Shown: in pieces, positions 1-64,000 of the stretch
Layout: every line of letters begins with the position of its first letter
Position numbering within the stretch: position 1 is the first letter of the stretch
From: Hexactinellida sp. DTS-2022
Lineage: Eukaryota > Porifera > Hexactinellida
DNA: 64,000 bases
Direction of reading: 5' to 3'
Assembly: GCA_028753945.1 (NCBI GenBank)
Contig: JAPNXP010000010.1
Coordinates: forward strand, 2,173,042 to 2,237,041
Program-made: the position numbers and the translations under genes
Notes under the pieces: generated by a model
Databases searched by the model: none
Told to the model about the DNA's origin: nothing
What the model saw: only the letters and a program-made list of their open reading frames with translations

Positions 1-1977
1 TAAGTGCAAGTGACTTTAATATTATTACCTGCTTATTGAAGGCAGTCCATGAGCCAAGTGGGTCAAAATCATCAGAAATGTCTGCTACGTATCCTGATAC
101 TGACCAAGCTATGTCTTTCCGGAGACACCGTTCTAATTCTCCTATGCAATCCGTTTCAACGTGATTCTTGAATAAAGGTGGTTCTACTTTTTTTCCCAAT
201 CATGTAAGGATCAGTTTCATTTGATAGATCTTCAGCTACACTTGAAAAAGCTAGTGGGAATTCAATTTGCTCACCAAAAGTTGGTAATATCTCTTCTGTC
301 TTGGATGGTATTTGGAATAATGTTACATTTGTATCTTGTGTTGCTCCCGAACCTGTTAATGTATTTTGAAGGCCACCATTATTATCAAGAGTGCTGTAAC
401 ATACTACACCTTTCCGCATATTTGGATACAAACATCCTCCTGCAATTACAATTCTGGTTCAAGCCTGATTCTGCAGGCGGATAGAAGTGTACGATGGAGA
501 ATGATTGCAATTGTGTAGTTAATCAATGGTTTCCTTGCTTCCAGTCATCCTGTGAACAATCAAACCTGAAAAAAGGAAATCTTTGCATTAAAAATTTATC
601 GATTTCGGCTCACTCATCTCTTTTCTAAGTTAAATATATGATAAAAGTAATGGACAACAACAGCACAAAAAAACAAGACTAACCTAGAATGGCTTGTTTT
701 GGAGAAGGCTGCTTTGTGATTAACGATTTCCAGTCACTAGCAAGAGACTAAATTTTGTGCTTGTAACCCAATAACCATATTCATTTTCCTTCGCATTTTC
801 CTTAAGTGTATGATATATAGCAATATAAAGCTCAGGGAGAGGTCCCGTGTCAAGTTCTTGCATAAATTCGTCAATTGACAGTGGGAGTCTTTTGTAACTT
901 TCTTGTATGTGCTGCATTTTTCTCGGTTCATTCGACCGAATGCACTCACTAAATCTTCATCCCTCAATCCACTACCGTGAAGACCAGCAATTGCATCCTA
1001 ATTCCAAGGGTTTGTGTCAGATGCATATACAAGAAGATACTTTGAGACGGCCTTGAAAGAGATCTCTGATTCAAATTATCTTTCAATGCGCTTCCTTAAG
1101 TTCCTCGTGTCCTTAATAACTGGCTTTTCAAATCCTGCCTCTTCGCTAAAGCTCATTATATCATTTAACAGTTCTTGAAGGAGAAAAGCACATTTGTCTA
1201 TTATGATTTTTCGTTTTATGTCAACTAGGAAAGACTAGATGACCAGCTCTTCTTCTCCGTCTTTGTCTTTGCTTTCAACAGCAACGTAGGGATGTGCATA
1301 GGAAGAATCACAATTATTGTGGTAATATATATCAGCTGAGAAAACATCGCAAGCATCAACTTTCAAGATTGCATCTAACCTACAAGAGGCCTGGTAATAG
1401 GGTTCGGCCTTTTCAAGTAGGTAGCATTCTTTCTGTTCCAAAATTCTTGCTTCTGTCCTGCTCTCTGAACATCTGCCTAGCCCACCTTCGTTATATTTCA
1501 AGCCATCAGTGTTCATTGTCCCATAGCAGATGAAAAATATTTTATTGTCATGGCTAACTTTCGAACTAAGATGCCTATTCTGCAGATCTTGTGTCCAACG
1601 TAAGGGAGTTTTCTTCACTTTCAATTTCCTTGGAGACTTGCTCATATCGTAGAGAGTAACTAGTAATTTTAAAACCAAATTTTAAACTGCTTGAATTGTG
1701 ACAGCACCATTGGCTTCAGTAAACCCTGAAATCTTCTCTAAAACGGTAGTAAAATGTGTGCCTTATCTTGAACATCTATGTTTAGTTCACTCCAATCCTT
1801 GGCATCTTTATAAAATTTATCAAAACCACTAGCAGTTATATTTCTATAGGCGTCCTTTTTCCTTATTACTTCTTTGCAAATTAAACAATTTAAACTGTCC
1901 TTGTTTTCCTGGACTGAAAAGAGGTACACACATTTGATGTGACTTCTTTTCTGTTTCTTCCATTTTACTTGTGTCAA
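1..1977 (-). pseudogene. Decayed copy A of an unclassified repetitive 'TGCDTT-family' gene, running off the window
   Basis: On the minus strand, pieces of one protein read leftward from about 1977. First is a Cys pair (CLIC) with a GFDKFYKDAKDW stretch, then GGLGRCSESR followed by a Cys/His segment (YYHNNCDSSYAH), then DTGPLPELYIAIYHTLKEN, then NMRKGVVCYSTLDNN, and near the window edge LGSWTAFN. Each block has a counterpart, in the same order, in the plus-strand copy at 3540-9465, so the two are divergent members of one family. Stops and frame changes separate the blocks, so this is a pseudogene. The C-terminal nuclease-like part would lie left of position 1. I know of no Pfam name for this family. 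Similar multi-copy proteins occur in many invertebrate genomes. No inverted-repeat end was found for this copy. Confidence 0.6.
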
Positions 1978-2442
1978 AACAATAGCATAATAAATTTTGT
2001 CAGCAACTGCTAGTGGGGAAACAGGCAGGCGGTAGGATTACACACATGTTATAGCACTAAAGAAGGATTAAATTGCAATATGAAAAGAATAAAATAGAAA
2101 ACTTTTAGAATAAACATATATAAACGATCGTAACTACTGACTCTTTAGTATAACAGGTGTAGTTTCTATATGAAAATCACTCTCCTCTTCTAGCTCTTTC
2201 GAATTAAGTATACGATCAAATTGAATTTTTTATCACCGTTAAATATGACGTAATCACTTTTTGTTAAATAGGACGTCGTCGGTGAAATTTTTAACAAGGT
2301 ACCAGGTTCCATTTTGAACCTGAGATGATGACTAATAACAATCTGAAGAGAAAAACTTGACTGCGAACATTGCTGGATTTTTCTGTAAGATTCCCCGTAT
2401 ATAGAGTATACACACGATAAAATGTTCTGTTTTGCTAATATA
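1978..2442. other. Non-coding gap between copy A and the TIR element
   Basis: AT-rich sequence with no supported gene. A weak inverted pair (ATCACCG near 2233, CGGTGA near 2279) may be part of the 5' end of copy A, but no terminal repeat could be matched. Confidence 0.4.
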
Positions 2443-2763
2443 CAGGGTTAAAACCCTACCATCTAAAGAAGTGCCTAACCAAAGTTTTTAAGGTTTGAAT
2501 TGATACTTTAGGTCACTAGGATTAGATTCAGCTCAGACAACATTTTTGAAAATTGTTTGTTGTCACATAATAGGTGACGTCATCATACGACAAAAATTTC
2601 ACACTATCGGCCATAACTTTGAAACTATATGCCGCCATGAAATGAAATTTGTAAATTTGAATAGTACCCAAGAAGACCTTTCGATTGATGTCTAAATTAC
2701 TTTAATCTGACGTGATCTGTATTTTACTCTATGACGTCATCAAAAACCCTTTCGAGGGATTCA
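2443..2763. repeat. Left terminal inverted repeat of the 7.5 kb element
   Basis: Pairs with 9641-9962 in inverted orientation. It contains two CRE-type octamers TGACGTCA (2575-2582 and 2732-2739), both mirrored in the right repeat (9822-9829 and 9665-9672). It ends at the CCCTTTCGAGGGATTCA block. Confidence 0.9.
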
Positions 2764-2898
2764 GCAGAGGCGGTTTAGGGGGGACCCTTTCGAGAACTAG
2801 CAAAGTGCAAAAGTCCAGTTGTGGATTAGGGAGTAAGATTAGACCTTAATACTGTATTTAACGTCTAATTAAGATGACTTCTGAGCTGAGTATCTATC

Positions 2899-3386
2899 TA
2901 TACTATTAGAACACAAGCCTGGGTGGGTATATATGTGTATGTATATATTTGTTTGTATGTTACGAGTTGATTGAAGAAAGTGGACGGTTTCCATATCTGA
3001 TTTTTGGCACCCGTCAACAAGTTGAGGTTTCCACTAAAGATTTCTCACCCCTCGACAAGTTATGACGTCATTGTCACATCTCGAGAACCCCGAAAATTCA
3101 CTTAACGCACATAATTCCTGCCCTCTAAGAGCTAAAAATCTGAAAATATAATAGAACATGTACATTAATGATGCGGACACGTTGGTCACACCAGATTGCC
3201 AATATGCTTACTCATTATCGCATGATGACATAATCACAAAAATTTCACATTGTTAAATTTGACATTTTAGGCCTATTTACGCTTTATAATTAATATTAGG
3301 AGTATATAAACCACACACCACCTTTGAAGCGGTTGGTGTGTGGTTGGATTCTGCCGCTAAGCGACCTAACAAGCGAAGTACGCTAG
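2899..3386 (+). mobile_element. Short non-autonomous Helitron-like element
   Basis: The 5' end reads TCTATACTATTA after an A (2898), a typical Helitron 5' TC end inserted after A. The 3' end has a GGTTGGTGTGTGG stretch pairing with CCACACACCACC, then GCGACCTAACAAGCG, and finishes CTAG (3383-3386) before a T (3387). The same 3' end occurs at 45826 and 55739 on the minus strand, each also ending CTAG|T. No coding capacity (488 bp). It lies inside the 7.5 kb TIR element just after its left repeat. The true start could be 2895. Confidence 0.6.
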
Positions 3387-3539
3387 TATATATATATAAG
3401 CCAAAACCTTTCTATTAACTCATTATAAGTCTTCGCTTTATCTTTTGGGCCCCATTTTTTCTTTTCTAATCGTTTCTGAAGATATCTGATCACTTCGTTG
3501 GAATTGATATATAAGTATTATACCGTATGTATATCTATA

Positions 3540-4618
3540 AAGTTTGCACCCAATACTCTTGACTGATGATGCACTCTTCAAAACCATTCCTGAGTTCAGA
3601 AACTAGAAAAACTGATAATACCTGCTTATATGCAATGGTGCAATCGGACCAAAGGAGAACCAACAAAATCTAGGACAAAGAGGCTGGATGCAATTTAAAT
3701 TGGACGCTGAAACATGGGCGAGCATAAATATTCCACCCCATGACACTAAACATCGTTTTACAGACGTTTTTGGAAAAGTTAAAGATGCGAAAGAGTCGTT
3801 TGGAGAATTTCATAAAACATGTCGGACTGAATTTGCTAGTAACAGTGGTCGCTACATTAAAAGCTACGGCACTATTGATATCAGCATACAATAAATTTTC
3901 GTTAGTTCTGAAACCGAGAATTAAATTTTATTTCAGAAGCACGTACTTCAAGAAACCTTTTCCAAGGAAAACGCCATTGTTTTATTTGCGACTCTAAGCG
4001 CGACAGTGATGATAGCAGGTACAATGTAGGCGGTCTTGGACGATGTTCTGTTTTTAGCGCAAGTAAACGCCTCATAGAAAGGAAAGGGATTTATATGAAA
4101 GATCCATCACATCGTTTCTGTCAAGCAGCAAAACGACTAGATATTCTCTTAAGTGGCCCCTCTCACGACATCTTTGCGTTGGATGTTTTCTATCACCAGT
4201 CCTGTTATATCAAGTTTGCTCTTGCACCACTTCAAGTTGATGATGATGATCTCAATAAAGAAAGGAAACAGGACTTATTTCAAGCTTTTTATTACCAAGT
4301 CCGAACTAGAATTATTCGGGACAAGAATGCATTCCTTCTCAACGAACTGTTAGAAGATGTAAAAATATTGAGTGATGAACAGGGGCTACCATTCCCTGCT
4401 GTCGAACATACAGCTACGTTGAAGCAGAAACTCGTCCAAAAATTCGAGGATAGAATATCTTTCTTTCCGAGTTGAAAATACATATTAGTACATGCATCAG
4501 ACGTAAATCCATGTGAATACGCAATCACTGCTCTACATGGCTCTGGATTGAGAGATGATGACGTAGCTAGGTCATTCAGTAGGGTGGTTAGACGAAAGTT
4601 GCAAAAATCTGCTGATCA
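3540..4618 (+). pseudogene. N-terminal part of the TGCDTT-family gene, copy B
   Basis: Visible blocks, in order: a Cys-containing start with GWMQFKLDAETWASINIP; FGEFHKTCRTEF; a GRYNVGGLGRCSVFS block; SHRFCQAAKRLDILL; and FYHQSCYIKF, continuing to about 4474. The repeated HxxC and CxxC-type spacing suggests zinc-binding N-terminal modules. The reading is interrupted several times and then split at 4618 by a MITE, with the coding sequence resuming after the duplicated GCTGATCA. The order of blocks matches copy A at 1-1977. Function is unknown; by position the N-terminal region could bind DNA. No convincing start codon can be assigned. Confidence 0.55.
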
Positions 4619-5139
4619 CAGTGCTGCCAAGTCTCCGTAAATTTAGTAGACTACGTAAATATACCCCTATCTACGTGTCTACGTATGAAAACTTATTTCT
4701 ACGTATTTCTAGCGAAATATATTTAAGACTTCTTGTTTAACATATAACTGCGTTTTGTTTTACTAGTGAACCACCATATCATTATTTATGTTTTATAATA
4801 TGTTAAATAATATCATAGTGATGAATTATTCCAATCGCAGAATACTCTTGATTAAAACAGTTGCACAATTAAAAATTAGTTAAATTAAATCTTACTTTGA
4901 TGGTTTGATACATACTATTAGTGAGTATATCTTATTGTTTACAAGCGCGAAAGCGTCCATATATCTACCTTTATAAATGATTATTCATACAAAATAGTTA
5001 GTTTATATGATTTGAAAAAGCAAATTAAGAACTATTGGGTCGCAGAGGGAATTTTAGCATGCTCCGTAAAAACTTTTGTTTCTCCGTAAATTTTATGGTC
5101 AATCTCCAGGAATTTATCTGAACTCACTTGGCAGCACTG
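4619..5139. mobile_element. hAT-type MITE, 521 bp, inserted in the copy B gene
   Basis: Ends CAGTGCTGCCAAGT and ACTTGGCAGCACTG are perfect inverted repeats. Target duplication GCTGATCA is at 4611-4618 and 5140-5147. The body is AT-rich with repeated CTACGTA near the left end and CTCCGTAAA near both ends. The sister copy is at 7741-8389. Confidence 0.92.
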
Positions 5140-7740
5140 GCTGATCATCAAAAACAATGGCCATTGACTCCTGAAGAACTGACAGAAATGCTGGATCGTG
5201 GACCATTGCAAGATCTTTACAACGTCATCTACTACACCATTCATAATTTTTCCAACATTAATCGATATAGCTATGCTGTGACAAGTTCTCACACAACAGC
5301 TATTAAGATTTGGTCTCTAGCAAATGACTGGGAGAGTCTTATTACAAGAGAGCCATCTCCAAAGCAAGTAGTATTGGGGCTTGTTATTAATAGAATGACT
5401 GGTAACAAGGAGGTTGCAAATTTGTTGCACAAATGCAATCACACCATATCTTATCAAGATATAAGAACTCAGAACCTGGCCTGGTCAAGAATGGTGTCTT
5501 CGAGGCAGCTACTTCTGTCCAACATGCGCAAAGGAATCTTCACACTCAGTACCATAGACAACAACGATGGAAAGCAAGAAAACTTTATTTCAACTGCCAA
5601 ATAAAGAGGAGAAAGAATCCATCTCAGAAATCGGATCTCAAGTAGAGCGACAACTTGATATATGTGACAGCGTAGATAATGAGCAGACAAATCCAGCGCC
5701 TTATCATATTGGGAGACGTGATGGATCCTCGCTTATAACAAATTACAAAGATGATGGCAATTTGTGGAAGGAACTTGATGCCCACTTCAAAAAAATATAG
5801 CATGGTCTGCTGCAGGATCATTGCCGTTGGAATACAAAGGAGAAGAATTACCGTTACTCGGCTCTTGGACTTCCTTCAATAAAATGGTCTGGAATTTCGG
5901 AACAGAGAGGTGCATCCAAGAATATTTGCCAGTCACTGCAGCGGCACCAGATTATCCGGTGTGTAAGGAATACCTTGATTTCCTGCTGGGCATCATGCAA
6001 GACCTAGAGATTCCCTACATATACGTCCATTCTGATGAAGCGGTTTATATTCAAAATTGTGCCATATCCTCTGGAAGAATAAGGAGCTCTAAAAAGATGT
6101 AATCTTGCTAATGGGCGTATTTCACCAACTGCACGTGAGACAAAAGTTGCTCTTCAAACGCCATAATTGTAGGGATACAAGCAGTGGTGTGTAGATTCAG
6201 GCATAATAGCCTCGGGGTCTGCAGATCAAGCGTTCGAAGGACGTCATTACTATAGAAGTATGAGAGTCCATAAGGAATGCTTTGACGCTCTTGTTCAGTT
6301 CAAAGTCGAAGAAATTACATCCGGCCATACCATCACAGAACCTGAATTGCTGTTTTTGCTCGTTGCTCTAAGAAAACAACCTAGTTCAAGCACAGTTGAC
6401 AATGTTGTGAAGTAATTAGGATTTGAGAACCTACTTTCAGATGTAACTCGAGCTGAGGATAGCACTGAAGCTAGCATGACCATTTCTTACCTCAAAGATG
6501 TCTCGTCCATGCTGGCAATGGTTTCAGCCGTTAGAGAAGGAAACATGGAACTAAACCTCCAATCTGAGAGGGATATGCTTAATCAAGTCTTTGCATTCAA
6601 CCACCAAAACTACGCAAGATATTGTAGCTATCAACATGTCTACTTACGCTCTATGGAAGAACAAAGCCACCCAGCTTTTGGAGAACTGAAGGCGAAAGGT
6701 TTGGGGGTAGCATCGGAGGTAAGCCATTTTCATCAATTCACGGTGACTTAATTACGGAATTGTTCAATAAAGAAACGAAAGGAACTGCTGGACCTTTCCG
6801 TTCCGGTTTCAGTACCAACACAAAGGCTGTAAATACATAGATAAGAACTATCCATATCCACAGTAAACTTCAGGAGACCTATAGGGAACAACTGATCCTT
6901 AAAACGTCCTTCACTCATAAGGAGGTGAGTCAGGGTTGCAAACAAAATCATGCAGATCATTCAAAAGTCTAAAGAGGCAGCTGAGAAGTTACGGTGTCAA
7001 TCCCTTTGACAAAAGCCCACCAAATGTTTACCAACTGGTGTTGAAATCGACAAAACTGTTGGCAGGGACATGCTCAATGCTTCCGCTACTGGAAATGTCT
7101 TGTTCAAGACCTTCGTTAACGAGAGACTCGAAAGCAATGTCAAAGACTTTTTTCTCCAATCAAGAAAGTGAAGCTTAACAACGGATGTCAGAAGAAGAAA
7201 ACAACCCAAAAAAGCAGTGAATCTAATGAAAGAAGATCGCCAAGCCTTCGGTCTTATCGTTGCAAAATCGGTCAATCTTTAAGAGGCATTTCAATACCCA
7301 ATAATAACAATCCCACTAGCTGTGGCTACATCTCAATTCAACACTAAGGCAGTCAAATAAGGCATCGCTCAGAAATTATTTGATGGACGAATCTTGTTTA
7401 ATTTTCGAAAACACACCTAAAAATTTAAAATTGTTCATGTTTTATTGATTGCCTGCTGCAATTCGATCTTAGCGCCCAAAGAAAACTTACCGCGAATGGC
7501 TGAAGAGTTTGTTGCAGTTCATAACTCCACCTAAAGAGTCAGAAGCAATTCAAGTAGGACTCATAACGACACCTACAAAGAAGACAGCATTAAAGGAGGC
7601 ACGAGAAAGGAAAGGGGAATAGAAGGGTTTGATCAACACATGCTGCAAGGTAGCAAATGGCAAGATTTCTTGAATAGCGGGGAGAATAAGGAAGAACTTA
7701 TACGACTCGTTGTAAAGTAGCTTGAAACGAGAGAGGGAAT
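5140..7740 (+). pseudogene. Central part of the TGCDTT-family gene, copy B
   Basis: Blocks readable on the plus strand: WPLTPEELTEMLDRGPLQDLY (5160), a long segment through SNMRKGIFTLSTIDNN (5520-5560), PAPYHIGRRDGSS (about 5690-5740), LGSWTSFNKMVWNFGTERC (5850), IPYIYVHSDEAVY (6010), FNHQNYARYCSYQH (6595-6640), then a KGTAGPFRSGFSTNT block (6780). The NYARY block followed by a GG/GF-rich segment is characteristic of this family in other invertebrates, as I recall it. Many stops and frame changes lie between blocks. From about 6830 to 7740 only weak traces remain. The gene is split again at 7740 by the second MITE. Confidence 0.55.
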
Positions 7741-8389
7741 CAGTGCTGCCAAGTCTCCGTAAATTTACGTAGACTACGTAAATATGACCCCTATCTACGT
7801 GTCTACGTATGAAGACTTATTTCTACGTATTTCTAGAGAAATAAATTTAAGACTTTTTGTGTAACATTTAGCTGCGTTTTCTTATTAATAGTGAACTATC
7901 TAATCATTATTTATGTTTTATATTATGTTAAATTATAGCTTAGTGATGGGTAATTGCAAATCACAGAATACTCATTACTATTTCTCTTCAAATTATGTTA
8001 GATTTGGGGGATAGACTCAACTGACAAATTTCACATTCAATCTTTAAACAGGACTTGAGCCATATTCTCTAGTGAATCTAATACTATCATACAATGTTTG
8101 TTTCTAGTTGATTTAAAACAGTTTCACAATTCAAAATTAGAAAAATTAAAAATTACATTGATAGTTTGTTACATGCTATTAGTGAGTATATCTTATTGTT
8201 TACAACGTCAAAATATCTACCTTTATAAATGATATTCATAAAAATTGTTAGTTTCTGTAATTTGTAGAAGCAAATTAAGACCTTTTGGCTCATAAAAGGA
8301 ATTTTAGAATGCTCCGTAAAAAGAAATTTTTCTCCGTAAATTTTATGGTCATTCTCCAAGAATTTATCTGAACTCACTTGGCAGCACTG
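7741..8389. mobile_element. hAT-type MITE, 649 bp, sister of the one at 4619
   Basis: Same ends as the 4619 element (CAGTGCTGCCAAGT / ACTTGGCAGCACTG). Target duplication GAGGGAAT is at 7733-7740 and 8390-8397. It is longer than its sister by about 130 bp of AT-rich interior. Confidence 0.92.
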
Positions 8390-9465
8390 GAGGGAATAAG
8401 CCTATTACAGCATCCACATATAGTGACTGCTGGAGACACGACGTATTCCATAAGAGTTGGAGAGATTAGCATCCTTTACAAGTGCAATCAGGAAGAAGTT
8501 GACACGCGTCTGGTACTACATGCTTCGCTGGATGATAATGATGTTGTTGTGGTCTCAAAATATACATACGTTCTCATTCTATTAATATGGGCATATGAAA
8601 AATGCAACGTTCAGAAGAAGTGGTATCTGAAATATGATCACAATAAATATGTTGATATTAATACAATCTGCACATTTCTGGGCCCAAAGATATGTCTCGC
8701 TCTTCCAGCGGTACATGCTGTGACAGGTTGTGACACAACATAATACCTGTTTAATGTGGGGAAAGTAAAGGTCATGAAAAAGCTCCAGAATACGCCAAGT
8801 AAAGTAGAATTACTCATGGATCTTGTTAAAGACCAGTCTATCTCAGAGGAAATTGTGGAAAGTGCAAAGGAGTTTCTTCGTTCGATGCTTTATACAGGAA
8901 AGCAGAAAGAAACCTATATCCAAACCAGAATTCGTTTGTACAAAGAAATGGGAGTGAAGTCGTCGATGGTTCTCCAACCAGATCCTGATTCTGTTGTACA
9001 AGTCATCAAGCGAGTCCACTATCAAGTTTACTTCTGACTGAAATCAATAATGAAATCATACCCTTCAGCAATTATGGATGGATATGGTGCGAGAAGCAGA
9101 AACTTGTTGTGCCAGTATGGTTCACCGGGAGTCAGTTACCACTATCGCTGAGTAGCAAGAGGCGAAAAAAGAAAAGTAATTAAAAAAATGCAGATGCCGA
9201 AGATATCCTAGAACCGCAAAGAGGGAGGCGTAAGAGGAGAAGAAAAATGAGCCAGATGACGTTGAGGAACAGTGAAGAAATCAGTGATAGTAATCTCATT
9301 TACCAAGCGGACGATGAGATGGATGTAATTCAAGAAGCTGCTGCACAACCTTTGCTGACTGAAGAAGAAGATATTTCGTTCGCGGATAGCAATGTAAACG
9401 AGAGCGACTGGGAGGTTTCAGAATTCCTTTCAAGTGGGGACACTGGAGATGAATGGATGCTATGA
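8390..9465 (+). pseudogene. C-terminal part of the TGCDTT-family gene, copy B (EXO1/FEN1-like core)
   Basis: Begins in an 8-bp duplication made by the MITE and reads EEVDTRLVLHA, then VVVVSKYTYVLILLIWAY, then ALPAVHAVTGCDTT and, after a break, FNVGKVKVMKKL. This order (acidic EExDTR, a hydrophobic strand usually carrying DTDVL, then GCD followed by a glycine/lysine GKxK helix) resembles the GCDY...GIGxxKA region of EXO1/FEN1/XPG 5' nucleases. That resemblance is my inference. A KLVVPVWFTGSQLP stretch follows near 9105. A separate acidic tail (9247-9465, many D/E) closes the gene about 175 bp before the right inverted repeat. The usual DTD is KYT here, so this copy is probably dead. Confidence 0.55.
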
Positions 9466-9640
9466 ATCATTAATAATGAATACTATGTATCAGTTTATTA
9501 TTATCGTATATTCAGTAAATATTAGTCCATAAAGTACTTACGAAAATTGCGAAAACATGCGTAAGGAATTTTCGGAGTTCCTTTATGACATGCATGAGGT
9601 GAAATTGAGTAAAGTGACGTTTGTCGTGATAAAAAAAAGT

Positions 9641-9962
9641 TGAATCCCTCGAAAGGATTTTTGTTGACGTCATAGAGTAAAATACAGATTACGTCAGATT
9701 AAAATAATTTAGACATCAATCGAAAGGTCTTCTTAGGTTCAATTCAAATTTACAAATTTCATGTCATGGCGGCATATAGTTTCAAAGTTATGGCCGATAG
9801 TGTGAAATTTTTGTCTTGTGATGACGTCACCTATTATGTGAAAACCAACAATTTTGAAAAATGTTGTCTGGGCTTAAACTAATCCTAGTGACCTAAAGTA
9901 TCAATTCAAACCTTAAAAACTTTGGTTAGGCACTTCCTTAGATGGTTAGGGTTTTTACCCTG
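9641..9962. repeat. Right terminal inverted repeat of the 7.5 kb element
   Basis: Inverted counterpart of 2443-2763. Its last bases (CCCTG) became part of the 8-bp target duplication CCCTGTAT of the hAT element at 9966. Confidence 0.9.
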
Positions 9963-9984
9963 TATCAGGCCTGGGGCAGAGGGG

Positions 9985-10380
9985 CTGGATGGATTATGGA
10001 TTATGGATTTCATGGATTTATAGTCCATCAAATCCATAATCCATGGATTTTGGATGGATTTGGATTGACAAATCCCAAATTCATGGATATGGGATGGATT
10101 TGGATTCTCCAAATTCCAAGGAAATCCGTGAAATCCATGAGATCAATTAGATCCATGAAATCCATCAGATCCATGAAATCCATCAGATCCATGAAATCCA
10201 TCAGATCCATGAAATCCATCAGATCCACGAGATCCATGAAATCCATAAGATCTATCAGATCCATGAAATCCATTAGATCCATGGAATCCATGAGATCCAT
10301 GAGATCCACGAGATCCATGAAATCCATCAGATCCATGAAATCCATCAGATCCATGAAATCCATAAAATCCATAAAATATT
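9985..10380. repeat. Minisatellite (ATCCATGAA/ATCCATCAG type) near the left hAT end
   Basis: Tandem 9-18 bp units of the form GATCCATGAAATCCATCA repeat from about 10130 to 10375, preceded by looser ATGGATT-rich sequence from 9985. It is mirrored in inverse orientation at 18410-18780. Long low-complexity open frames over it (alternating MDF/MDL or KSI/RSM) are artefacts of the array. Confidence 0.9.
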
Positions 10381-10589
10381 TTTTCCATAATTCACTTACT
10401 AGACTGGAATTTGGACGGAGCCCCAGAACTAAATTACTAAACAAGTGATACATCATAAAATATAGGCCGTGAATTAGACAATACTGAATTAGGCAATACA
10501 ATGGGCCCTAGAGTTCAGGAGTCATGACTCTAATGAGTAATGTAATAAATAATACTAAATAAGGCCAGATGCCATATTGGCCGAGACAA
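10381..10589. other. Short non-coding interval
   Basis: AT-rich sequence between the minisatellite and the hAT transposase remnant. Nothing recognised. Confidence 0.4.
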
Positions 10590-12608
10590 CTACAAGGGCT
10601 TCAGTAGCTTTGGGGCTCAATGTTGCCCTCCTTGCGGTGAGTATCGATTTGTGTAACGAGAAGTGGCGTTCCGACTCACTTGAGGTAGCATGTATTGAGA
10701 AGATACCGCATGATACACCAGCCAGTATAGGTAGAGTCTGTCTATGCTGACCTCACCATTCTAATGGATTAAAATCGCTGCCGACTTGGGGGCTTGCCAT
10801 CTCTCTGTATTTAGCAATTTCTTTTCGAACTAACTCATCAGGGTTATCTAGCAGAATTTGGGTGTTCTCACTCCGAACTTCATAACTTCTAAACTCAGAA
10901 AAAGGGTCTTCAGGGCAGTATCTCTTAAGAGGGGAAGGGTTGATGTCATTATCCACTATACAATCCTGGGTAGTCTGGTCTGTTTGGGGATGTATCAGAT
11001 CAACAGCATGTTTGTAGACATATTCGCAGGCAACATTTACGAGATCGTCTATTTATGCAATATGAAAATGAATGCAAAAATATAATTAATAAACGTAATT
11101 TAAATACAGCTTACCTTCCGTTTGCGCTACTTTTTGCGTCGATTTGTCTCATCTTCGAGGAAAGTGAAATCCCTCAAGGTGATGTCAAGTAAAAGCGCTA
11201 TAGAATGTGTGGAGTTCAATGATCTAAATAATTTAGTGTCCAACAATGTGATGAAATTGGATTTGAATAGTTCAATTCCTGGGTGTACAATCTCCCCTTG
11301 TCCTTGTGTTCTTCGTGAAAATTTCCTCATAAGAATATGCCCTACTACAATGCAATTTTGTAGTGAGGGCTTGTCACCTATCTCTAGTTTGTCCCATAAT
11401 GGACACATATCTGTAACAAATTCAAAACCTCGTTCAGTAAATGTTTATCAATCGATTGCAACCTAACCAATTCACGCTTCTGATGCAAAACCACTCCTAG
11501 AGCATCATATGAGGTATATATAGAATGAAACATTTGGTATAGTGAACGCCAAGGCCGTGTCTTACCCCCGTGTTTCAACCGCGTTGGAAGGTGTTCCTGT
11601 ATGTTGCTGGATGCTTTACAAATGTTACAAGCTTGCGGCAGAAGAGATCCAGATTTAGGATTTCGTTGTTGTGTTCTTTTGCATATTCCCATGCATCACT
11701 TAGGACTGTATGGAGTCTGTGAGCCGCACAGCGATTACTGCGCATGTCAGACACGGCAGCGACAATATTTCTGCCTGAATCGGTAACTATTTGCACTTGC
11801 GAAATGTCATCAATGCCAATATTTTCGAATTCTTCATTTATAAAAGATCTAATGTTTTCTGAAGTATGTCGCCCTCCCTCCCAGTTTATGCATGCGTATT
11901 GTCCTCGTCGGATTTTGAAATTTTCAACCCAGATGAAGGTGAGATCGGTCCATGATCTTTGGGTCACTTGATCTGTTGTCATATCAGTTATAACTGAGAA
12001 GGAATCTCTAGCACATCGAACTGCTTCTTTAATGAGGCTTTTACAGCGTTCAAGTTTTAAGAGGATATTTTCTCTAACAGCTGTTTTACTAAAGAGGACT
12101 TTACTTGCTTCGGGGTTTTTATACTTAGATCCAATTTGTAACATTACTTGGGAAAAATTTCGAAATACCTCTTTGTCGCAAAAACTAAGAGGCAAAATTC
12201 CACCTTAAATTAGTGCACTCTGACTTTCTTTGATTAAAATTTGGTCCTCCTTACTAATTTTTGGAAATTCAGGCGGGCATCGTTCAACTTTGAACCTTGA
12301 GTCTTGACACATCTTTCTACATGGTGGTTTAGTGGAGTTGTTCCCGATGCCATCAGTTTGTTTTCTTTCGTTATCTTGGTCGCGAATATTTCACTATATG
12401 CAATGCAGATTGCATATCCAACTACTATTCGTTTGTTGTCCATGACCAACTGACAGTCGACACGATAATCAGGGATATGGATTAGGCGTAATAATACCCA
12501 GCATGGAGCTTTAGAGGATGTCTCCACAGTGGAATATTCCTCTCTCTTTACCCAAGCTAAAACGTCTGTTTTCGTTGACATTAATGTAGGATCTTTTGTA
12601 GATATAGA
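10590..12608 (-). pseudogene. hAT transposase remnant
   Basis: Read on the minus strand from 12608 leftward: an N-terminal piece (12234-12608, HHVERCVKTQGSK), then the catalytic region 11575-12195 with WTDLTFIWVENFKIR, the HTSENIRSFI block and the QIVTDSGRNI aspartate block followed by CAAHRLH, then TRPWRSLYQMFHS (about 11530), and at 10590-10956 the C-terminal dimerisation region with EIAKYREM and, in another frame, ATSSESERHFS and ARRATLSPKA. These are the ordered landmarks of a hAT transposase (RNase H-like DDE fold with hATC). Several stops and frame changes inactivate it. The 5' part is further cut by the MITE at 12609-13069 and the Ginger element at 13115. A short coding trace (KSEKFQEWLALY) lies at 13075-13114 just beyond the MITE. 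Confidence 0.8.
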
Positions 12609-13069
12609 CAGGGTTGCCAACCTCTGAAAACAAAAAAGCGGGAGATTTTGCCAATTTTGGCGGGAGTTTTACCAAAAAGCGGGAGGTCGAAGATTAAAAA
12701 GCGGGAGGAAAGCGGGAGACTCAATATATATGCTATTTTTTTTAATCTATCATGAATAGAACGATATAATATGATTATTTAGTATGTTTGATATCTACAA
12801 TTAGGAAAAAAAACTTGGTACTCGAAAAAAAACTGAAAATTAAAAACTACAACTAAAAAAACTTGAAAAAAAACTAAAAAGAAAAAACTTGTTGATCGTA
12901 GGTTGACTAATTTACTTGAATAATTTAAACAAATCCCGTTATTTTACTTAATTATCATAAAATCTAAATATATAAACAATTTCCAAAAAGCGGGAGTTTT
13001 AAAAGTTTGGCGGGAGGTCGGGAGGATGAGAGAAAAAATGGCAAAAAAGCGGGAGGGTTGGCAACCCTG
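12609..13069. mobile_element. hAT-type MITE with AAAAAGCGGGAG motif body
   Basis: Ends CAGGGTTGCCAACC and GGTTGGCAACCCTG. The duplication ATATAGA lies on both sides (12602-12608, 13070-13076). The motif AAAGCGGGAG occurs about six times, clustered toward both ends in both orientations. It interrupts the 5' part of the hAT transposase gene. Confidence 0.88.
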
Positions 13070-13587
13070 ATATAGAGCAAGCCATTCTTGGAATTTTTCG
13101 GACTTTGAGAGAGCTGTTGTGTGGTATTTTGAGACGCTGTGGTATTTTGAGACGCCTATGTGATACACTCTATACACCATGGATGTGCTATTACAAATTA
13201 GACTGTGGTATTTTGAGACGCTGTGGTATTATGAGACGCAACTATATAAGGCAAATTTTATCCACTCTCTTTGTCTACAACTATCACAACACTCACTCAA
13301 TCATCAAACAAATCAAAACAAATCAACACAAATAATCAATCATTTCTATACTGATTTACAAATGAATTCAGAAGAGTATCAAGAAATTATTCAGTTTCTT
13401 CGCGAACAAAAATATCCTGAGACAGTACAAGACTCACGGCAAACAAGATGGAATTACAAAAGTAAACTGTCCTCCTATTTCATTGCAGGATCCGACACAC
13501 TTTTCATGGTGAGATATATTTTTTAAACCCCAAAAATGACTCGCTATACTAATAAATAATCCCATTATTTATATATAAATTAAAATA

Positions 13588-13688
13588 CAGTAGATCCTCT
13601 TTAACAGCCACTGTATAACGGTTACTTGTCTATAACGGCCATTTTCCCCTGTCCTTTCCTGGTCCTTAATACTTAGCAGGTTCTACTA
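13588..13688. mobile_element. Tigger/pogo-like MITE
   Basis: Starts CAGTAGATCCTCTTTAAC after TA and ends GGTTCTACTA before TA, with TAACGGC motifs inside. CAGTAGANCCTC termini with TA target sites are typical of pogo/Tigger relatives. It lies inside the Ginger element. Confidence 0.6.
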
Positions 13689-13899
13689 TATTTGATTTAA
13701 TAGTTTTAATAAATATTCTCCTTAGAGAGTTAAACTGGGAGGTACAGAAACAGATTTGGAAGTTCCATTGAAGTCTCAGTTGGATGATATTTATCAAAGG
13801 TTCCATGACCAAGTTGGTCATCCAGGGATTCACGCCACTTCATTCAGTTCAGCAAAGATACACATGGACAGGCATGCACATTGACGTTCGAGATTATGT

Positions 13900-14937
13900 A
13901 AGTTAATATGATAATGAAATTTATTTGAACAATTGATATAGTTATTTTAGTTTATATTTCATTGGGTTTTTATTATTATTTACCCTAACAATGTGATAGG
14001 TATTTGATGTCTTTATAATTAAAATTGCTTAAGTAATAAGGGTAACTGTTATCTACTCAAAATAGGAAAAAGTAGTTACTTTTCAAATTATAGCCAACTG
14101 GACCACCCTTGTCCTCATTTTGCAACTTAAACCAATCTAATCTTTGACTTCTGCACGAAAAATTTGCCTATTTCCTAACGATTATATAATATATACGTAT
14201 TATATATATGATATCCCTTAACCTACTATTAGTTCGATTTATTTTCAATTAAAATCAATTTGTAATATTATGTAGATATATTCATTTGATTTAATTTACA
14301 ATTACTGGGTAAATTGCATTGCAATTATCAATTCATTTCAGTACATACTCGAATCAGACGTACCAATTTCTATTTCTAGAAATCTGTCAGCAGAACTCCG
14401 TTAGTGTTTTGATTGTCTGAGTACGTGACAACCAAAATACTTTTATCTTATCGTTAAGTATGTTTGAAGACTTGTATATCCTTACATGGTATTTACACAA
14501 TTGAACAAGTCAGTATTTCGACCTGTGGATTATGCATACTGATAAGACATGCCTCGGTTAGTACGTACTGTCTTGTTTCCCAAGGCTGGTACGCCTTAAT
14601 CGAGTTCTACTATATTTCTATTCTAATTGATGTACGTACATCCCAAAATAGCATTATAATGCAGTGTTAGTGGAACATTTGGTTGAATCATCCATTTGCT
14701 GTAATCGTAATTATTCAGTTAGATTGTCTAATTAGTAAAGCATTTTATTTTGACGACTAATAGCAACTAACATGATTTCGCAAGATTCCCAATTGTTTTT
14801 ATATTTATTTTTATAACAGTTAACTTCAATTAACCATTTACGAATTTTATATAATGGTGTAATTAAATATCGATGCTGTAACTAATACAAAATTATTAAA
14901 AAATGCCATATTATTATGACTTTCTTGTATACTAAAG
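13900..14937. other. AT-rich interior of the Ginger element
   Basis: No gene recognised. Probably intron or decayed interior between the zinc-binding and catalytic pieces. Confidence 0.4.
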
Positions 14938-15169
14938 GTAAGGACTTGCTATACATGTCAGATGACAGCGGCCTTGCCACCACAACCGCAAAAGAAGCTC
15001 CAACCAATCCCACCTCCATCTAAAACGTGGAAACATATAGGGATGGACCTTATATGTGATTTCTCTGAGAGCAAAGATGGATATAAACACATTTTAGTCA
15101 CTGTTTGTTATCTGAGCAAATACGTTGCAGTGCCGCTCTCAAGTCGAAGACATCAGAAGAAGTAATCCA

Positions 15170-16495
15170 GAATCTTTAAAAAGACAGGATCTAGTCAAGC
15201 TATACGCATTTTCCCTTATAGATTAATTAATTAAATAATACCATTAATTAAAATACTAGTAAAGCACAACTTCATTTAATCTTATGAATTAACAAAAAAA
15301 CACATACAAACTAAAGTCTAATACTCTTCTTTTCATTAAATAATTCCACACTTAATCTGAATCCATATCCCCCAATCGTATTATCGTTTGTTTTAATTTT
15401 CTGATTATTTTAAAATGCTTTTTCTCGATTTCCCATTCCGCCCTTTTCATATCTATATACGCTTTATGTTCATCAATCATCTTACATGTCTCTTCCATCA
15501 TGCTCATTTTTTCCCCTCATGTTCTTTTTGCATCTGTTCAAATGAATTCAATATAGTATCTGTCTGAAGAATCCATTATAGTTGTAATTACTTTTGCATA
15601 TTTCATGTGGTATTTATAGTTGTAAGTTGTAAATCATTGTAGCACAAAACTGAGTCATGAAACATTCAAAACGTAATTTGGGACAAGTGCACACATTCTG
15701 GAAGCTTAAAAAGCTTCCTAGGTAACACGATATCTAATTTATCTAACTACTAGTTTATTATCTTATTTCTCTCTCGCCACTTTGTTTGGCTACAATACAT
15801 ACCTTATTACTCCCTGATTATATTTTTGATTATAAAAATTGTCTAAATAAAAGCAATTAATATTTAAAATTTATTTTTATCACCCTGTTATTAAGATTAT
15901 CCACTACATTATGCATTGATATCTGTTATTAATATATTTAATTGGAAATATCAGAGTAACAGTTTCAGAAAGATGTAATAAATATACCACATAACTAACG
16001 TGTAAAGGATATATATAAAACTAATCCATCAAAATACACAAATTCAGGACGGGAACTACTTGTTCTGGCTTGTACAATGTTCAGGCTCGATTCTTCTCGC
16101 AGAGTAATAAGATGAAATGTCTTGATAACTGCATGTTAGTAAGCTATATGGAAAGATAATTGACTATGCTGTGCGCTGTGAAGTAGTGTTAATTAATTAA
16201 TTAATTAATTAATTAATAGTAGGTTGGTCCCTCAGGGCTGCAGCTAGCTACTAAAGAGTAGTTTCGCTGTGAGTGTACTTGGAACACACTCTGTACCTTT
16301 CCCCAACCGCGAGCCTAACGGTTGAGGGATGTCAAGAGCTTACCTGAGAACACCTAACTTATCTCTTGACACCATTAGCGGGACCTAGGCTCAGGACAAT
16401 TTACCCATTACATGAGACTGAGGGTTTTTAAACCACCAAATTATAACCAGACATATGTACTGAAATTAGATACTCTTTTTTATGGCATACTACAG
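15170..16495. other. AT-rich interior of the Ginger element
   Basis: No coding signal. Holds a (TTAA)n/TAAT microsatellite at about 16192-16216 and a more GC-rich stretch at 16220-16400 of unknown origin. Confidence 0.4.
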
Positions 16496-16650
16496 CAGAG
16501 TTGTGGATTTGATTTGATTTGGATTTGATTTGGATGGATTTGATGCATTTTAAAAGGAAAATGATTTGATTTGATTTGGATGGATTTGATTTGGATTTGA
16601 TTTGATTTGATTTGGATTTGAATGAAATATCAATCAAATCCACAACTCTG
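16496..16650. mobile_element. hAT-type MITE with GATTTG-repeat body
   Basis: Ends CAGAGTTGTGGATTTGATT and AATCAAATCCACAACTCTG. Target duplication TACTACAG is at 16488-16495 and 16651-16658. Nearly the whole 155-bp body is GATTTG/GATTTGG units. Confidence 0.93.
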
Positions 16651-16658
16651 TACTACAG

Positions 16659-17852
16659 CGCTATATAACAATTATTAATTAATATCGTTTCTATTATTAA
16701 AAATAAATATTTAACAATATGTCACTGATAATATTTGATTAGAATGTAGAAAAATTATTATGCAACTCACATTACTTGTAAACTCTCTTCCTTGGTCGTG
16801 TTGAATAATATCGGGTAATCCCATATCGAGGTAGATATCCTTAAGGCAAGTGGATTAGAGAGTTAAATCAATCAATTATAAGAATTATAAATATGATGTA
16901 TTGTAGCCAACAAAATGCTTTAGATAGAAAAAATTTAAGATTTGCAAGATATCGAATTTAGTGATCGTTTTGGGAACCAGTTACCTCAATTCTTATAATC
17001 GGAAGTGATACATAACTAACGCATTCCATTTAATTCCGGAATTTGATTCAAGAATATAAGCTGTTAGTTCGGATTACATCAAATTTAATGATCAATGGAA
17101 ATGATATTCGTGATTACTTCGTTGAGTATTTCTATTATCAAAGATGTATAAACATATAAACTATAAATAGGTTACAGTTTAGGAATTATTGAATTAGGAT
17201 GGTTTCAATGATTTATGCGTACGAGACAGAAGAGATTCAGAATCAGTCGAAGAGCAGATCGAGCTGCCAAGATGCAGTCGAACAATTTTAACTCATTAAT
17301 TATTTTAATTAAGAGCAGAGGATACCTGGAGAATGAGAGAAGAGTATGGTAGGATGAGAGTATGGCAGGATGAAAATTATGGAGAAAATTAGAAAACTGC
17401 AAAACATGGAGACTTAGCTGGAGGGTTCCGAGAAGTGGAGGGGATATCATTGGAAACTAAAATAATTTGTATACTTTATTATTTAGATGTTTGTTGTGTC
17501 AATTAATGAAATAAAGTTGAGTTGCTACTACGTAATAATTGTATTTTAATTAATTAATAAACAAGGGAGAATATAATACATTAATTAATAAACACCTTCT
17601 TAATAAAGCAAGTGAATTTTAATTAAATCTTTAATTATGATAATTAAAAGGGATACATTATTGTAGTAGAGAGTAAATTTAGATAAACAATTAATTATAT
17701 AATAAATTAATCTGTAAAGTGGAAAATTCTTTTCACTACCATCGCCTCAAATGACCACAGTAGATTGGAAAATCAAATCCAGAATTCACGAGTTATACTA
17801 AGTCTCAAATTCACAATTAATTAAGTATAACATGAAAGAGTAAACTTATAGT
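16659..17852. other. AT-rich right interior of the Ginger element
   Basis: No gene recognised. Runs up to the right inverted repeat (17853-18006). Confidence 0.4.
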
Positions 17853-18060
17853 AGAGTGGATAAAATTTGCCTTATATAGTTGCGTCTCATAATACCACAG
17901 CGTCTCAAAATACCACAGTCTAATTTGTAATAGCACATCCATGGTGTATAGAGTGTATCACATAGGCGTCTCAAAATACCACAGCGTCTCAAAATACCAC
18001 ACAACAGAGCTATTGAGTGGCACTACATTGAATTTAGATATAATAAATCATAGATTATCC

Positions 18061-18148
18061 CCTGTGCCTCCGTCAGTACCATTGCAGGCACTATCAGTAT
18101 CTATGTTGGGCGATAATAGTGCCTGCATGGTACTGACGGAGGCACAGG
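18061..18148. repeat. 88-bp hairpin (perfect-looking inverted repeat)
   Basis: CCTGTGCCTCCGTCAGTACC at 18061 pairs with GGTACTGACGGAGGCACAGG ending at 18148. The arms are about 34 bp with one small mismatch region, around an 18-20 bp loop. It is GC-rich compared with its surroundings. It could be a tiny MITE or a structured RNA precursor. Confidence 0.7.
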
Positions 18149-18409
18149 TGGTAATTTAAGATTTATTTCAACGGTTATTATCAATTGAACTAACAGAATA
18201 CACGAATCAAATTCGATATAATCAATACGCCTATTCAAATCTACAACATAATAGAAAATCCATTTCGTAAACTAACACATTGTACCAGAACGTATGTGTG
18301 ATACTAGATTCTATTGAAAAGAATTCTAACAAGTAAGTGAGAAGAAATCAATTAGAAAATTGAAACAAGGATATCGCATTACATAATAATAATAAAAGTT
18401 TATACATAC

Positions 18410-18780
18410 TGGATTTTATGAATCTTATGGATTTCATGGATCTGATGGATTTCATGGATCTTATGGATTTCATGGATCTGATGGATTTCATGGATCTGAT
18501 GGATTTCATGGATCTGATGGATTTCATGGATCTGATGGATCTTATGGATTTTCCTGGATCTGATGGATTTCCTGGATCTGATGGATTTCATGGATCTGAT
18601 GGATCTTATGGATTTCATGGATCTGATGGATCTGATGAATCTGATGGATTTCATGGATCTGATGGATTCATGGATTGGACATGGATTTGATATCAGTATT
18701 CCATATGGATATGGATTGGATTTGGATCTATATTCCTGTGGAAAATGGATTACTGAATGGATTTGGATTATGATTTTGAT
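18410..18780. repeat. Minisatellite (ATGGATTTC type) near the right hAT end
   Basis: Tandem units GGATCTGATGGATTTCAT from 18418 to about 18670, then looser ATGGATT sequence to 18780. Inverse orientation of the array at 9985-10380. It ends in CCATCTGGCCCCTCTG, which corresponds to the inverse of the sequence following the left hAT end. Confidence 0.9.
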
Positions 18781-18791
18781 CCATCTGGCCC

Positions 18792-19539
18792 CTCTGGCCT
18801 GGGGTAACAGTAATATGTAATAGTAATTGTATTAGTAACGATTACATTTATGAAGTACATAATAGTAATAGTAATAAGTAATAGTGTTTCAAATAGAATG
18901 TAATAGTAATAGTAATAGTAATAGAACCTATTGCAATAGGAATTATCCATTACAATTCTACAACTTCGGACTGGCTTATTTGATTTTTCGTGAAGAAATA
19001 GGAAGTTGTTAAAATAAATTTAAGGCAAGATGATTATCCTTTTGAATTTGTCACTTTATTGAAATTTGTTGTTTTATTGAAATTTGTTGTTTGCTTAGGT
19101 TAGATAATATGTTTTGTTTGTGTGGGATAATCAATTAAAATAATAAACTTAGACAGTCTGAATCATAGCAAAGTCTTAGTGTAATAGTAATATTAAAAGT
19201 AATAGAAATAGTAATAATAAAAGTAATAGTAATACAGTAGAGCCTCTGAACAACGGACACCTTGGGACCGGAACCGTTGTCCGTTATTTAGAGGTTGTCC
19301 GCTATTTAGAGGTTGCTTTTCTATTAGACAATGCTAAATAAATAAATCTGTGCCACGAGGGTTGTCCGTTATTTAGAGGTTGTCCGCTATTTGGAGTGTC
19401 CGTTATGGGAGGCTCCACTGTAGTAATATATAACATTATTATAATGTAATTGTAATAGTAATAGTAATAGTAATAGGAAGAAATATAAGTAATAGTAATA
19501 GTAATATATTACATTTTAGAGTAATTGACCCCAGGCCTG
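18792..19539. repeat. TAATAG-repeat tract between CAGGCCTGGGG-type ends
   Basis: Long imperfect (GTAATA)n/(TAATAG)n tract, starting right after GCCTGGGGTAACAG and ending TAATTGACCCCAGGCCTG. It is split by a pogo-like MITE at 19235-19420. It may have been a separate short hAT-like element that fused with the right end of the 9.6 kb element. Confidence 0.7.
19235..19420. mobile_element. pogo/Tigger-like MITE, 186 bp
   Basis: Ends CAGTAGAGCCTC and GAGGCTCCACTG, flanked by TA (19233-19234, 19421-19422). The body repeats TTGTCCGTTATTTAGAGG and close variants. Confidence 0.85.
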
Positions 19540-19547
19540 CCCTGTAT

Positions 19548-20069
19548 ATAATGGTTGTTTGTTAATTTGCATTTATTAATTCTATGAGCCCTTCGGTCTC
19601 GGTCGCCAATTAATGATAAAACAGTAATACTATAAATGATAAATAAGTTAACCTTATTCTTGTAAATTACACACTACTACTTCGTTCATTTGAGTATGGT
19701 GTTATTTTGGAGAGGATATTTACTAACCCATGTTTTATTTCTGCATCGTTGGTACAGGCGCGCCTAAAATTATAGACCATTTCGCGGCTTACTTTCCTCA
19801 AGTTACCATTCATAACTAGTACTTCATTTTGGGTTGTGATTCGTTAATGCAATAATGTAATTTGTTGAATATTAGTCACTATCAATGAATATTAGTAAAT
19901 TAATAGCTCAATAAATCTTAAGGGTAGCTGGTTTCAGCTACATTAAAAGGTTATCTCGTTAGCTCAAATAATACTCAAATTATAAATAGTAATTGAAACA
20001 TATTGGCTAGTAAATTATACGTAATTAATTAATTCAGTAAATTTTATACTAATTACTAACCCTGGATTT
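19548..20069. other. Original right flank of the 7.5 kb element; no gene
   Basis: AT-rich. Contains one GAGCCCTTCGGTCTCGGTCG block (19587-19606) that recurs at 20262 and 24228 and looks like a Helitron 3' hairpin region. Confidence 0.4.
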
Positions 20070-20330
20070 AACATCCGCATAATAAAGGTTTAACTACACC
20101 TATACAGTACCAAATTTCAGCTCTCTAGGTAGTATGGTCTTTCCAATCAATTACGGACAAACGTCCAAACTTCCAAACATCCAAACTTCCAAACAAACAA
20201 ACAAACAAACAAACAAACAAACAAACAAACAAAGAACATTTGTGTTTTATATACTATAGACGAGCCCTTCGGTCTCGGTCGCTTTGCGACGGTTCGGAAA
20301 ATGGGAAATGGTAGAAAGGGACGTTATATG
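20070..20330 (-). mobile_element. Two Helitron-like ends joined head to tail (minus strand)
   Basis: On the minus strand, a hairpin-like 3' end (GCGACCGAGACCGAAGGGCT ending CTCG at 20261) is directly followed at 20260 by a 5' end TCTATAGTATATAAAACACA. After that comes an AAAC microsatellite (20186-20233, plus strand) and the internal block TCTTTCCAATNAATT. The same internal order appears at 24780-25078. Tandem Helitrons are known. CTCG instead of CTAG at the 3' terminus is a deviation, so the assignment is tentative. Confidence 0.45.
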
Positions 20331-21375
20331 CATCCCTTTATAAGTTTCCATAGTTTTAACTTGTTTTTTATATTATAAATTTATAAATGCGAAATCCGTG
20401 TTCAGCATACTTGTTTAACTATTAGTTAGGGAATTATAACTCAAAACCTCGAAAAAAATTGTTACCAAACAATTTCTACACTAGCGTCTTCTTCTATGTC
20501 CGAATAAACATAGAAAAAAAGTTGCAAGCCCAAAGCTGTGAGGAAAATTTTTTACACCCCTTCAAACCTGGGGACCAGGGGCCAAAAATCGCCGATATTT
20601 TTACCTTTTTTTTTTCATTAAAATATTTATATGGTGTATTTTGGAATAAGGAATTGTTTAGAACCACCCATTTTATGCTAGCATTAATAGAACCTCTCGA
20701 ACTTTGAGCATTTACTCGAAAAATTCGAATATCTGAAACCTAATACTACAAAAGTTAGGCCCTATCAAATAAATTACTTGTTTAATATTCCCGCCCGTCC
20801 CAATTTTTACACTCCGTCCGGATTCATTTACTATTAACTTATGAACTTAATAGTGCAAAATATTAGCTATTGACTGATGTTAAATATTCCTAATGTATCA
20901 ATTTTAATAAGTCAAGAATTTTAGAGCATTACTTTTATATTTTGGGCATTGCCTTGTGTTTTTCTAATTAAATTAAATCAGAATATGTATTTTATTTGAT
21001 ATTGGATATGTTGTTTCATATTAATGGAATAAAAAAGAAAAAGAAAATCCCGTCCGCCGTCCTTATTTTCTAAAAAATCTGGATGATAAACAAGTAAATT
21101 TTTACATGTATTTATGTTGCGGTGTGTACCACACACACTGTCATGTTAGTGTGTGCAGGTACACACTGCTGTATGACCGCACACAATCAGTGTATTAGTG
21201 TGTGCGGGCACACACTGGTACCTGCACACAATTAATGACTAGACTACATTGTCTCAATAAACACTAAGGAGTTTGTGTAATTGCGAAAGAGATCGAATGC
21301 CGGCTGCTATCCTCGTGTATTCGGTGCATACAAACTATAATTTTTTATTCCGTAATAATAATTATTTAATTATAA

Positions 21376-22741
21376 ACAGGAATGTTAGAAATGTTGTAAT
21401 AGCCTATTTTTCTGTTAACTGTTAACAGCATTACTCTTGCTGTTTACAGCTTATTTTTACACTCCTTCTTTTTTATCAAGCCAATTTTCAGTAAATTTTT
21501 CAAGTATAGAGTATCTGGAAACACTTACGATGGGTGTAGATAAGGGGGGTAGAGGAGTTTTAATCACTCCAGATATTATACAAACTGTGAACTATATCCC
21601 CATACTATACATATTACATATAGTATATTACTCTGCTTGCGGTGTAAGCGCCACACTACTTAAAATTTATCTATTCACCTGCTTACACAAAAGTACACTT
21701 GACAATTGTCAGTATATTTAAGCCACATAAGCTAAAATTGTATTTAGCAGCTTTTTTTTAGTTTCTAGAAATAAGAAACTATTCGCTTTTAATTAAGAGG
21801 GCCCAGTAATTGCAAATCGTTCTTTCACAGTTGAATTTCGATCCCAATTATTATAGAATGTCTCCTATGAGATACAAAAGGAGATTAATGTAAATATCAG
21901 ACCCTTAATATGCTGTTAATGACGCATTTAATGTTACTAGTTAAACTACAGTTGGCTGTTATATTCGCTGTTAACTGTAACAGCTCCTTCCCGCCCTGAT
22001 TATAAATTACATCATTTTTCAGGCTGGAAATTCAGCTTTATAGATCAGCCCGTGACCAGCCTAACTACACAGTTGATGTTAGTTAAATCATACTACAAGT
22101 CAATAATACATAATATATAATACAAAACAGCTCACAGACAGGATGGATGACACATTCTTTCGTATGCTTCCAAATTTATGAATACTTTGGAACATGTTTT
22201 CGTTTTATTAAATAGAATTTCTTATTCTTTACATGACCCCGCAGCAAAGAGCATTCCCATAGGATTTCAACTCGCGGGAATTAACATAGCATGAAAATTT
22301 TCCCCATTCCCATCATATGGAAATGCTGTGGGTATTCCCATATCGACGGCAACACTGCCACCCAGTAGTAAACACTTTGAAATACATAATGCAGTAAGCA
22401 ATATTCGTGTCGGTTCGCTATCCATGGAGACCCATGGAGTCTACCTAGTACCTACATGAAAACCCTAAGCAACTCTTTAAACGTACTTTGATTTTAATTC
22501 AATGTAGTAAAGTTTAAATGGAAAAATAACAAATACACTAAGTTCGATGTAATACTGGAATTGAATGAAAAATTGAGAATTCGAAGTTCGATTCTCTTTC
22601 TCCTGCCTAAATTTTATACCCCTATCATAAATGGTCTAGTTAGGCTTATCTGTAAGGCAGAAAGGCCACCCAGAAAATAAGCGAACAATTTTGAAACTTT
22701 GCTGCTTAGAGTAGTATTAAATAGTTGTAGTATCCTACTAT
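21376..22741. other. Spacer of the 3.5 kb element
   Basis: AT-rich with no recognisable gene. Contains several CTGTTAACAG-like short palindromes near 21410-21440 and 21950-21990, and a TTCCCATA-rich patch near 22255-22350. Confidence 0.45.
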
Positions 22742-22792
22742 AGTCTATGATTAAATAATCATTATTACGGATTAAAAAATTATAGTTTGTAT

Positions 22793-23041
22793 CAGGGAAT
22801 GAAAGGTTCACGAACGGACTGAATAAACCAAATTCAGTTCATTTCAAATTAACGCACGTTCAGTTCGTTCACGTTCACCTCCTAACTTCAACACCACCAG
22901 CGTTCGTTCAGTTCGTTCAACTGCCGTTCAGGCAACCGTTGACGTTCGTTCAGTTCGTCCAGCGTAAATGCCATCAAAGTCTTGCGTTCAGTTCGTTCAG
23001 TTCAAGTTCAATAAGTTCGTTCGTGAACCTTTCATTCCCTG
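22793..23041. mobile_element. hAT-type MITE with GTTCAGTTC motif body
   Basis: Ends CAGGGAATGAAAGGTTCACG and CGTGAACCTTTCATTCCCTG. Target duplication GTTTGTAT is at 22785-22792 and 23042-23049. The body is largely GTTCGTTCA units. Present in the right arm only, so it arrived after the arms were last made alike. Confidence 0.95.
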
Positions 23042-23964
23042 GTTTGTATGTACCGAATACACGAGGATAGCAGCCGGCATTCGATCTCTTTCGCAATTAC
23101 ACAAACTCCTTAGTGTTTATTGAGACAATGTAGTCTAGTCATTAATTGTGTGCAGGTACCAGTGTGTGCCCGCACACACTAATACACTGATTGTGTGCGG
23201 TCATACAGCAGTGTGTACCTGCACACACTAACATGACAGTGTGTGTGGTACACACCGCAACATAAATACATGTAAAAATTTACTTGTTTATCATCCAGAT
23301 TTTTTAGAAAATAAGGACGGCGGACGGGATTTTCTTTTTCTTTTTTATTCCATTAATATGAAACAACATATCCAATATCAAATAAAATACATATTCTGAT
23401 TTAATTTAATTAGAAAAACACAAGGCAATGCCCAAAATATAAAAGTAATGCTCTAAAATTCTTGACTTATTAAAATTGATACATTAGGAATATTTAACAT
23501 CAGTCAATAGCTAATATTTTGCACTATTAAGTTCATAAGTTAATAGTAAATGAATCCGGACGGAGTGTAAAAATTGGGACGGGCGGGAATATTAAACAAG
23601 TAATTTATTTGATAGGGCCTAACTTTTGTAGTATTAGGTTTCAGATATTCGAATTTTTCGAGTAAATGCTCAAAGTTCGAGAGGTTCTATTAATGCTAGC
23701 ATAAAATGGGTGGTTCTAAACAATTCCTTATTCCAAAATACACCATATAAATATTTTAATGAAAAAAAAAAGGTAAAAATATCGGCGATTTTTGGCCCCT
23801 GGTCCCCAGGTTTGAAGGGGTGTAAAAAATTTTCCTCACAGCTTTGGGCTTGCAACTTTTTTTCTATGTTTATTCGGACATAGAAGAAGACGCTAGTGTA
23901 GAAATTGTTTGGTAACAATTTTTTTCGAGGTTGACCTATAATTTGGGCTAAAATTCCCTAACTA

Positions 23965-24330
23965 TATAATACCCGTTAAAAGATAAATTCTAGCTTGATT
24001 TAAATTTTCTTTAATTTGTTTACCTATTTGTGTAAACAACAACAACAAATATTCATAATAGAATTAATAAATGAGAAATTCGAAATCAGCATACTTATTT
24101 ACCAATTATACATTTGGAACTTATTCTCTATCTCAATTATAAATGCGGTTTCTATTCCCCCATCACTTTAATACAATCCGGACAAACACACACAAACACA
24201 CACACAATAATCGAGATTTTTTAATACGAGCCCTTCGTTCTCGGTCGCTTCGCGACGGATTACTCTCACAAAGGCCGCTTCGCGACCTTTGTTCGTTCGT
24301 GGTAGACACTATGTGAACAAATAACGGGCG
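23965..24330 (-). mobile_element. Helitron-like fragment with GC-rich 3' hairpin
   Basis: The minus strand reads GCGAAGCGACCGAGAACGAA...GGGCTCG (ending 24227) and then a CA/TG microsatellite and TTTGTCCGGATT, as in the other copies. AAATNAGAAATTCGNANTCAGCATACTT near 24070 recurs at 20385. Boundaries uncertain. Confidence 0.35.
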
Positions 24331-24779
24331 CTTCACGGCCTTACCCACCATGAGGTAGAAAACAGAATAGAGAAAATATTTATCTAGTTCAAATAGGAAT
24401 TTATATAAACACTAATGCATACTAAATATCTAAACTTATGCATTTCTGTATGCTATTAATAATTCTCTAATAGAACTAACTAAACTGAAATCATGCAGGT
24501 GGAGACAGCAGGTAATCACCAAACCTCAATATGTGCAGTGAATTTAATATGTGAATATGTGCAGTGAATTTAAAGCAATGATAATAATAATAATAATATA
24601 TTACTAATTAATTCCACGTGACGTCATAAACCCATAAATCGGTATACGTGTGTCTCATTTCATGTTGTCTTGCAATCTAAAATTGTGGGCGAATCGATAA
24701 GAACTGAGAGTTATTCCCAAATAAGTGCCTTTATGACGTCATAATCCCATTATTTTGTATAAAAAAACAATAGATCGTT
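24331..24779. other. Non-coding interval
   Basis: AT-rich. Two TGACGTCA octamers (24619-24626, 24734-24741). No gene. Confidence 0.4.
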
Positions 24780-25078
24780 GTCGCAGTACAAAATTACCCC
24801 TGTATACAAATTTTCAGCTTTCTGAGACTCGTAGTCTTTCCAATAAATTCTGGACAAACACACACACATACACACACACACACACACTCACACCCAGGTG
24901 AATGTCCTTATATCAGGGGACACAGGGACGTTTTGTCCCTATATCCTAAAAGTGTCCTTATATCCATGCTCTTTTGTCCCTTTATTGGGGGATATAGGGA
25001 CAGTTTTGTCTTTATATCGACATTGACATGAACACACACACGCACACACACACAACAATTGCGCTTTTAATAGATAGA
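24780..25078 (-). mobile_element. Helitron-like 5' end with CA-repeat region
   Basis: On the minus strand it starts TCTATCTATTAAAAGCGC at 25078 after an A, followed by a long TG/CA microsatellite, TTTGTCCAGAATTTATTGGA and a GACTACGAGTCTCAGAAAG block. Same architecture as 20070-20260. A motif-repeat insert (24895-25030) splits the microsatellite. Confidence 0.5.
24895..25030. repeat. Motif-bodied MITE-like insert (TTTTGTCCCTATAT units)
   Basis: About five GTCCCTATAT/GTCCTTATAT units in both orientations between imperfect inverted ends (CAGGTGAATGTCC / GACATTGACATG). It lies inside a CA microsatellite, so a target duplication cannot be read. Confidence 0.55.
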
Positions 25079-25196
25079 TTAGCAAATATAGTTATAAATA
25101 GATTTTCTTGATTACGTTTAATGCCAATTTTTGATGTATTACATTCTTTGTTTTAGTGTGCTTCTTCTATTAAAAACGTTATACGTAGTAGGGTCC

Positions 25197-27866
25197 TACT
25201 ATAGTTTATACCAAAGCCTACTCTATATATGGCCTGACAGTAACCTAGAAAATGTGGACCAAGGATGAAGGATAAGATGGTAATATTTATCCAACCACAA
25301 TATTTAATTTCAAAAATAATAATCATAATCAACCACATTAATTAGAGATATTCTTGAAATATATACAATTATTGATCAGATTTTATTCCAAACTCTTCTA
25401 TTGACGTAAAATCTCATCCTTTTAATTTCGCTTTGGTATTTTATTCATATTAGCTTCTATTCATGCCTAACTCGTGTTCTGTTCCCGGATGCAAAAGCAA
25501 CTACAACCCAGATTACCATGTTCCTTGTGTTCAAGATGCCTCAAAATCCACCAACCCTGAATCATGCCTGGACATACGCTCTTCGTCGCGAGGATATCGG
25601 TGACCTGAAGGTGGTCTATGTATGTATCAACCATTTTCAGAAAAAAAACATAGACTACACTTTCCAAGTCCCAAAAGGAGATAGTACTTTTACTGAAGCA
25701 CCGCGGGCAAAGCCAAAGCTGGAGGAAGGCGCTGTACCAAGTTTGCTGCCCGGCTGCCCAGCATATTACTCATCCAAACCTAACAAACTGAATCGCTTCT
25801 CATACGATGCAAAAGAGGAAGAATTGATGAACCAAACACTACAACTCAGCTTGAGATCCGAGAGTCAAGAGAAAGAGAAGTTTGTGGTAACTCTCCACAG
25901 GACTTGAAAGATAAGTTAACCTTGATTTCTTTACCTTATAGTTGGTTGGTGTGGTTCCGTAATGAGACTAACATAACGTTTGTTCTCGCTAAAATGGCTA
26001 AAAAATATCTCAGTAGATTTGTACCTTGAAATCAATGCTTATTTATCCACCTCAGCCTATTTTAATGGACAGAGTATATCCGTTTCCATTGCTGCAATTA
26101 GTGACTTGCGAGAAATTGAATCTGTTTGCAGGAACTTGCTTTAAAATACAACTCTAGTTCTTATTGTTATTATCCCCTTAAGTTCGGTTGTGCATCCTTT
26201 GAAGATGTATGTCAATTATATAATTCAAAAAGAACAAGTTTATCCAAGTTAGCTCCTAATTTGACTATGGAGTCATGTTTTCCGTCTAGCATAGAGCGTC
26301 AAAATGTAAAACTGGTTTTGAAAGTCGTTAACGAATTAACAATATCTGCACTCACTATCCAGAATATAGAAATAAAACTCCGGAGTTTGTTGATACCCTT
26401 CTTACTGTTTGGAAATTATTCAACGTTAACACACCATTTAAAAGAATAGTTTGAACGATAATTTCTCTAGACCTTTGACTTTTAATGACGAGCGATTTCT
26501 ATTTTGACTCATGTAGTTTTGGTTAGATGCTTGGCAAAGTTTACCAGAAAAAATTGGCGAACTGAGTAAACAAACATACACCAGTTTTAGACATGCTTGT
26601 ATTACCTTACCACAAATTACCAATCATTTGACTCAATCTTATGGCTTTACATATGTGTTGTCCTCCTTTCTACAGACGGATCCCTTGGAACACCATTTCG
26701 GTCTATACCGTATGATGTCGGGTTCTAATTATCACATCTCCAATCTTCAAATCCTTGAACCGAGCGTCGACTTAAACTTTCTAGCATAATCAAACATATT
26801 TACTGACCAACAAGACACTTCCTTTCAATCTATTCAGTCATTTGTTAAGTCATTTTCTTCTCCGTATAGCGTATTCCACTACTGATGGTGAGTTCAATTT
26901 GGAGCCATTTCTTGATGCGATTAATGATCTATCAACAATTGATTGTGGTTCACAGTTGCTTCAATCATTAGCCTTTATTGCAGGCTATACTGTCCATCAG
27001 TACCTGAAACAAACAAAACCGTGTCATGTCTGTCCATATGCTAACAGTTGATAAAGAATTTCTCCTTGATTTAGACCTGGACTCTCAGTATAAACTTCTG
27101 CAGCTAACGGACCGTGGCGGACTTAAATATCCATCTGAGCCAGTTTTAAATTCCATATTTGTTATATGGAAGACCTTTAGTGCCATCGAAAACAATAAAG
27201 AGCTGATGGCGAAGCTTGTAAGTGGACCTTCTAGAAAATACTAGTTGAACTCACGTTGATGTATTTGGAAGATAGCGATAATCGTGATCAAAGTATTTGG
27301 AAGTCTACTTGTATTAGCTGTGGTGGTTTAGTTGGAACATCTTATCGAAGCTCGTCTTTACTGCAGCGAATTGCTTTCTTGCAAACAAAGTTAAGAATTA
27401 TAACTCGCTGGTTCTTTCAAACATATACAAAGCGTAAATTTAAGAAATTCTCTTAATTATGTGTCTACTTATTTGTATTTACCATGATTTGTATTACTCT
27501 GTTATTCTTATTTCTATTATGTAGTTAAGTGTGTCGTGTGTCACTGCTAGAGCCAAAGAGAGAAAGAGGAGAGAGGAAAGAAAGCAAATAATTGTGTATT
27601 ATTTACTGTATATTAATATAGAAATTGTACTGTTTGTGTTTATTATTACTATTAAATTATGAAAATCCAATCACCGTTCTCATTACAGCTAATATTAATT
27701 ACGGGCTAGCAGGGCTGAGTTATGTTTACGACCTAGAGACCCATAAAGAACTTAGTAGTTCAATATAGAAAACATTAAAAAATTAAAATTTCCCATCTTC
27801 TTGTGCATCCCTGTTACATCTACTGTCAGGCCATATATAGAGTAGGCTATGTTTATACTATAAGTG
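25197..27866 (+). mobile_element. P-type (THAP) transposon, 2.7 kb, degenerate
   Basis: Imperfect inverted repeats of about 45 bp (25197-25242 and 27821-27866) share AGCCTACTCTATATATGGCC and TGACAGTA. They enclose a plus-strand gene with a THAP finger and P-element-type transposase landmarks. Outer ends are not sharply defined and no 8-bp duplication could be confirmed. Confidence 0.7.
25463..27456 (+). pseudogene. THAP / P-element-type transposase remnant
   Basis: It starts MPNSCSVPGCKSNY (25463), the first half of a C2CH THAP zinc finger. After a frame change comes FKMPQNPPTLNHAW...VYVCINHF with the C..H pair, then the LEEGAVPSLLPG motif (25720-25750). Downstream blocks are SSIERQNVKLVLKVVNE (26290-26335), TDPLEHHFGLYRMMSGSNYH (26680-26740), and a C-terminal segment to 27456 including LQSLAFIAGYTVHQYL (26960-27005) and a CHVCPY Cys pair. 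These are the ordered landmarks of THAP9/P transposases (DNA-binding finger, GTP-linked catalytic region). Multiple stops and frame changes make it a pseudogene. Confidence 0.75.
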
Positions 27867-28374
27867 CACACTATTAAATTTACCTCTGTCGGACTTCCGG
27901 CCGGCCGTACGTGATGGCCTGACTAGACCATTGGTGATAGAGCTTTCAAATTTAGATAGGAGATTTAGAATTTCCTGGAGATAATCACCTCGAAGCCTGA
28001 ATTCTCAATTTTGTCTTTGTTAGTCAGTTATATCGAAATTTGTGTTTTGGTCTAGTTACTCTTTTATAATTCGAATTAGCAATTAAAAATAGATACGTTG
28101 TATTCTCCTAAGGATGATCTTTCTATTTATCAATTATAATGAATAGGTAGCTAATCAATTCTAGGTTTTATTAACGATTATTTACATAAATCAGCCATCT
28201 TCTCCATATAATAATTTGAATATTGAAATTCTAGCTGAATTAAACATTTGGAAAAGTGCAATCAGAAGGAGCACACTCCCATACCGTCTGTGAGGGTTTT
28301 TTTAATTCTTAATATCACCAAACGGCAGTTCAAAATCCCTCTCCTTCGTCTGATCGCCCACATGGCACATGGAT
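27867..28374. other. Intergenic interval
   Basis: No gene. A 30-bp block near 28268-28298 (GAAGNAGCACACTC...CCGTCT...GAGG) recurs at 41267-41297 upstream of the cap methyltransferase gene. Confidence 0.4.
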
Positions 28375-28611
28375 CAGGCCTTCATCTGGGTGCGCGGCGC
28401 GCACCCAGGGGTGCGTGATTTCAAGAAAAATTGCTGGAAGGGTGCGTGAAATTGGAATTATTTTGGGTGCGAAGTGCGTACCCAGAGTATTTTAATACTA
28501 ATTTTGGTCTTTTTTTTGATAAATGTCCTATTTTTGGAGAATTTGGGTGCGCGATTGTAAAATGAACATCACTTTGGGTGCGCGGATCTCTTAGGGCTAG
28601 ATGAAGGCCTG
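28375..28611. mobile_element. hAT-type MITE with GGGTGCGYG motif body
   Basis: Ends CAGGCCTTCATCTGGGTGCG and its near inverse ...GATGAAGGCCTG. Target duplication ACATGGAT is at 28367-28374 and 28612-28619. About seven GGGTGCG(C/T)G units in the body. A related end (CAGGCTTTCATCTGGGTGCG) lies at 34603 and, inverted, near 34394. Confidence 0.93.
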
Positions 28612-28619
28612 ACATGGAT

Positions 28620-29095
28620 GTTAACATAGCATCCTGGACAAAAGTGCGCACCACTTGTAACGTTTCCACATGCGACACAGAGTCCTGGTAACTCAAATGG
28701 AAGGTAATTATCCGTCCGTGATTGGGTGTATTGATAATATAACGAGGGAAATAATATTCTTCCCTATCTTCATTGTCAGAAAATGTGTTTCGAACTTGGC
28801 TGTTTCTATTTTCACTAATGATTGTGCCTCTTGGAAAAGGCAGCGAAAGTTGAGATTAGTAATCATGATAAAAGTTAGGCGGTGGAAATTTGGATGGAAG
28901 TTGAGTCAATTCATCTTCACTGTGAGACGGCGATGGTGTAATAGGCTCGTGGAATGCTTCATAATCAGAGTGTACTTCTGGCGTCATTGTGTTGTCATTA
29001 TTGACCTATAAAATATGAACAGTTAAAAATTGTGAAAATGGAAAAATAATAATAATAATATTTTCGAAATCTGGAACTAATTACCTCATCAATGA
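28620..29095. other. Non-coding interval before the integrase remnant
   Basis: No convincing protein on either strand. May include the C-terminal end of the element whose integrase begins to its right. Confidence 0.35.
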
Positions 29096-29945
29096 AATTA
29101 AACAAGTCATCTTCACTGTTGATCCTTCCCCAAATTCATCGGGAATATTAAAATAAGATAATTCAAATGATGGGTTTTGCCATATACAACTTCATAAAGT
29201 GTGTTTTTAATGTAGTATGATAAGAAGTGTTGTGGTTGTACTTTACTCATCTAGATATTTAACCCAGCATTGATCATTGTTATTGTTGTGCATTATTGAG
29301 TAGAGAGAATCTTTGACTTCACGATTTACCCTCTCAACGGCTCCCTGAGTTTCTGGATGCCGGGGTTTTCCATGTACTATCTTTTCAGTAGGCCATTTAG
29401 TTTGTAAAGTAGAAAAGAGAAGTTCGTTCCCGAATTCACGACCATTGTCAGAGTGGAGTAGATGCGGTGGACCTTGTTAGCAGAATATATCAAGCAAGGC
29501 CTCACAAACTTCATGTGCAGTTTTATATATTAAAGGTGTTAAATTTTACTTATTTGTGAAATGATCTATATAAACTAGTAAATACTTGTATGGAGTTTTT
29601 GATCTGGTGACATGTTTGAAATTGGATCCATATCACTCAAATCAATTAAATCTACCTGGCCTCGGTTAAGATAGTTGTTAGATTTTATTGGTTTCGTGAC
29701 AATTGATTTGAATGATTCTTTAGCTTTCTTTAGGTAACATGTTTGTCAAGTACTTACATAGAACCCGAAAATATCTTCAGTAATGCCATTATAATGTTGT
29801 GCTACTTGTTTATACAACCGAATTCGCCCACTATGTCGACCCTCAGCATTATGTATCTGATCGAGTTTGTCAAATATTTCTCCATTGCGACAACACTTTT
29901 AGCAGGTATGGAACCTTTTTCTTTTTTAGAAAGAATATGTGTCCC
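29096..29945 (-). pseudogene. GIN/Ginger-type integrase remnant
   Basis: On the minus strand, in order: a zinc-binding segment (LDQIHNAEGRHSG, followed by STCQTCYLKK), a NYLNRGQVDLIDLSDMDP stretch, then a core segment with HLLHSDNGREFGNEL and KPRHPETQGAVERVNREVKD. This is the HHCC plus DDE layout of GIN-1-like integrases, as used by Ginger DNA transposons. It is broken. It is a different element from the one at 13115, and no inverted-repeat ends were found. Gypsy ancestry of the domain is shared by the whole family. Confidence 0.65.
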
Positions 29946-31484
29946 TTAATATGAGACGAGATGGTACGTTTTTTGTATCCTTAACCACTTTTCAGACTCT
30001 GTTTTGTCCAAAGGCTTCTCTCCTAATAAACACAAGACTTTATGTGTAATATATTGTCTTGGAAATCTTTGGCTAGTTGTATCTCTTGATATAGAATTGG
30101 GCTTTTCGGTAAACTCTCTCGATGAGAGGGACCAGGATTTGGTTCAATATCTTCAGACAACATCAGTAAATTGATCAGAGAAACGTATATACTTATAGAT
30201 TCCCGAAGAGAATCGTTGCACAGATCGCTTAGATTTTACTATATCCTAGTACATTCCCCCCTAGATTTTGGCCTGGCTACGCCCTTGACGAAGAGGTGAG
30301 GTTGGCTGATATTTGATACTGTATATTGAAACAAGTTGTTGATTTTCTAAAATTTCAGAACGAGTAGAACGATATGATAGTCTTGAAAAATAAACTGGGG
30401 GAGTTTTGAGTAAAACTGGGCGAGTTTCGAGGAAAAACAGGGCGAGTTTTTTTAAAAACATGGGGATTGAAGACAGAACGTCAAGAAGATAATTATAAAT
30501 ACACTTGTCGTATTCAACATCATCAATAAGGTAAAGATAGTGCAAAGGGATAGCAATATGCAGCAATTCGATTTGAGTAATACGTGTTGTGTATTGTATA
30601 ACTGAGGAGCGAACAAGATAAAAGTAAAAATTGAAACTAGACATTTGGTGATAGATCAAAGTAGGAACTAGAACAAATGTTAATTAGACAACCAATAGCA
30701 AAAGAGAACACTTTATCGTTGTATACGCTAGTGTATATTTACGATCATGAAAATAGTGATTTTCGTGCATATACGCTAGTGTGTATGCATATAGTCTAGA
30801 AACTTAGTGTGCATGCATGCGCACTAATCTTTTGTAAACGCTGCAACATATATGTTACACGCAAATCGTGAAATTGCCTATTTCATGCATTGAGCAAACA
30901 AATTGCTCAATGGTTGTAATGGGCATCTGTATTGTCCATTTCATAGAATGGACATTAGGTCGCTCATTTCATGAAATTGTCAACCAAAGTATTGGACACT
31001 TCATGAAATGTGCAATGCTATTTATCTAACGATTAGTAGGATATGAAATATGTAGACATTAAATTTGGTAGCACATTATATTATTCTAAATAACACAACA
31101 ATGTTGTCTAGCTGTTTTCAACTCGGGCGAATCTATATATAGTCACGTGATTCTTTCCCATGACAACCGCTGTTGCATTTTAGCCCGGCCTTCAAACATG
31201 AGCAACGCTTTGTCAAACAATTGCTCTATATTTACGAAATCCCTTACAAGTTACAAGCACATATACTCTGTACACGGAACAATTTCGCGAATCGATAATT
31301 CTTCATCTGTTGTATCTTCAAATTCCAATAAATTTAAAATAAACTCAATTTGATTTCTTGTGAGTCTGCCTCTTATTTATGCAGTTCTAGTTCCTACTTG
31401 ATAACCTCTCTGATCAAATTCCAAAACTTGCCCAATAATATTTGGTGGTTCACCTTCGCTCCAATCAATTGGAAGGATTGCTAT
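29946..31484. other. Intergenic stretch, no supported gene
   Basis: A GGCCTGGCTACGCCCTTG block at 30270-30287 looks like one end of a CAGGGGCGTAGCC-type hAT MITE; its partner end was not found. 30880-31015 holds several short palindromes (TTCATGAAAT, ATTGAGCAAACAAATTGCTCAAT). A 132-codon open frame on the minus strand (30261-30659) has no recognisable features. Confidence 0.4.
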
Positions 31485-31486
31485 TA

Positions 31487-31640
31487 CAGTAGAAATCGGG
31501 TTTTTTTGCCCCCTAAATGCATGGAAAAAGAGGCAAAAAAACCCGATACGAAAAAACCCCCGTATTTAACATCATACAGTGCTATGAGGTTATGAAGAAA
31601 CATGGAGAAGCAAGGAGGCAAAATAACCCGATTTCTACTG
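31487..31640. mobile_element. mariner/pogo-like MITE, 154 bp
   Basis: Ends CAGTAGAAATCGGGTT and AACCCGATTTCTACTG, flanked by TA (31485-31486, 31641-31642). The inner parts also pair (GCCCCC / GGAGGC). Confidence 0.88.
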
Positions 31641-31737
31641 TATAGATTGTATTGAAATTGATTATATTTGAAGTAACGTGTTATTAGGACAACATTATAT
31701 TTGATTAGAAGTATTGATATATTTAACAAGGATTGAC

Positions 31738-31849
31738 ATCGATCGATATATCGGTCTTTGAAAAATATCGAAAATTCCCAATAAATATATCGCGATATTT
31801 TTTAAAATATCGAAAAATATCGGAAAATATCCGATATTTCCCCGATATT
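31738..31849. repeat. ATATCG-rich repeat tract
   Basis: About ten ATATCG/CGATAT units in 110 bp. Resembles the body of a motif-bodied MITE, but no paired ends are visible. Confidence 0.6.
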
Positions 31850-32093
31850 GGTGCAACTTCAGTAATAAACACCTCCTAGATTTAGTGGAGTAGGATAAAA
31901 CGCTATAAGGACACGTCTAGAACTCGCTAAATGATGAAGATAGATCAAAAGAACTCTAAAATCGGACAATAATTGACAAAGTTACGGCCAAAATCAGTTA
32001 GAAGCCAAATCCCTTGGAGAAAATTGATAACATCACAGAAGCCTTTTATAGTGCAAACAATGCTATTACAGTAGTTACTCTTGTGCATACAAG
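31850..32093 (-). repeat. Dispersed repeat, intact paralogue of the site hit by the fold-back element
   Basis: Inverse of 37515-37699 joined to 40210-40275, without the 2.5 kb insertion. The corresponding target here reads GTCTAGAAC at about 31908. Ends are defined only by where the two copies stop matching. Confidence 0.8.
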
Positions 32094-32935
32094 CTATTCC
32101 TAATCACTACACAGCTTTATTATTTTGCTAGTGACGAATTTGAGGTTTCATGTGAATTCCAATTACACTGTTCATACGCAATCACAAATTTGTTCTTTCT
32201 ATTTTGCTGCAATTTTACTGCTTGACTATGCAAACTTGCTATTTTCTACATATATACCTTATATTATAACAATAAATGACCGTTTGGGGGAAATAATTAT
32301 ATGAAAAATATGTTGATAATAATGAAATATTCCTTTTTATAGATATTAGGGGGACACTACTGTATCTACAAACAGTGAAGCATCTGCTCCTGCACTTGCT
32401 TCAATCGGTCATCAAATCTAGATGGTTTATCCCATAATTTAAGATTCTTTAAGGATTTTGTTATTCTCTAAATATCTTGAAATTCTAATACAAGGACGAG
32501 ACGATAGATAAGGTAATGTTGACTACAGGCGTCGCTCCCAGTTATAATACTATTTATTGTCCTAGTATCCAAGTCCAAATTCTACCAGAGTATAAATTTA
32601 ATATAATTATTTGAGTGGTATCATATTCTATAATGATTTATCATACTATTTAATCCGCTCCACAGCTAATATCTTTCATATAACTGTATAATTTGGTAAA
32701 GCTACACTCCATCCATATGATAAATTATGGAGACGTTATCAAGTAACTGTAATAGATTATACTACTACTCCTTAATTTTAATAATAATCACAAAATTATA
32801 CTAAGATCAATCACTTAAATGAGCAATAACACTTTTCTGAAACAGTCCTGCTCAGCGAAATCTTTAACAAAGAGTAGAGCACTATTTCTATTAAAGTATT
32901 ATATTAGGCCATATTAACAAAATAACGTATTTATC
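32094..32935. other. AT-rich intergenic stretch
   Basis: No gene, repeat pair or clear element end seen. Confidence 0.4.
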
Positions 32936-33250
32936 ATCTCTGTCCGTCCCAAATTTCACCCCCGTCCGGATATTTTTTATTAGTATCTTCTGAACATAAT
33001 TGTACAAATATTAGCTATAAACTTGTGAAAGTACTCTAATGTATCAATTTTTAATTTATAAGTGTTGTATTTAGGGCATTACGTTAATTATTTGGCATTG
33101 TTATGTGATTTCTAATTAAATTAAAATTAATATTGTTTATTATAGGGTAATGATATTTGCATATTACTGAAATACAAAATAAAAATAAAATCCCGCGCAA
33201 TCGGTATTTTCTTAAAAAATCTGATTGATAAACAATTAATTTATTTTACT
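32936..33250. repeat. Relative of the long arms at 20.4-23.9 kb, upstream of the Merlin transposase
   Basis: Shares with 20790-21100 an ordered series of blocks: CCGTCCGGAT, ATATTAGCTAT, CTAATGTATCAATTTT, TTTCTAATTAAATTAA, AAAATCCCG, AAAAAATCTG, GATAAACAA. Clearly diverged. Probably the left terminal region of the adjacent Merlin element. Confidence 0.7.
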
Positions 33251-33520
33251 TGGCCTTATTAATTAACACAGTCTGTTAGTTTAATAATGTAAATAAAATT
33301 ATTTAAACAGAGTTAATGTCTAAATAATCGACTTTAGATACGAGTCTGTGCGTAAAGAATGTGTTCGTATTGTCATGTGCAAAATTGTCGTTACTAACTA
33401 GGTATTGTTTCTTCTAGCAACCACCAAGTAAACCACAGTGCATTCCAAACATTAAATATTGTCACTACCTTAGGAAAAAAATAGTATATAAACACAGATT
33501 AATTTTATTCTAAACTTTAA

Positions 33521-34590
33521 ATGGATTACATACCGTTGCAAATCCCACTTATCATTCCCGACATCCCAACTGACTTTCTTCTCCCTTACCTGTACTCTCT
33601 AACATCAAACTGTCAATACACGATTAACTGGTTACGGGATTATGGCCTTTTAGCTCGTGCAATGCAATGCAAATGTGGTGAGGAAATGTATGAGGGTGCC
33701 TACGCCAACTCCCAGGATGGTTACAAGTGGGAATGTCGCGCATGCAAGAGTTCCTGTTCAAATAGTTTTTGTTCCTTTTTGCATCCTTCCAAACTGTCGA
33801 TTACTTCGCTTCTTCAATTCACGTATCTCTGGTGTGAGGAAATTCGTCACACGCTATTATGGAGAAGCAGTTGCAGTGGGCACCAGCTACTGTTGTTGAT
33901 TGGAAGAACTTTATGAGGGATATCTGTGTTGAAGAGGTCATACAAGATGCTGAACCCTTAGGTGGTCCCGGGATTATCGTGGAGATTGTTGAGTCCAAGT
34001 TCGGCAAACGTAAATACAACCGCGGAAGATTAGTAGTGGGTACATGGGTTTTTGGAATAGTCGAGAGAGATACAGGCCGAATGGTTATGTTATGTGTACC
34101 AGATAGATCTGCTGAAACTCTGCTACCCCTTATCCAACATTACGTCCTACCTCTCCATTGTATACTCAGATGAGTGGGCTGCATACAATATCTTGGCTCA
34201 TACATCCCAGTACGGTGCGCTCCTAAAGGAGTGTAATTTGGCGGGATTTGTATCTAGGCGTACAAAAATCAAGTCTAGGTTTACAATATCGAGAGGTGCT
34301 CCCATATACTTAATACAAGATGACTAATCTAGGCGTACAAAATGAAAACTTAACGAGCTCAAACTAAATCTAGGAGCGCGGTAAATTTTACTGGATGAAA
34401 GCCTGCCCCCAGTTACGCATCACACTGTGAACCATAGTGAGAACTTCGTGAATCCAACTGCTGGTGTGCATACTCAAGGAATTGAAGGTAGCTGGAACAT
34501 TGTTAAGAAAAGAAAAAGAAGAGGATCAACTACTAATCCAAGTGCAACCAGGGTGGGTGAGCGCAGAATAGAATATCTCTATATATATAT
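33521..34590 (+). pseudogene. Merlin-type (IS1595/ISXO2-like) transposase, degenerate
   Basis: Starts MDYIPLQIPLIIPDIP (33521). An N-terminal zinc ribbon follows (MQCKCGEEMY...KWECRACK). After a frame change, the catalytic part has VEIVESKFGKRKYNRGR (about 33980-34030), YSDEWAAYN (about 34160-34190) and, after a non-coding insert at about 34210-34395, HHTVNHSENFV and GVHTQGIEGSWNIVKKR (34440-34510). These are landmarks of the DDE fold in Merlin/ISXO2 transposases. In relatives the first motif is VEIDESKFG; here the Asp is Val (GTT), so catalysis should be lost. The insert ends in GATGAAAGCCTG, the end of a MITE family also seen at 28375. Confidence 0.8.
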
Positions 34591-34599
34591 ATCTCATAT

Positions 34600-34783
34600 T
34601 ATCAGGCTTTCATCTGGGTGCGCAATATATATCATAAATTTGTTATCGTTCGCATATCCATTCAGCTTCAACTAGGTAAATAGGGATTTTAGTATTGTTT
34701 AGGTAAGTAATAGTTTAATTTGCGAACCCACAGGTGAGCAGATTTACAAAGGTATTAGAAAGTGGACTATTAGAGACAATTAA
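34600..34783. other. MITE end fragment and short interval
   Basis: Begins CAGGCTTTCATCTGGGTGCG (34603), a single end of the 28375 MITE family. No gene. Confidence 0.5.
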
Positions 34784-37012
34784 GGTCCAGGTATACTCTA
34801 GAGCACTTCTACCAAAAGTATTTACCCAATTTAACTCAATTTTTTACAGCGTATATACTTCTTCTTCAGGATGCCAAAAATACAATAATATTGGCATATA
34901 TACTAAGAGAGGAAAAATATATTTTTTAATTTTACCACTATTGGGTAGAAGATCAATCAGCAAAGATTTACAAGACCAATAATATTATTGATTGAATGTG
35001 TTTAGCTGGATGTAATCAAACATATGAGTGCAGGAATTGTGAATATCTGGATTTTTCTGGATTTCAAATACTTTTATGTGATGTCGACTTTCAAATGAAG
35101 ATTTTCCTGATCCAAAATCCAAAAAGCACATGAACTATCCATAATAGAATAAATCTCTGCACTCATTAGTTTTATCTTCACGAGATCTATCCGAAACCGT
35201 TGAGCTTTTGATTCCACGACCAAAATTGACAAAATGACCTATTACACAAAACTGAAAATGTTAGTTTTGAGATATAGGCTTTTGAAATATGAATATAAAA
35301 TTTTAGGTAAAGTATAGAGGAGGTAAACTATTAAATTCACGTTGTTCATTCAAATTCTAACTCACTATGTGTATTGAAGTGAATTAGCCGCCGCCACAAC
35401 CACTTGCACTTCCAAAGCCACTTCCATTCTCCCTCCCAGTTTGGTATTTATCTCTTCACCCAACACCAAGTTGACGTGACCCCACAATTGTTAGGAGCAC
35501 TATTGGGATCCCAATCTAATTCTCCACCCAATAACCACGGCCCTGCGCATTCAATAGTGTTCATTTCAATTTAAATTTGAAATTATTCCACAATTATCCC
35601 TATATTGAACACAAAATTCTAAATTACACCTGTGCCGAGAGAATTTTCGTAGTAATTGCAATTATTTCCATAAAATTTCCAAATAGAACTACAAAAAGTC
35701 TAAAATTACACCTGTGCAGACAGTAATTCCCTTTGTATTTTGATTATTCGTATATGAATCCCTATATTTACCTACCAAACGAAAATTACACCTGTGCCGA
35801 CATTAAAATCCTTTATATTTGCAATTATTCCAATATAAACCTATATTGAACTACCAAAAATCAAAGTTTACACCTGTGCCGACATCAATTTCCATTATAT
35901 TTGCAATTATTTCAATATAAATACTATATTGAACTACCTAAAATCAAAAATTATGCCTGTACCAAAAGCAATTATATTTGTATTTGCAATTATTCCTATA
36001 TAAATCCTATATTGAACTACCTAAAATCAAAAATTACACCTGTACCAAAAGCAATTATATTTGTATTTGCAATTATTCCTATATAAATCCTATATTGAAC
36101 TAACCAAAATCAAAAATTACACCTGTGCCGACATCAATTTCCCTTATATTTGCAATTATTTCAATATAAATACTATATTGAACTACCTAAAATCAAATAT
36201 TACACCTGTACCAAAAGCAATTATATTTGTATTTGCAATTATTCCTATATAAATCCTATATTGAACTACCTAAAATCAAAAATTACACCTGTACCAAAAG
36301 CAATTATATTTGTATTTGCAATTATTCCTATATAAACCTATATTGAACTAACCAAAATCAAAAATTACACCTGTGCCGACATCAATTTCCCTTATATTTG
36401 CAATTATTTCAATATAAATACTATATTGAACTACCTAAAATCAAAAATTACACCTGTACCAAAAGCAATTATATTTGTATTTGCAATTATTCCTATATAA
36501 ATCCTATATTGAACTAACCAAATCAAAAATTACACCTGTGCCGACATCAATTTCCCTTATATTTGCAATTATTTCAATATAAATACTATATTGAACTACC
36601 TAAAATCAAATATTACACCTGTACCAAAGCAATTTTATTTTATTTGCAATTATTCTAATATCAATCCTATATTGAACTACCTAAAATCAAAAATTACACC
36701 TGTACCAAAAGCAATTTTATTTGTATTTGCAATTATTCTAAAATAAATCAGATATTGAACTAACTAAAATCAAAAATTACACCTGTGCCAACAGCAATTT
36801 CCCTTTAATATTTTATTAATTTTTAATTTTTTTATTTATCAGAGACGAGGTCACGAAAATGTGTCAAACTTGAAAGATATATGGAGCTTTTCTTAGAAAT
36901 TTCTTGGGAGTACACATGGATATCAATACAATCCAAAAATACAATAAAAACGAAAAAGACCTTTTTTGGGTTTTTTTCGAAATTTTCCATTTTTCTAGAG
37001 TATACCTGGACC
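34784..37012. mobile_element. TTAA-flanked element, 2.2 kb, filled with satellite
   Basis: Perfect 19-bp inverted ends GGTCCAGGTATACTCTAGA, flanked by TTAA at 34780-34783 and 37013-37016. TTAA duplications are used by Kolobok and piggyBac; GG-starting ends fit Kolobok better. No transposase. More than half of the interior is the 83-bp satellite. An inner block (CGAGATCTATCCGAAACCGT near 35180) recurs inverted in the element at 54446, so the two are one family. Confidence 0.88.
35570..36800. repeat. 83-bp satellite, about 15 units, with A-B-B higher order
   Basis: Units of about 80-85 bp each contain ATTACACCTGTNCC...TTTGCAATTATT...TATATTGAACTA. Two unit types alternate: A (TGTGCCGACATCAATTTCCC) and B (TGTACCAAAAGCAATTATA). 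From about 35868 the order is A B B A B B A B A B B A. It lies wholly inside the TTAA element. Short open frames rich in Ile/Tyr over it are artefacts. Confidence 0.92.
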
Positions 37013-37016
37013 TTAA

Positions 37017-37514
37017 ATGTAATGCAGTTGATTCATCTAATAGTATTACATGAGAAATGCATTACAACTGTAGCTTACTTAATTAACGCTTCCAAGGGGT
37101 TGAGCACAATATGACAGCGCATAGCAATATATGGAATTGGTATATTTTATCCATATGTACGATAGTATGCCCATTAGCAGCTACAACAGTTATTAATTAC
37201 AGACGATTAGCTTGCTTGCCTACTCATTTAACTTTTAATTTAATTGTTACGTTTAGGTAGCGTACACCCATCAAATAATTGTACTAGTTATTTGTCGAAG
37301 TTACTTTGGTAAGTGATCAATATTCTGAATAAAATACGGGTAGTCTAACTAGTGATGATGGAGCAATAAAAAATTGATTTTAAATATCTAATAATGTATT
37401 GTAGACATTAATTAGGATATGATTGTCATCAAATTGATATCTTCAAGAATTTTGTAAAGTTAAAAATAGAGAGTAGAAATTACACATATAAGGATATGTA
37501 TTCTGTAATAGTCC
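37017..37514. other. AT-rich interval
   Basis: No gene or element seen. Confidence 0.4.
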
Positions 37515-37699
37515 AATTTAGCTTGTATGCATAAGAGTAACTACTGTAATAGCATTTTTTACACTATAAAAGGCTTCTGTGATGTTATCAATTTTCTCCA
37601 TAGGGTTTGGCTTATAACTGATTAGGCCGTAACTTTGTCAATTATTGTCCGATTCTAGATTTATTTTGGTATATCTTCATCATTTAGCGAGTTCTACAC
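37515..37699. repeat. Left half of the repeat interrupted by the fold-back element
   Basis: Matches the inverse of the right part of 31850-32093. Continues at 40210-40275. Ends in the duplicated GTTCTACAC. Confidence 0.8.
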
Positions 37700-37925
37700 G
37701 GGATACATACAATTCGTGACATTACAATTCGTGACATTACAATTCGTGACAGACAATTCGTGACACATACAATTCGTGACATTACAATTCGTGACACATA
37801 CAATTCGTGACATTACATTTCGTGACATTACAATTCGTGACAAAGTGGTAAACAAGTACTTATCAACAGCCGGATATTCATTGGTTTGGAATAAAAATTA
37901 GTGATGTATAGTGTTATATCAGAAG

Positions 37926-38082
37926 CAGGGCTGGCGGAAGAGGGGCAGTTGGGGCGGCCCCACTTTTTCTGTGATATTTTTGGTACTCTGAAATTTCCCG
38001 GGCGTGTTTTTTTACTCTGCAATCCTCACAATATCATCATAATACAGGCCGCCCCACCTCTCACGAGCTTCCGCCGCCCCTG
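37926..38082. mobile_element. hAT-type MITE in the left fold-back arm
   Basis: Ends CAGGGCTGGCGGAAG and CTTCCGCCGCCCCTG. Target duplication ATCAGAAG is at 37918-37925 and 38083-38090. Body GC-rich (GGGCGGCC units). Confidence 0.9.
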
Positions 38083-39817
38083 ATCAGAAGGAGGGGGTCG
38101 GCGGCCACACCATGACAACTTTTCTGATCTTGGCTAGCCTTTTAAAAAATAGTCTAAATTTAAACTGTCAATGTATTTTTGTTGGACATTATGTAATTTT
38201 ACCATTCAGTAATACAAAAGGATGGTATTTCACATATTATTAGCTACTCCCCTTTGAAGCGTTACTTGTGGCGTTTAATTGCCCCCCATCTTTTTTGACT
38301 GAGCGAATATCATTCCAAAAATTTCTTCTGGGGTACTGTTGCATGGCAGAATTGCTACCGTGGCAGAATTGCTACCTCTATTAGTGGTACCATGGCCTAC
38401 TATATAATACGGCTAGATAAGTCAAGTATTTGCCATTTTATTTCCAGGCCAGTGTTTACTTTCTAATTGCTCGTAAAATAAATCACCTATTGTCATGGAA
38501 TAAACTAAACTTAGGTTTTCAAATAGGCTGGAAACATCTAAAATACTTTTGAGAATGATTTCTCATCGTATTTAATCACAATGACGTAATCAAATATACA
38601 AACCCATATATGGCAATCATGTTAAATAAATGTTAATTTTTTAGATAATTTGGGAATCTAACTTTGCCGTTTTTATCCTAATGCATTTTTCTTGTAAAAA
38701 AACTAACTACATTACAAATTATGTCATTCCTTTCACTCAAATTCTTTTCAACGTCAATGTAAGTAAATAATTATGCTATTGTTATCAAACCATATGTTTT
38801 GTATTTTTTTGAAATGTATAGTTAGATTTTAATCTAAGTCTTAAAAGTGCTGTTTTAATTTACTTTTTTGTGATTTTTTTCAATAAGTTCATAATACTCA
38901 TATATAGCAACATTTGTCCCAGGAAAAATGTTTTTTTTTTTAAAAATTTTTTTTTTTTTTATAAATTTCTCCCCAAAGTGACCTCAAAGGTGAAATTTTT
39001 TGAATTTTTTTTCGGATTCGTCATTCGAGCTGTATTTACGCACTATTTATTATATTATATATCATATCTGGTGATTAGACCTTTCGAATGTCGAATGTTG
39101 AAAATTCACTTAGTGTCCCCCTTGTATTTTTTTGAAATGTATAGTTAGATTTTAATCTAAGTCTTAAAAGTGCTGTTTGACGAAGTACATGTTGCCCAGT
39201 CAGCTTAATGACCGTTCTTGGGACTTATTTAGCTAATGTTCACAAAATCTCTACTTCAATCTCTACTTCATAATTAGTATTAATTACCATTTATGGGTAT
39301 GTATATTTGATTACGTCATTGTGGTTAAATCTGATGAGAAATCATTCTCAAAAGTATTTTAGATGTTTCCAGCCTATTTGAAAACCTAAGTTTAGTTTAT
39401 TCCATGACAATAGGTGATTTATTTTACGAGCAATTAGAAAGTAAACACTGGCCTGGAAATAAAATGGCAAATACTTGACTTATCTAGCCGTATTATATAG
39501 TAGGCCATGGTACCACTAATAGAGGTAGCAATTCTGCCACGGTAGCAATTCTGCCATGCAACAGTACCCCAGAAGAAATTTTTGGAATGATATTCGCTCA
39601 GTCAAAAAAGATGGGGGGCAATTAAACGCCACAAGTAACGCTTCAAAGGGGAGTAGCTAATAATATGTGAAATACCATCCTTTTGTATTACTGAATGGTA
39701 AAATTACATAATGTCCAACAAAAATACATTGACAGTTTAAATTTAGACTATTTTTTAAAAGGCTAGCCAAGATCAGAAAAGTTGTCATGGTGTGGCCGCC
39801 GACCCCCTCCTTCTGAT

Positions 39818-39974
39818 CAAGGGCGGCGGAAGCTCGTGAGAGGTGGGGCGGCCTGTATTATGATGATATTGTGAGGATTGCAGAGTAAAAAAACACGCCC
39901 GGGAAATTTCAGAGTACCAAAAATATCACAGAAAAAGTGGGGCCGCCCCAACCGCCCCTCTTCCGCCAGCCCTG
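39818..39974. mobile_element. Mirror copy of the MITE in the right fold-back arm
   Basis: Inverse of 37926-38082 at the same distance from the end, with the same duplicated CTTCTGAT flanks and one changed terminal base (CAAGGG for CAGGGG). It was copied with the arm rather than inserted independently. Confidence 0.9.
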
Positions 39975-40209
39975 CTTCTGATATAACACTATACATCACT
40001 AATTTTTATTCCAAACCAATGAATATCCGGCTGTTGATAAGTACTTGTTTACCACTTTGTCACGAATTGTAATGTCACGAAATGTAATGTCACGAATTGT
40101 ATGTGTCACGAATTGTAATGTCACGAATTGTATGTGTCACGAATTGTCTGTCACGAATTGTAATGTCACGAATTGTAATGTCACGAATTGTATGTATCCC
40201 GTTCTACAC

Positions 40210-40275
40210 GTGTCCATATAGCGTTTTAGCCTAACTCCACTAAATCTAGGAGGTGTTTATTACTGAAGTTGCACC
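40210..40275. repeat. Right half of the repeat interrupted by the fold-back element
   Basis: Inverse of 31850-31915 (TTTAGTGGAGT, AAACACCTCCTAGA and surroundings). Confidence 0.8.
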
Positions 40276-41559
40276 CAAAGAGGTTTCAGCCCCAATTTAT
40301 GGCAGAAATTAACCGATTATTCAAAATTTTCTTCTCCTATCAGCAGTAGCGGCGTCAGCCCAAATTGAGTCCCCCCGTAATTATAGAGAGCCCCCTCGTA
40401 ATTTTGGGCAAGCCTTCGCGCATTCTTTTGAATTCGATAAAAAAGTTGTAATTTGAGTACGATAACTTATGTTTTAAAGTTTGTTTGTCTTTCTGGCAAT
40501 CGTACGTGCACTCTTATTACTCGAAATAATTAAAAGTTAATTTGAAGCGTACACTTGGCACCCTCGAAAAAGAGTCTCGGCATTCCCAGCCCCCCCCCGT
40601 TCTTTGATTCCTAGAATTTTATGATGAATCCAATAGTCAAATAAAAATTGGGGGTTTAGTAGAACATTTTTGAGTTATGGACCAGACAAATTTTGAAAGG
40701 TGTCAAGTGTGTCCAAAACGTGTTAATCAAAAATTGTAACACCAGGTGCATATTAGACGGTCCATCCGCCACTACATCCCAAGTTTCAGCCCATCAAAAC
40801 TATAAAGTTCTGGCCAGGGCACCGTTACGGAGAAAAAAACTGGGCCACTATGCTATAGTACAGTCGCCACAGTAAAAAGTAGGGGGGTGTAATAATTCAG
40901 AGATAATTCGGAGATAGTTTGATGATCTTTGAAAACATATTTCAAGAGTCAGAAATTTGAACTTTTAGATTTTAGAATTTCTCCCTTCTTTGTTTATCAC
41001 TACTTTCATTTGTTCATTTAATGTTCATATTTGAATTAGGAAGGGCACCAAATCAATTCAATATAGTTTGATTCAGTAGGCTTGCTGTTGATTAGTGCTA
41101 TATAGTAACCCATCAAATCAGAAATTTGTGAATTTTAATAAAGCTGTACACTGCTCAGCGAAACATTTTATTTTTCAATAATATTTTGAAATTGTATTTT
41201 TGAATAATATATTTAAATTCGTTGTCCACATCTCCAGAGCGTAAATAACAAAAACTTACCAGAAGAAGCACACTCTCCCATCCCGTCTCCGAGGAATTTA
41301 TTCCTGTTTGGAATTATGATGGAATCCTATAGAAACGCCCACAAATCTTGTAGGTAATGGATAGAAAGTGTACTATTGAAATTCTTTTCCATCGAATTGC
41401 CACGACAACAATAACTTTTAATGCCTAATATTACTTTGGATCTCATTCCAAAATGTCTTGTAATTTTCTAAAATACTTGAACTCACTTCCGGAATCTTTC
41501 TACCGCCACTCAATTATTTCTTGTTTTTTAGTTCATAAAATTTAGCTTGTTATAGTTGA
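40276..41559. other. Upstream region of the cap methyltransferase gene
   Basis: No gene. CAGTAGCGGCGTCAGCCC at about 40344 resembles one end of a CAGTGGCGTAGCC-type MITE; its partner is missing. A polyC run lies near 40590. The block at 41267-41297 is shared with 28268-28298. No TATA box or start site could be assigned. Confidence 0.4.
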
Positions 41560-44184
41560 ATGGCTAAAATTTATCTAGATGTTAAGGACTCGCACTGCTT
41601 CTCTAATCAAAATATTAAACGAAACGCAATTCATTGTAGTGTAGTAGAAAACAGTTTGACTTGCCAGAAAAAATTGAGGAATGACTTGGTGAACAAATTT
41701 GGTACTCTACCTTTCGTTGACACAGAAGACTTGACATTTCAGAGTAGCCCTAGTCCGGATAGCTCTGAAGTTGATAATAATAATAATCTAACAAATGCGT
41801 TTCCTCATGAAAAAGTTAATATCTCGAATATTAATCATGACCTTGACTGCAGCTCCTGTGTGACTGATGCTTGCATTTTTCAACCAAGTGCAATTCATAT
41901 CGGATATTCTCAAAAGGTTGAGAAAATGATGCAAAAAATGGGTTACAAAGTATCAAAAGGTTTAGGTGCAGAAGAACAAGGATCAACATTACCCATTGAA
42001 TATTTAAAACATTCTGGCCGAACTGGAATTGGGTATTCCTCATTATTCCCAATCGATTCTTCTAATCCATTAGTACATAAAGGTGAATTACTTTCTTCGG
42101 TAGTGGTAAAGTGGTTATCATATGAGGATTTTGAATCGTTTCCTCAAATACATTTTATTATTCAATCAAGGAGTTTGGATATTTTAAAAGAAGCGAAATT
42201 TGTTGATGGTAATATTTTTTCATCTCTTTTAGCCAATAAGAGCAAACTCGATATATTAGAGAATCGCGAAGATTTTCTCTTCGCAAGAAAAAGGTCGAAT
42301 CCTTATGAAACCATAGGTAAAGGAATTTTTCAGAATCGTGCCGCCATGAAAATTGCTAATCTTGATTCTATGATTGACTTTGCTTTTACACGATGGTCAA
42401 ATAATTATTCACCAATTAGCACAATGGATAGCTACTCGGATATATCTCCTTTTTATTTCGCAGATTTATGTGCTGGGCCTGGTGGATTCTCTGAATATAT
42501 CCTTTATCGGCTAGGTTGGAGGGCAAAGGGATTTGGCTTTACTTTACGAGGAGAATGTGATTTTAAGCTTGATGATTTTATTGCAGGAACACCTGAAACC
42601 TTTGAACCTTATTATGGTGTTTTTAATGATGGAGATATTACTAGGAGAGAAAACTTGTTGGCCTTCCAAAAATATGTATTTGAAGTTTCAAATAAATCTG
42701 GAGTAACACTTGTAGTGGGTGATGGTGGCTTTAGCGTTTCTGGTCAAGAAAACAGCCAAGAAATCTTAAGTAAACAGCTTATCTTGTGTCAATTCCTTTG
42801 TGCTACCTCCATTCTTCATGAAGGTGGAAATTTTTTGTGTAAAACTTTCGATCTATTTACCAATTTTAGTGTAAATCTAATATATTTAATGTATCGTTGC
42901 TTCTGTCGTATTTCAATTGTTAAACCATGCACTTCGCGTCCTGCTAATTCTGAACGTTATATTATTTGTAATGGTTTTAGACTTAGAGAAGGGAAGAAAG
43001 TATTCGGGATTTTACTTGAGGTAAATGATAAAATTAATCAAATTAAACCTAGTGGCGAAGATATTAATGCATTTCTTTCTAATGATATGCTAGGAAAGGA
43101 ATTGTTATTTAAATATATTTTGAAATCGAATAATTTGATTGCCAACATTCAAAACGATGCTCTTCAGAAATTGATCTCCTTTATTCATGAAAAGTACAAA
43201 TCTACAGATTTTCACATTACTATGAAAACATCCTGTTTTTTGGCATGGAAGATACCGGAGGTAGTTCGTTCCAATTTCAAATGTAAATATGTAGACCCTA
43301 ATATTTACTTTGATGAATTTTGTAAACATTCAAATTTTGGTTCAAGAAGCGTATTTAACGTATCTAGCTATAATAGATTAAATAATACAAACATAGATAC
43401 ATTCTCAGAGATACATTCTTGGCATTGCTATCCCTTATATGGAAGAAGATTGATTTTAGTCAGCTTAGGAAGAGATAAAATATATTTTTGGGATTGTACT
43501 AGTGAACCAATTCGTTTCACACATATCAGTTCAATAATTGAGCAAACATTAGAAATTCCAAGAAACACTATTTTAGAGGTATTGCTAGTTGATACATTTT
43601 CAATTAATAATAGCACAGAGGCAAAACCTTCAGGTAAACAAGTATGGTTAATTGATATATATGCAATATCTGACTACAATGTTTCCAACTGGACCCGTTT
43701 ACGAAGACTTAAACTAATCAAATTACTTTACCAAGTTATACATAAACCACTCTCCAATTATATTCAACTTCGTCCCATTCTCTCATTCAATCTAAATGAA
43801 TTGCCTAATCTCCTGAATAATGTAATTTTGGGAGAGAAAAAAAATGGTTGTATAAAGCAGGCTTGTCTTAAATTGAGAGAAAATTCTTTTGTAAGCATTA
43901 CTGGCATAATATTTACAAGAACCATTAAACACCCCTGGATTGCTAGAATTTCTAAAACCCATAAGAAGATTTATTATTTTAATACAAAAACTAATATTAG
44001 TTCATTTGATGTTCCTGAAGAATCTACAATGGATGCTTATTCAAGTCTTAAAAGTAGAATGATTTGGTTTTGGAGTAACCCAGAAGACATTTTGTCGGAT
44101 AAGAAATTGATTTTTTCAGGTCTTTATGACACTTCTACTATTGATTCTTCTAGATTCACTGAGTTCATATCCAAAAGATTATAA
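41560..44184 (+). CDS. CMTR1: Cap-specific mRNA (nucleoside-2'-O-)-methyltransferase 1, single exon
   Basis: 874 codons without a break, against about 835 residues in human CMTR1. The enzyme methylates the ribose 2'-O of the first transcribed nucleotide of capped mRNA (cap 1), in the nucleus. Domains: G-patch about 118-160 (EKMMQKMGYKVSKGLGAEEQ, whose partner in the family is DHX15); RrmJ/FtsJ methyltransferase about 240-480 with SAM loop ADLCAGPGGFSEY (301-313) and catalytic tetrad K264 (NRAAMK), D388 (GDGGFSV), K428 (CKTFDLF), E465 (PANSERY); a guanylyltransferase-like region about 615-770 (RRLILVSLGRDKIYFWD); and a C-terminal WW domain about 790-820 (HPWIARISK...YYFN), with Phe at the second Trp position, as in human (SSFDVP). 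ATG 41560 is the first in frame. No intron: an intron-poor gene or an intact old retrocopy. There is no polyA tract or target duplication to prove retroposition. Confidence 0.95.
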   Translation: MAKIYLDVKDSHCFSNQNIKRNAIHCSVVENSLTCQKKLRNDLVNKFGTLPFVDTEDLTFQSSPSPDSSEVDNNNNLTNAFPHEKVNISNINHDLDCSSCVTDACIFQPSAIHIGYSQKVEKMMQKMGYKVSKGLGAEEQGSTLPIEYLKHSGRTGIGYSSLFPIDSSNPLVHKGELLSSVVVKWLSYEDFESFPQIHFIIQSRSLDILKEAKFVDGNIFSSLLANKSKLDILENREDFLFARKRSNPYETIGKGIFQNRAAMKIANLDSMIDFAFTRWSNNYSPISTMDSYSDISPFYFADLCAGPGGFSEYILYRLGWRAKGFGFTLRGECDFKLDDFIAGTPETFEPYYGVFNDGDITRRENLLAFQKYVFEVSNKSGVTLVVGDGGFSVSGQENSQEILSKQLILCQFLCATSILHEGGNFLCKTFDLFTNFSVNLIYLMYRCFCRISIVKPCTSRPANSERYIICNGFRLREGKKVFGILLEVNDKINQIKPSGEDINAFLSNDMLGKELLFKYILKSNNLIANIQNDALQKLISFIHEKYKSTDFHITMKTSCFLAWKIPEVVRSNFKCKYVDPNIYFDEFCKHSNFGSRSVFNVSSYNRLNNTNIDTFSEIHSWHCYPLYGRRLILVSLGRDKIYFWDCTSEPIRFTHISSIIEQTLEIPRNTILEVLLVDTFSINNSTEAKPSGKQVWLIDIYAISDYNVSNWTRLRRLKLIKLLYQVIHKPLSNYIQLRPILSFNLNELPNLLNNVILGEKKNGCIKQACLKLRENSFVSITGIIFTRTIKHPWIARISKTHKKIYYFNTKTNISSFDVPEESTMDAYSSLKSRMIWFWSNPEDILSDKKLIFSGLYDTSTIDSSRFTEFISKRL

Positions 44185-45825
44185 TATCTTAAATATTTGA
44201 CTAATCAATTACTGTTTATTGTCAAATATTCCGGAAACTGCAATCCACCATGGATGAGTAATATTTATGCGTTCGTTAATTTAGTTCTTTTTGTTCTTAA
44301 TAACAAACACAACACCCGCAGCCCCATGAAAAAACTTATTGGCATGATTGTGTCCAACCACGAGATTAACAGTGTTTGAACAACGTGGATTATACATGTC
44401 AATAATAACTTTTTATTGCATCAATTGAGGTGCATAATATTCAATACAATAAGCAGGCATGCATTTCTAAGAATAACTATGAGTGTGAAGTTGGCTTGGT
44501 ATTCGACCAGGAACGCTTCATTCAGATATTTGACTCACTTAGTTATCAGATTTGATTAAATTTATTATCATTCGACACGGGAGATACGGAAGTTTCTGTA
44601 ATATAATATATTTATAAAAAAATTAACTTTCATTTGGTTATTTTTTTCAAACAAAGTAGGGTTGGTATTTCATCAAAAATCACTATCTCAGAATTAGATT
44701 ACAAATCTGAAAATATGTAATTATACATTAGAGAGATGGAGGTTTGTGATAAAATATCCCAAATTTTGGAGTTAGAAACATTCACACTTCAAGTTGAGAA
44801 AAAGAGTCCAAGTAGAATTTTGAAAAGTCCACTCAGCAGGGTTCAAAGTGTCAATTCCTATCCAATATCAAAAATATAATTTATTTTGGTATCATTCATT
44901 AGTGGGGAGACACGGAGGTTTACCCCAATGTCACTAGATTCTCGAATATTCCCTAAATAGCTGACAAATTAGTATATTAAAAATGACGTAATCTCTGTTT
45001 TTATTGTATTCCCTTTTCAACTTTGAGCTCAAATTCCGAGATAAAAATAGAATCAGAATCGATTCAAACTTACAGATACTTTCTCTGATATATTATAATT
45101 CAATCCCCTCAAAAAAAACAGGGATCGCTCGTGAATTATTTCAGTATTTTTTTTTGAAAACATTAATTAACTAAGCAGCAAGCTCAGTAATAACAGTAAT
45201 TTCTCACAAGTAGAATTTGCGTCACACAATCGTTAGTTCCACTTGCACATTTTTAAAGGGATTTAGTTGTTGCGCATATACTATACTTAGAATATTTATG
45301 TTTACTCAGGATTGAAATAGATTTCGAACTTTAATGTGACACGGTACTGTTTTCCCGGAAATGCCCCCCCCCCCCCCATACAGAGTTGGCCCCGGGAGTC
45401 CAATTCTGTAAATATCATTTTGCATACGATAATCGACCCCTTTGGACCCCACTTTTCTTTATACTGCAAAGTCATTTACTTGTGTGTCTATACAAAATAT
45501 GTCACAACCATTAATTACTCAATTACCAGAAAATCATTAAAAGTGAATAAATCATGTTTAGAATTTCCTAAATATATTTTGACATGCAATCTATCCGAAT
45601 CTGAATTAAAATTCAAACCGGCGAATTTTTTACATTTTTAACGTCACTAAAGTTCAAAATACCTTATTTTTTTCGCAATAGGATCTAGCATCGTGAATTA
45701 TTGGTAAATGCTGAAAATGATAGATTATTGTTTAAGCACTCCTAAATATTCGTTGACATGCTATCTGTATGTGAAATACAAATTCGATTCGATCAATTTG
45801 TTTATTTATCCTTGTTTATTGATTA
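44185..45825. other. Downstream intergenic region
   Basis: AT-rich. No clear AATAAA immediately after the gene. A polyC run at 45363-45377. Related phrases (GGAGATACGGAAGTTT near 44580, GGGGAGACACGGAGGTTT near 44905) hint at a diverged internal repeat. Confidence 0.45.
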
Positions 45826-46060
45826 CTAGCGCGCTTCGCTTGCTAGGTCGCTTCGCGGCAGAAACAACCACACACACCAACCGCTTCGCGGCTGGTGTGT
45901 GTTTTATATACTAAAGCGTAAATAGGCCTAATAGTCAAATTTACCCACGTGAAATTTTAATGATTACGTCATCATGCGATAATGAGTTAGCATAGTGGCG
46001 ATCTGGTGTGACCAACGTGTCCGCATCATTAACGGTGTCCCTTATAGTAAACTGATAAAT
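45826..46060 (-). mobile_element. Helitron-like 3' end
   Basis: On the minus strand it ends CGCGAAGCGACCTAGCAAGC...GCGCTAG followed by T, after the hairpin CCGCGAAGCGG and the CACACACCAACC/GGTGTGTG pair. Inner part (CACGTTGGTCACACCAGA) is shared with 3170-3200 and 55935-55955. No matching 5' end found. Confidence 0.6.
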
Positions 46061-47437
46061 CTCTATAGAACATGTCTATAGATTCTCTGAATACTTCCAA
46101 GTAACCTCAGAAGTTGATCAGCCTAAAAATAGCCAAGAATTTATTCATTCAAGTGCATATTGAATTGTTTTGTCTAGGTATGGATTCTTTTAATACTATA
46201 CAGTTATGTGCGTCTATTCAATATAACATAGATAGTGTCAAGCTTCTATATAGTTTCTGAATTGTTCTAGAATGTTCTCTAGCTCAATTCAACTATATAA
46301 AAGCATAATCTTTCGAAGCGATTGTCCATAGAATGTGATTTCGAAATTTCTTCAACGAATATGAAGGGGACAACGTCTGAGGTAGGGATTTTGAATATTT
46401 ATTTAGTTTTGAGATTGTTTCTCTCTTATTAGTAGAATTATGGTGTTTTTTGCTTATCGAGTAACTCGAATTTAAATGTTAGTGGTATAGAACTTGTAGA
46501 AAAAATTTGAGCTCTTAACCTATCTTGATTTCGTCAAACTCCGTGACATTAGCCCCCAAACACCGGCATTTATATTATATTGAGAAAAAGGCCGCAAAGA
46601 AACCCCAGACAATTAAATTTACGAAGTAGTATTCGATAACTAAACCATATAACTTAAAATGGATTATTGATGTTACTAGGAAGTTGGAACTAAGCTCTAG
46701 CTCATTATTTAATCATAAAGTTCATGGTTTCAGTTCTGAAATGACACCACCATATATGGGTATGTAAATTTATAGAAGAGTGACCATTTGGTTACGAGTC
46801 TCATTTGTACTTCCAATGAGTTTGTAGTAGGATATTTATGTGCATAGATGGTTAGATCTAAGCTCTAGAGTTTATACTTTCGTTGATATAAATTTTGCTG
46901 TGTCATCAAAATTGGGCACATTACATGCCCATATAGGGATCATTTTGAAAACGGAGGGTGTTAGGGTCCCAAAATGTATTATGAACGTATAGGAAGTCGG
47001 GTATTGCGAGCATTTTGTTGATTCTAGCTGCTCGGGTGCCTGAGAAACAAAATGGACAAGAAAACGTACCCTCGAATGAGATTATAGACCATAAATGTTT
47101 AGATTTTCACTTTTTGCGATTTTTTTTGATCAATTGTTGTTTATTTTCGCCATGATTGCTAGGATAGAGTAATGATACCACCAATCTTACCATTGTTGAG
47201 GAATACAGTACTGATAATAGTTCAAAGTGGAGAAACCAGTGATCCGCTGTACAAAATAGCTCATAACTCTGAAAATACGCGTGGACGTGGCTCAAAACCA
47301 TATACAAACGTTTGTTATGGTCCATTGACAGTGTTTCGTACAAAAATTTTTATTTCATGTTGTCTTTTGGAGCGAAATTTCCGATTTTTTCCCTATAAGG
47401 GATACCGTTATGATATATTCTAATCAGACTTATTATA
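46061..47437. other. Region left of the Gypsy coding part, probably including its left LTR and leader
   Basis: No gene. TTGGTAGCAGAGAG at about 47438 could be a primer-binding site, which would place the left LTR just before it. Without a right LTR to compare, its limits cannot be set. Confidence 0.35.
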
Positions 47438-47660
47438 TTGGTAGCAGAGAGTGATTTGATAGGTGGTTATCATACAGTGGTTTTATTGTTTCAAATGGCG
47501 AGTAATTTAGTTCAGATCGAAAAGTTTGAGAGCGGAGTTTTTGAAGAATTTCTCGACAACTTTGAGATAAGCTCTTTAGCAAATGAATGGGTTGAAGTTA
47601 AGAAAGTTCTTATGATCGCAACCTGTTTGAGGGGCGAAGCACTTCAAGTTTACAAAACAT

Positions 47661-49637
47661 GAATTATTCCCATTTTGCCTACTCCTGTTTCGCCTACTCC
47701 CATTTTGCCTACTAATTTGAAAATAGTGCCATTTCGCCTACTCATTCTTCAAATGAGATTTGTTATATCCTAATATGGAATTATTCCCATTTTGCCTACT
47801 CCTGTTTCGCCTACTCCCATTTTGCCTACTAATTTGAAAATAGTGCCATTTCGCCTACTCATTCTTCAAATGAGATTTGTTATATCCTAATATGTACGTG
47901 TAATTAACCAGGTTTCATTAATTAATAGTGAATATAATCTGCTTGTTTAATTAGGATTAAAGTTTATAATTATATGTAGTATTATAAGTGTAATTAAAGT
48001 AAATGTAAATATTTGAGAAAAATCGGAGTTTAAAATATAGTTAGTAATGAAAGTCCCTGTAGATATTCACCCAGAGTGATCAGGTTTGCCACGAAATCTT
48101 CTTTAAGTTTTTGAATTCTATTATCTTTTTGAACACTCTTGTTTGCTCTCTTTGTCAATGTAGCACCTGATGCCAATTGTGCAATACTGACTTCCGTAAA
48201 CGCTTGCTCTTGTTTGAAAATCGTTACGATTTCGTAAATATTTGGGTGAGCCTTTCGAGCTATTCTTTTAAGTTTGTTATGCCATCCCTCTACATGATTA
48301 TTTGTCCTTGGATTGTGTGCGTCTTGGTTGAATACATTCCACAAAATGGGTGGAAACTGGCCTACCAACCAAGTATCTTCAAAATAATTCATGAATTCAT
48401 GTATCTCTGGACGAATAGGTGCCATGGTTTTAACCATATTCCAGCCAAAGAAGACTAGATCTGGAGGAATGAATGCTAATGCTGCTGTTTTTCGAATGAA
48501 TTGATTCATTACAGCATCTTGTTTGTAGAGCGTTTGAAGGCCCATCGTATTTATCTTTCTATTTATTGCCTGGGTGAAGTGAAAGTAACAACCTTTCACA
48601 GTTGTAGATGGGAATACTAACTGAATTGCCTGAATAATAGCAATTTCGAAGTCAGTTAAAATTTCATTTGGATTTATGTTAAAGCCAAGTTGTCTAGCCT
48701 TTAAGATAAGAAGCTCCAGGGTTTTTAAGTATATACTTCGTGACTTTCCGGGGAGAAGACAATACACCAAAGGGAACTGCTTACCACTTTTGAATGCGTG
48801 TATAGTGAAAATTTGATAGAATATGCTGGGACATGTTTGAAACGTACCATCCATGTAAATTCTGTCAACCTCTGATAAATACCTCATATTGTCTGTTGTT
48901 GTAAAGATGACAATTTTATCCTCGTCACCGCCTTCTTCTGCAATTAAGAATTGCGACCCACTGTATGTTCTAGCCCATTCACCATGGAAATGAACTTCAC
49001 TCCTGGATTGTGGGAGAGGGGGAAGTCGTTGCCTTCGTATCCTGTACAATGCAGATTTTATTGTAGGAAAGCTAGGGAAATGAGCTGCTATTGCATCACG
49101 ATCATAACGAGCTGATATTTCAATCATACTCCTTTGGTAGATACTTGGTACAGGGTCAATACTTTCCCTAACAGTAGTTTTTATCTTCTCGATTGTTTTA
49201 CAGGCGGATATTTCTGAATCATCAGCTGGGTGGCTGTGTTGATCTGCTCTGTTAGAAATGATTTCCCCATTGAGCGTTGTAAGTGTTCCGCTACAAGTTC
49301 GAGATTTGGAGCATCTCCAGAAAATCCGACCATCTAGCCCTCGTCTATTAATTTGATATTTGTAGCCTTCATAAACAAGAGCACGAGCTCCTCGATTGGT
49401 AGAAATAAATTCCATAAATAGATAATTATCACTCTCAAACTTATTGTATATATATTTGGGCAGTATGTTATTGTTGTTGTACTACACATATCAATAACAT
49501 AATTGAGATACCTTAAAATACTTGCTAAAAAACACCAAATCTCATTTGAAGAATGAGTAGGCGAAATGACACTGATTTCCGATTAGTAGGCAAAATGGGA
49601 GTAGGCGAAATGGGAGTAGGCGAAATGGGAATATTCG
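47661..49637 (-). mobile_element. MULE (Mutator-like) transposon, 2.0 kb, inserted in the Gypsy gag region
   Basis: Inverted repeats of about 102 bp (47661-47762; 49536-49637) begin GAATNATTCCCATTTNGCC and are made of TTTTGCCTACTCC-type units. The 9-bp duplication ACAAAACAT is at 47652-47660 and 49638-49646. The left repeat is tandemly duplicated (47661-47777 and 47778-47893). An intact transposase gene is inside, so the element may be functional or recently so. Confidence 0.93.
48030..49415 (-). CDS. MULE transposase with FLYWCH finger, intact
   Basis: 461 codons without interruption. A FLYWCH zinc finger at the N-terminus (residues about 8-64: W33-R-C35, C41, H60 and H62) would bind DNA. 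The DDE catalytic domain carries D189 (MDGTFQTCP), D255 (ILTDFEIAI), a CYFHF motif at 276-280 and E376 (TNNHVEGWH). It catalyses cut-and-paste of the element from its repeat-rich ends. The start ATG is the first in frame and lies about 120 bp inside the right inverted repeat. The gene is related to, but clearly different from, the MULE at 62375-63893. A complete frame with all catalytic residues suggests recent activity. Confidence 0.93.
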   Translation of the reverse strand: MEFISTNRGARALVYEGYKYQINRRGLDGRIFWRCSKSRTCSGTLTTLNGEIISNRADQHSHPADDSEISACKTIEKIKTTVRESIDPVPSIYQRSMIEISARYDRDAIAAHFPSFPTIKSALYRIRRQRLPPLPQSRSEVHFHGEWARTYSGSQFLIAEEGGDEDKIVIFTTTDNMRYLSEVDRIYMDGTFQTCPSIFYQIFTIHAFKSGKQFPLVYCLLPGKSRSIYLKTLELLILKARQLGFNINPNEILTDFEIAIIQAIQLVFPSTTVKGCYFHFTQAINRKINTMGLQTLYKQDAVMNQFIRKTAALAFIPPDLVFFGWNMVKTMAPIRPEIHEFMNYFEDTWLVGQFPPILWNVFNQDAHNPRTNNHVEGWHNKLKRIARKAHPNIYEIVTIFKQEQAFTEVSIAQLASGATLTKRANKSVQKDNRIQKLKEDFVANLITLGEYLQGLSLLTIF

Positions 49638-52600
49638 ACAAAACATTAACCACAGATGAAAGAAAAGATTATGGTACTGTTAAAGGAAAACTACTAAGCG
49701 CTTTTAAACCAGAGGATATAACATTCACATCATTGAGTGAATTCCATGGTCGGACGATATTTCCTGGCGAAAGACCTCAGAAGTACTTGTTTGAATTGAA
49801 GAGATTACTGAACAAGGCGTTTCCCAGATGGCAGAAGAGGCGAAGGAACAACTTTTGTTCGAACAATTAATTCGTGGCCTTCCTAAGGCTATCTACGAGA
49901 ATATTCGAACCTCTCCGGACATTAAAACGTCGGATGCAGCTATGAAAAGAAAGCAAATTTTAATTCGATTGGAAAGTGACCTTGCTGATAGCCATCGGGA
50001 TAATGTTGCCATCGTGAAACAAAAACAAGACCAAACGGAGGAAGAAGATGGGAAGACTCTAGTAACTAAATCAGCATTGGATGAGGCTGTAAAGTCGCTC
50101 CAGAATCAATTGTCGCTGATCGATACTTCAGGGGAGGAGAAGTTTGCTTGCGCAGGACGGGGAGATTACAGAAGTCGGCGCTCTTATGGATTCGAGAGAC
50201 AAAGAAAATTGATTTGTTATGAATGTGGGGGCGAAGGTCATCGAATCAGAGAATGTCCGAACAAAAGTCAAGTGAAACGAAAGATTCAATGTTACAATTG
50301 TGAAAAATGGGGACATATTTCAAGAAATTGTAATGAATCCGCGGTTGGTAGAAATTTAAACTACAAGGGACCCATCGGGAGAGCCGAGATGGGATCCCAT
50401 AAGTTTTGAATGGCTCTATCAACAATTCGATTGGTTTTAAGGAATGTCGCTCTGTGCAGGCCAATGGAGTCTCTATAAGTTCGCATAGTAGTCGGGGGCA
50501 AAGTTTGCAATGCTATGCTTGATAGTAGATCTACTGTTAGCTTAATTGATCAAAATTTCCTGAGCGCAGATCAGAAGTGGCGTTAAATTCTGCGAAGCAA
50601 GTTTTATTAACTGCTTCAGGGAATCGAATGGATTCAATTGGCGAGGTTGATCTTCCGATTGAGATTCGAAAGTTTTGTTGCTCTCAAAGATTTGTCGTAG
50701 TATCCTCATTGATTGAAAGTTGTATATTAGGAGTCGATTTCTTGGTTCTTCATCGTGTGGCTCTAGATTTTAGTTCTAAGCGTATATCAGGCCCGGAACT
50801 AGGAGTAGTGAACGCAAACAACAATTTGAAATTATCTACTATTTTATGTCACAATCACGGAAAGTCTAAACCTTATCCTGAGATGTATGCAAATGTTATC
50901 TCTGATGGAGGAGATGCTCCTGATGAGGATTGGGAGTGTCATGGTGCTGTCCCTGATTACATTCGTCCTCCAACTATTGATCTCCCGGAATGTGATGCAG
51001 AGTTCCTTGATATAGTGGAGATCTATAAGGATCTTTTTAGTTCAATACCTGGTGTTGCAAAGGTGAAAGAGTTCAGAATTAGAACAACTAATTCAAACCC
51101 GGTCAAAGTCCCGCCAAGATTGGTACCGCAGGCATATCGTCAAAAAGTTCAATCACAAGTGAAGGAAATGTGCGAGAGAGGTATAATTCGGATTTTAAAC
51201 AGCCCTTGGCTTGCGCCTCCAGTAATGGTGGGAAAGAAGGATGGAACAGTCCGTTTTGTATAGACTATCGGAGCCTAAATAAGTTAACACATAAAGATGC
51301 GTATCCTCTTCCGCTGCCTGACCAGGTGCAAGATAAACTGAGTGGTATGAAATACTTTTATAAACTTGATTTAAATTCAGGATATTGGCAGATTCCTTTG
51401 CTGAATGCGACCGTGAAAATACAGCCTTTTCGCCTGGTCGTGGTCTAGGTCTTTATGAATTTAACGTTCTACCTTTTGGTTTAACCGGTGGACCAAGCGG
51501 ATTTCAACGTACTATGGATCAAGTACTACAGGGGCTAGAATACTGCAGCGATAATTTCATCGACGACATCTTGATATTTTCCAAGGATATACCGTCCCGC
51601 CGGACAGCTTTGCATGAAGTATTTGCAAGACTTCGCAGCTTTAACTTGACTCTGCGGGGAAAGAAATGTGAAATCGGAAAGAAGTTTGTGAATTATTTAG
51701 GTCATCGATTTTCAGGCGCAGGAATGTCACCAAATCCTTCTAAAATTGAGAGTGTGAAGAACTGGCCTAGGCCGACATGTCAAAAGGAAGTAAAGCAGTT
51801 TTTAGGGTTAGCTACTTACTACAGAAGATACATACAAAATTTTGCATCAATAGCAGATCCTCTAAAGTCTAAATCACTTTTTGGGAAAGGACGTAATCTT
51901 TTCGTGGGGCGGTAACGAAGAAGAAGCGTTTTTAAAACTCAAGGAGTTATTGGCACATACCCTGTGTTGTTATGTCCAGATTTCAAAAGGACTTTCACTT
52001 TATGCACAGATGCAAGCAGCGTAGGCTTAGGGGCGGTATTAGAGTAGGAAGGATATGCTGTAGCTTATTTTAGTAGAGCCTTAAGAAATGCCGAGTCCCG
52101 ATATAGTACAATAGAGCTAGAGTGTCTAGCTATTATAGAATCCTTAAAACGGTTTAGACATTATTTGATAGGGAGGCATTTCCAGATCCTAACTGAACAC
52201 AAACCGTTAGAATGGTTATCTAGTCAGAAGAGCATTGGAAAATTGTGGCGATGGGCACTTATCATACAAGAGTTTGATTTTGAGATAAGTTATCGACCTG
52301 GACATTCGAACGACAACGCAGATGCACTGTCTAGATTGACAAATTATGGTTCCGTTAGGGAATGCTCTCGTGATGATTGGGCGACAAATACTCCTGGAGA
52401 TAAAGTTGATGTTACTGAAATAAGTAATGTTCCAGATCTCGAATATACAAGATTTCATCAACTTAATTGATCATATACTTTGTAAGGTGTACACGAACTT
52501 GAAACTATTCCTATCAACAAAAGATTTTGTGGAGAAGAATGGAAAACTGATCCATTGAAAAGATTTAAGCAAATTAAATCACAGTTAAGTTTGAATAGCG

Positions 52601-53469
52601 GGGTGTTAGTTCGTAGCTATAAGACGGATGCTTTTTCAGATTACAATGAAATTATTGTTACTCCTGAATGCATGAAGAAAGATCTGTTGATTCAAGCGCA
52701 TGAAAATGGTGGTCATCAGGGCATCGATAGCACTTTATATCGCTTGAAACTGGGGGCCTACTGGGTGGGTATTTATCGAGATGTGGAGATACATGTGTCA
52801 TCTTGTGAAACTTGTCAGAAGGCTAAACTTTCCCTTCCGACTAAGGCACCATTGGTAAGCACACCGGTAGGAAGAACGATGCAATTACTTCAAGTTGACG
52901 TATTAGAAGTTCCAATCAGTATTAATAGAAACCGATACTTGCTGGTTGTGGAAGATGCGTTCTCAAAATGGATTGAATGTTATCCAATGAAAGATCAAAA
53001 AGCCGAAACTTTTACAAAAATTTTGGTTGATGTGTTCGCTAGACTGGGAATTCCAGAATTTCTTCATTCAGACCAAGGTCGAAATTTCGAGTCAGCCTTA
53101 CTCAAGGAAACATTTAAGTCTCTTGGAATAATTAAGACTCACACAACTGCATATCACCCTCAGGGGAACGCACTAGTTGAACGCAGTAATAGGACAGTTT
53201 TGCAATGTTGCGATGTTACACTGAAGAAAGTTATGATTGGGAAGAAAATTACCTTTAGTCTTATTCACATATCGAACAACAAAACACGCAACTATGGGGA
53301 TATCTCCATTTCAGCTAATGTTTGGACGTGACCCTCCTAGTATGATACACTTGGAGCCGTTAGGGGGCTATGAACCGTCAGGGTACGAACGTTTTTTACG
53401 TCAGAGGTTAGCTTCTTTGAAGGAGTTTGTTTAAGTATATACTTAGTACTTAAGTACTAAGTAATCTTA

Positions 53470-53590
53470 GTGAATACGGGCCCAGGTCAGGTCAGGTCAG
53501 GTAAGGCGTTCCGAAAATAGGTTAAGGTCACTCAAAGGTCAGGTCAGGTCAGATCATGACCTGACTTTTTGACAAGCCTGACCTCAACAA
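53470..53590. repeat. AGGTC-repeat patch
   Basis: Clusters of AGGTC units (CAGGTCAGGTCAGGTCAGG and near 53550) with an inverted TGACCTGACTTTTTGACAAG. Probably the body of another motif-bodied MITE; ends not resolved. Confidence 0.55.
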
Positions 53591-53599
53591 TATATATCC

Positions 53600-53820
53600 T
53601 TCCAGCATCACCGTTACATTCATACTGGTGGTCAACCTGCTAGTTTATCATTTAAACTGTGGTAAACTTACATGGTCACCAACCCATAGCAATAAAAAAA
53701 ATCCATGATATTTGTGAGAACGCTAGTGGAAGAAAAAACAGGATTCAGATTAGACCAGCCTGACCCGAGAGGAGGCACAACCTCTACTTGCAGTTTTGCG
53801 CGTCGAGCATTTTAATTCGA
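53600..53820. other. Short interval
   Basis: Nothing recognised. Confidence 0.35.
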
Positions 53821-53822
53821 AT

Positions 53823-54435
53823 CTAGTTACATTGAATGTGTATTGTCAGTTGTTAGAACTGAACATAAAGAAACACTCTCAAAGCTACATACCCAGTTGT
53901 CCGCTATTCTTAGAATAATAAACTCTGACAGAATTATTGATACTGAAGAATTTGGGGATCTGTGTACAGAAACTTATCTCATGATCGTTCAGTCTCTACC
54001 TTGGGCGAGCATTACACCTACATTGCATAGGGTATTAGCTCACTCAGAAGAAATTTTGAAAGATTTAACCATGGCCGTGGCTTGAAAAGTTTCTCTGAGG
54101 AAGGATCCGAGGCATGCAACAAGCTACTTAGAAAGTATAGGGAGAATCTCGCAAGCAAGTCTTTGTTTGAAGATAATGTGATGGACATTTTCGCGAGATT
54201 GGCTTCGGAAAGTGACCCCGTACTAAATCTGGTACAACTATATTATTGTACCGGATACACACTTTCTAAAGACGATTCTTTCTTAATGAACCATAATACA
54301 CACTAAAAAGACGAGTCTATCAATATGCACATAATATTCCGGTACAATACTATAGTTGTACCCTAAATCTATACAGATCAAATTTAGTCTGCGAAAAGTG
54401 TGGGGAACACGGTCACACAAGAAGAGCTAGGTGAG
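53823..54435 (+). pseudogene. C-terminal relic of an unclassified repetitive protein family
   Basis: Readable pieces: TEHKETLSKLHTQLSAILR, SLPWASITPTLHRVLAHSEE (about 53990-54050), then in the next frame KSFSEEGSEACNKLLRKYRE (54082-54145), MDIFARLASESDPVLN (about 54180-54225), and after a MITE a Cys/His end (VCEKCGEHGHTRRAR, about 54390-54430). I recall similar 'PTLHKVLAHS...EACNKLLRKYRENL...DP' proteins as dispersed multi-copy genes in invertebrates, without a known function. The final CxxC...GHT looks like a zinc knuckle or finger. One frame change and the MITE break it. Confidence 0.5.
54231..54362. mobile_element. MITE with GGTACAACTAT ends, 132 bp
   Basis: Inverted ends GGTACAACTAT...GTACCGG and CCGGTAC...ATAGTTGTACC. 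8-bp duplication CTAAATCT at 54223-54230 and 54363-54370. GG...CC ends with 8-bp duplications would suit Merlin, but the superfamily is not certain. It splits the relic gene above. Confidence 0.88.
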
Positions 54436-54445
54436 GAAGAGATAA

Positions 54446-55292
54446 GGTTCAGGTATACTCTGGAAAAATCATAAATTGAGATAAAATTCTAAAAGGTGTC
54501 AATATCGTTTGTATAGCATTTTTGGATAGAATGCATACCCAAGAGTACTCTCACGAATTTACTAAGAAAAATTCCAAATATTTCTAGAGTTTGGCCTATG
54601 AAGGTGGGGGCAATAAGTCCAAATGGGGATGGCGGTGGAGGTGGTGGATGTGGCAGAGGTGTGGAAGAGGAGGTGGCACATAAACATACCTATGTAAGAA
54701 AATTCATAGTTGCTTACTTTCTTACATTATTACATACTATAAACGTATTGAATTGTACTCAGATCAAATTGATGGAGAATAAGAGAATGTGTATTTTAAT
54801 ATATATATTCGGATTTTCAAAGCCCTGTATCTCAAAACTAACATTTTCAGATTTATGTAGAAAAGAAACTTTTTCAGTTTTGCACGTAGAATCAATATCT
54901 CAACGGTTTCGGATAGATCTCGTCTAGATACATCCTTGTATCGTTTGCGATTTATTCAATTAGAAATAGTTGCAAAATTTCGATTAAAAAGGTAACATCA
55001 CGTACTATACAAGAAAATTAAAAATATATAAAATTTTAACAATCCCAGACGATGCAGGTTAAACAAGATATAGGTAAACGCATTTAAACAGTATTTACTA
55101 TTGTAAGGTTCATCAATACTAAAAATCTCTTGCACAAATTGGGAAAATTTGAAAACCTAAAATTTCACTGTTACTTGTCACTGAAATATTATTGCATTTT
55201 TGCAAATAGAAGGATGATTCAAATCCGCAGTAAAGATTTTATGTAAATGGGGTAAATACTTTTGGAGAAGTGCATTACAGTATACCTGAACC
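54446..55292. mobile_element. Second TTAA-type element (flanked by ATAA), 847 bp
   Basis: Ends GGTTCAGGTATACTCTGGA and AGTATACCTGAACC. ATAA on both sides (54442-54445, 55293-55296). Shares CAACGGTTTCGGATAGATCT and TCAAAACTAACATTTTCAG with the 34784 element in inverse orientation. Lacks the satellite. Confidence 0.85.
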
Positions 55293-55296
55293 ATAA

Positions 55297-55738
55297 TTAT
55301 AATAATGCGTTAGAATCCTCCATTGATAAAATTATTGATTCACTCATAATTCATTCATAAATATTTGAGATAATTAAATATAATAGCTAAATAATAATAA
55401 AAATATTAGTTTAGGGAGTAGTTAATTATTATTTATCAGAAATACCATTTTACATTGTAGTGAAAATTTAATAATTTTTTTTATTAATTAAGTTAAAAAT
55501 GAAAAAAATAAAATGTGTAAATGACGTCATAACTGAATATGTAGAAGCCATAGAGAAATAATTATCACACTAATCGATTTCTAGTATACGATAACCCATA
55601 TGCATTTAATACATTTCATATGTCTATCTGCAACCAGGATACCTATTCTTTACTAACTCCCATTTTAAACCACTGTGTACTATTATATAATACTTTCCCA
55701 CCACGCTTGTTCCGTCGCTTCACCACCTGTAATACCCA
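55297..55738. other. AT-rich interval
   Basis: No gene. One TGACGTCA octamer at 55522-55529. Confidence 0.4.
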
Positions 55739-55985
55739 CTAGCGCGCTTCGCTTGATAAGTCGCTTCGCGGCAGATCACAACCACATACCAACCGCTTCG
55801 CGGTTGGTATGGTTTATATAATTCTAACATTGATTTTAAATTATTGCGTAAATGGGCAAAACTAGGCCAATTTACAAAGTGGAATTTAAGTGATTACGTC
55901 ACCATGCTATAATGAGCTAGCATATTGGCAATCTGGTGTGACCAACGTGTCCGCATAATTAATGTGCACAATCTATTAATTTTTA
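55739..55985 (-). mobile_element. Helitron-like 3' end
   Basis: On the minus strand it ends GCGAAGCGCGCTAG followed by T, with hairpin CCGCGAAGCGG and the inner GTTGGTCACACCAGATTGCC block shared with 3190 and 46000. No 5' end found. Confidence 0.6.
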
Positions 55986-56006
55986 AGATTTTTAAATCCA
56001 CTATAG

Positions 56007-56147
56007 TAATTGATAATACATTTTATAGGCCTAACTTCAATATTTTTTGAGAAAATGAGATTATTTCCACTTAATTCTTTATATGGTAATACACTCATTA
56101 TCTCAAAAATATTTAAGTTAGGCCTAGAAAATGTATTATCAATGAAC
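56007..56147. repeat. Inverted repeat / small hairpin element
   Basis: TTGATAATACATTTTATAGG (56009) pairs with CCTAGAAAATGTATTATCAA (ending 56143). Arms are about 43 bp around a loop of about 45 bp, with an AGGCCTAACTT/AAGTTAGGCCT core. MITE-like, superfamily unknown. Confidence 0.65.
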
Positions 56148-56527
56148 AGGAAGTTACCTATTGCGGATAGATCAGTACTAGCATTGTTTACATAATATCG
56201 ATAGTTTTTGAGTATTGGTCATTTTAGGAAATATACATTCCTCTGGCAACCGAGTAATGTGTCAACATTCCATTTATAATTTCGATATATTTCATTCAAC
56301 TAGTTCTGGATATTCTGATGTTCCAATTTTGAACATTTCTAACGCGTTTAACTATGTTAAAAGTAGGCTATAAAAACACGATAATTCCCACGAATAATAG
56401 CGATTACGCGATTAAGTAATCAAATGGTGATATATCACAATTCTAAAGGGTGTTATGTATGCCTTGATATCATGTTCCCAACTCCTATATAATTATAATG
56501 CATTTCTCAGCGCTGTCATTACTAGCT
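56148..56527. other. Interval before the complete hAT element
   Basis: No gene or repeat recognised. Confidence 0.4.
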
Positions 56528-56535
56528 ATTGAGAT

Positions 56536-58835
56536 CAGGGTTGGAATTTAACCCGGGTTAAATAGGTTTAGCCCAGCCCAGTGGGTTAAACCCGGGTTAA
56601 ATGCGGTTAAACCCGGGTTAAATGGGGTTAAACCGGGTGGGGAATTATTAAATAGGTCTAAAGTGAACACGTAAGTTTTAATAGAGATTAGTTCATTTAT
56701 CCATACATTGAATCGATAATAACTCATAACTATGATTAATATATTTCCAAACTTAATAATTATGTAGAATAATTCTACTCAAATTACCAGTCGAAATCGA
56801 TTGTACCCCTCAATTCACGATAACAAGTGACAAGTTTTGCTGCTTTCTCTAAACCCAACCTATTCCGGAGTTTAGTTTGGATAAAGCTAAAATTAGAAAA
56901 TATTCGCTCAATAGAAGCCGAACTTGCTGGTAGTTTAAGTAGACGAAGGGCTAAGTCGCTCAATTCTGGATTCACATTTTTATGGGTTTTCTTGATGCAT
57001 AACCACCATACACATGGGTCTATCTTTTCTAGAAAAGTCTCGCTAAACATGTGACTTGGAAACTGCATTGCCTCTGCTTCAAATGCGCATAAGTCAACTT
57101 GTACTCCCTGCCATTTGCTAGAAACCAATTGATGAGCGGATTCTAAGTCTTCAGTAGCCATGCCTCTTCCTCGATACTTAGGATGTAGCAAAAATGCAAG
57201 AAAATGAAATGGGGTCATTGCTTGCGTAAAGCGATTATTGATTTTTTCCTGATAAGGATATAGTAAATCATCATTAATTAGATTTAACCAACAGTGACAG
57301 GCGTCAGCGATACTTGAGTTATCTCCTTGAAGAATATTTAGCGCGTTAGAAATCGGTTGTAATTGATCTTGCAGGTATTTTGCCTGGTTCGAGAGGCCAG
57401 TGTTGTTTAAAATACTTACTATTCGCTTTTCGATAGCGTCCTCATGTTGGGCATTGATCGTTAAATAAAATGGCCTATTCTTGTTGAATATCTTAATACA
57501 CTCTAACTGACTATTCCATCTTGTTGCTCCTGGAATTTGTGGTTTAACTGCACCTTGTTCCGAAAATTCAGAAAGGAGAGCGCCTGGAGTATGATGATTT
57601 CGGAAGTATTTGCTTACATCAACAATTGGGTTTATGATCTGTTGAGGAGTGACATCTTGCCCTAAAAGATTTAGCAGATGCGATGAGCAACCATAGGTAA
57701 TTAGAGAATTATCCACTTCGCACAACTTGTGACGCATCGCTTCCATTTTCCTTTCGTTATCAGTTACAACTCCTACCGTGCGACATTGGAATTTAGTTTC
57801 AGCTTCCGCAATAGCCTTCTGGAACAATTCCGCACAGAATGAAGCAGTCTTTTTGTTTGCACCTGTATCCACTGCATTGAGAAAATATGTTTTTGAACCA
57901 GTATGGATGGAAGTAGCGATAACTGGATTATTGTGGATATCACTCCAGCCATCTTGAATTAATGTAACCTCTTTACCTCTTGTTTGTTCACAAATATGTT
58001 CATTTATTCGCTCATGTACGTTATTAAGAAGGTTTCCAGCTAATTCTTTTCTGTTTGGAGGAGAATAACCTGGTCGAAGAAGAGATACCATGGCTTTGAA
58101 CTCCTTATGTTCAGCTATATTGAATGGGATATTACATGCATAAAAGAACCTAGCTATCTGAAGGTCTAATTGAGTAGCTGCTGCACAATCAGTCTTTATA
58201 CAAAAGGATGACATCTGTGGCTGGCACGTCTTAGGACGCTTAGCTGGTATTGGTAGTGTCTGTGGCAAGCTTTCAACTATCAAATCATGTTGCTGTTCTG
58301 GATGTGCACTACAACTTATAGCTGGACAACGTTTTCTGTGATTCCGTAGCCGCTCTATCTTATCACTGACTAAATAATTGCAATCAATGCATTTCATTTT
58401 TGAACCATCCACTTTAAGAAAAAAGCTCCTAGTGGGATCACTGGGCCTGCCAATTAAACTAGCCATTGCATATAAGGTATGTGGATAACAGTAAATGTAT
58501 TCTGAATGTTACTAGAAGTCTTATTTTTGGGAATATGAATTCGTAGTATTTTATAGCATTCGTAGTACATATTTGTTATCAGATTATTCGAACTTCTATG
58601 AATTCCTATTATTCTTAAATCAAGAAATAGCAACCACTATTTCAGAATGTTGTTGATTATTAACAGAAAAAGATTCCCTACTGAAACAATGAAGTTAATA
58701 GACTTTAATCACATTAGCCAAATTTAACCCACTTTAACCCACTTTAACCCACTAAAATTGGTTTTGCCCGGCCCGGGTTTAACCCGGGTTAAACCCGGGT
58801 TTAACCCAGGGGGTGGGTTAAATTTGTCAACCCTG
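56536..58835 (-). mobile_element. Complete hAT transposon, 2.3 kb
   Basis: Ends CAGGGTTGGAATTTAACCC and GGGTTAAATTTGTCAACCCTG. Target duplication ATTGAGAT is at 56528-56535 and 58836-58843. Both subterminal regions (56550-56640 and 58725-58820) carry many copies of GGGTTAAA/CCCGGGTTTAA. An uninterrupted transposase frame lies between. Target duplications are perfect, so the insertion is recent. Confidence 0.96.
56784..58466 (-). CDS. hAT transposase with BED-type finger, intact
   Basis: 560 codons, no breaks. N-terminal BED-like zinc finger (C26, C29, H43, C47 in KCIDCN...NHRKRC), expected to bind the element's subterminal GGGTTAAA repeats. RNase H-like catalytic region with D172 (IQDGWSD), D236 (VVTDNERK), the GCSSHLLNLL Cys/His motif (259-268) and RWNSQLE (316-322); C-terminal hATC dimerisation part with the catalytic Glu, E520 (SSASIERIFSNFS). 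Length is normal to short for hAT (about 550-700). Start chosen as the first in-frame ATG, just inside the right subterminal repeats. It may be active; this cannot be shown from sequence. Confidence 0.94.
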   Translation of the reverse strand: MASLIGRPSDPTRSFFLKVDGSKMKCIDCNYLVSDKIERLRNHRKRCPAISCSAHPEQQHDLIVESLPQTLPIPAKRPKTCQPQMSSFCIKTDCAAATQLDLQIARFFYACNIPFNIAEHKEFKAMVSLLRPGYSPPNRKELAGNLLNNVHERINEHICEQTRGKEVTLIQDGWSDIHNNPVIATSIHTGSKTYFLNAVDTGANKKTASFCAELFQKAIAEAETKFQCRTVGVVTDNERKMEAMRHKLCEVDNSLITYGCSSHLLNLLGQDVTPQQIINPIVDVSKYFRNHHTPGALLSEFSEQGAVKPQIPGATRWNSQLECIKIFNKNRPFYLTINAQHEDAIEKRIVSILNNTGLSNQAKYLQDQLQPISNALNILQGDNSSIADACHCWLNLINDDLLYPYQEKINNRFTQAMTPFHFLAFLLHPKYRGRGMATEDLESAHQLVSSKWQGVQVDLCAFEAEAMQFPSHMFSETFLEKIDPCVWWLCIKKTHKNVNPELSDLALRLLKLPASSASIERIFSNFSFIQTKLRNRLGLEKAAKLVTCYRELRGTIDFDW

Positions 58836-58843
58836 ATTGAGAT

Positions 58844-59049
58844 AAAGATATGTCAGCTAATAATCAATGGCCTTTGAGTAATCCCTGATCCAGCAAATCT
58901 ACTCAGTAGTAAGGCCTTATATAACGAAGGTCACGGTTAAATCAATATAATTATCGCAAGTTAAACAATAGAGTAAGATTTAACAAGTTAAATCATTAAA
59001 TTTACTACAAGTTGAAACAATAGAATCAGATTCAATATAATTATTACAT
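58844..59049. other. Short interval
   Basis: ACAAGTTAAA/ACAATAGA phrases repeat loosely. No gene. Confidence 0.4.
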
Positions 59050-59240
59050 CTATACTATTAAACACAAAAATATATAGAGAATGCTTATATAGAGCTGAGC
59101 TCTAGTAGAGTTCAGATATTTTCCCAAACTAAAAGCCCAGGCTTACTTTCTAAAGGTCAATTTCAAAGCCTGGAAAAAACTGACCTTTCTCAGTGCCTGA
59201 ATACACATACTGAAAAACTGAGCTCTATATAAGTTATTTG
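59050..59240 (+). mobile_element. Helitron-like 5' end with inverted repeat
   Basis: TCTATACTATTAAACACAAA after A (59049) matches the 5' end at 2899. Downstream CTTATATAGAGCTGAGCTC (59082) and GAGCTCTATATAAG (59220) form an inverted pair about 150 bp across. 3' end not identified. Confidence 0.4.
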
Positions 59241-59249
59241 ATATATCTA

Positions 59250-59545
59250 TACCAGGCATGGGGCCAAGCCCTTTGGACTTAAGCCCATTTTTGAGAGGGC
59301 TTAAATCCGGACTTAAGTCCTCCTTTAATAAAAGTGTTTAAGTTCGGACTTGGACTTAAGCCCTTTATAGATGAGCTTCAAGCCCTTTCAAGCCCTTTTT
59401 CAAGGCACTTATTCAATAAAATACGGTATGGATTTCTAAATAATGAGAGTAAAAGACTTAAGTCCGGACTTAAGCCCTTTATTAAGGGCTTGAGCTTGGA
59501 CTTAAGCCCTTTTTCAAAAAGGGCTTAGAAAAGGGCTTGGGCTTA
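59250..59545. repeat. CTTAAGCCC-repeat tract
   Basis: About 15 GGGCTTAAG/CTTAAGTCC units, beginning after CAGGCATGGGG (59256). Looks like another motif-bodied MITE; the right end is unclear. Confidence 0.6.
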
Positions 59546-60148
59546 AGCCCTTCTGATAAGGGATTGTTAATTTAACAATAAATTAACAATTTATTTTGTA
59601 ACACCTTGCGAATGAATCTGTATTATGAATTGTCGCATTCATTGTAAAAAAAACAATGAATCAATCTATGAAGCATCGAGATTTAAAATAAAGAATATAT
59701 CATAAACCGAATTTAATAATAATCTAAAACCGGCTCAACTCCTAATATAGTTTAAATTTCTTAATTCGTAGTGCAACATCAATTATCATGCCTATAGTAT
59801 AAGGACGCGGGATAATGCAAATTTACAATTGATTTGAGACTATACTATATTATTATGAATGATTGTATGACTAACACCAGCAAGAACAATAATGCCCAGG
59901 TAGCCAACATAAACTCTGTGAAAAAATTCACGTGGGTTACACCCCAGACCCCCTTTAAAAAGCTCGCTACAAGCGCTAGATTTACCTTCAACCCCCCTAG
60001 ATTTTCTTCTGGCTACGCCGTGGGTGTGTACCCAGGTTGGCCTCAAGTTCTGGCTACGCCACTGTAGTGGTTATCTCAAAAAGTAGAAGTCGGAGAAAAA
60101 ATACTATACCTCAAAAATATTCCTTGTCAGTAGAGTACCTATTTGATA
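59546..60148. other. Interval with MITE-end fragments
   Basis: No gene. CTGGCTACGCCACTG ending at 60064 and CTGGCTACGCCGTGG near 60010 look like ends of a CAGTGGCGTAGCC-type hAT MITE whose other end is missing. Confidence 0.4.
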
Positions 60149-60560
60149 CAGGGTTGCCAATCCAATCCAATCGAGCCAAATTTCGACAATCGATTTTTCG
60201 GATGACAATCCAATCGCAATCGACAATCCAAAGTATCATCGATTTTTAGGATTGTTTCTCCGATTTTTTTCGATCGTTTACTCCTCAGTATTATATCAAA
60301 AATAGTTATGTTTCATCATATGTTCAAACTTAAAACATATATTATTGGGTTTAATTGACGAGCAATTGAGCTTTTTAAATTTTGGCATTATTTCGAAATT
60401 GAAAAAACAAACAATCGAAAAAAATCGATGAAAATTCATCGATTGCAATCCAATCGATATAAATCGAACCAATCCAATCGATGAAAAATGCAGTAATCCA
60501 ACCGATAATCCAATCGATGAAAAATGCAGCAATCGGCAATTCCTAAGTTTCGACAACCTA
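60149..60560. mobile_element. Probable hAT MITE with AATCGAT motif body
   Basis: Starts CAGGGTTGCCAATCCAATCC and ends near CGACAACCTA. The body has about 18 copies of CAATCGAT/CAATCCAATCG. The target duplication is not clear, so the boundaries are approximate. Confidence 0.6.
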
Positions 60561-60583
60561 TAGGCAAATAATACATTATATAC

Positions 60584-60861
60584 CAGTGGTTCTTAACCTT
60601 TTTTATGTCATTTCCCCTTTTAGCCTGAACACTCTACCCGATTTTCCCCTCCATTTGTAGTATACGGAATAAAGTAGCCTTGAAATTTCAAATTATTAGC
60701 TGTCTGGCGATAACTGCTTCTCGGCCACCAGTGGATCAATTTGGGTTGTATTATTATATTTAGGTTTTATTATTATTATTTATTTTGTCTAAATTGATTT
60801 CCCCCTCATATTCCCGAAATTTCCCCCCAGGGGGAAATTTCCCCCAGGTTAAGAACTACTG
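60584..60861. mobile_element. hAT MITE, CAGTGGTTCTTAACC type, TTTCCCC body
   Basis: Ends CAGTGGTTCTTAACCTT and AGGTTAAGAACTACTG. Target duplication TTATATAC is at 60576-60583 and 60862-60869. TTTCCCC units repeat in both orientations. Confidence 0.94.
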
Positions 60862-61125
60862 TTATATACGGTAGAAAGCACCCAGATACCTATTCCTTAC
60901 CAAATGCCAAATTAAGCAACTGTGCGTGCATTTTTCAAAATAGATTTAATTTTTTTGAACAGATTTTAAAATAAACGACACAATTTTGACGTATATTTTG
61001 CTAGATTTTAATTATTAACTCTAATACTTAGTATTAAAGAAGAAAATGATCATAATTTTCCCACTTTTGAAAACCTAAAGTTTTTTTTGCATAAAATTTA
61101 TTTACAAATAAGAGAATGTATAGAC

Positions 61126-61277
61126 CAGGTGTGTCAAACTCGATTCGAATAGTGGGCCAATCTCATATCCCCAGACCTTACCCGGGCCATATTCCAGATA
61201 TTTTAATGGATTATGGGCCACATTTGAGCAACCGGCGGGCCATAAATGGCCCGCGGGCCACCAGTTTGACACGCCTG
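61126..61277. mobile_element. hAT MITE, CAGGTGTGTCAAACT type, GGGCCA body
   Basis: Ends CAGGTGTGTCAAACTCG and CCAGTTTGACACGCCTG. Flanks GTATAGAC / TATTAGAC are an imperfect 8-bp duplication. GGGCCA units repeat inside. Confidence 0.88.
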
Positions 61278-61353
61278 TATTAGACTATCTATAGATGACT
61301 CTATTGTGTTGTTTGAATCGTATTTGCTACAACACTTGGCAGACCTTCTAGTG

Positions 61354-61642
61354 CAGGGGTGTGCAACCTGCGGCCCGCGGGCCATATGCGGCCCGCAACG
61401 CTCTGTGCTGCGGCCCGCGAAGTAATCCTAACAATCACAGATCTCACACTAAGGAACACATATGTGACCTTGTGAAAATATTTCTCTTAGTCTAAACACT
61501 TAATCATTCTAATTATTCAAAATTTAAACAATGTTTTCTTCTAATCTAAATCTGAAGATTCGAAAACTATCCGAATCGCGGCCCGTGAACAGATCTGAGA
61601 AGCACAATGCGGCCCAGTGTTAAGAGAGGTTGCACACACCTG
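61354..61642. mobile_element. hAT MITE, CAGGGGTGTGCAACC type, GCGGCCC body
   Basis: Ends CAGGGGTGTGCAACCTG and AGGTTGCACACACCTG. Target duplication TTCTAGTG is at 61346-61353 and 61643-61650. GCGGCCCGC units occur at both sides. Confidence 0.95.
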
Positions 61643-61650
61643 TTCTAGTG

Positions 61651-62140
61651 TGACCCTCTTCGCCGCATCTCACACCTCAATTTTGAGCGAAATCTTAATA
61701 AAACTGTTCACTTTCATAAGCTAGCCTAACAAAGACGACAATAATGTTATTTTCGAAAGATGTCTTTCTTGATAGATGTTCTCTGTATTTTCTAATTAAT
61801 TTACTACAAGCCTCGGAACCTTCTACAGAGAAACATTTAGAACCATACCCAGAATTAACTTCCCTTAAGAAAATATTATATTACATTGAATATGGAGACG
61901 TTAGAATCGGTTAGATGGTTACTGAGTTTACTTATCGCATGTACATGTACTTTTAGGTTTTTTATAGCATAGTTAACTATAAATAGGCTGACCATTGTCC
62001 AGTTTTTTGGGCAAAATTTAGAAATTGTCCAGGTTTGTGATTAGTCCAGTTTTTCCCCCAAAATTTGGAATCTGTCAGTTTTTGTCCTTTTTTTGACCAC
62101 CCAGTCATTTTATATATTAAAGTAATATGACTAATTTTTA
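61651..62140. other. Interval with a possible further MITE
   Basis: 61988-62106 has repeated TTGTCCAGTTTTT between GGCTGACCATTGTCC and GACCACCCAG, probably another motif-bodied MITE. Target duplication not resolved. No gene. Confidence 0.4.
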
Positions 62141-62156
62141 TCTTATATTCCTGGGA

Positions 62157-62240
62157 TACGGACATATGACTACATGGACAAATGACTACAGGACAATTGG
62201 GTACATGGACAAATAGGTACACTAATAGTAGATAAGTCAC
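62157..62240. repeat. Likely left end of the second MULE (GACAAATGACTAC units)
   Basis: Tandem ACATGGACAAATGACTACAG-type units downstream of the transposase gene, comparable in layout to the repeat-rich ends of the MULE at 47661. The other end would be beyond 64000. Confidence 0.45.
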
Positions 62241-62374
62241 AGTATCAGTCTGTTGATAATGTTTTAATTCAGTGATTATATAATTGATTACACTAGTATG
62301 AAGTAACATAATTGCATAATAGATACGTATAAATGGAGAAAATGTATGAAAAAGAATAACTTAGTCTTAGAAAG

Positions 62375-63893
62375 TTAACTAAGTGTAAATCTATGAGCAA
62401 CTCCTTTCAAAAATTCCATAGGGGATCGATGGAAATATCCTAAAACAAGAGTAGATAATGCTTCTTCATTGGAGGAATTTTTAGTACGTTTCGTTGGCTT
62501 TTCCCCTGATAAAAACTTTGCTTGTTTTATTTCTACTAATCCTTGTTCTTTTTTAAGCGCACTAATAAACTTCCAAATATTTGGATGATGGCAACCAATT
62601 GTGGCTGTATACGATCTGTGCCATGCCTCTACAGCATTATTTGTACGAGGGATGCCCTGAGGAACATCGTGGTGGTGATTCCAGATGTTAATAGGAAATA
62701 GTGGTGCTACCTGCCCTCCGCCTGGCAATGACCTGCCAATGTAGGTATTCTCAAAGTAGAGCGCTAGTTCAGCAGAATTTGGTATGTTCAATTCTGCTAT
62801 CACCTGAGGGAAGAGATCTGGTACATCAAATGGAGATGCAAACGCAAGAGCAGGGAGCATTCTAAGTTGAAGAGCCAAATGTTCATCATGTATATACTGA
62901 TGCTGCAGACCTAAGGCTTGCAGTTTTCGCCATATATTTTGCGTAAAGTGAAAGAAACAACCCTTCACAGTGGTTGTTGGCCATTCTGCTTGAAATGCAT
63001 TAATCGCAGCTTTTTCAAAATCCATTATAATGTGTGTGGGGGCTGCTGTCGGACAAAGAGCGCTAATTTGTTCCCACATATGGTTATAGGTCAGCTCTGT
63101 CTTATTAGGCAATAAAACAAAGAGACTGGGTAGAAGATGGCCATCCTGGAGAGGATTTGGACCTCCACGCAGACCGTGAATAGTGTACACTTGTGCGAAC
63201 AACGGAGGAGCGGTTTTAAATGTCCCATCTGCAAGCCAAATCTGGGAACTGGTTAAAATGTCAAGATTTTTCTGTGTGCCAAATATTAGGATTCTCATTT
63301 GTCCAGGTCCTGAATCAAACAATAAAAAGTTGTCCCCTTTAGCAGTAACCATATATTCTGGAGGTATAACAAGCTCTTGAAGGTTCACTGGTTGGATAGG
63401 AGCGCTATCAGTTTCTTGTCTTTCTCTGCGGATCGTACGCTTCATACTCTCAATCTTAGGTAGTTTTACAGCTGTTGGTCCATTGGTTGTTTCCAACTCA
63501 TTTCCAATGATATGATGGGTAGAATCGTGGGTGTCACGTGCTTTTCGCTTTATTCCTGCCTTTATTTCCAAGCAGTTTACACCCGAGGTATCGATACCAT
63601 GAAGATGCTCTCCCGTCCGCTTTACTATTTCACTTCCTTTTTGTGTGGAGTCTTGCTTTACAAATACCTTTCCTCTCACATTGCCAGTGTGTGGTTTCAC
63701 CGATTATCCTTTGCTTATTGTAGATAAACCCACTTTCTACTAATTTAAAACAACATTTTTTGCTGGATGATGACCTGATCAACCTAAATTGCCCACCTTC
63801 TGTATTAGCCATGAGTGAAAATATTATAAATTGTAATGATTTGGAATGATTCATTTGTGATCCCATGTATTTATATATCTCACAACATTCCAT
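62375..63893 (-). pseudogene. MULE transposase with FLYWCH finger, one frame break near the N-terminus
   Basis: A long frame of 441 codons (62375-63700) carries the catalytic part: LADGTFKTAP (first D), IIMDFEKAA (second D), CFFHFTQN and RTNNAVEAWH (E). The N-terminal part lies in another frame (63630-63812, starting MANTEGGQFRLIR) with HWQCERKGICKARLH of the FLYWCH finger. The finger's final GEHLHG is back in the long frame near 63600, so a small indel lies at about 63630-63650. It might be a short intron or an assembly error. Otherwise well preserved and clearly related to the transposase at 48030-49415. Confidence 0.85.
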
Positions 63894-64000
63894 ATCACAC
63901 CAATTTGTTTTGTTTATGACTGAAATGTAATCTTATTTCTTAACCAAGAATGATCATTCTTATTCATACCTCCTATTTTAGAATCAGTAGAAGTTAATTG
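63894..64000. other. End of window
   Basis: AT-rich, presumably the upstream part of the second MULE. Nothing else seen. Confidence 0.3.

Follow-up and report, generated by a model that had tools for sequence, protein, structure and literature searches.

Structure of the element and its gene

The window, a stretch of 64,000 nucleotides from Hexactinellida sp. DTS-2022, contains a decayed 7.5-kb element with terminal inverted repeats (TIRs) of ∼325 bp and a single decayed gene between them, interrupted by nested inserts (Table 1). Positions 2440–2763 match positions 9641–9965 at 306 of 324 aligned positions with a score of 266 (best of 100 shuffles, 12), and a second comparison of the two repeats gives 94% over 314 nt. 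An earlier note on this DNA had recognized the TIR-bounded element and its one decayed gene, both of which are upheld, but placed the ends at 2443–9962 with TA/TATA flanks; the ends are corrected to 2439–9966 because the tips of this family (family 1) read 5'-TATACAGGG...CCCTGTATA, and the TATA at either end is therefore part of the element and not its flank. The right tip of the window copy reads TATC. The terminal AGGGTAAAAACCCT of family 1 can form a small hairpin, and the tip of the sister family L045 forms no hairpin of note.

Table 1. Coordinates of the element in the window, its repeats, gene parts and inserts
Feature	Position	Strand	Remarks
Whole element	2439..9966	+	5'-TATACAGGG...CCCTGTATC-3'; family 1; gene on + strand
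Left terminal inverted repeat	2439..2763	.	
Right terminal inverted repeat	9641..9966	.	
Insert without counterpart in L021	2898..3388	.	Ends approximate; alignment gap and junction letters
N-terminal third of gene	3563..4619	+	Two Cys/His modules (CxxC...HxxxC, by eye); stops present; tblastn with L021 protein
Nested insert	4619..5139	.	Ends CAGTGCTGCCAAG / CTTGGCAGCACTG; 8-bp target duplication GCTGATCA; junction letters
Gene middle	5140..7215	+	DUF6589-type, DDE-like region and linker; frames broken; Pfam match of L045
FEN1-like domain, start	7338..7740	+	Heavy decay
Second nested insert	7741..8389	.	Same kind as 4619..5139; 8-bp target duplication GAGGGAAT
FEN1-like domain, remainder, and stretch beyond	8390..9034	+	EEVDTR, KYTYV, HAVTGCDTT, then stop
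C-terminal tail of gene	9037..9462	+	

The window copy matches L021, a coding copy of the same family, at 94–96% in four aligned blocks that cover the element except for three inserts, the first nested one of which we take to be hAT-like from the size of its 8-bp duplication. Longer-lived genomic copies encode the same single protein of ∼1,590 amino acids, and the EExDTR motif, hydrophobic strand, HAxTGCDTT motif and N-terminal Cys/His modules that had been pointed out in it are present. In the window copy the C-terminal nuclease domain is broken, with KYTYV in place of KDTDV, which alters two of the acidic ligands of the FEN1 pattern, and a stop after TGCDTT.

Genomic copies and target site duplication

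All four coding repeat pairs that were read (the window copy, L021, L022, and L023) hold the same protein, in agreement with the proposal that the gene lies inside the repeats across copies, and gene pieces also adjoin single repeats in L034 and at C7. The earlier note had named a different transposase within the same TIRs as the case against it; the pairs read contain no other transposase-sized open reading frame (ORF), save for a nested retroelement in L035/L036. Non-coding pairs share their tips with the coding copies, their ends being 83–89% alike, and L024–L033, L037, L039, and L040 have neither an ORF of more than 95 amino acids nor a tblastn match to the family protein. These counts refer to a repeat inventory in which 40 of 52 candidates were scored and listed, and 37 of those 40 were read (all except C11:12100767, C4:3905490, and C14:4192725). 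The sister family L045 (∼50% identical) is organized in the same way, with TATAC tips of its own (TATACGGGG), TIRs that are 97% alike over a 329-nt alignment (∼24 nt outside the tips) and a 3-bp duplication, with TAA flanks on both sides by eye. A third lineage is represented by L068.

Insertion is accompanied by a 3-bp target duplication, which was seen at 8/8 fetched empty paralogous sites for three insertions (L029, with 3 of 35 matches fetched; L023, 4/4; L027, 1/1), the duplicated letters being AGA, TTA, and AAT. An exact 3-bp flank match occurs in 13 of 15 paired copies and in 10 of 210 cross-pairs; outside this count stand L034 (two same-sense repeats), L038 (a single repeat), L037 and L039 (each with a partial repeat), and L035/L036, where the pair is split over two loci and the flanks read TAT/TAT by eye. 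The duplication is no longer present at the window copy, whose flanks are TAA and AGG. A duplication of TA or TATA, for which a check at empty sites had been suggested, is ruled out by these same sites.

The FEN1-like C-terminal domain

Across the wider family the C-terminal domain is FEN1/XRN-like, as predicted by the model of one relative, L071 (23% identical to L021), which is fairly confident in this part. Mean pLDDT in this model is at least 70 in 32 of the 36 ten-residue blocks of residues 641–1000, and in a structure search of the PDB ranks 1–21 are all XRN2/Rat1, FEN1, T5 exonuclease, Rad2 or XPG, at low target TM-scores (0.29–0.53) that are due in part to the inclusion of other parts in the query. 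Similarly, rank 1 in a viral structure library is an XRN 5'-3' exonuclease (probability 1.00). The prediction rests on this relative because the model of L021, from the window's own family, is poor (mean pLDDT only 40), so that the FEN1-like fold proposed in the earlier note is borne out on L071 and not on L021 itself; nor does a Pfam search of the family proteins match any XPG family, XPG_I (PF00867) included.

FEN1 nucleases carry seven acidic metal ligands in a set order, and this order is found in the domain alignment at columns 14, 58, 164/165, 167, 191, 193, and 253, L021 included, with D14, D58, E164, E165, D167, D191, and D193 invariant in seven rows and D253 in six. Profile alignment (hhalign) of the family domain with the genome's own EXO1, GEN1, and XPG taken singly is weak (E 0.0003, 0.062, and 0.029), the match to EXO1 being in register, and with the three jointly gives E 0.0052 (best of 20 column shuffles, 0.04). 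The family thus resembles the FEN1/EXO1/XPG/XRN 5'-nucleases in its predicted C-terminal fold, modeled on L071, and in acidic motif order, but has TGCDT where FEN1/EXO1/XPG nucleases have GCDY, a GK stretch in place of their GIGxxKA motif, and a nuclease domain that sits after a transposase-like part. This C-terminal position is shared by three lineages 20–27% identical to L021. Between L021 and L045 the nuclease part differs at 89, 60, and 145 sites in codon positions 1, 2, and 3, as protein-level constraint predicts.

Sequence profiles gave no link to XPG at threshold. PDB sequence searches with the family proteins gave matches at chance level only, and the six places found with PF00867 in the genome include none at a listed position of the TGCDTT family. 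Viral contigs yielded no FEN1-type relative, eight pattern matches in a peptide scan but no relative among them, and no TGCDT stretch; four such stretches occur in bacterial genomes, none of them a relative by tblastn.

The DUF6589-type region

The protein of sister family L045 matches DUF6589 (Pfam PF20231) over residues 69–344 (E 4.5e-10; 39.2 bits, cut-off 27), and the window's family remains below the cut-off at 11.4 bits, with 22 bits at the L023 locus. Acidic motifs stand in DDE order, with DNxD and a second D in 4/4 rows and DxxxE in the rows that reach that far, and are kept across lineages 19–24% identical to L021. Codon positions 1, 2, and 3 of this part differ between L021 and L045 at 102, 57, and 166 sites, again as protein-level constraint predicts. 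The structure model shows no confident fold here, and a PDB sequence search with the DDE-like part found no match. Judged from its sequence motifs and the DUF6589 match, the middle region is probably a DDE-type domain, and the TGCDTT protein is likely the transposase of the element. The suggestion that a FEN1-like fold takes the place of DDE is not supported, as this probable DDE-type region lies in the same protein. Pfam gives no function for DUF6589, and our literature search found no paper mentioning it.

Probable relationship to the Academ superfamily

The AcademH and AcademX lineages are reportedly the subject of a paper by Kojima from 2020. AcademX is described as nuclease-encoding with 3- or 4-bp target duplications, and AcademH, of the same superfamily, as having a helicase and 9- or 10-bp duplications (PMC10045372). 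Academ is also listed among the superfamilies with a DDD/E transposase (PMC9587614). A probable DDE domain, a nuclease and a 3-bp duplication fit this description of AcademX, and the window element is therefore probably a decayed DNA transposon copy of the nuclease-bearing branch (AcademX) of Academ, placed there by published description. By the same source family 1 is unlike AcademH, having a 3-bp duplication and no helicase: helicase families have no Pfam match in the family proteins. A helicase-bearing Academ relative beside DUF6589 places was also considered and rejected, since none of the listed matches to Helicase_C (all 100 candidates scored) or to DEAD (36 of 98 scored) lies within 30 kb of such a place. 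The TATACAGGG / TATACGGGG tips and the long-armed non-coding derivatives are features of the families of this genome. The element and its relatives are thus best filed as new families of a known kind, and not as the undescribed class that had been proposed, as nuclease-encoding AcademX elements with such duplications are already in print (PMC10045372).

Alternative explanations and possible mechanism

A fixed 3-bp duplication is of the kind that DDE transposases produce by staggered joining, and we know of no end joining by FEN1-type nucleases. Both points weigh against the idea that the FEN1-like domain is itself the catalytic core of a transposase with no working DDE domain, which we judge distinctly improbable even though the expected acidic residues are kept in the nuclease domain, the L071 model reaches its highest confidence there, and the DDE-like part has neither a fold in the model nor a PDB sequence match; the upstream region is under codon constraint like that of the nuclease, and the DUF6589 match of L045 and the DDE-order motifs kept across lineages likewise count against it. 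Conversely, the FEN1-like domain could be a passenger or accessory, for example against host repair, with no role in transposition. Nothing seen here indicates a substrate for the nuclease, but its conserved position behind the transposase-like part in three lineages and its codon constraint make this improbable, and the author of PMC10045372 infers that the duplication lengths of Academ lineages are related to helicase or nuclease.

That a different transposon moves these ends, the gene having merely been captured by one element, would agree with the absence of the gene from 10/10 pairs of L024–L033, whose ends resemble the coding ones only to the extent given above, and with an inventory that covers 40 of the 52 candidates by score and 37 of the 40 listed matches by reading. 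It is nonetheless highly improbable in view of the gene in every coding pair read and its pieces beside single repeats, the same arrangement in a sister family with its own tips and 3-bp duplication, and the lack of any other transposase-sized ORF in the pairs read, the nested retroelement aside.

Under the placement in AcademX, the DUF6589-type region would act as a DDE transposase of RNase H-like type, binding the inverted repeats, excising the element and joining it to the target with a 3-bp stagger. The FEN1-like domain would then serve as a structure-specific nuclease, with flaps or hairpins to be trimmed at the ends of the element or at the gaps left after joining. The long-armed non-coding copies may have been moved by the same enzymes or by those of a close relative. 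A more specific version, which we offer tentatively as a rather unlikely possibility, is that one protein contains two nucleases sharing transposition, the DDE part joining the ends and the FEN1-like part making one excision cut, for instance in the non-transferred strand or at the AGGGTAAAAACCCT hairpin of family 1. To our knowledge, such a cutting scheme would be without parallel in other DDE transposons.

Significance

The analysis corrects the ends of the element, demonstrates its target duplication with unoccupied sites, and provides fold-level evidence, from a predicted structure, that the TGCDTT domain is a nuclease of FEN1/XRN type. Should the protein with its two nucleases act as one machine, it would be a natural system for studying how a structure-specific nuclease and a transposase are wired together, a question that can be tested with those relatives in this genome whose reading frames are still long and open.

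Inverted Repeats, Tips, and Target Duplication

The inverted repeats claimed for the window's family 1 element are real, with 306 of 324 aligned positions identical and a score of 266, where the highest among 100 shuffles was 12. In the 112.4-Mb assembly of 18 contigs that contains the window, 40 repeat matches were scored among 52 candidates, and 37 of the 40 were read through 20 surrounding stretches, the locus L053, and the window. The left tip is TATACAGG in 14 of 15 pairs and TATACAAG in the other, and the right tip is CCTGTATA in 14 of 15 and CCTGTATC in the window copy. The 3 bp flanking each end match exactly in 13 of the 15 pairs versus 10 of 210 cross-pairs, the pairs without matching flanks being L033 (ATC/ATA) and the window copy (TAA/AGG), whose right flank duplication might have been lost by rearrangement at a neighboring array of 9-bp units.

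When the joined flanks of 14 copies were compared with the genome, scoring covered 40 of 1,815 candidates, which leaves room for empty relatives of other sites too. Three insertions sit in repeats with unoccupied relatives (35 matches for the site of L029, 4 for L023, and 1 for L027), and the eight empty sites read (three, four, and one, respectively) all have a single AGA, TTA, or AAT at the junction and lack TATA. The family 1 tips are therefore TATACAGG and the target duplication is 3 bp; the empty sites that the earlier note suggested looking for do exist, and they rule out its TA/TATA duplication. The multi-copy repeat hit by L029 has flank letters resembling THAP-type coding sequence by eye and is perhaps a transposon itself. 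In the sister family, L045 has TATACGGGG tips with TAA on either side (by eye), and its inverted repeats are 97% alike in a 329-nt alignment extending ∼24 nt beyond the tips. The TIR tip of a second Academ-like copy, ...GATTCCCCGTATA, ends at ∼2401 of the window, 37 bp from the family 1 element.

Features in and around the family 1 element of the window
Feature	Window position	Strand	Remarks
Partial second Academ-like copy	1-2401	minus	sister family of L044/L045
Nested insert	4619-5139		CAGTGCTGCCAAG ends, exact 8-bp target duplication
Nested insert	7741-8389		CAGTGCTGCCAAG ends, exact 8-bp target duplication
Long array of 9-bp units	10070-10430		near right end of element

Gene Content and Copies in the Genome

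The same gene lies in the window copy and in three repeat pairs of ∼6 kb (L021, L022, and L023). In L021 it is split between a frame of 886 codons and one of 720 that overlap, while L022 and L023 have a single frame across this joint yet are broken at other places, and no end-to-end open gene was found among the family 1 copies read. The earlier note asked whether the gene always lies inside the repeats; it does in these coding pairs and does not in L024-L033 (10 of 10), L037, L039, and L040, where there is neither an ORF >95 aa nor a tblastn match to the gene. L034 has two repeats in the same sense with gene fragments, and gene pieces adjoin a single repeat on contig C7. The L035/L036 pair (G000 C15:1374993-1385891) encloses a retroelement whose ORFs resemble, by eye, reverse transcriptase and recombinase, ∼0.9 kb separating both loci being outside the stretch read. 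With the same gene, no gene, fragments, or a retroelement in the pairs read, there is no rival transposase-sized DNA-transposon gene in any of them, and copies with another transposase, the case named against the earlier proposal, were not encountered.

L022 is 99.4% like L021 across 5,481 aligned bases, which suggests recent movement. L024, L025, and L031 (G000 C16, C5, and C2) are non-coding, ∼3.6 kb long with inverted arms of ∼1.4 kb, and mutually 99% alike (three compared); judged from sequence, they look young despite ends that are 83–89% like the coding family, and L024 has only its last ∼500 bp in common with L021, at 83%.

Transposase-Like and Nuclease Parts of the Protein

L045 matches DUF6589 (39.2 bits, cut-off 27), a domain that stays below threshold in the window's family. 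All four alignment rows share DNxD, a D that follows a hydrophobic run, and GG[FL]H, and DxxxE is present in those long enough to reach it. Codon-position differences between L021 and L045 indicate constraint in the transposase-like and nuclease parts alike. A PDB sequence search with the transposase-like region gave no match, and most of it is poorly predicted in the model of L071, a 23%-identical relative. The motifs and the L045 match make the DUF6589-type region a likely DDE core; a FEN1-like fold in place of a DDE fold, as the earlier note suggested, is unlikely.

Protein searches of the genome matched the C-terminal half at least 70 times (24–100% identity) and the N-terminal half at least 63 times. 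The nuclease domain is alignable over three lineages (the other two 20–27% identical to L021) with the motifs DG, DxYxxxSxK, EEADTR, DTDV, and HxxTGxDT in sequence, which is the order in FEN1; its acidic columns are invariant in seven rows (six in the last column). The proposed PIN/XPG fold finds agreement in the L071 model, which has mean pLDDT ≥70 in 32 of 36 ten-residue blocks (residues 641–1000) and whose PDB ranks 1–21 are all XRN2/Rat1, FEN1, T5 exonuclease, Rad2, or XPG with E values between 4e-4 and 0.15 (<0.001 for five), lower ranks being unrelated except for one further XPG entry (rank 24). In the viral library, ranks 1 (XRN 5'-3' exonuclease) and 2 (unnamed) have probability 1.00 and rank 6, a flap endonuclease, 0.87. 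Against the FEN1-like assignment, which rests on L071, the L021 model yielded no fold and sequence profiles of the domain did not reach XPG families. Comparison by hhalign was weak (E 0.0003 for EXO1, 0.029 for XPG, and 0.062 for GEN1), with E 0.0052 for the three together and 0.04 for the best of 20 shuffles.

Proposed Mechanism and Relation to Academ Transposons

The tips, the 3-bp duplication, the one gene of coding copies, and the non-coding derivatives are observed directly. In the proposed mechanism, the DDE part would cut and join the element at positions staggered by 3 bp, and trimming of flaps or hairpins may fall to the FEN1-like part. A 5-bp hairpin is possible at the family 1 tip (-6.1 kcal/mol in L021, RNA parameters), but the sister family tip forms none to any extent (-0.4), so a general hairpin role is without support.

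Academ proteins carry an XPG-type nuclease. One paper lists Academ as a DDD/E superfamily (PMC9587614). According to another, duplications are 3 or 4 bp in AcademX and 9 or 10 bp in AcademH, lengths that it ties to the encoded nuclease and helicase, respectively (PMC10045372). Family 1, with 3 bp and a FEN1-like domain, thus resembles AcademX by description and differs from AcademH. None of the literature matches listed for FEN1-like or XPG nucleases in transposons addressed this point, although that does not prove that such work is absent. The element, which the earlier note put forward as a candidate undescribed system, is on the present evidence best filed as a new family of an already known kind of transposon, sharing a 3-bp duplication and a nuclease with AcademX as that lineage is described.
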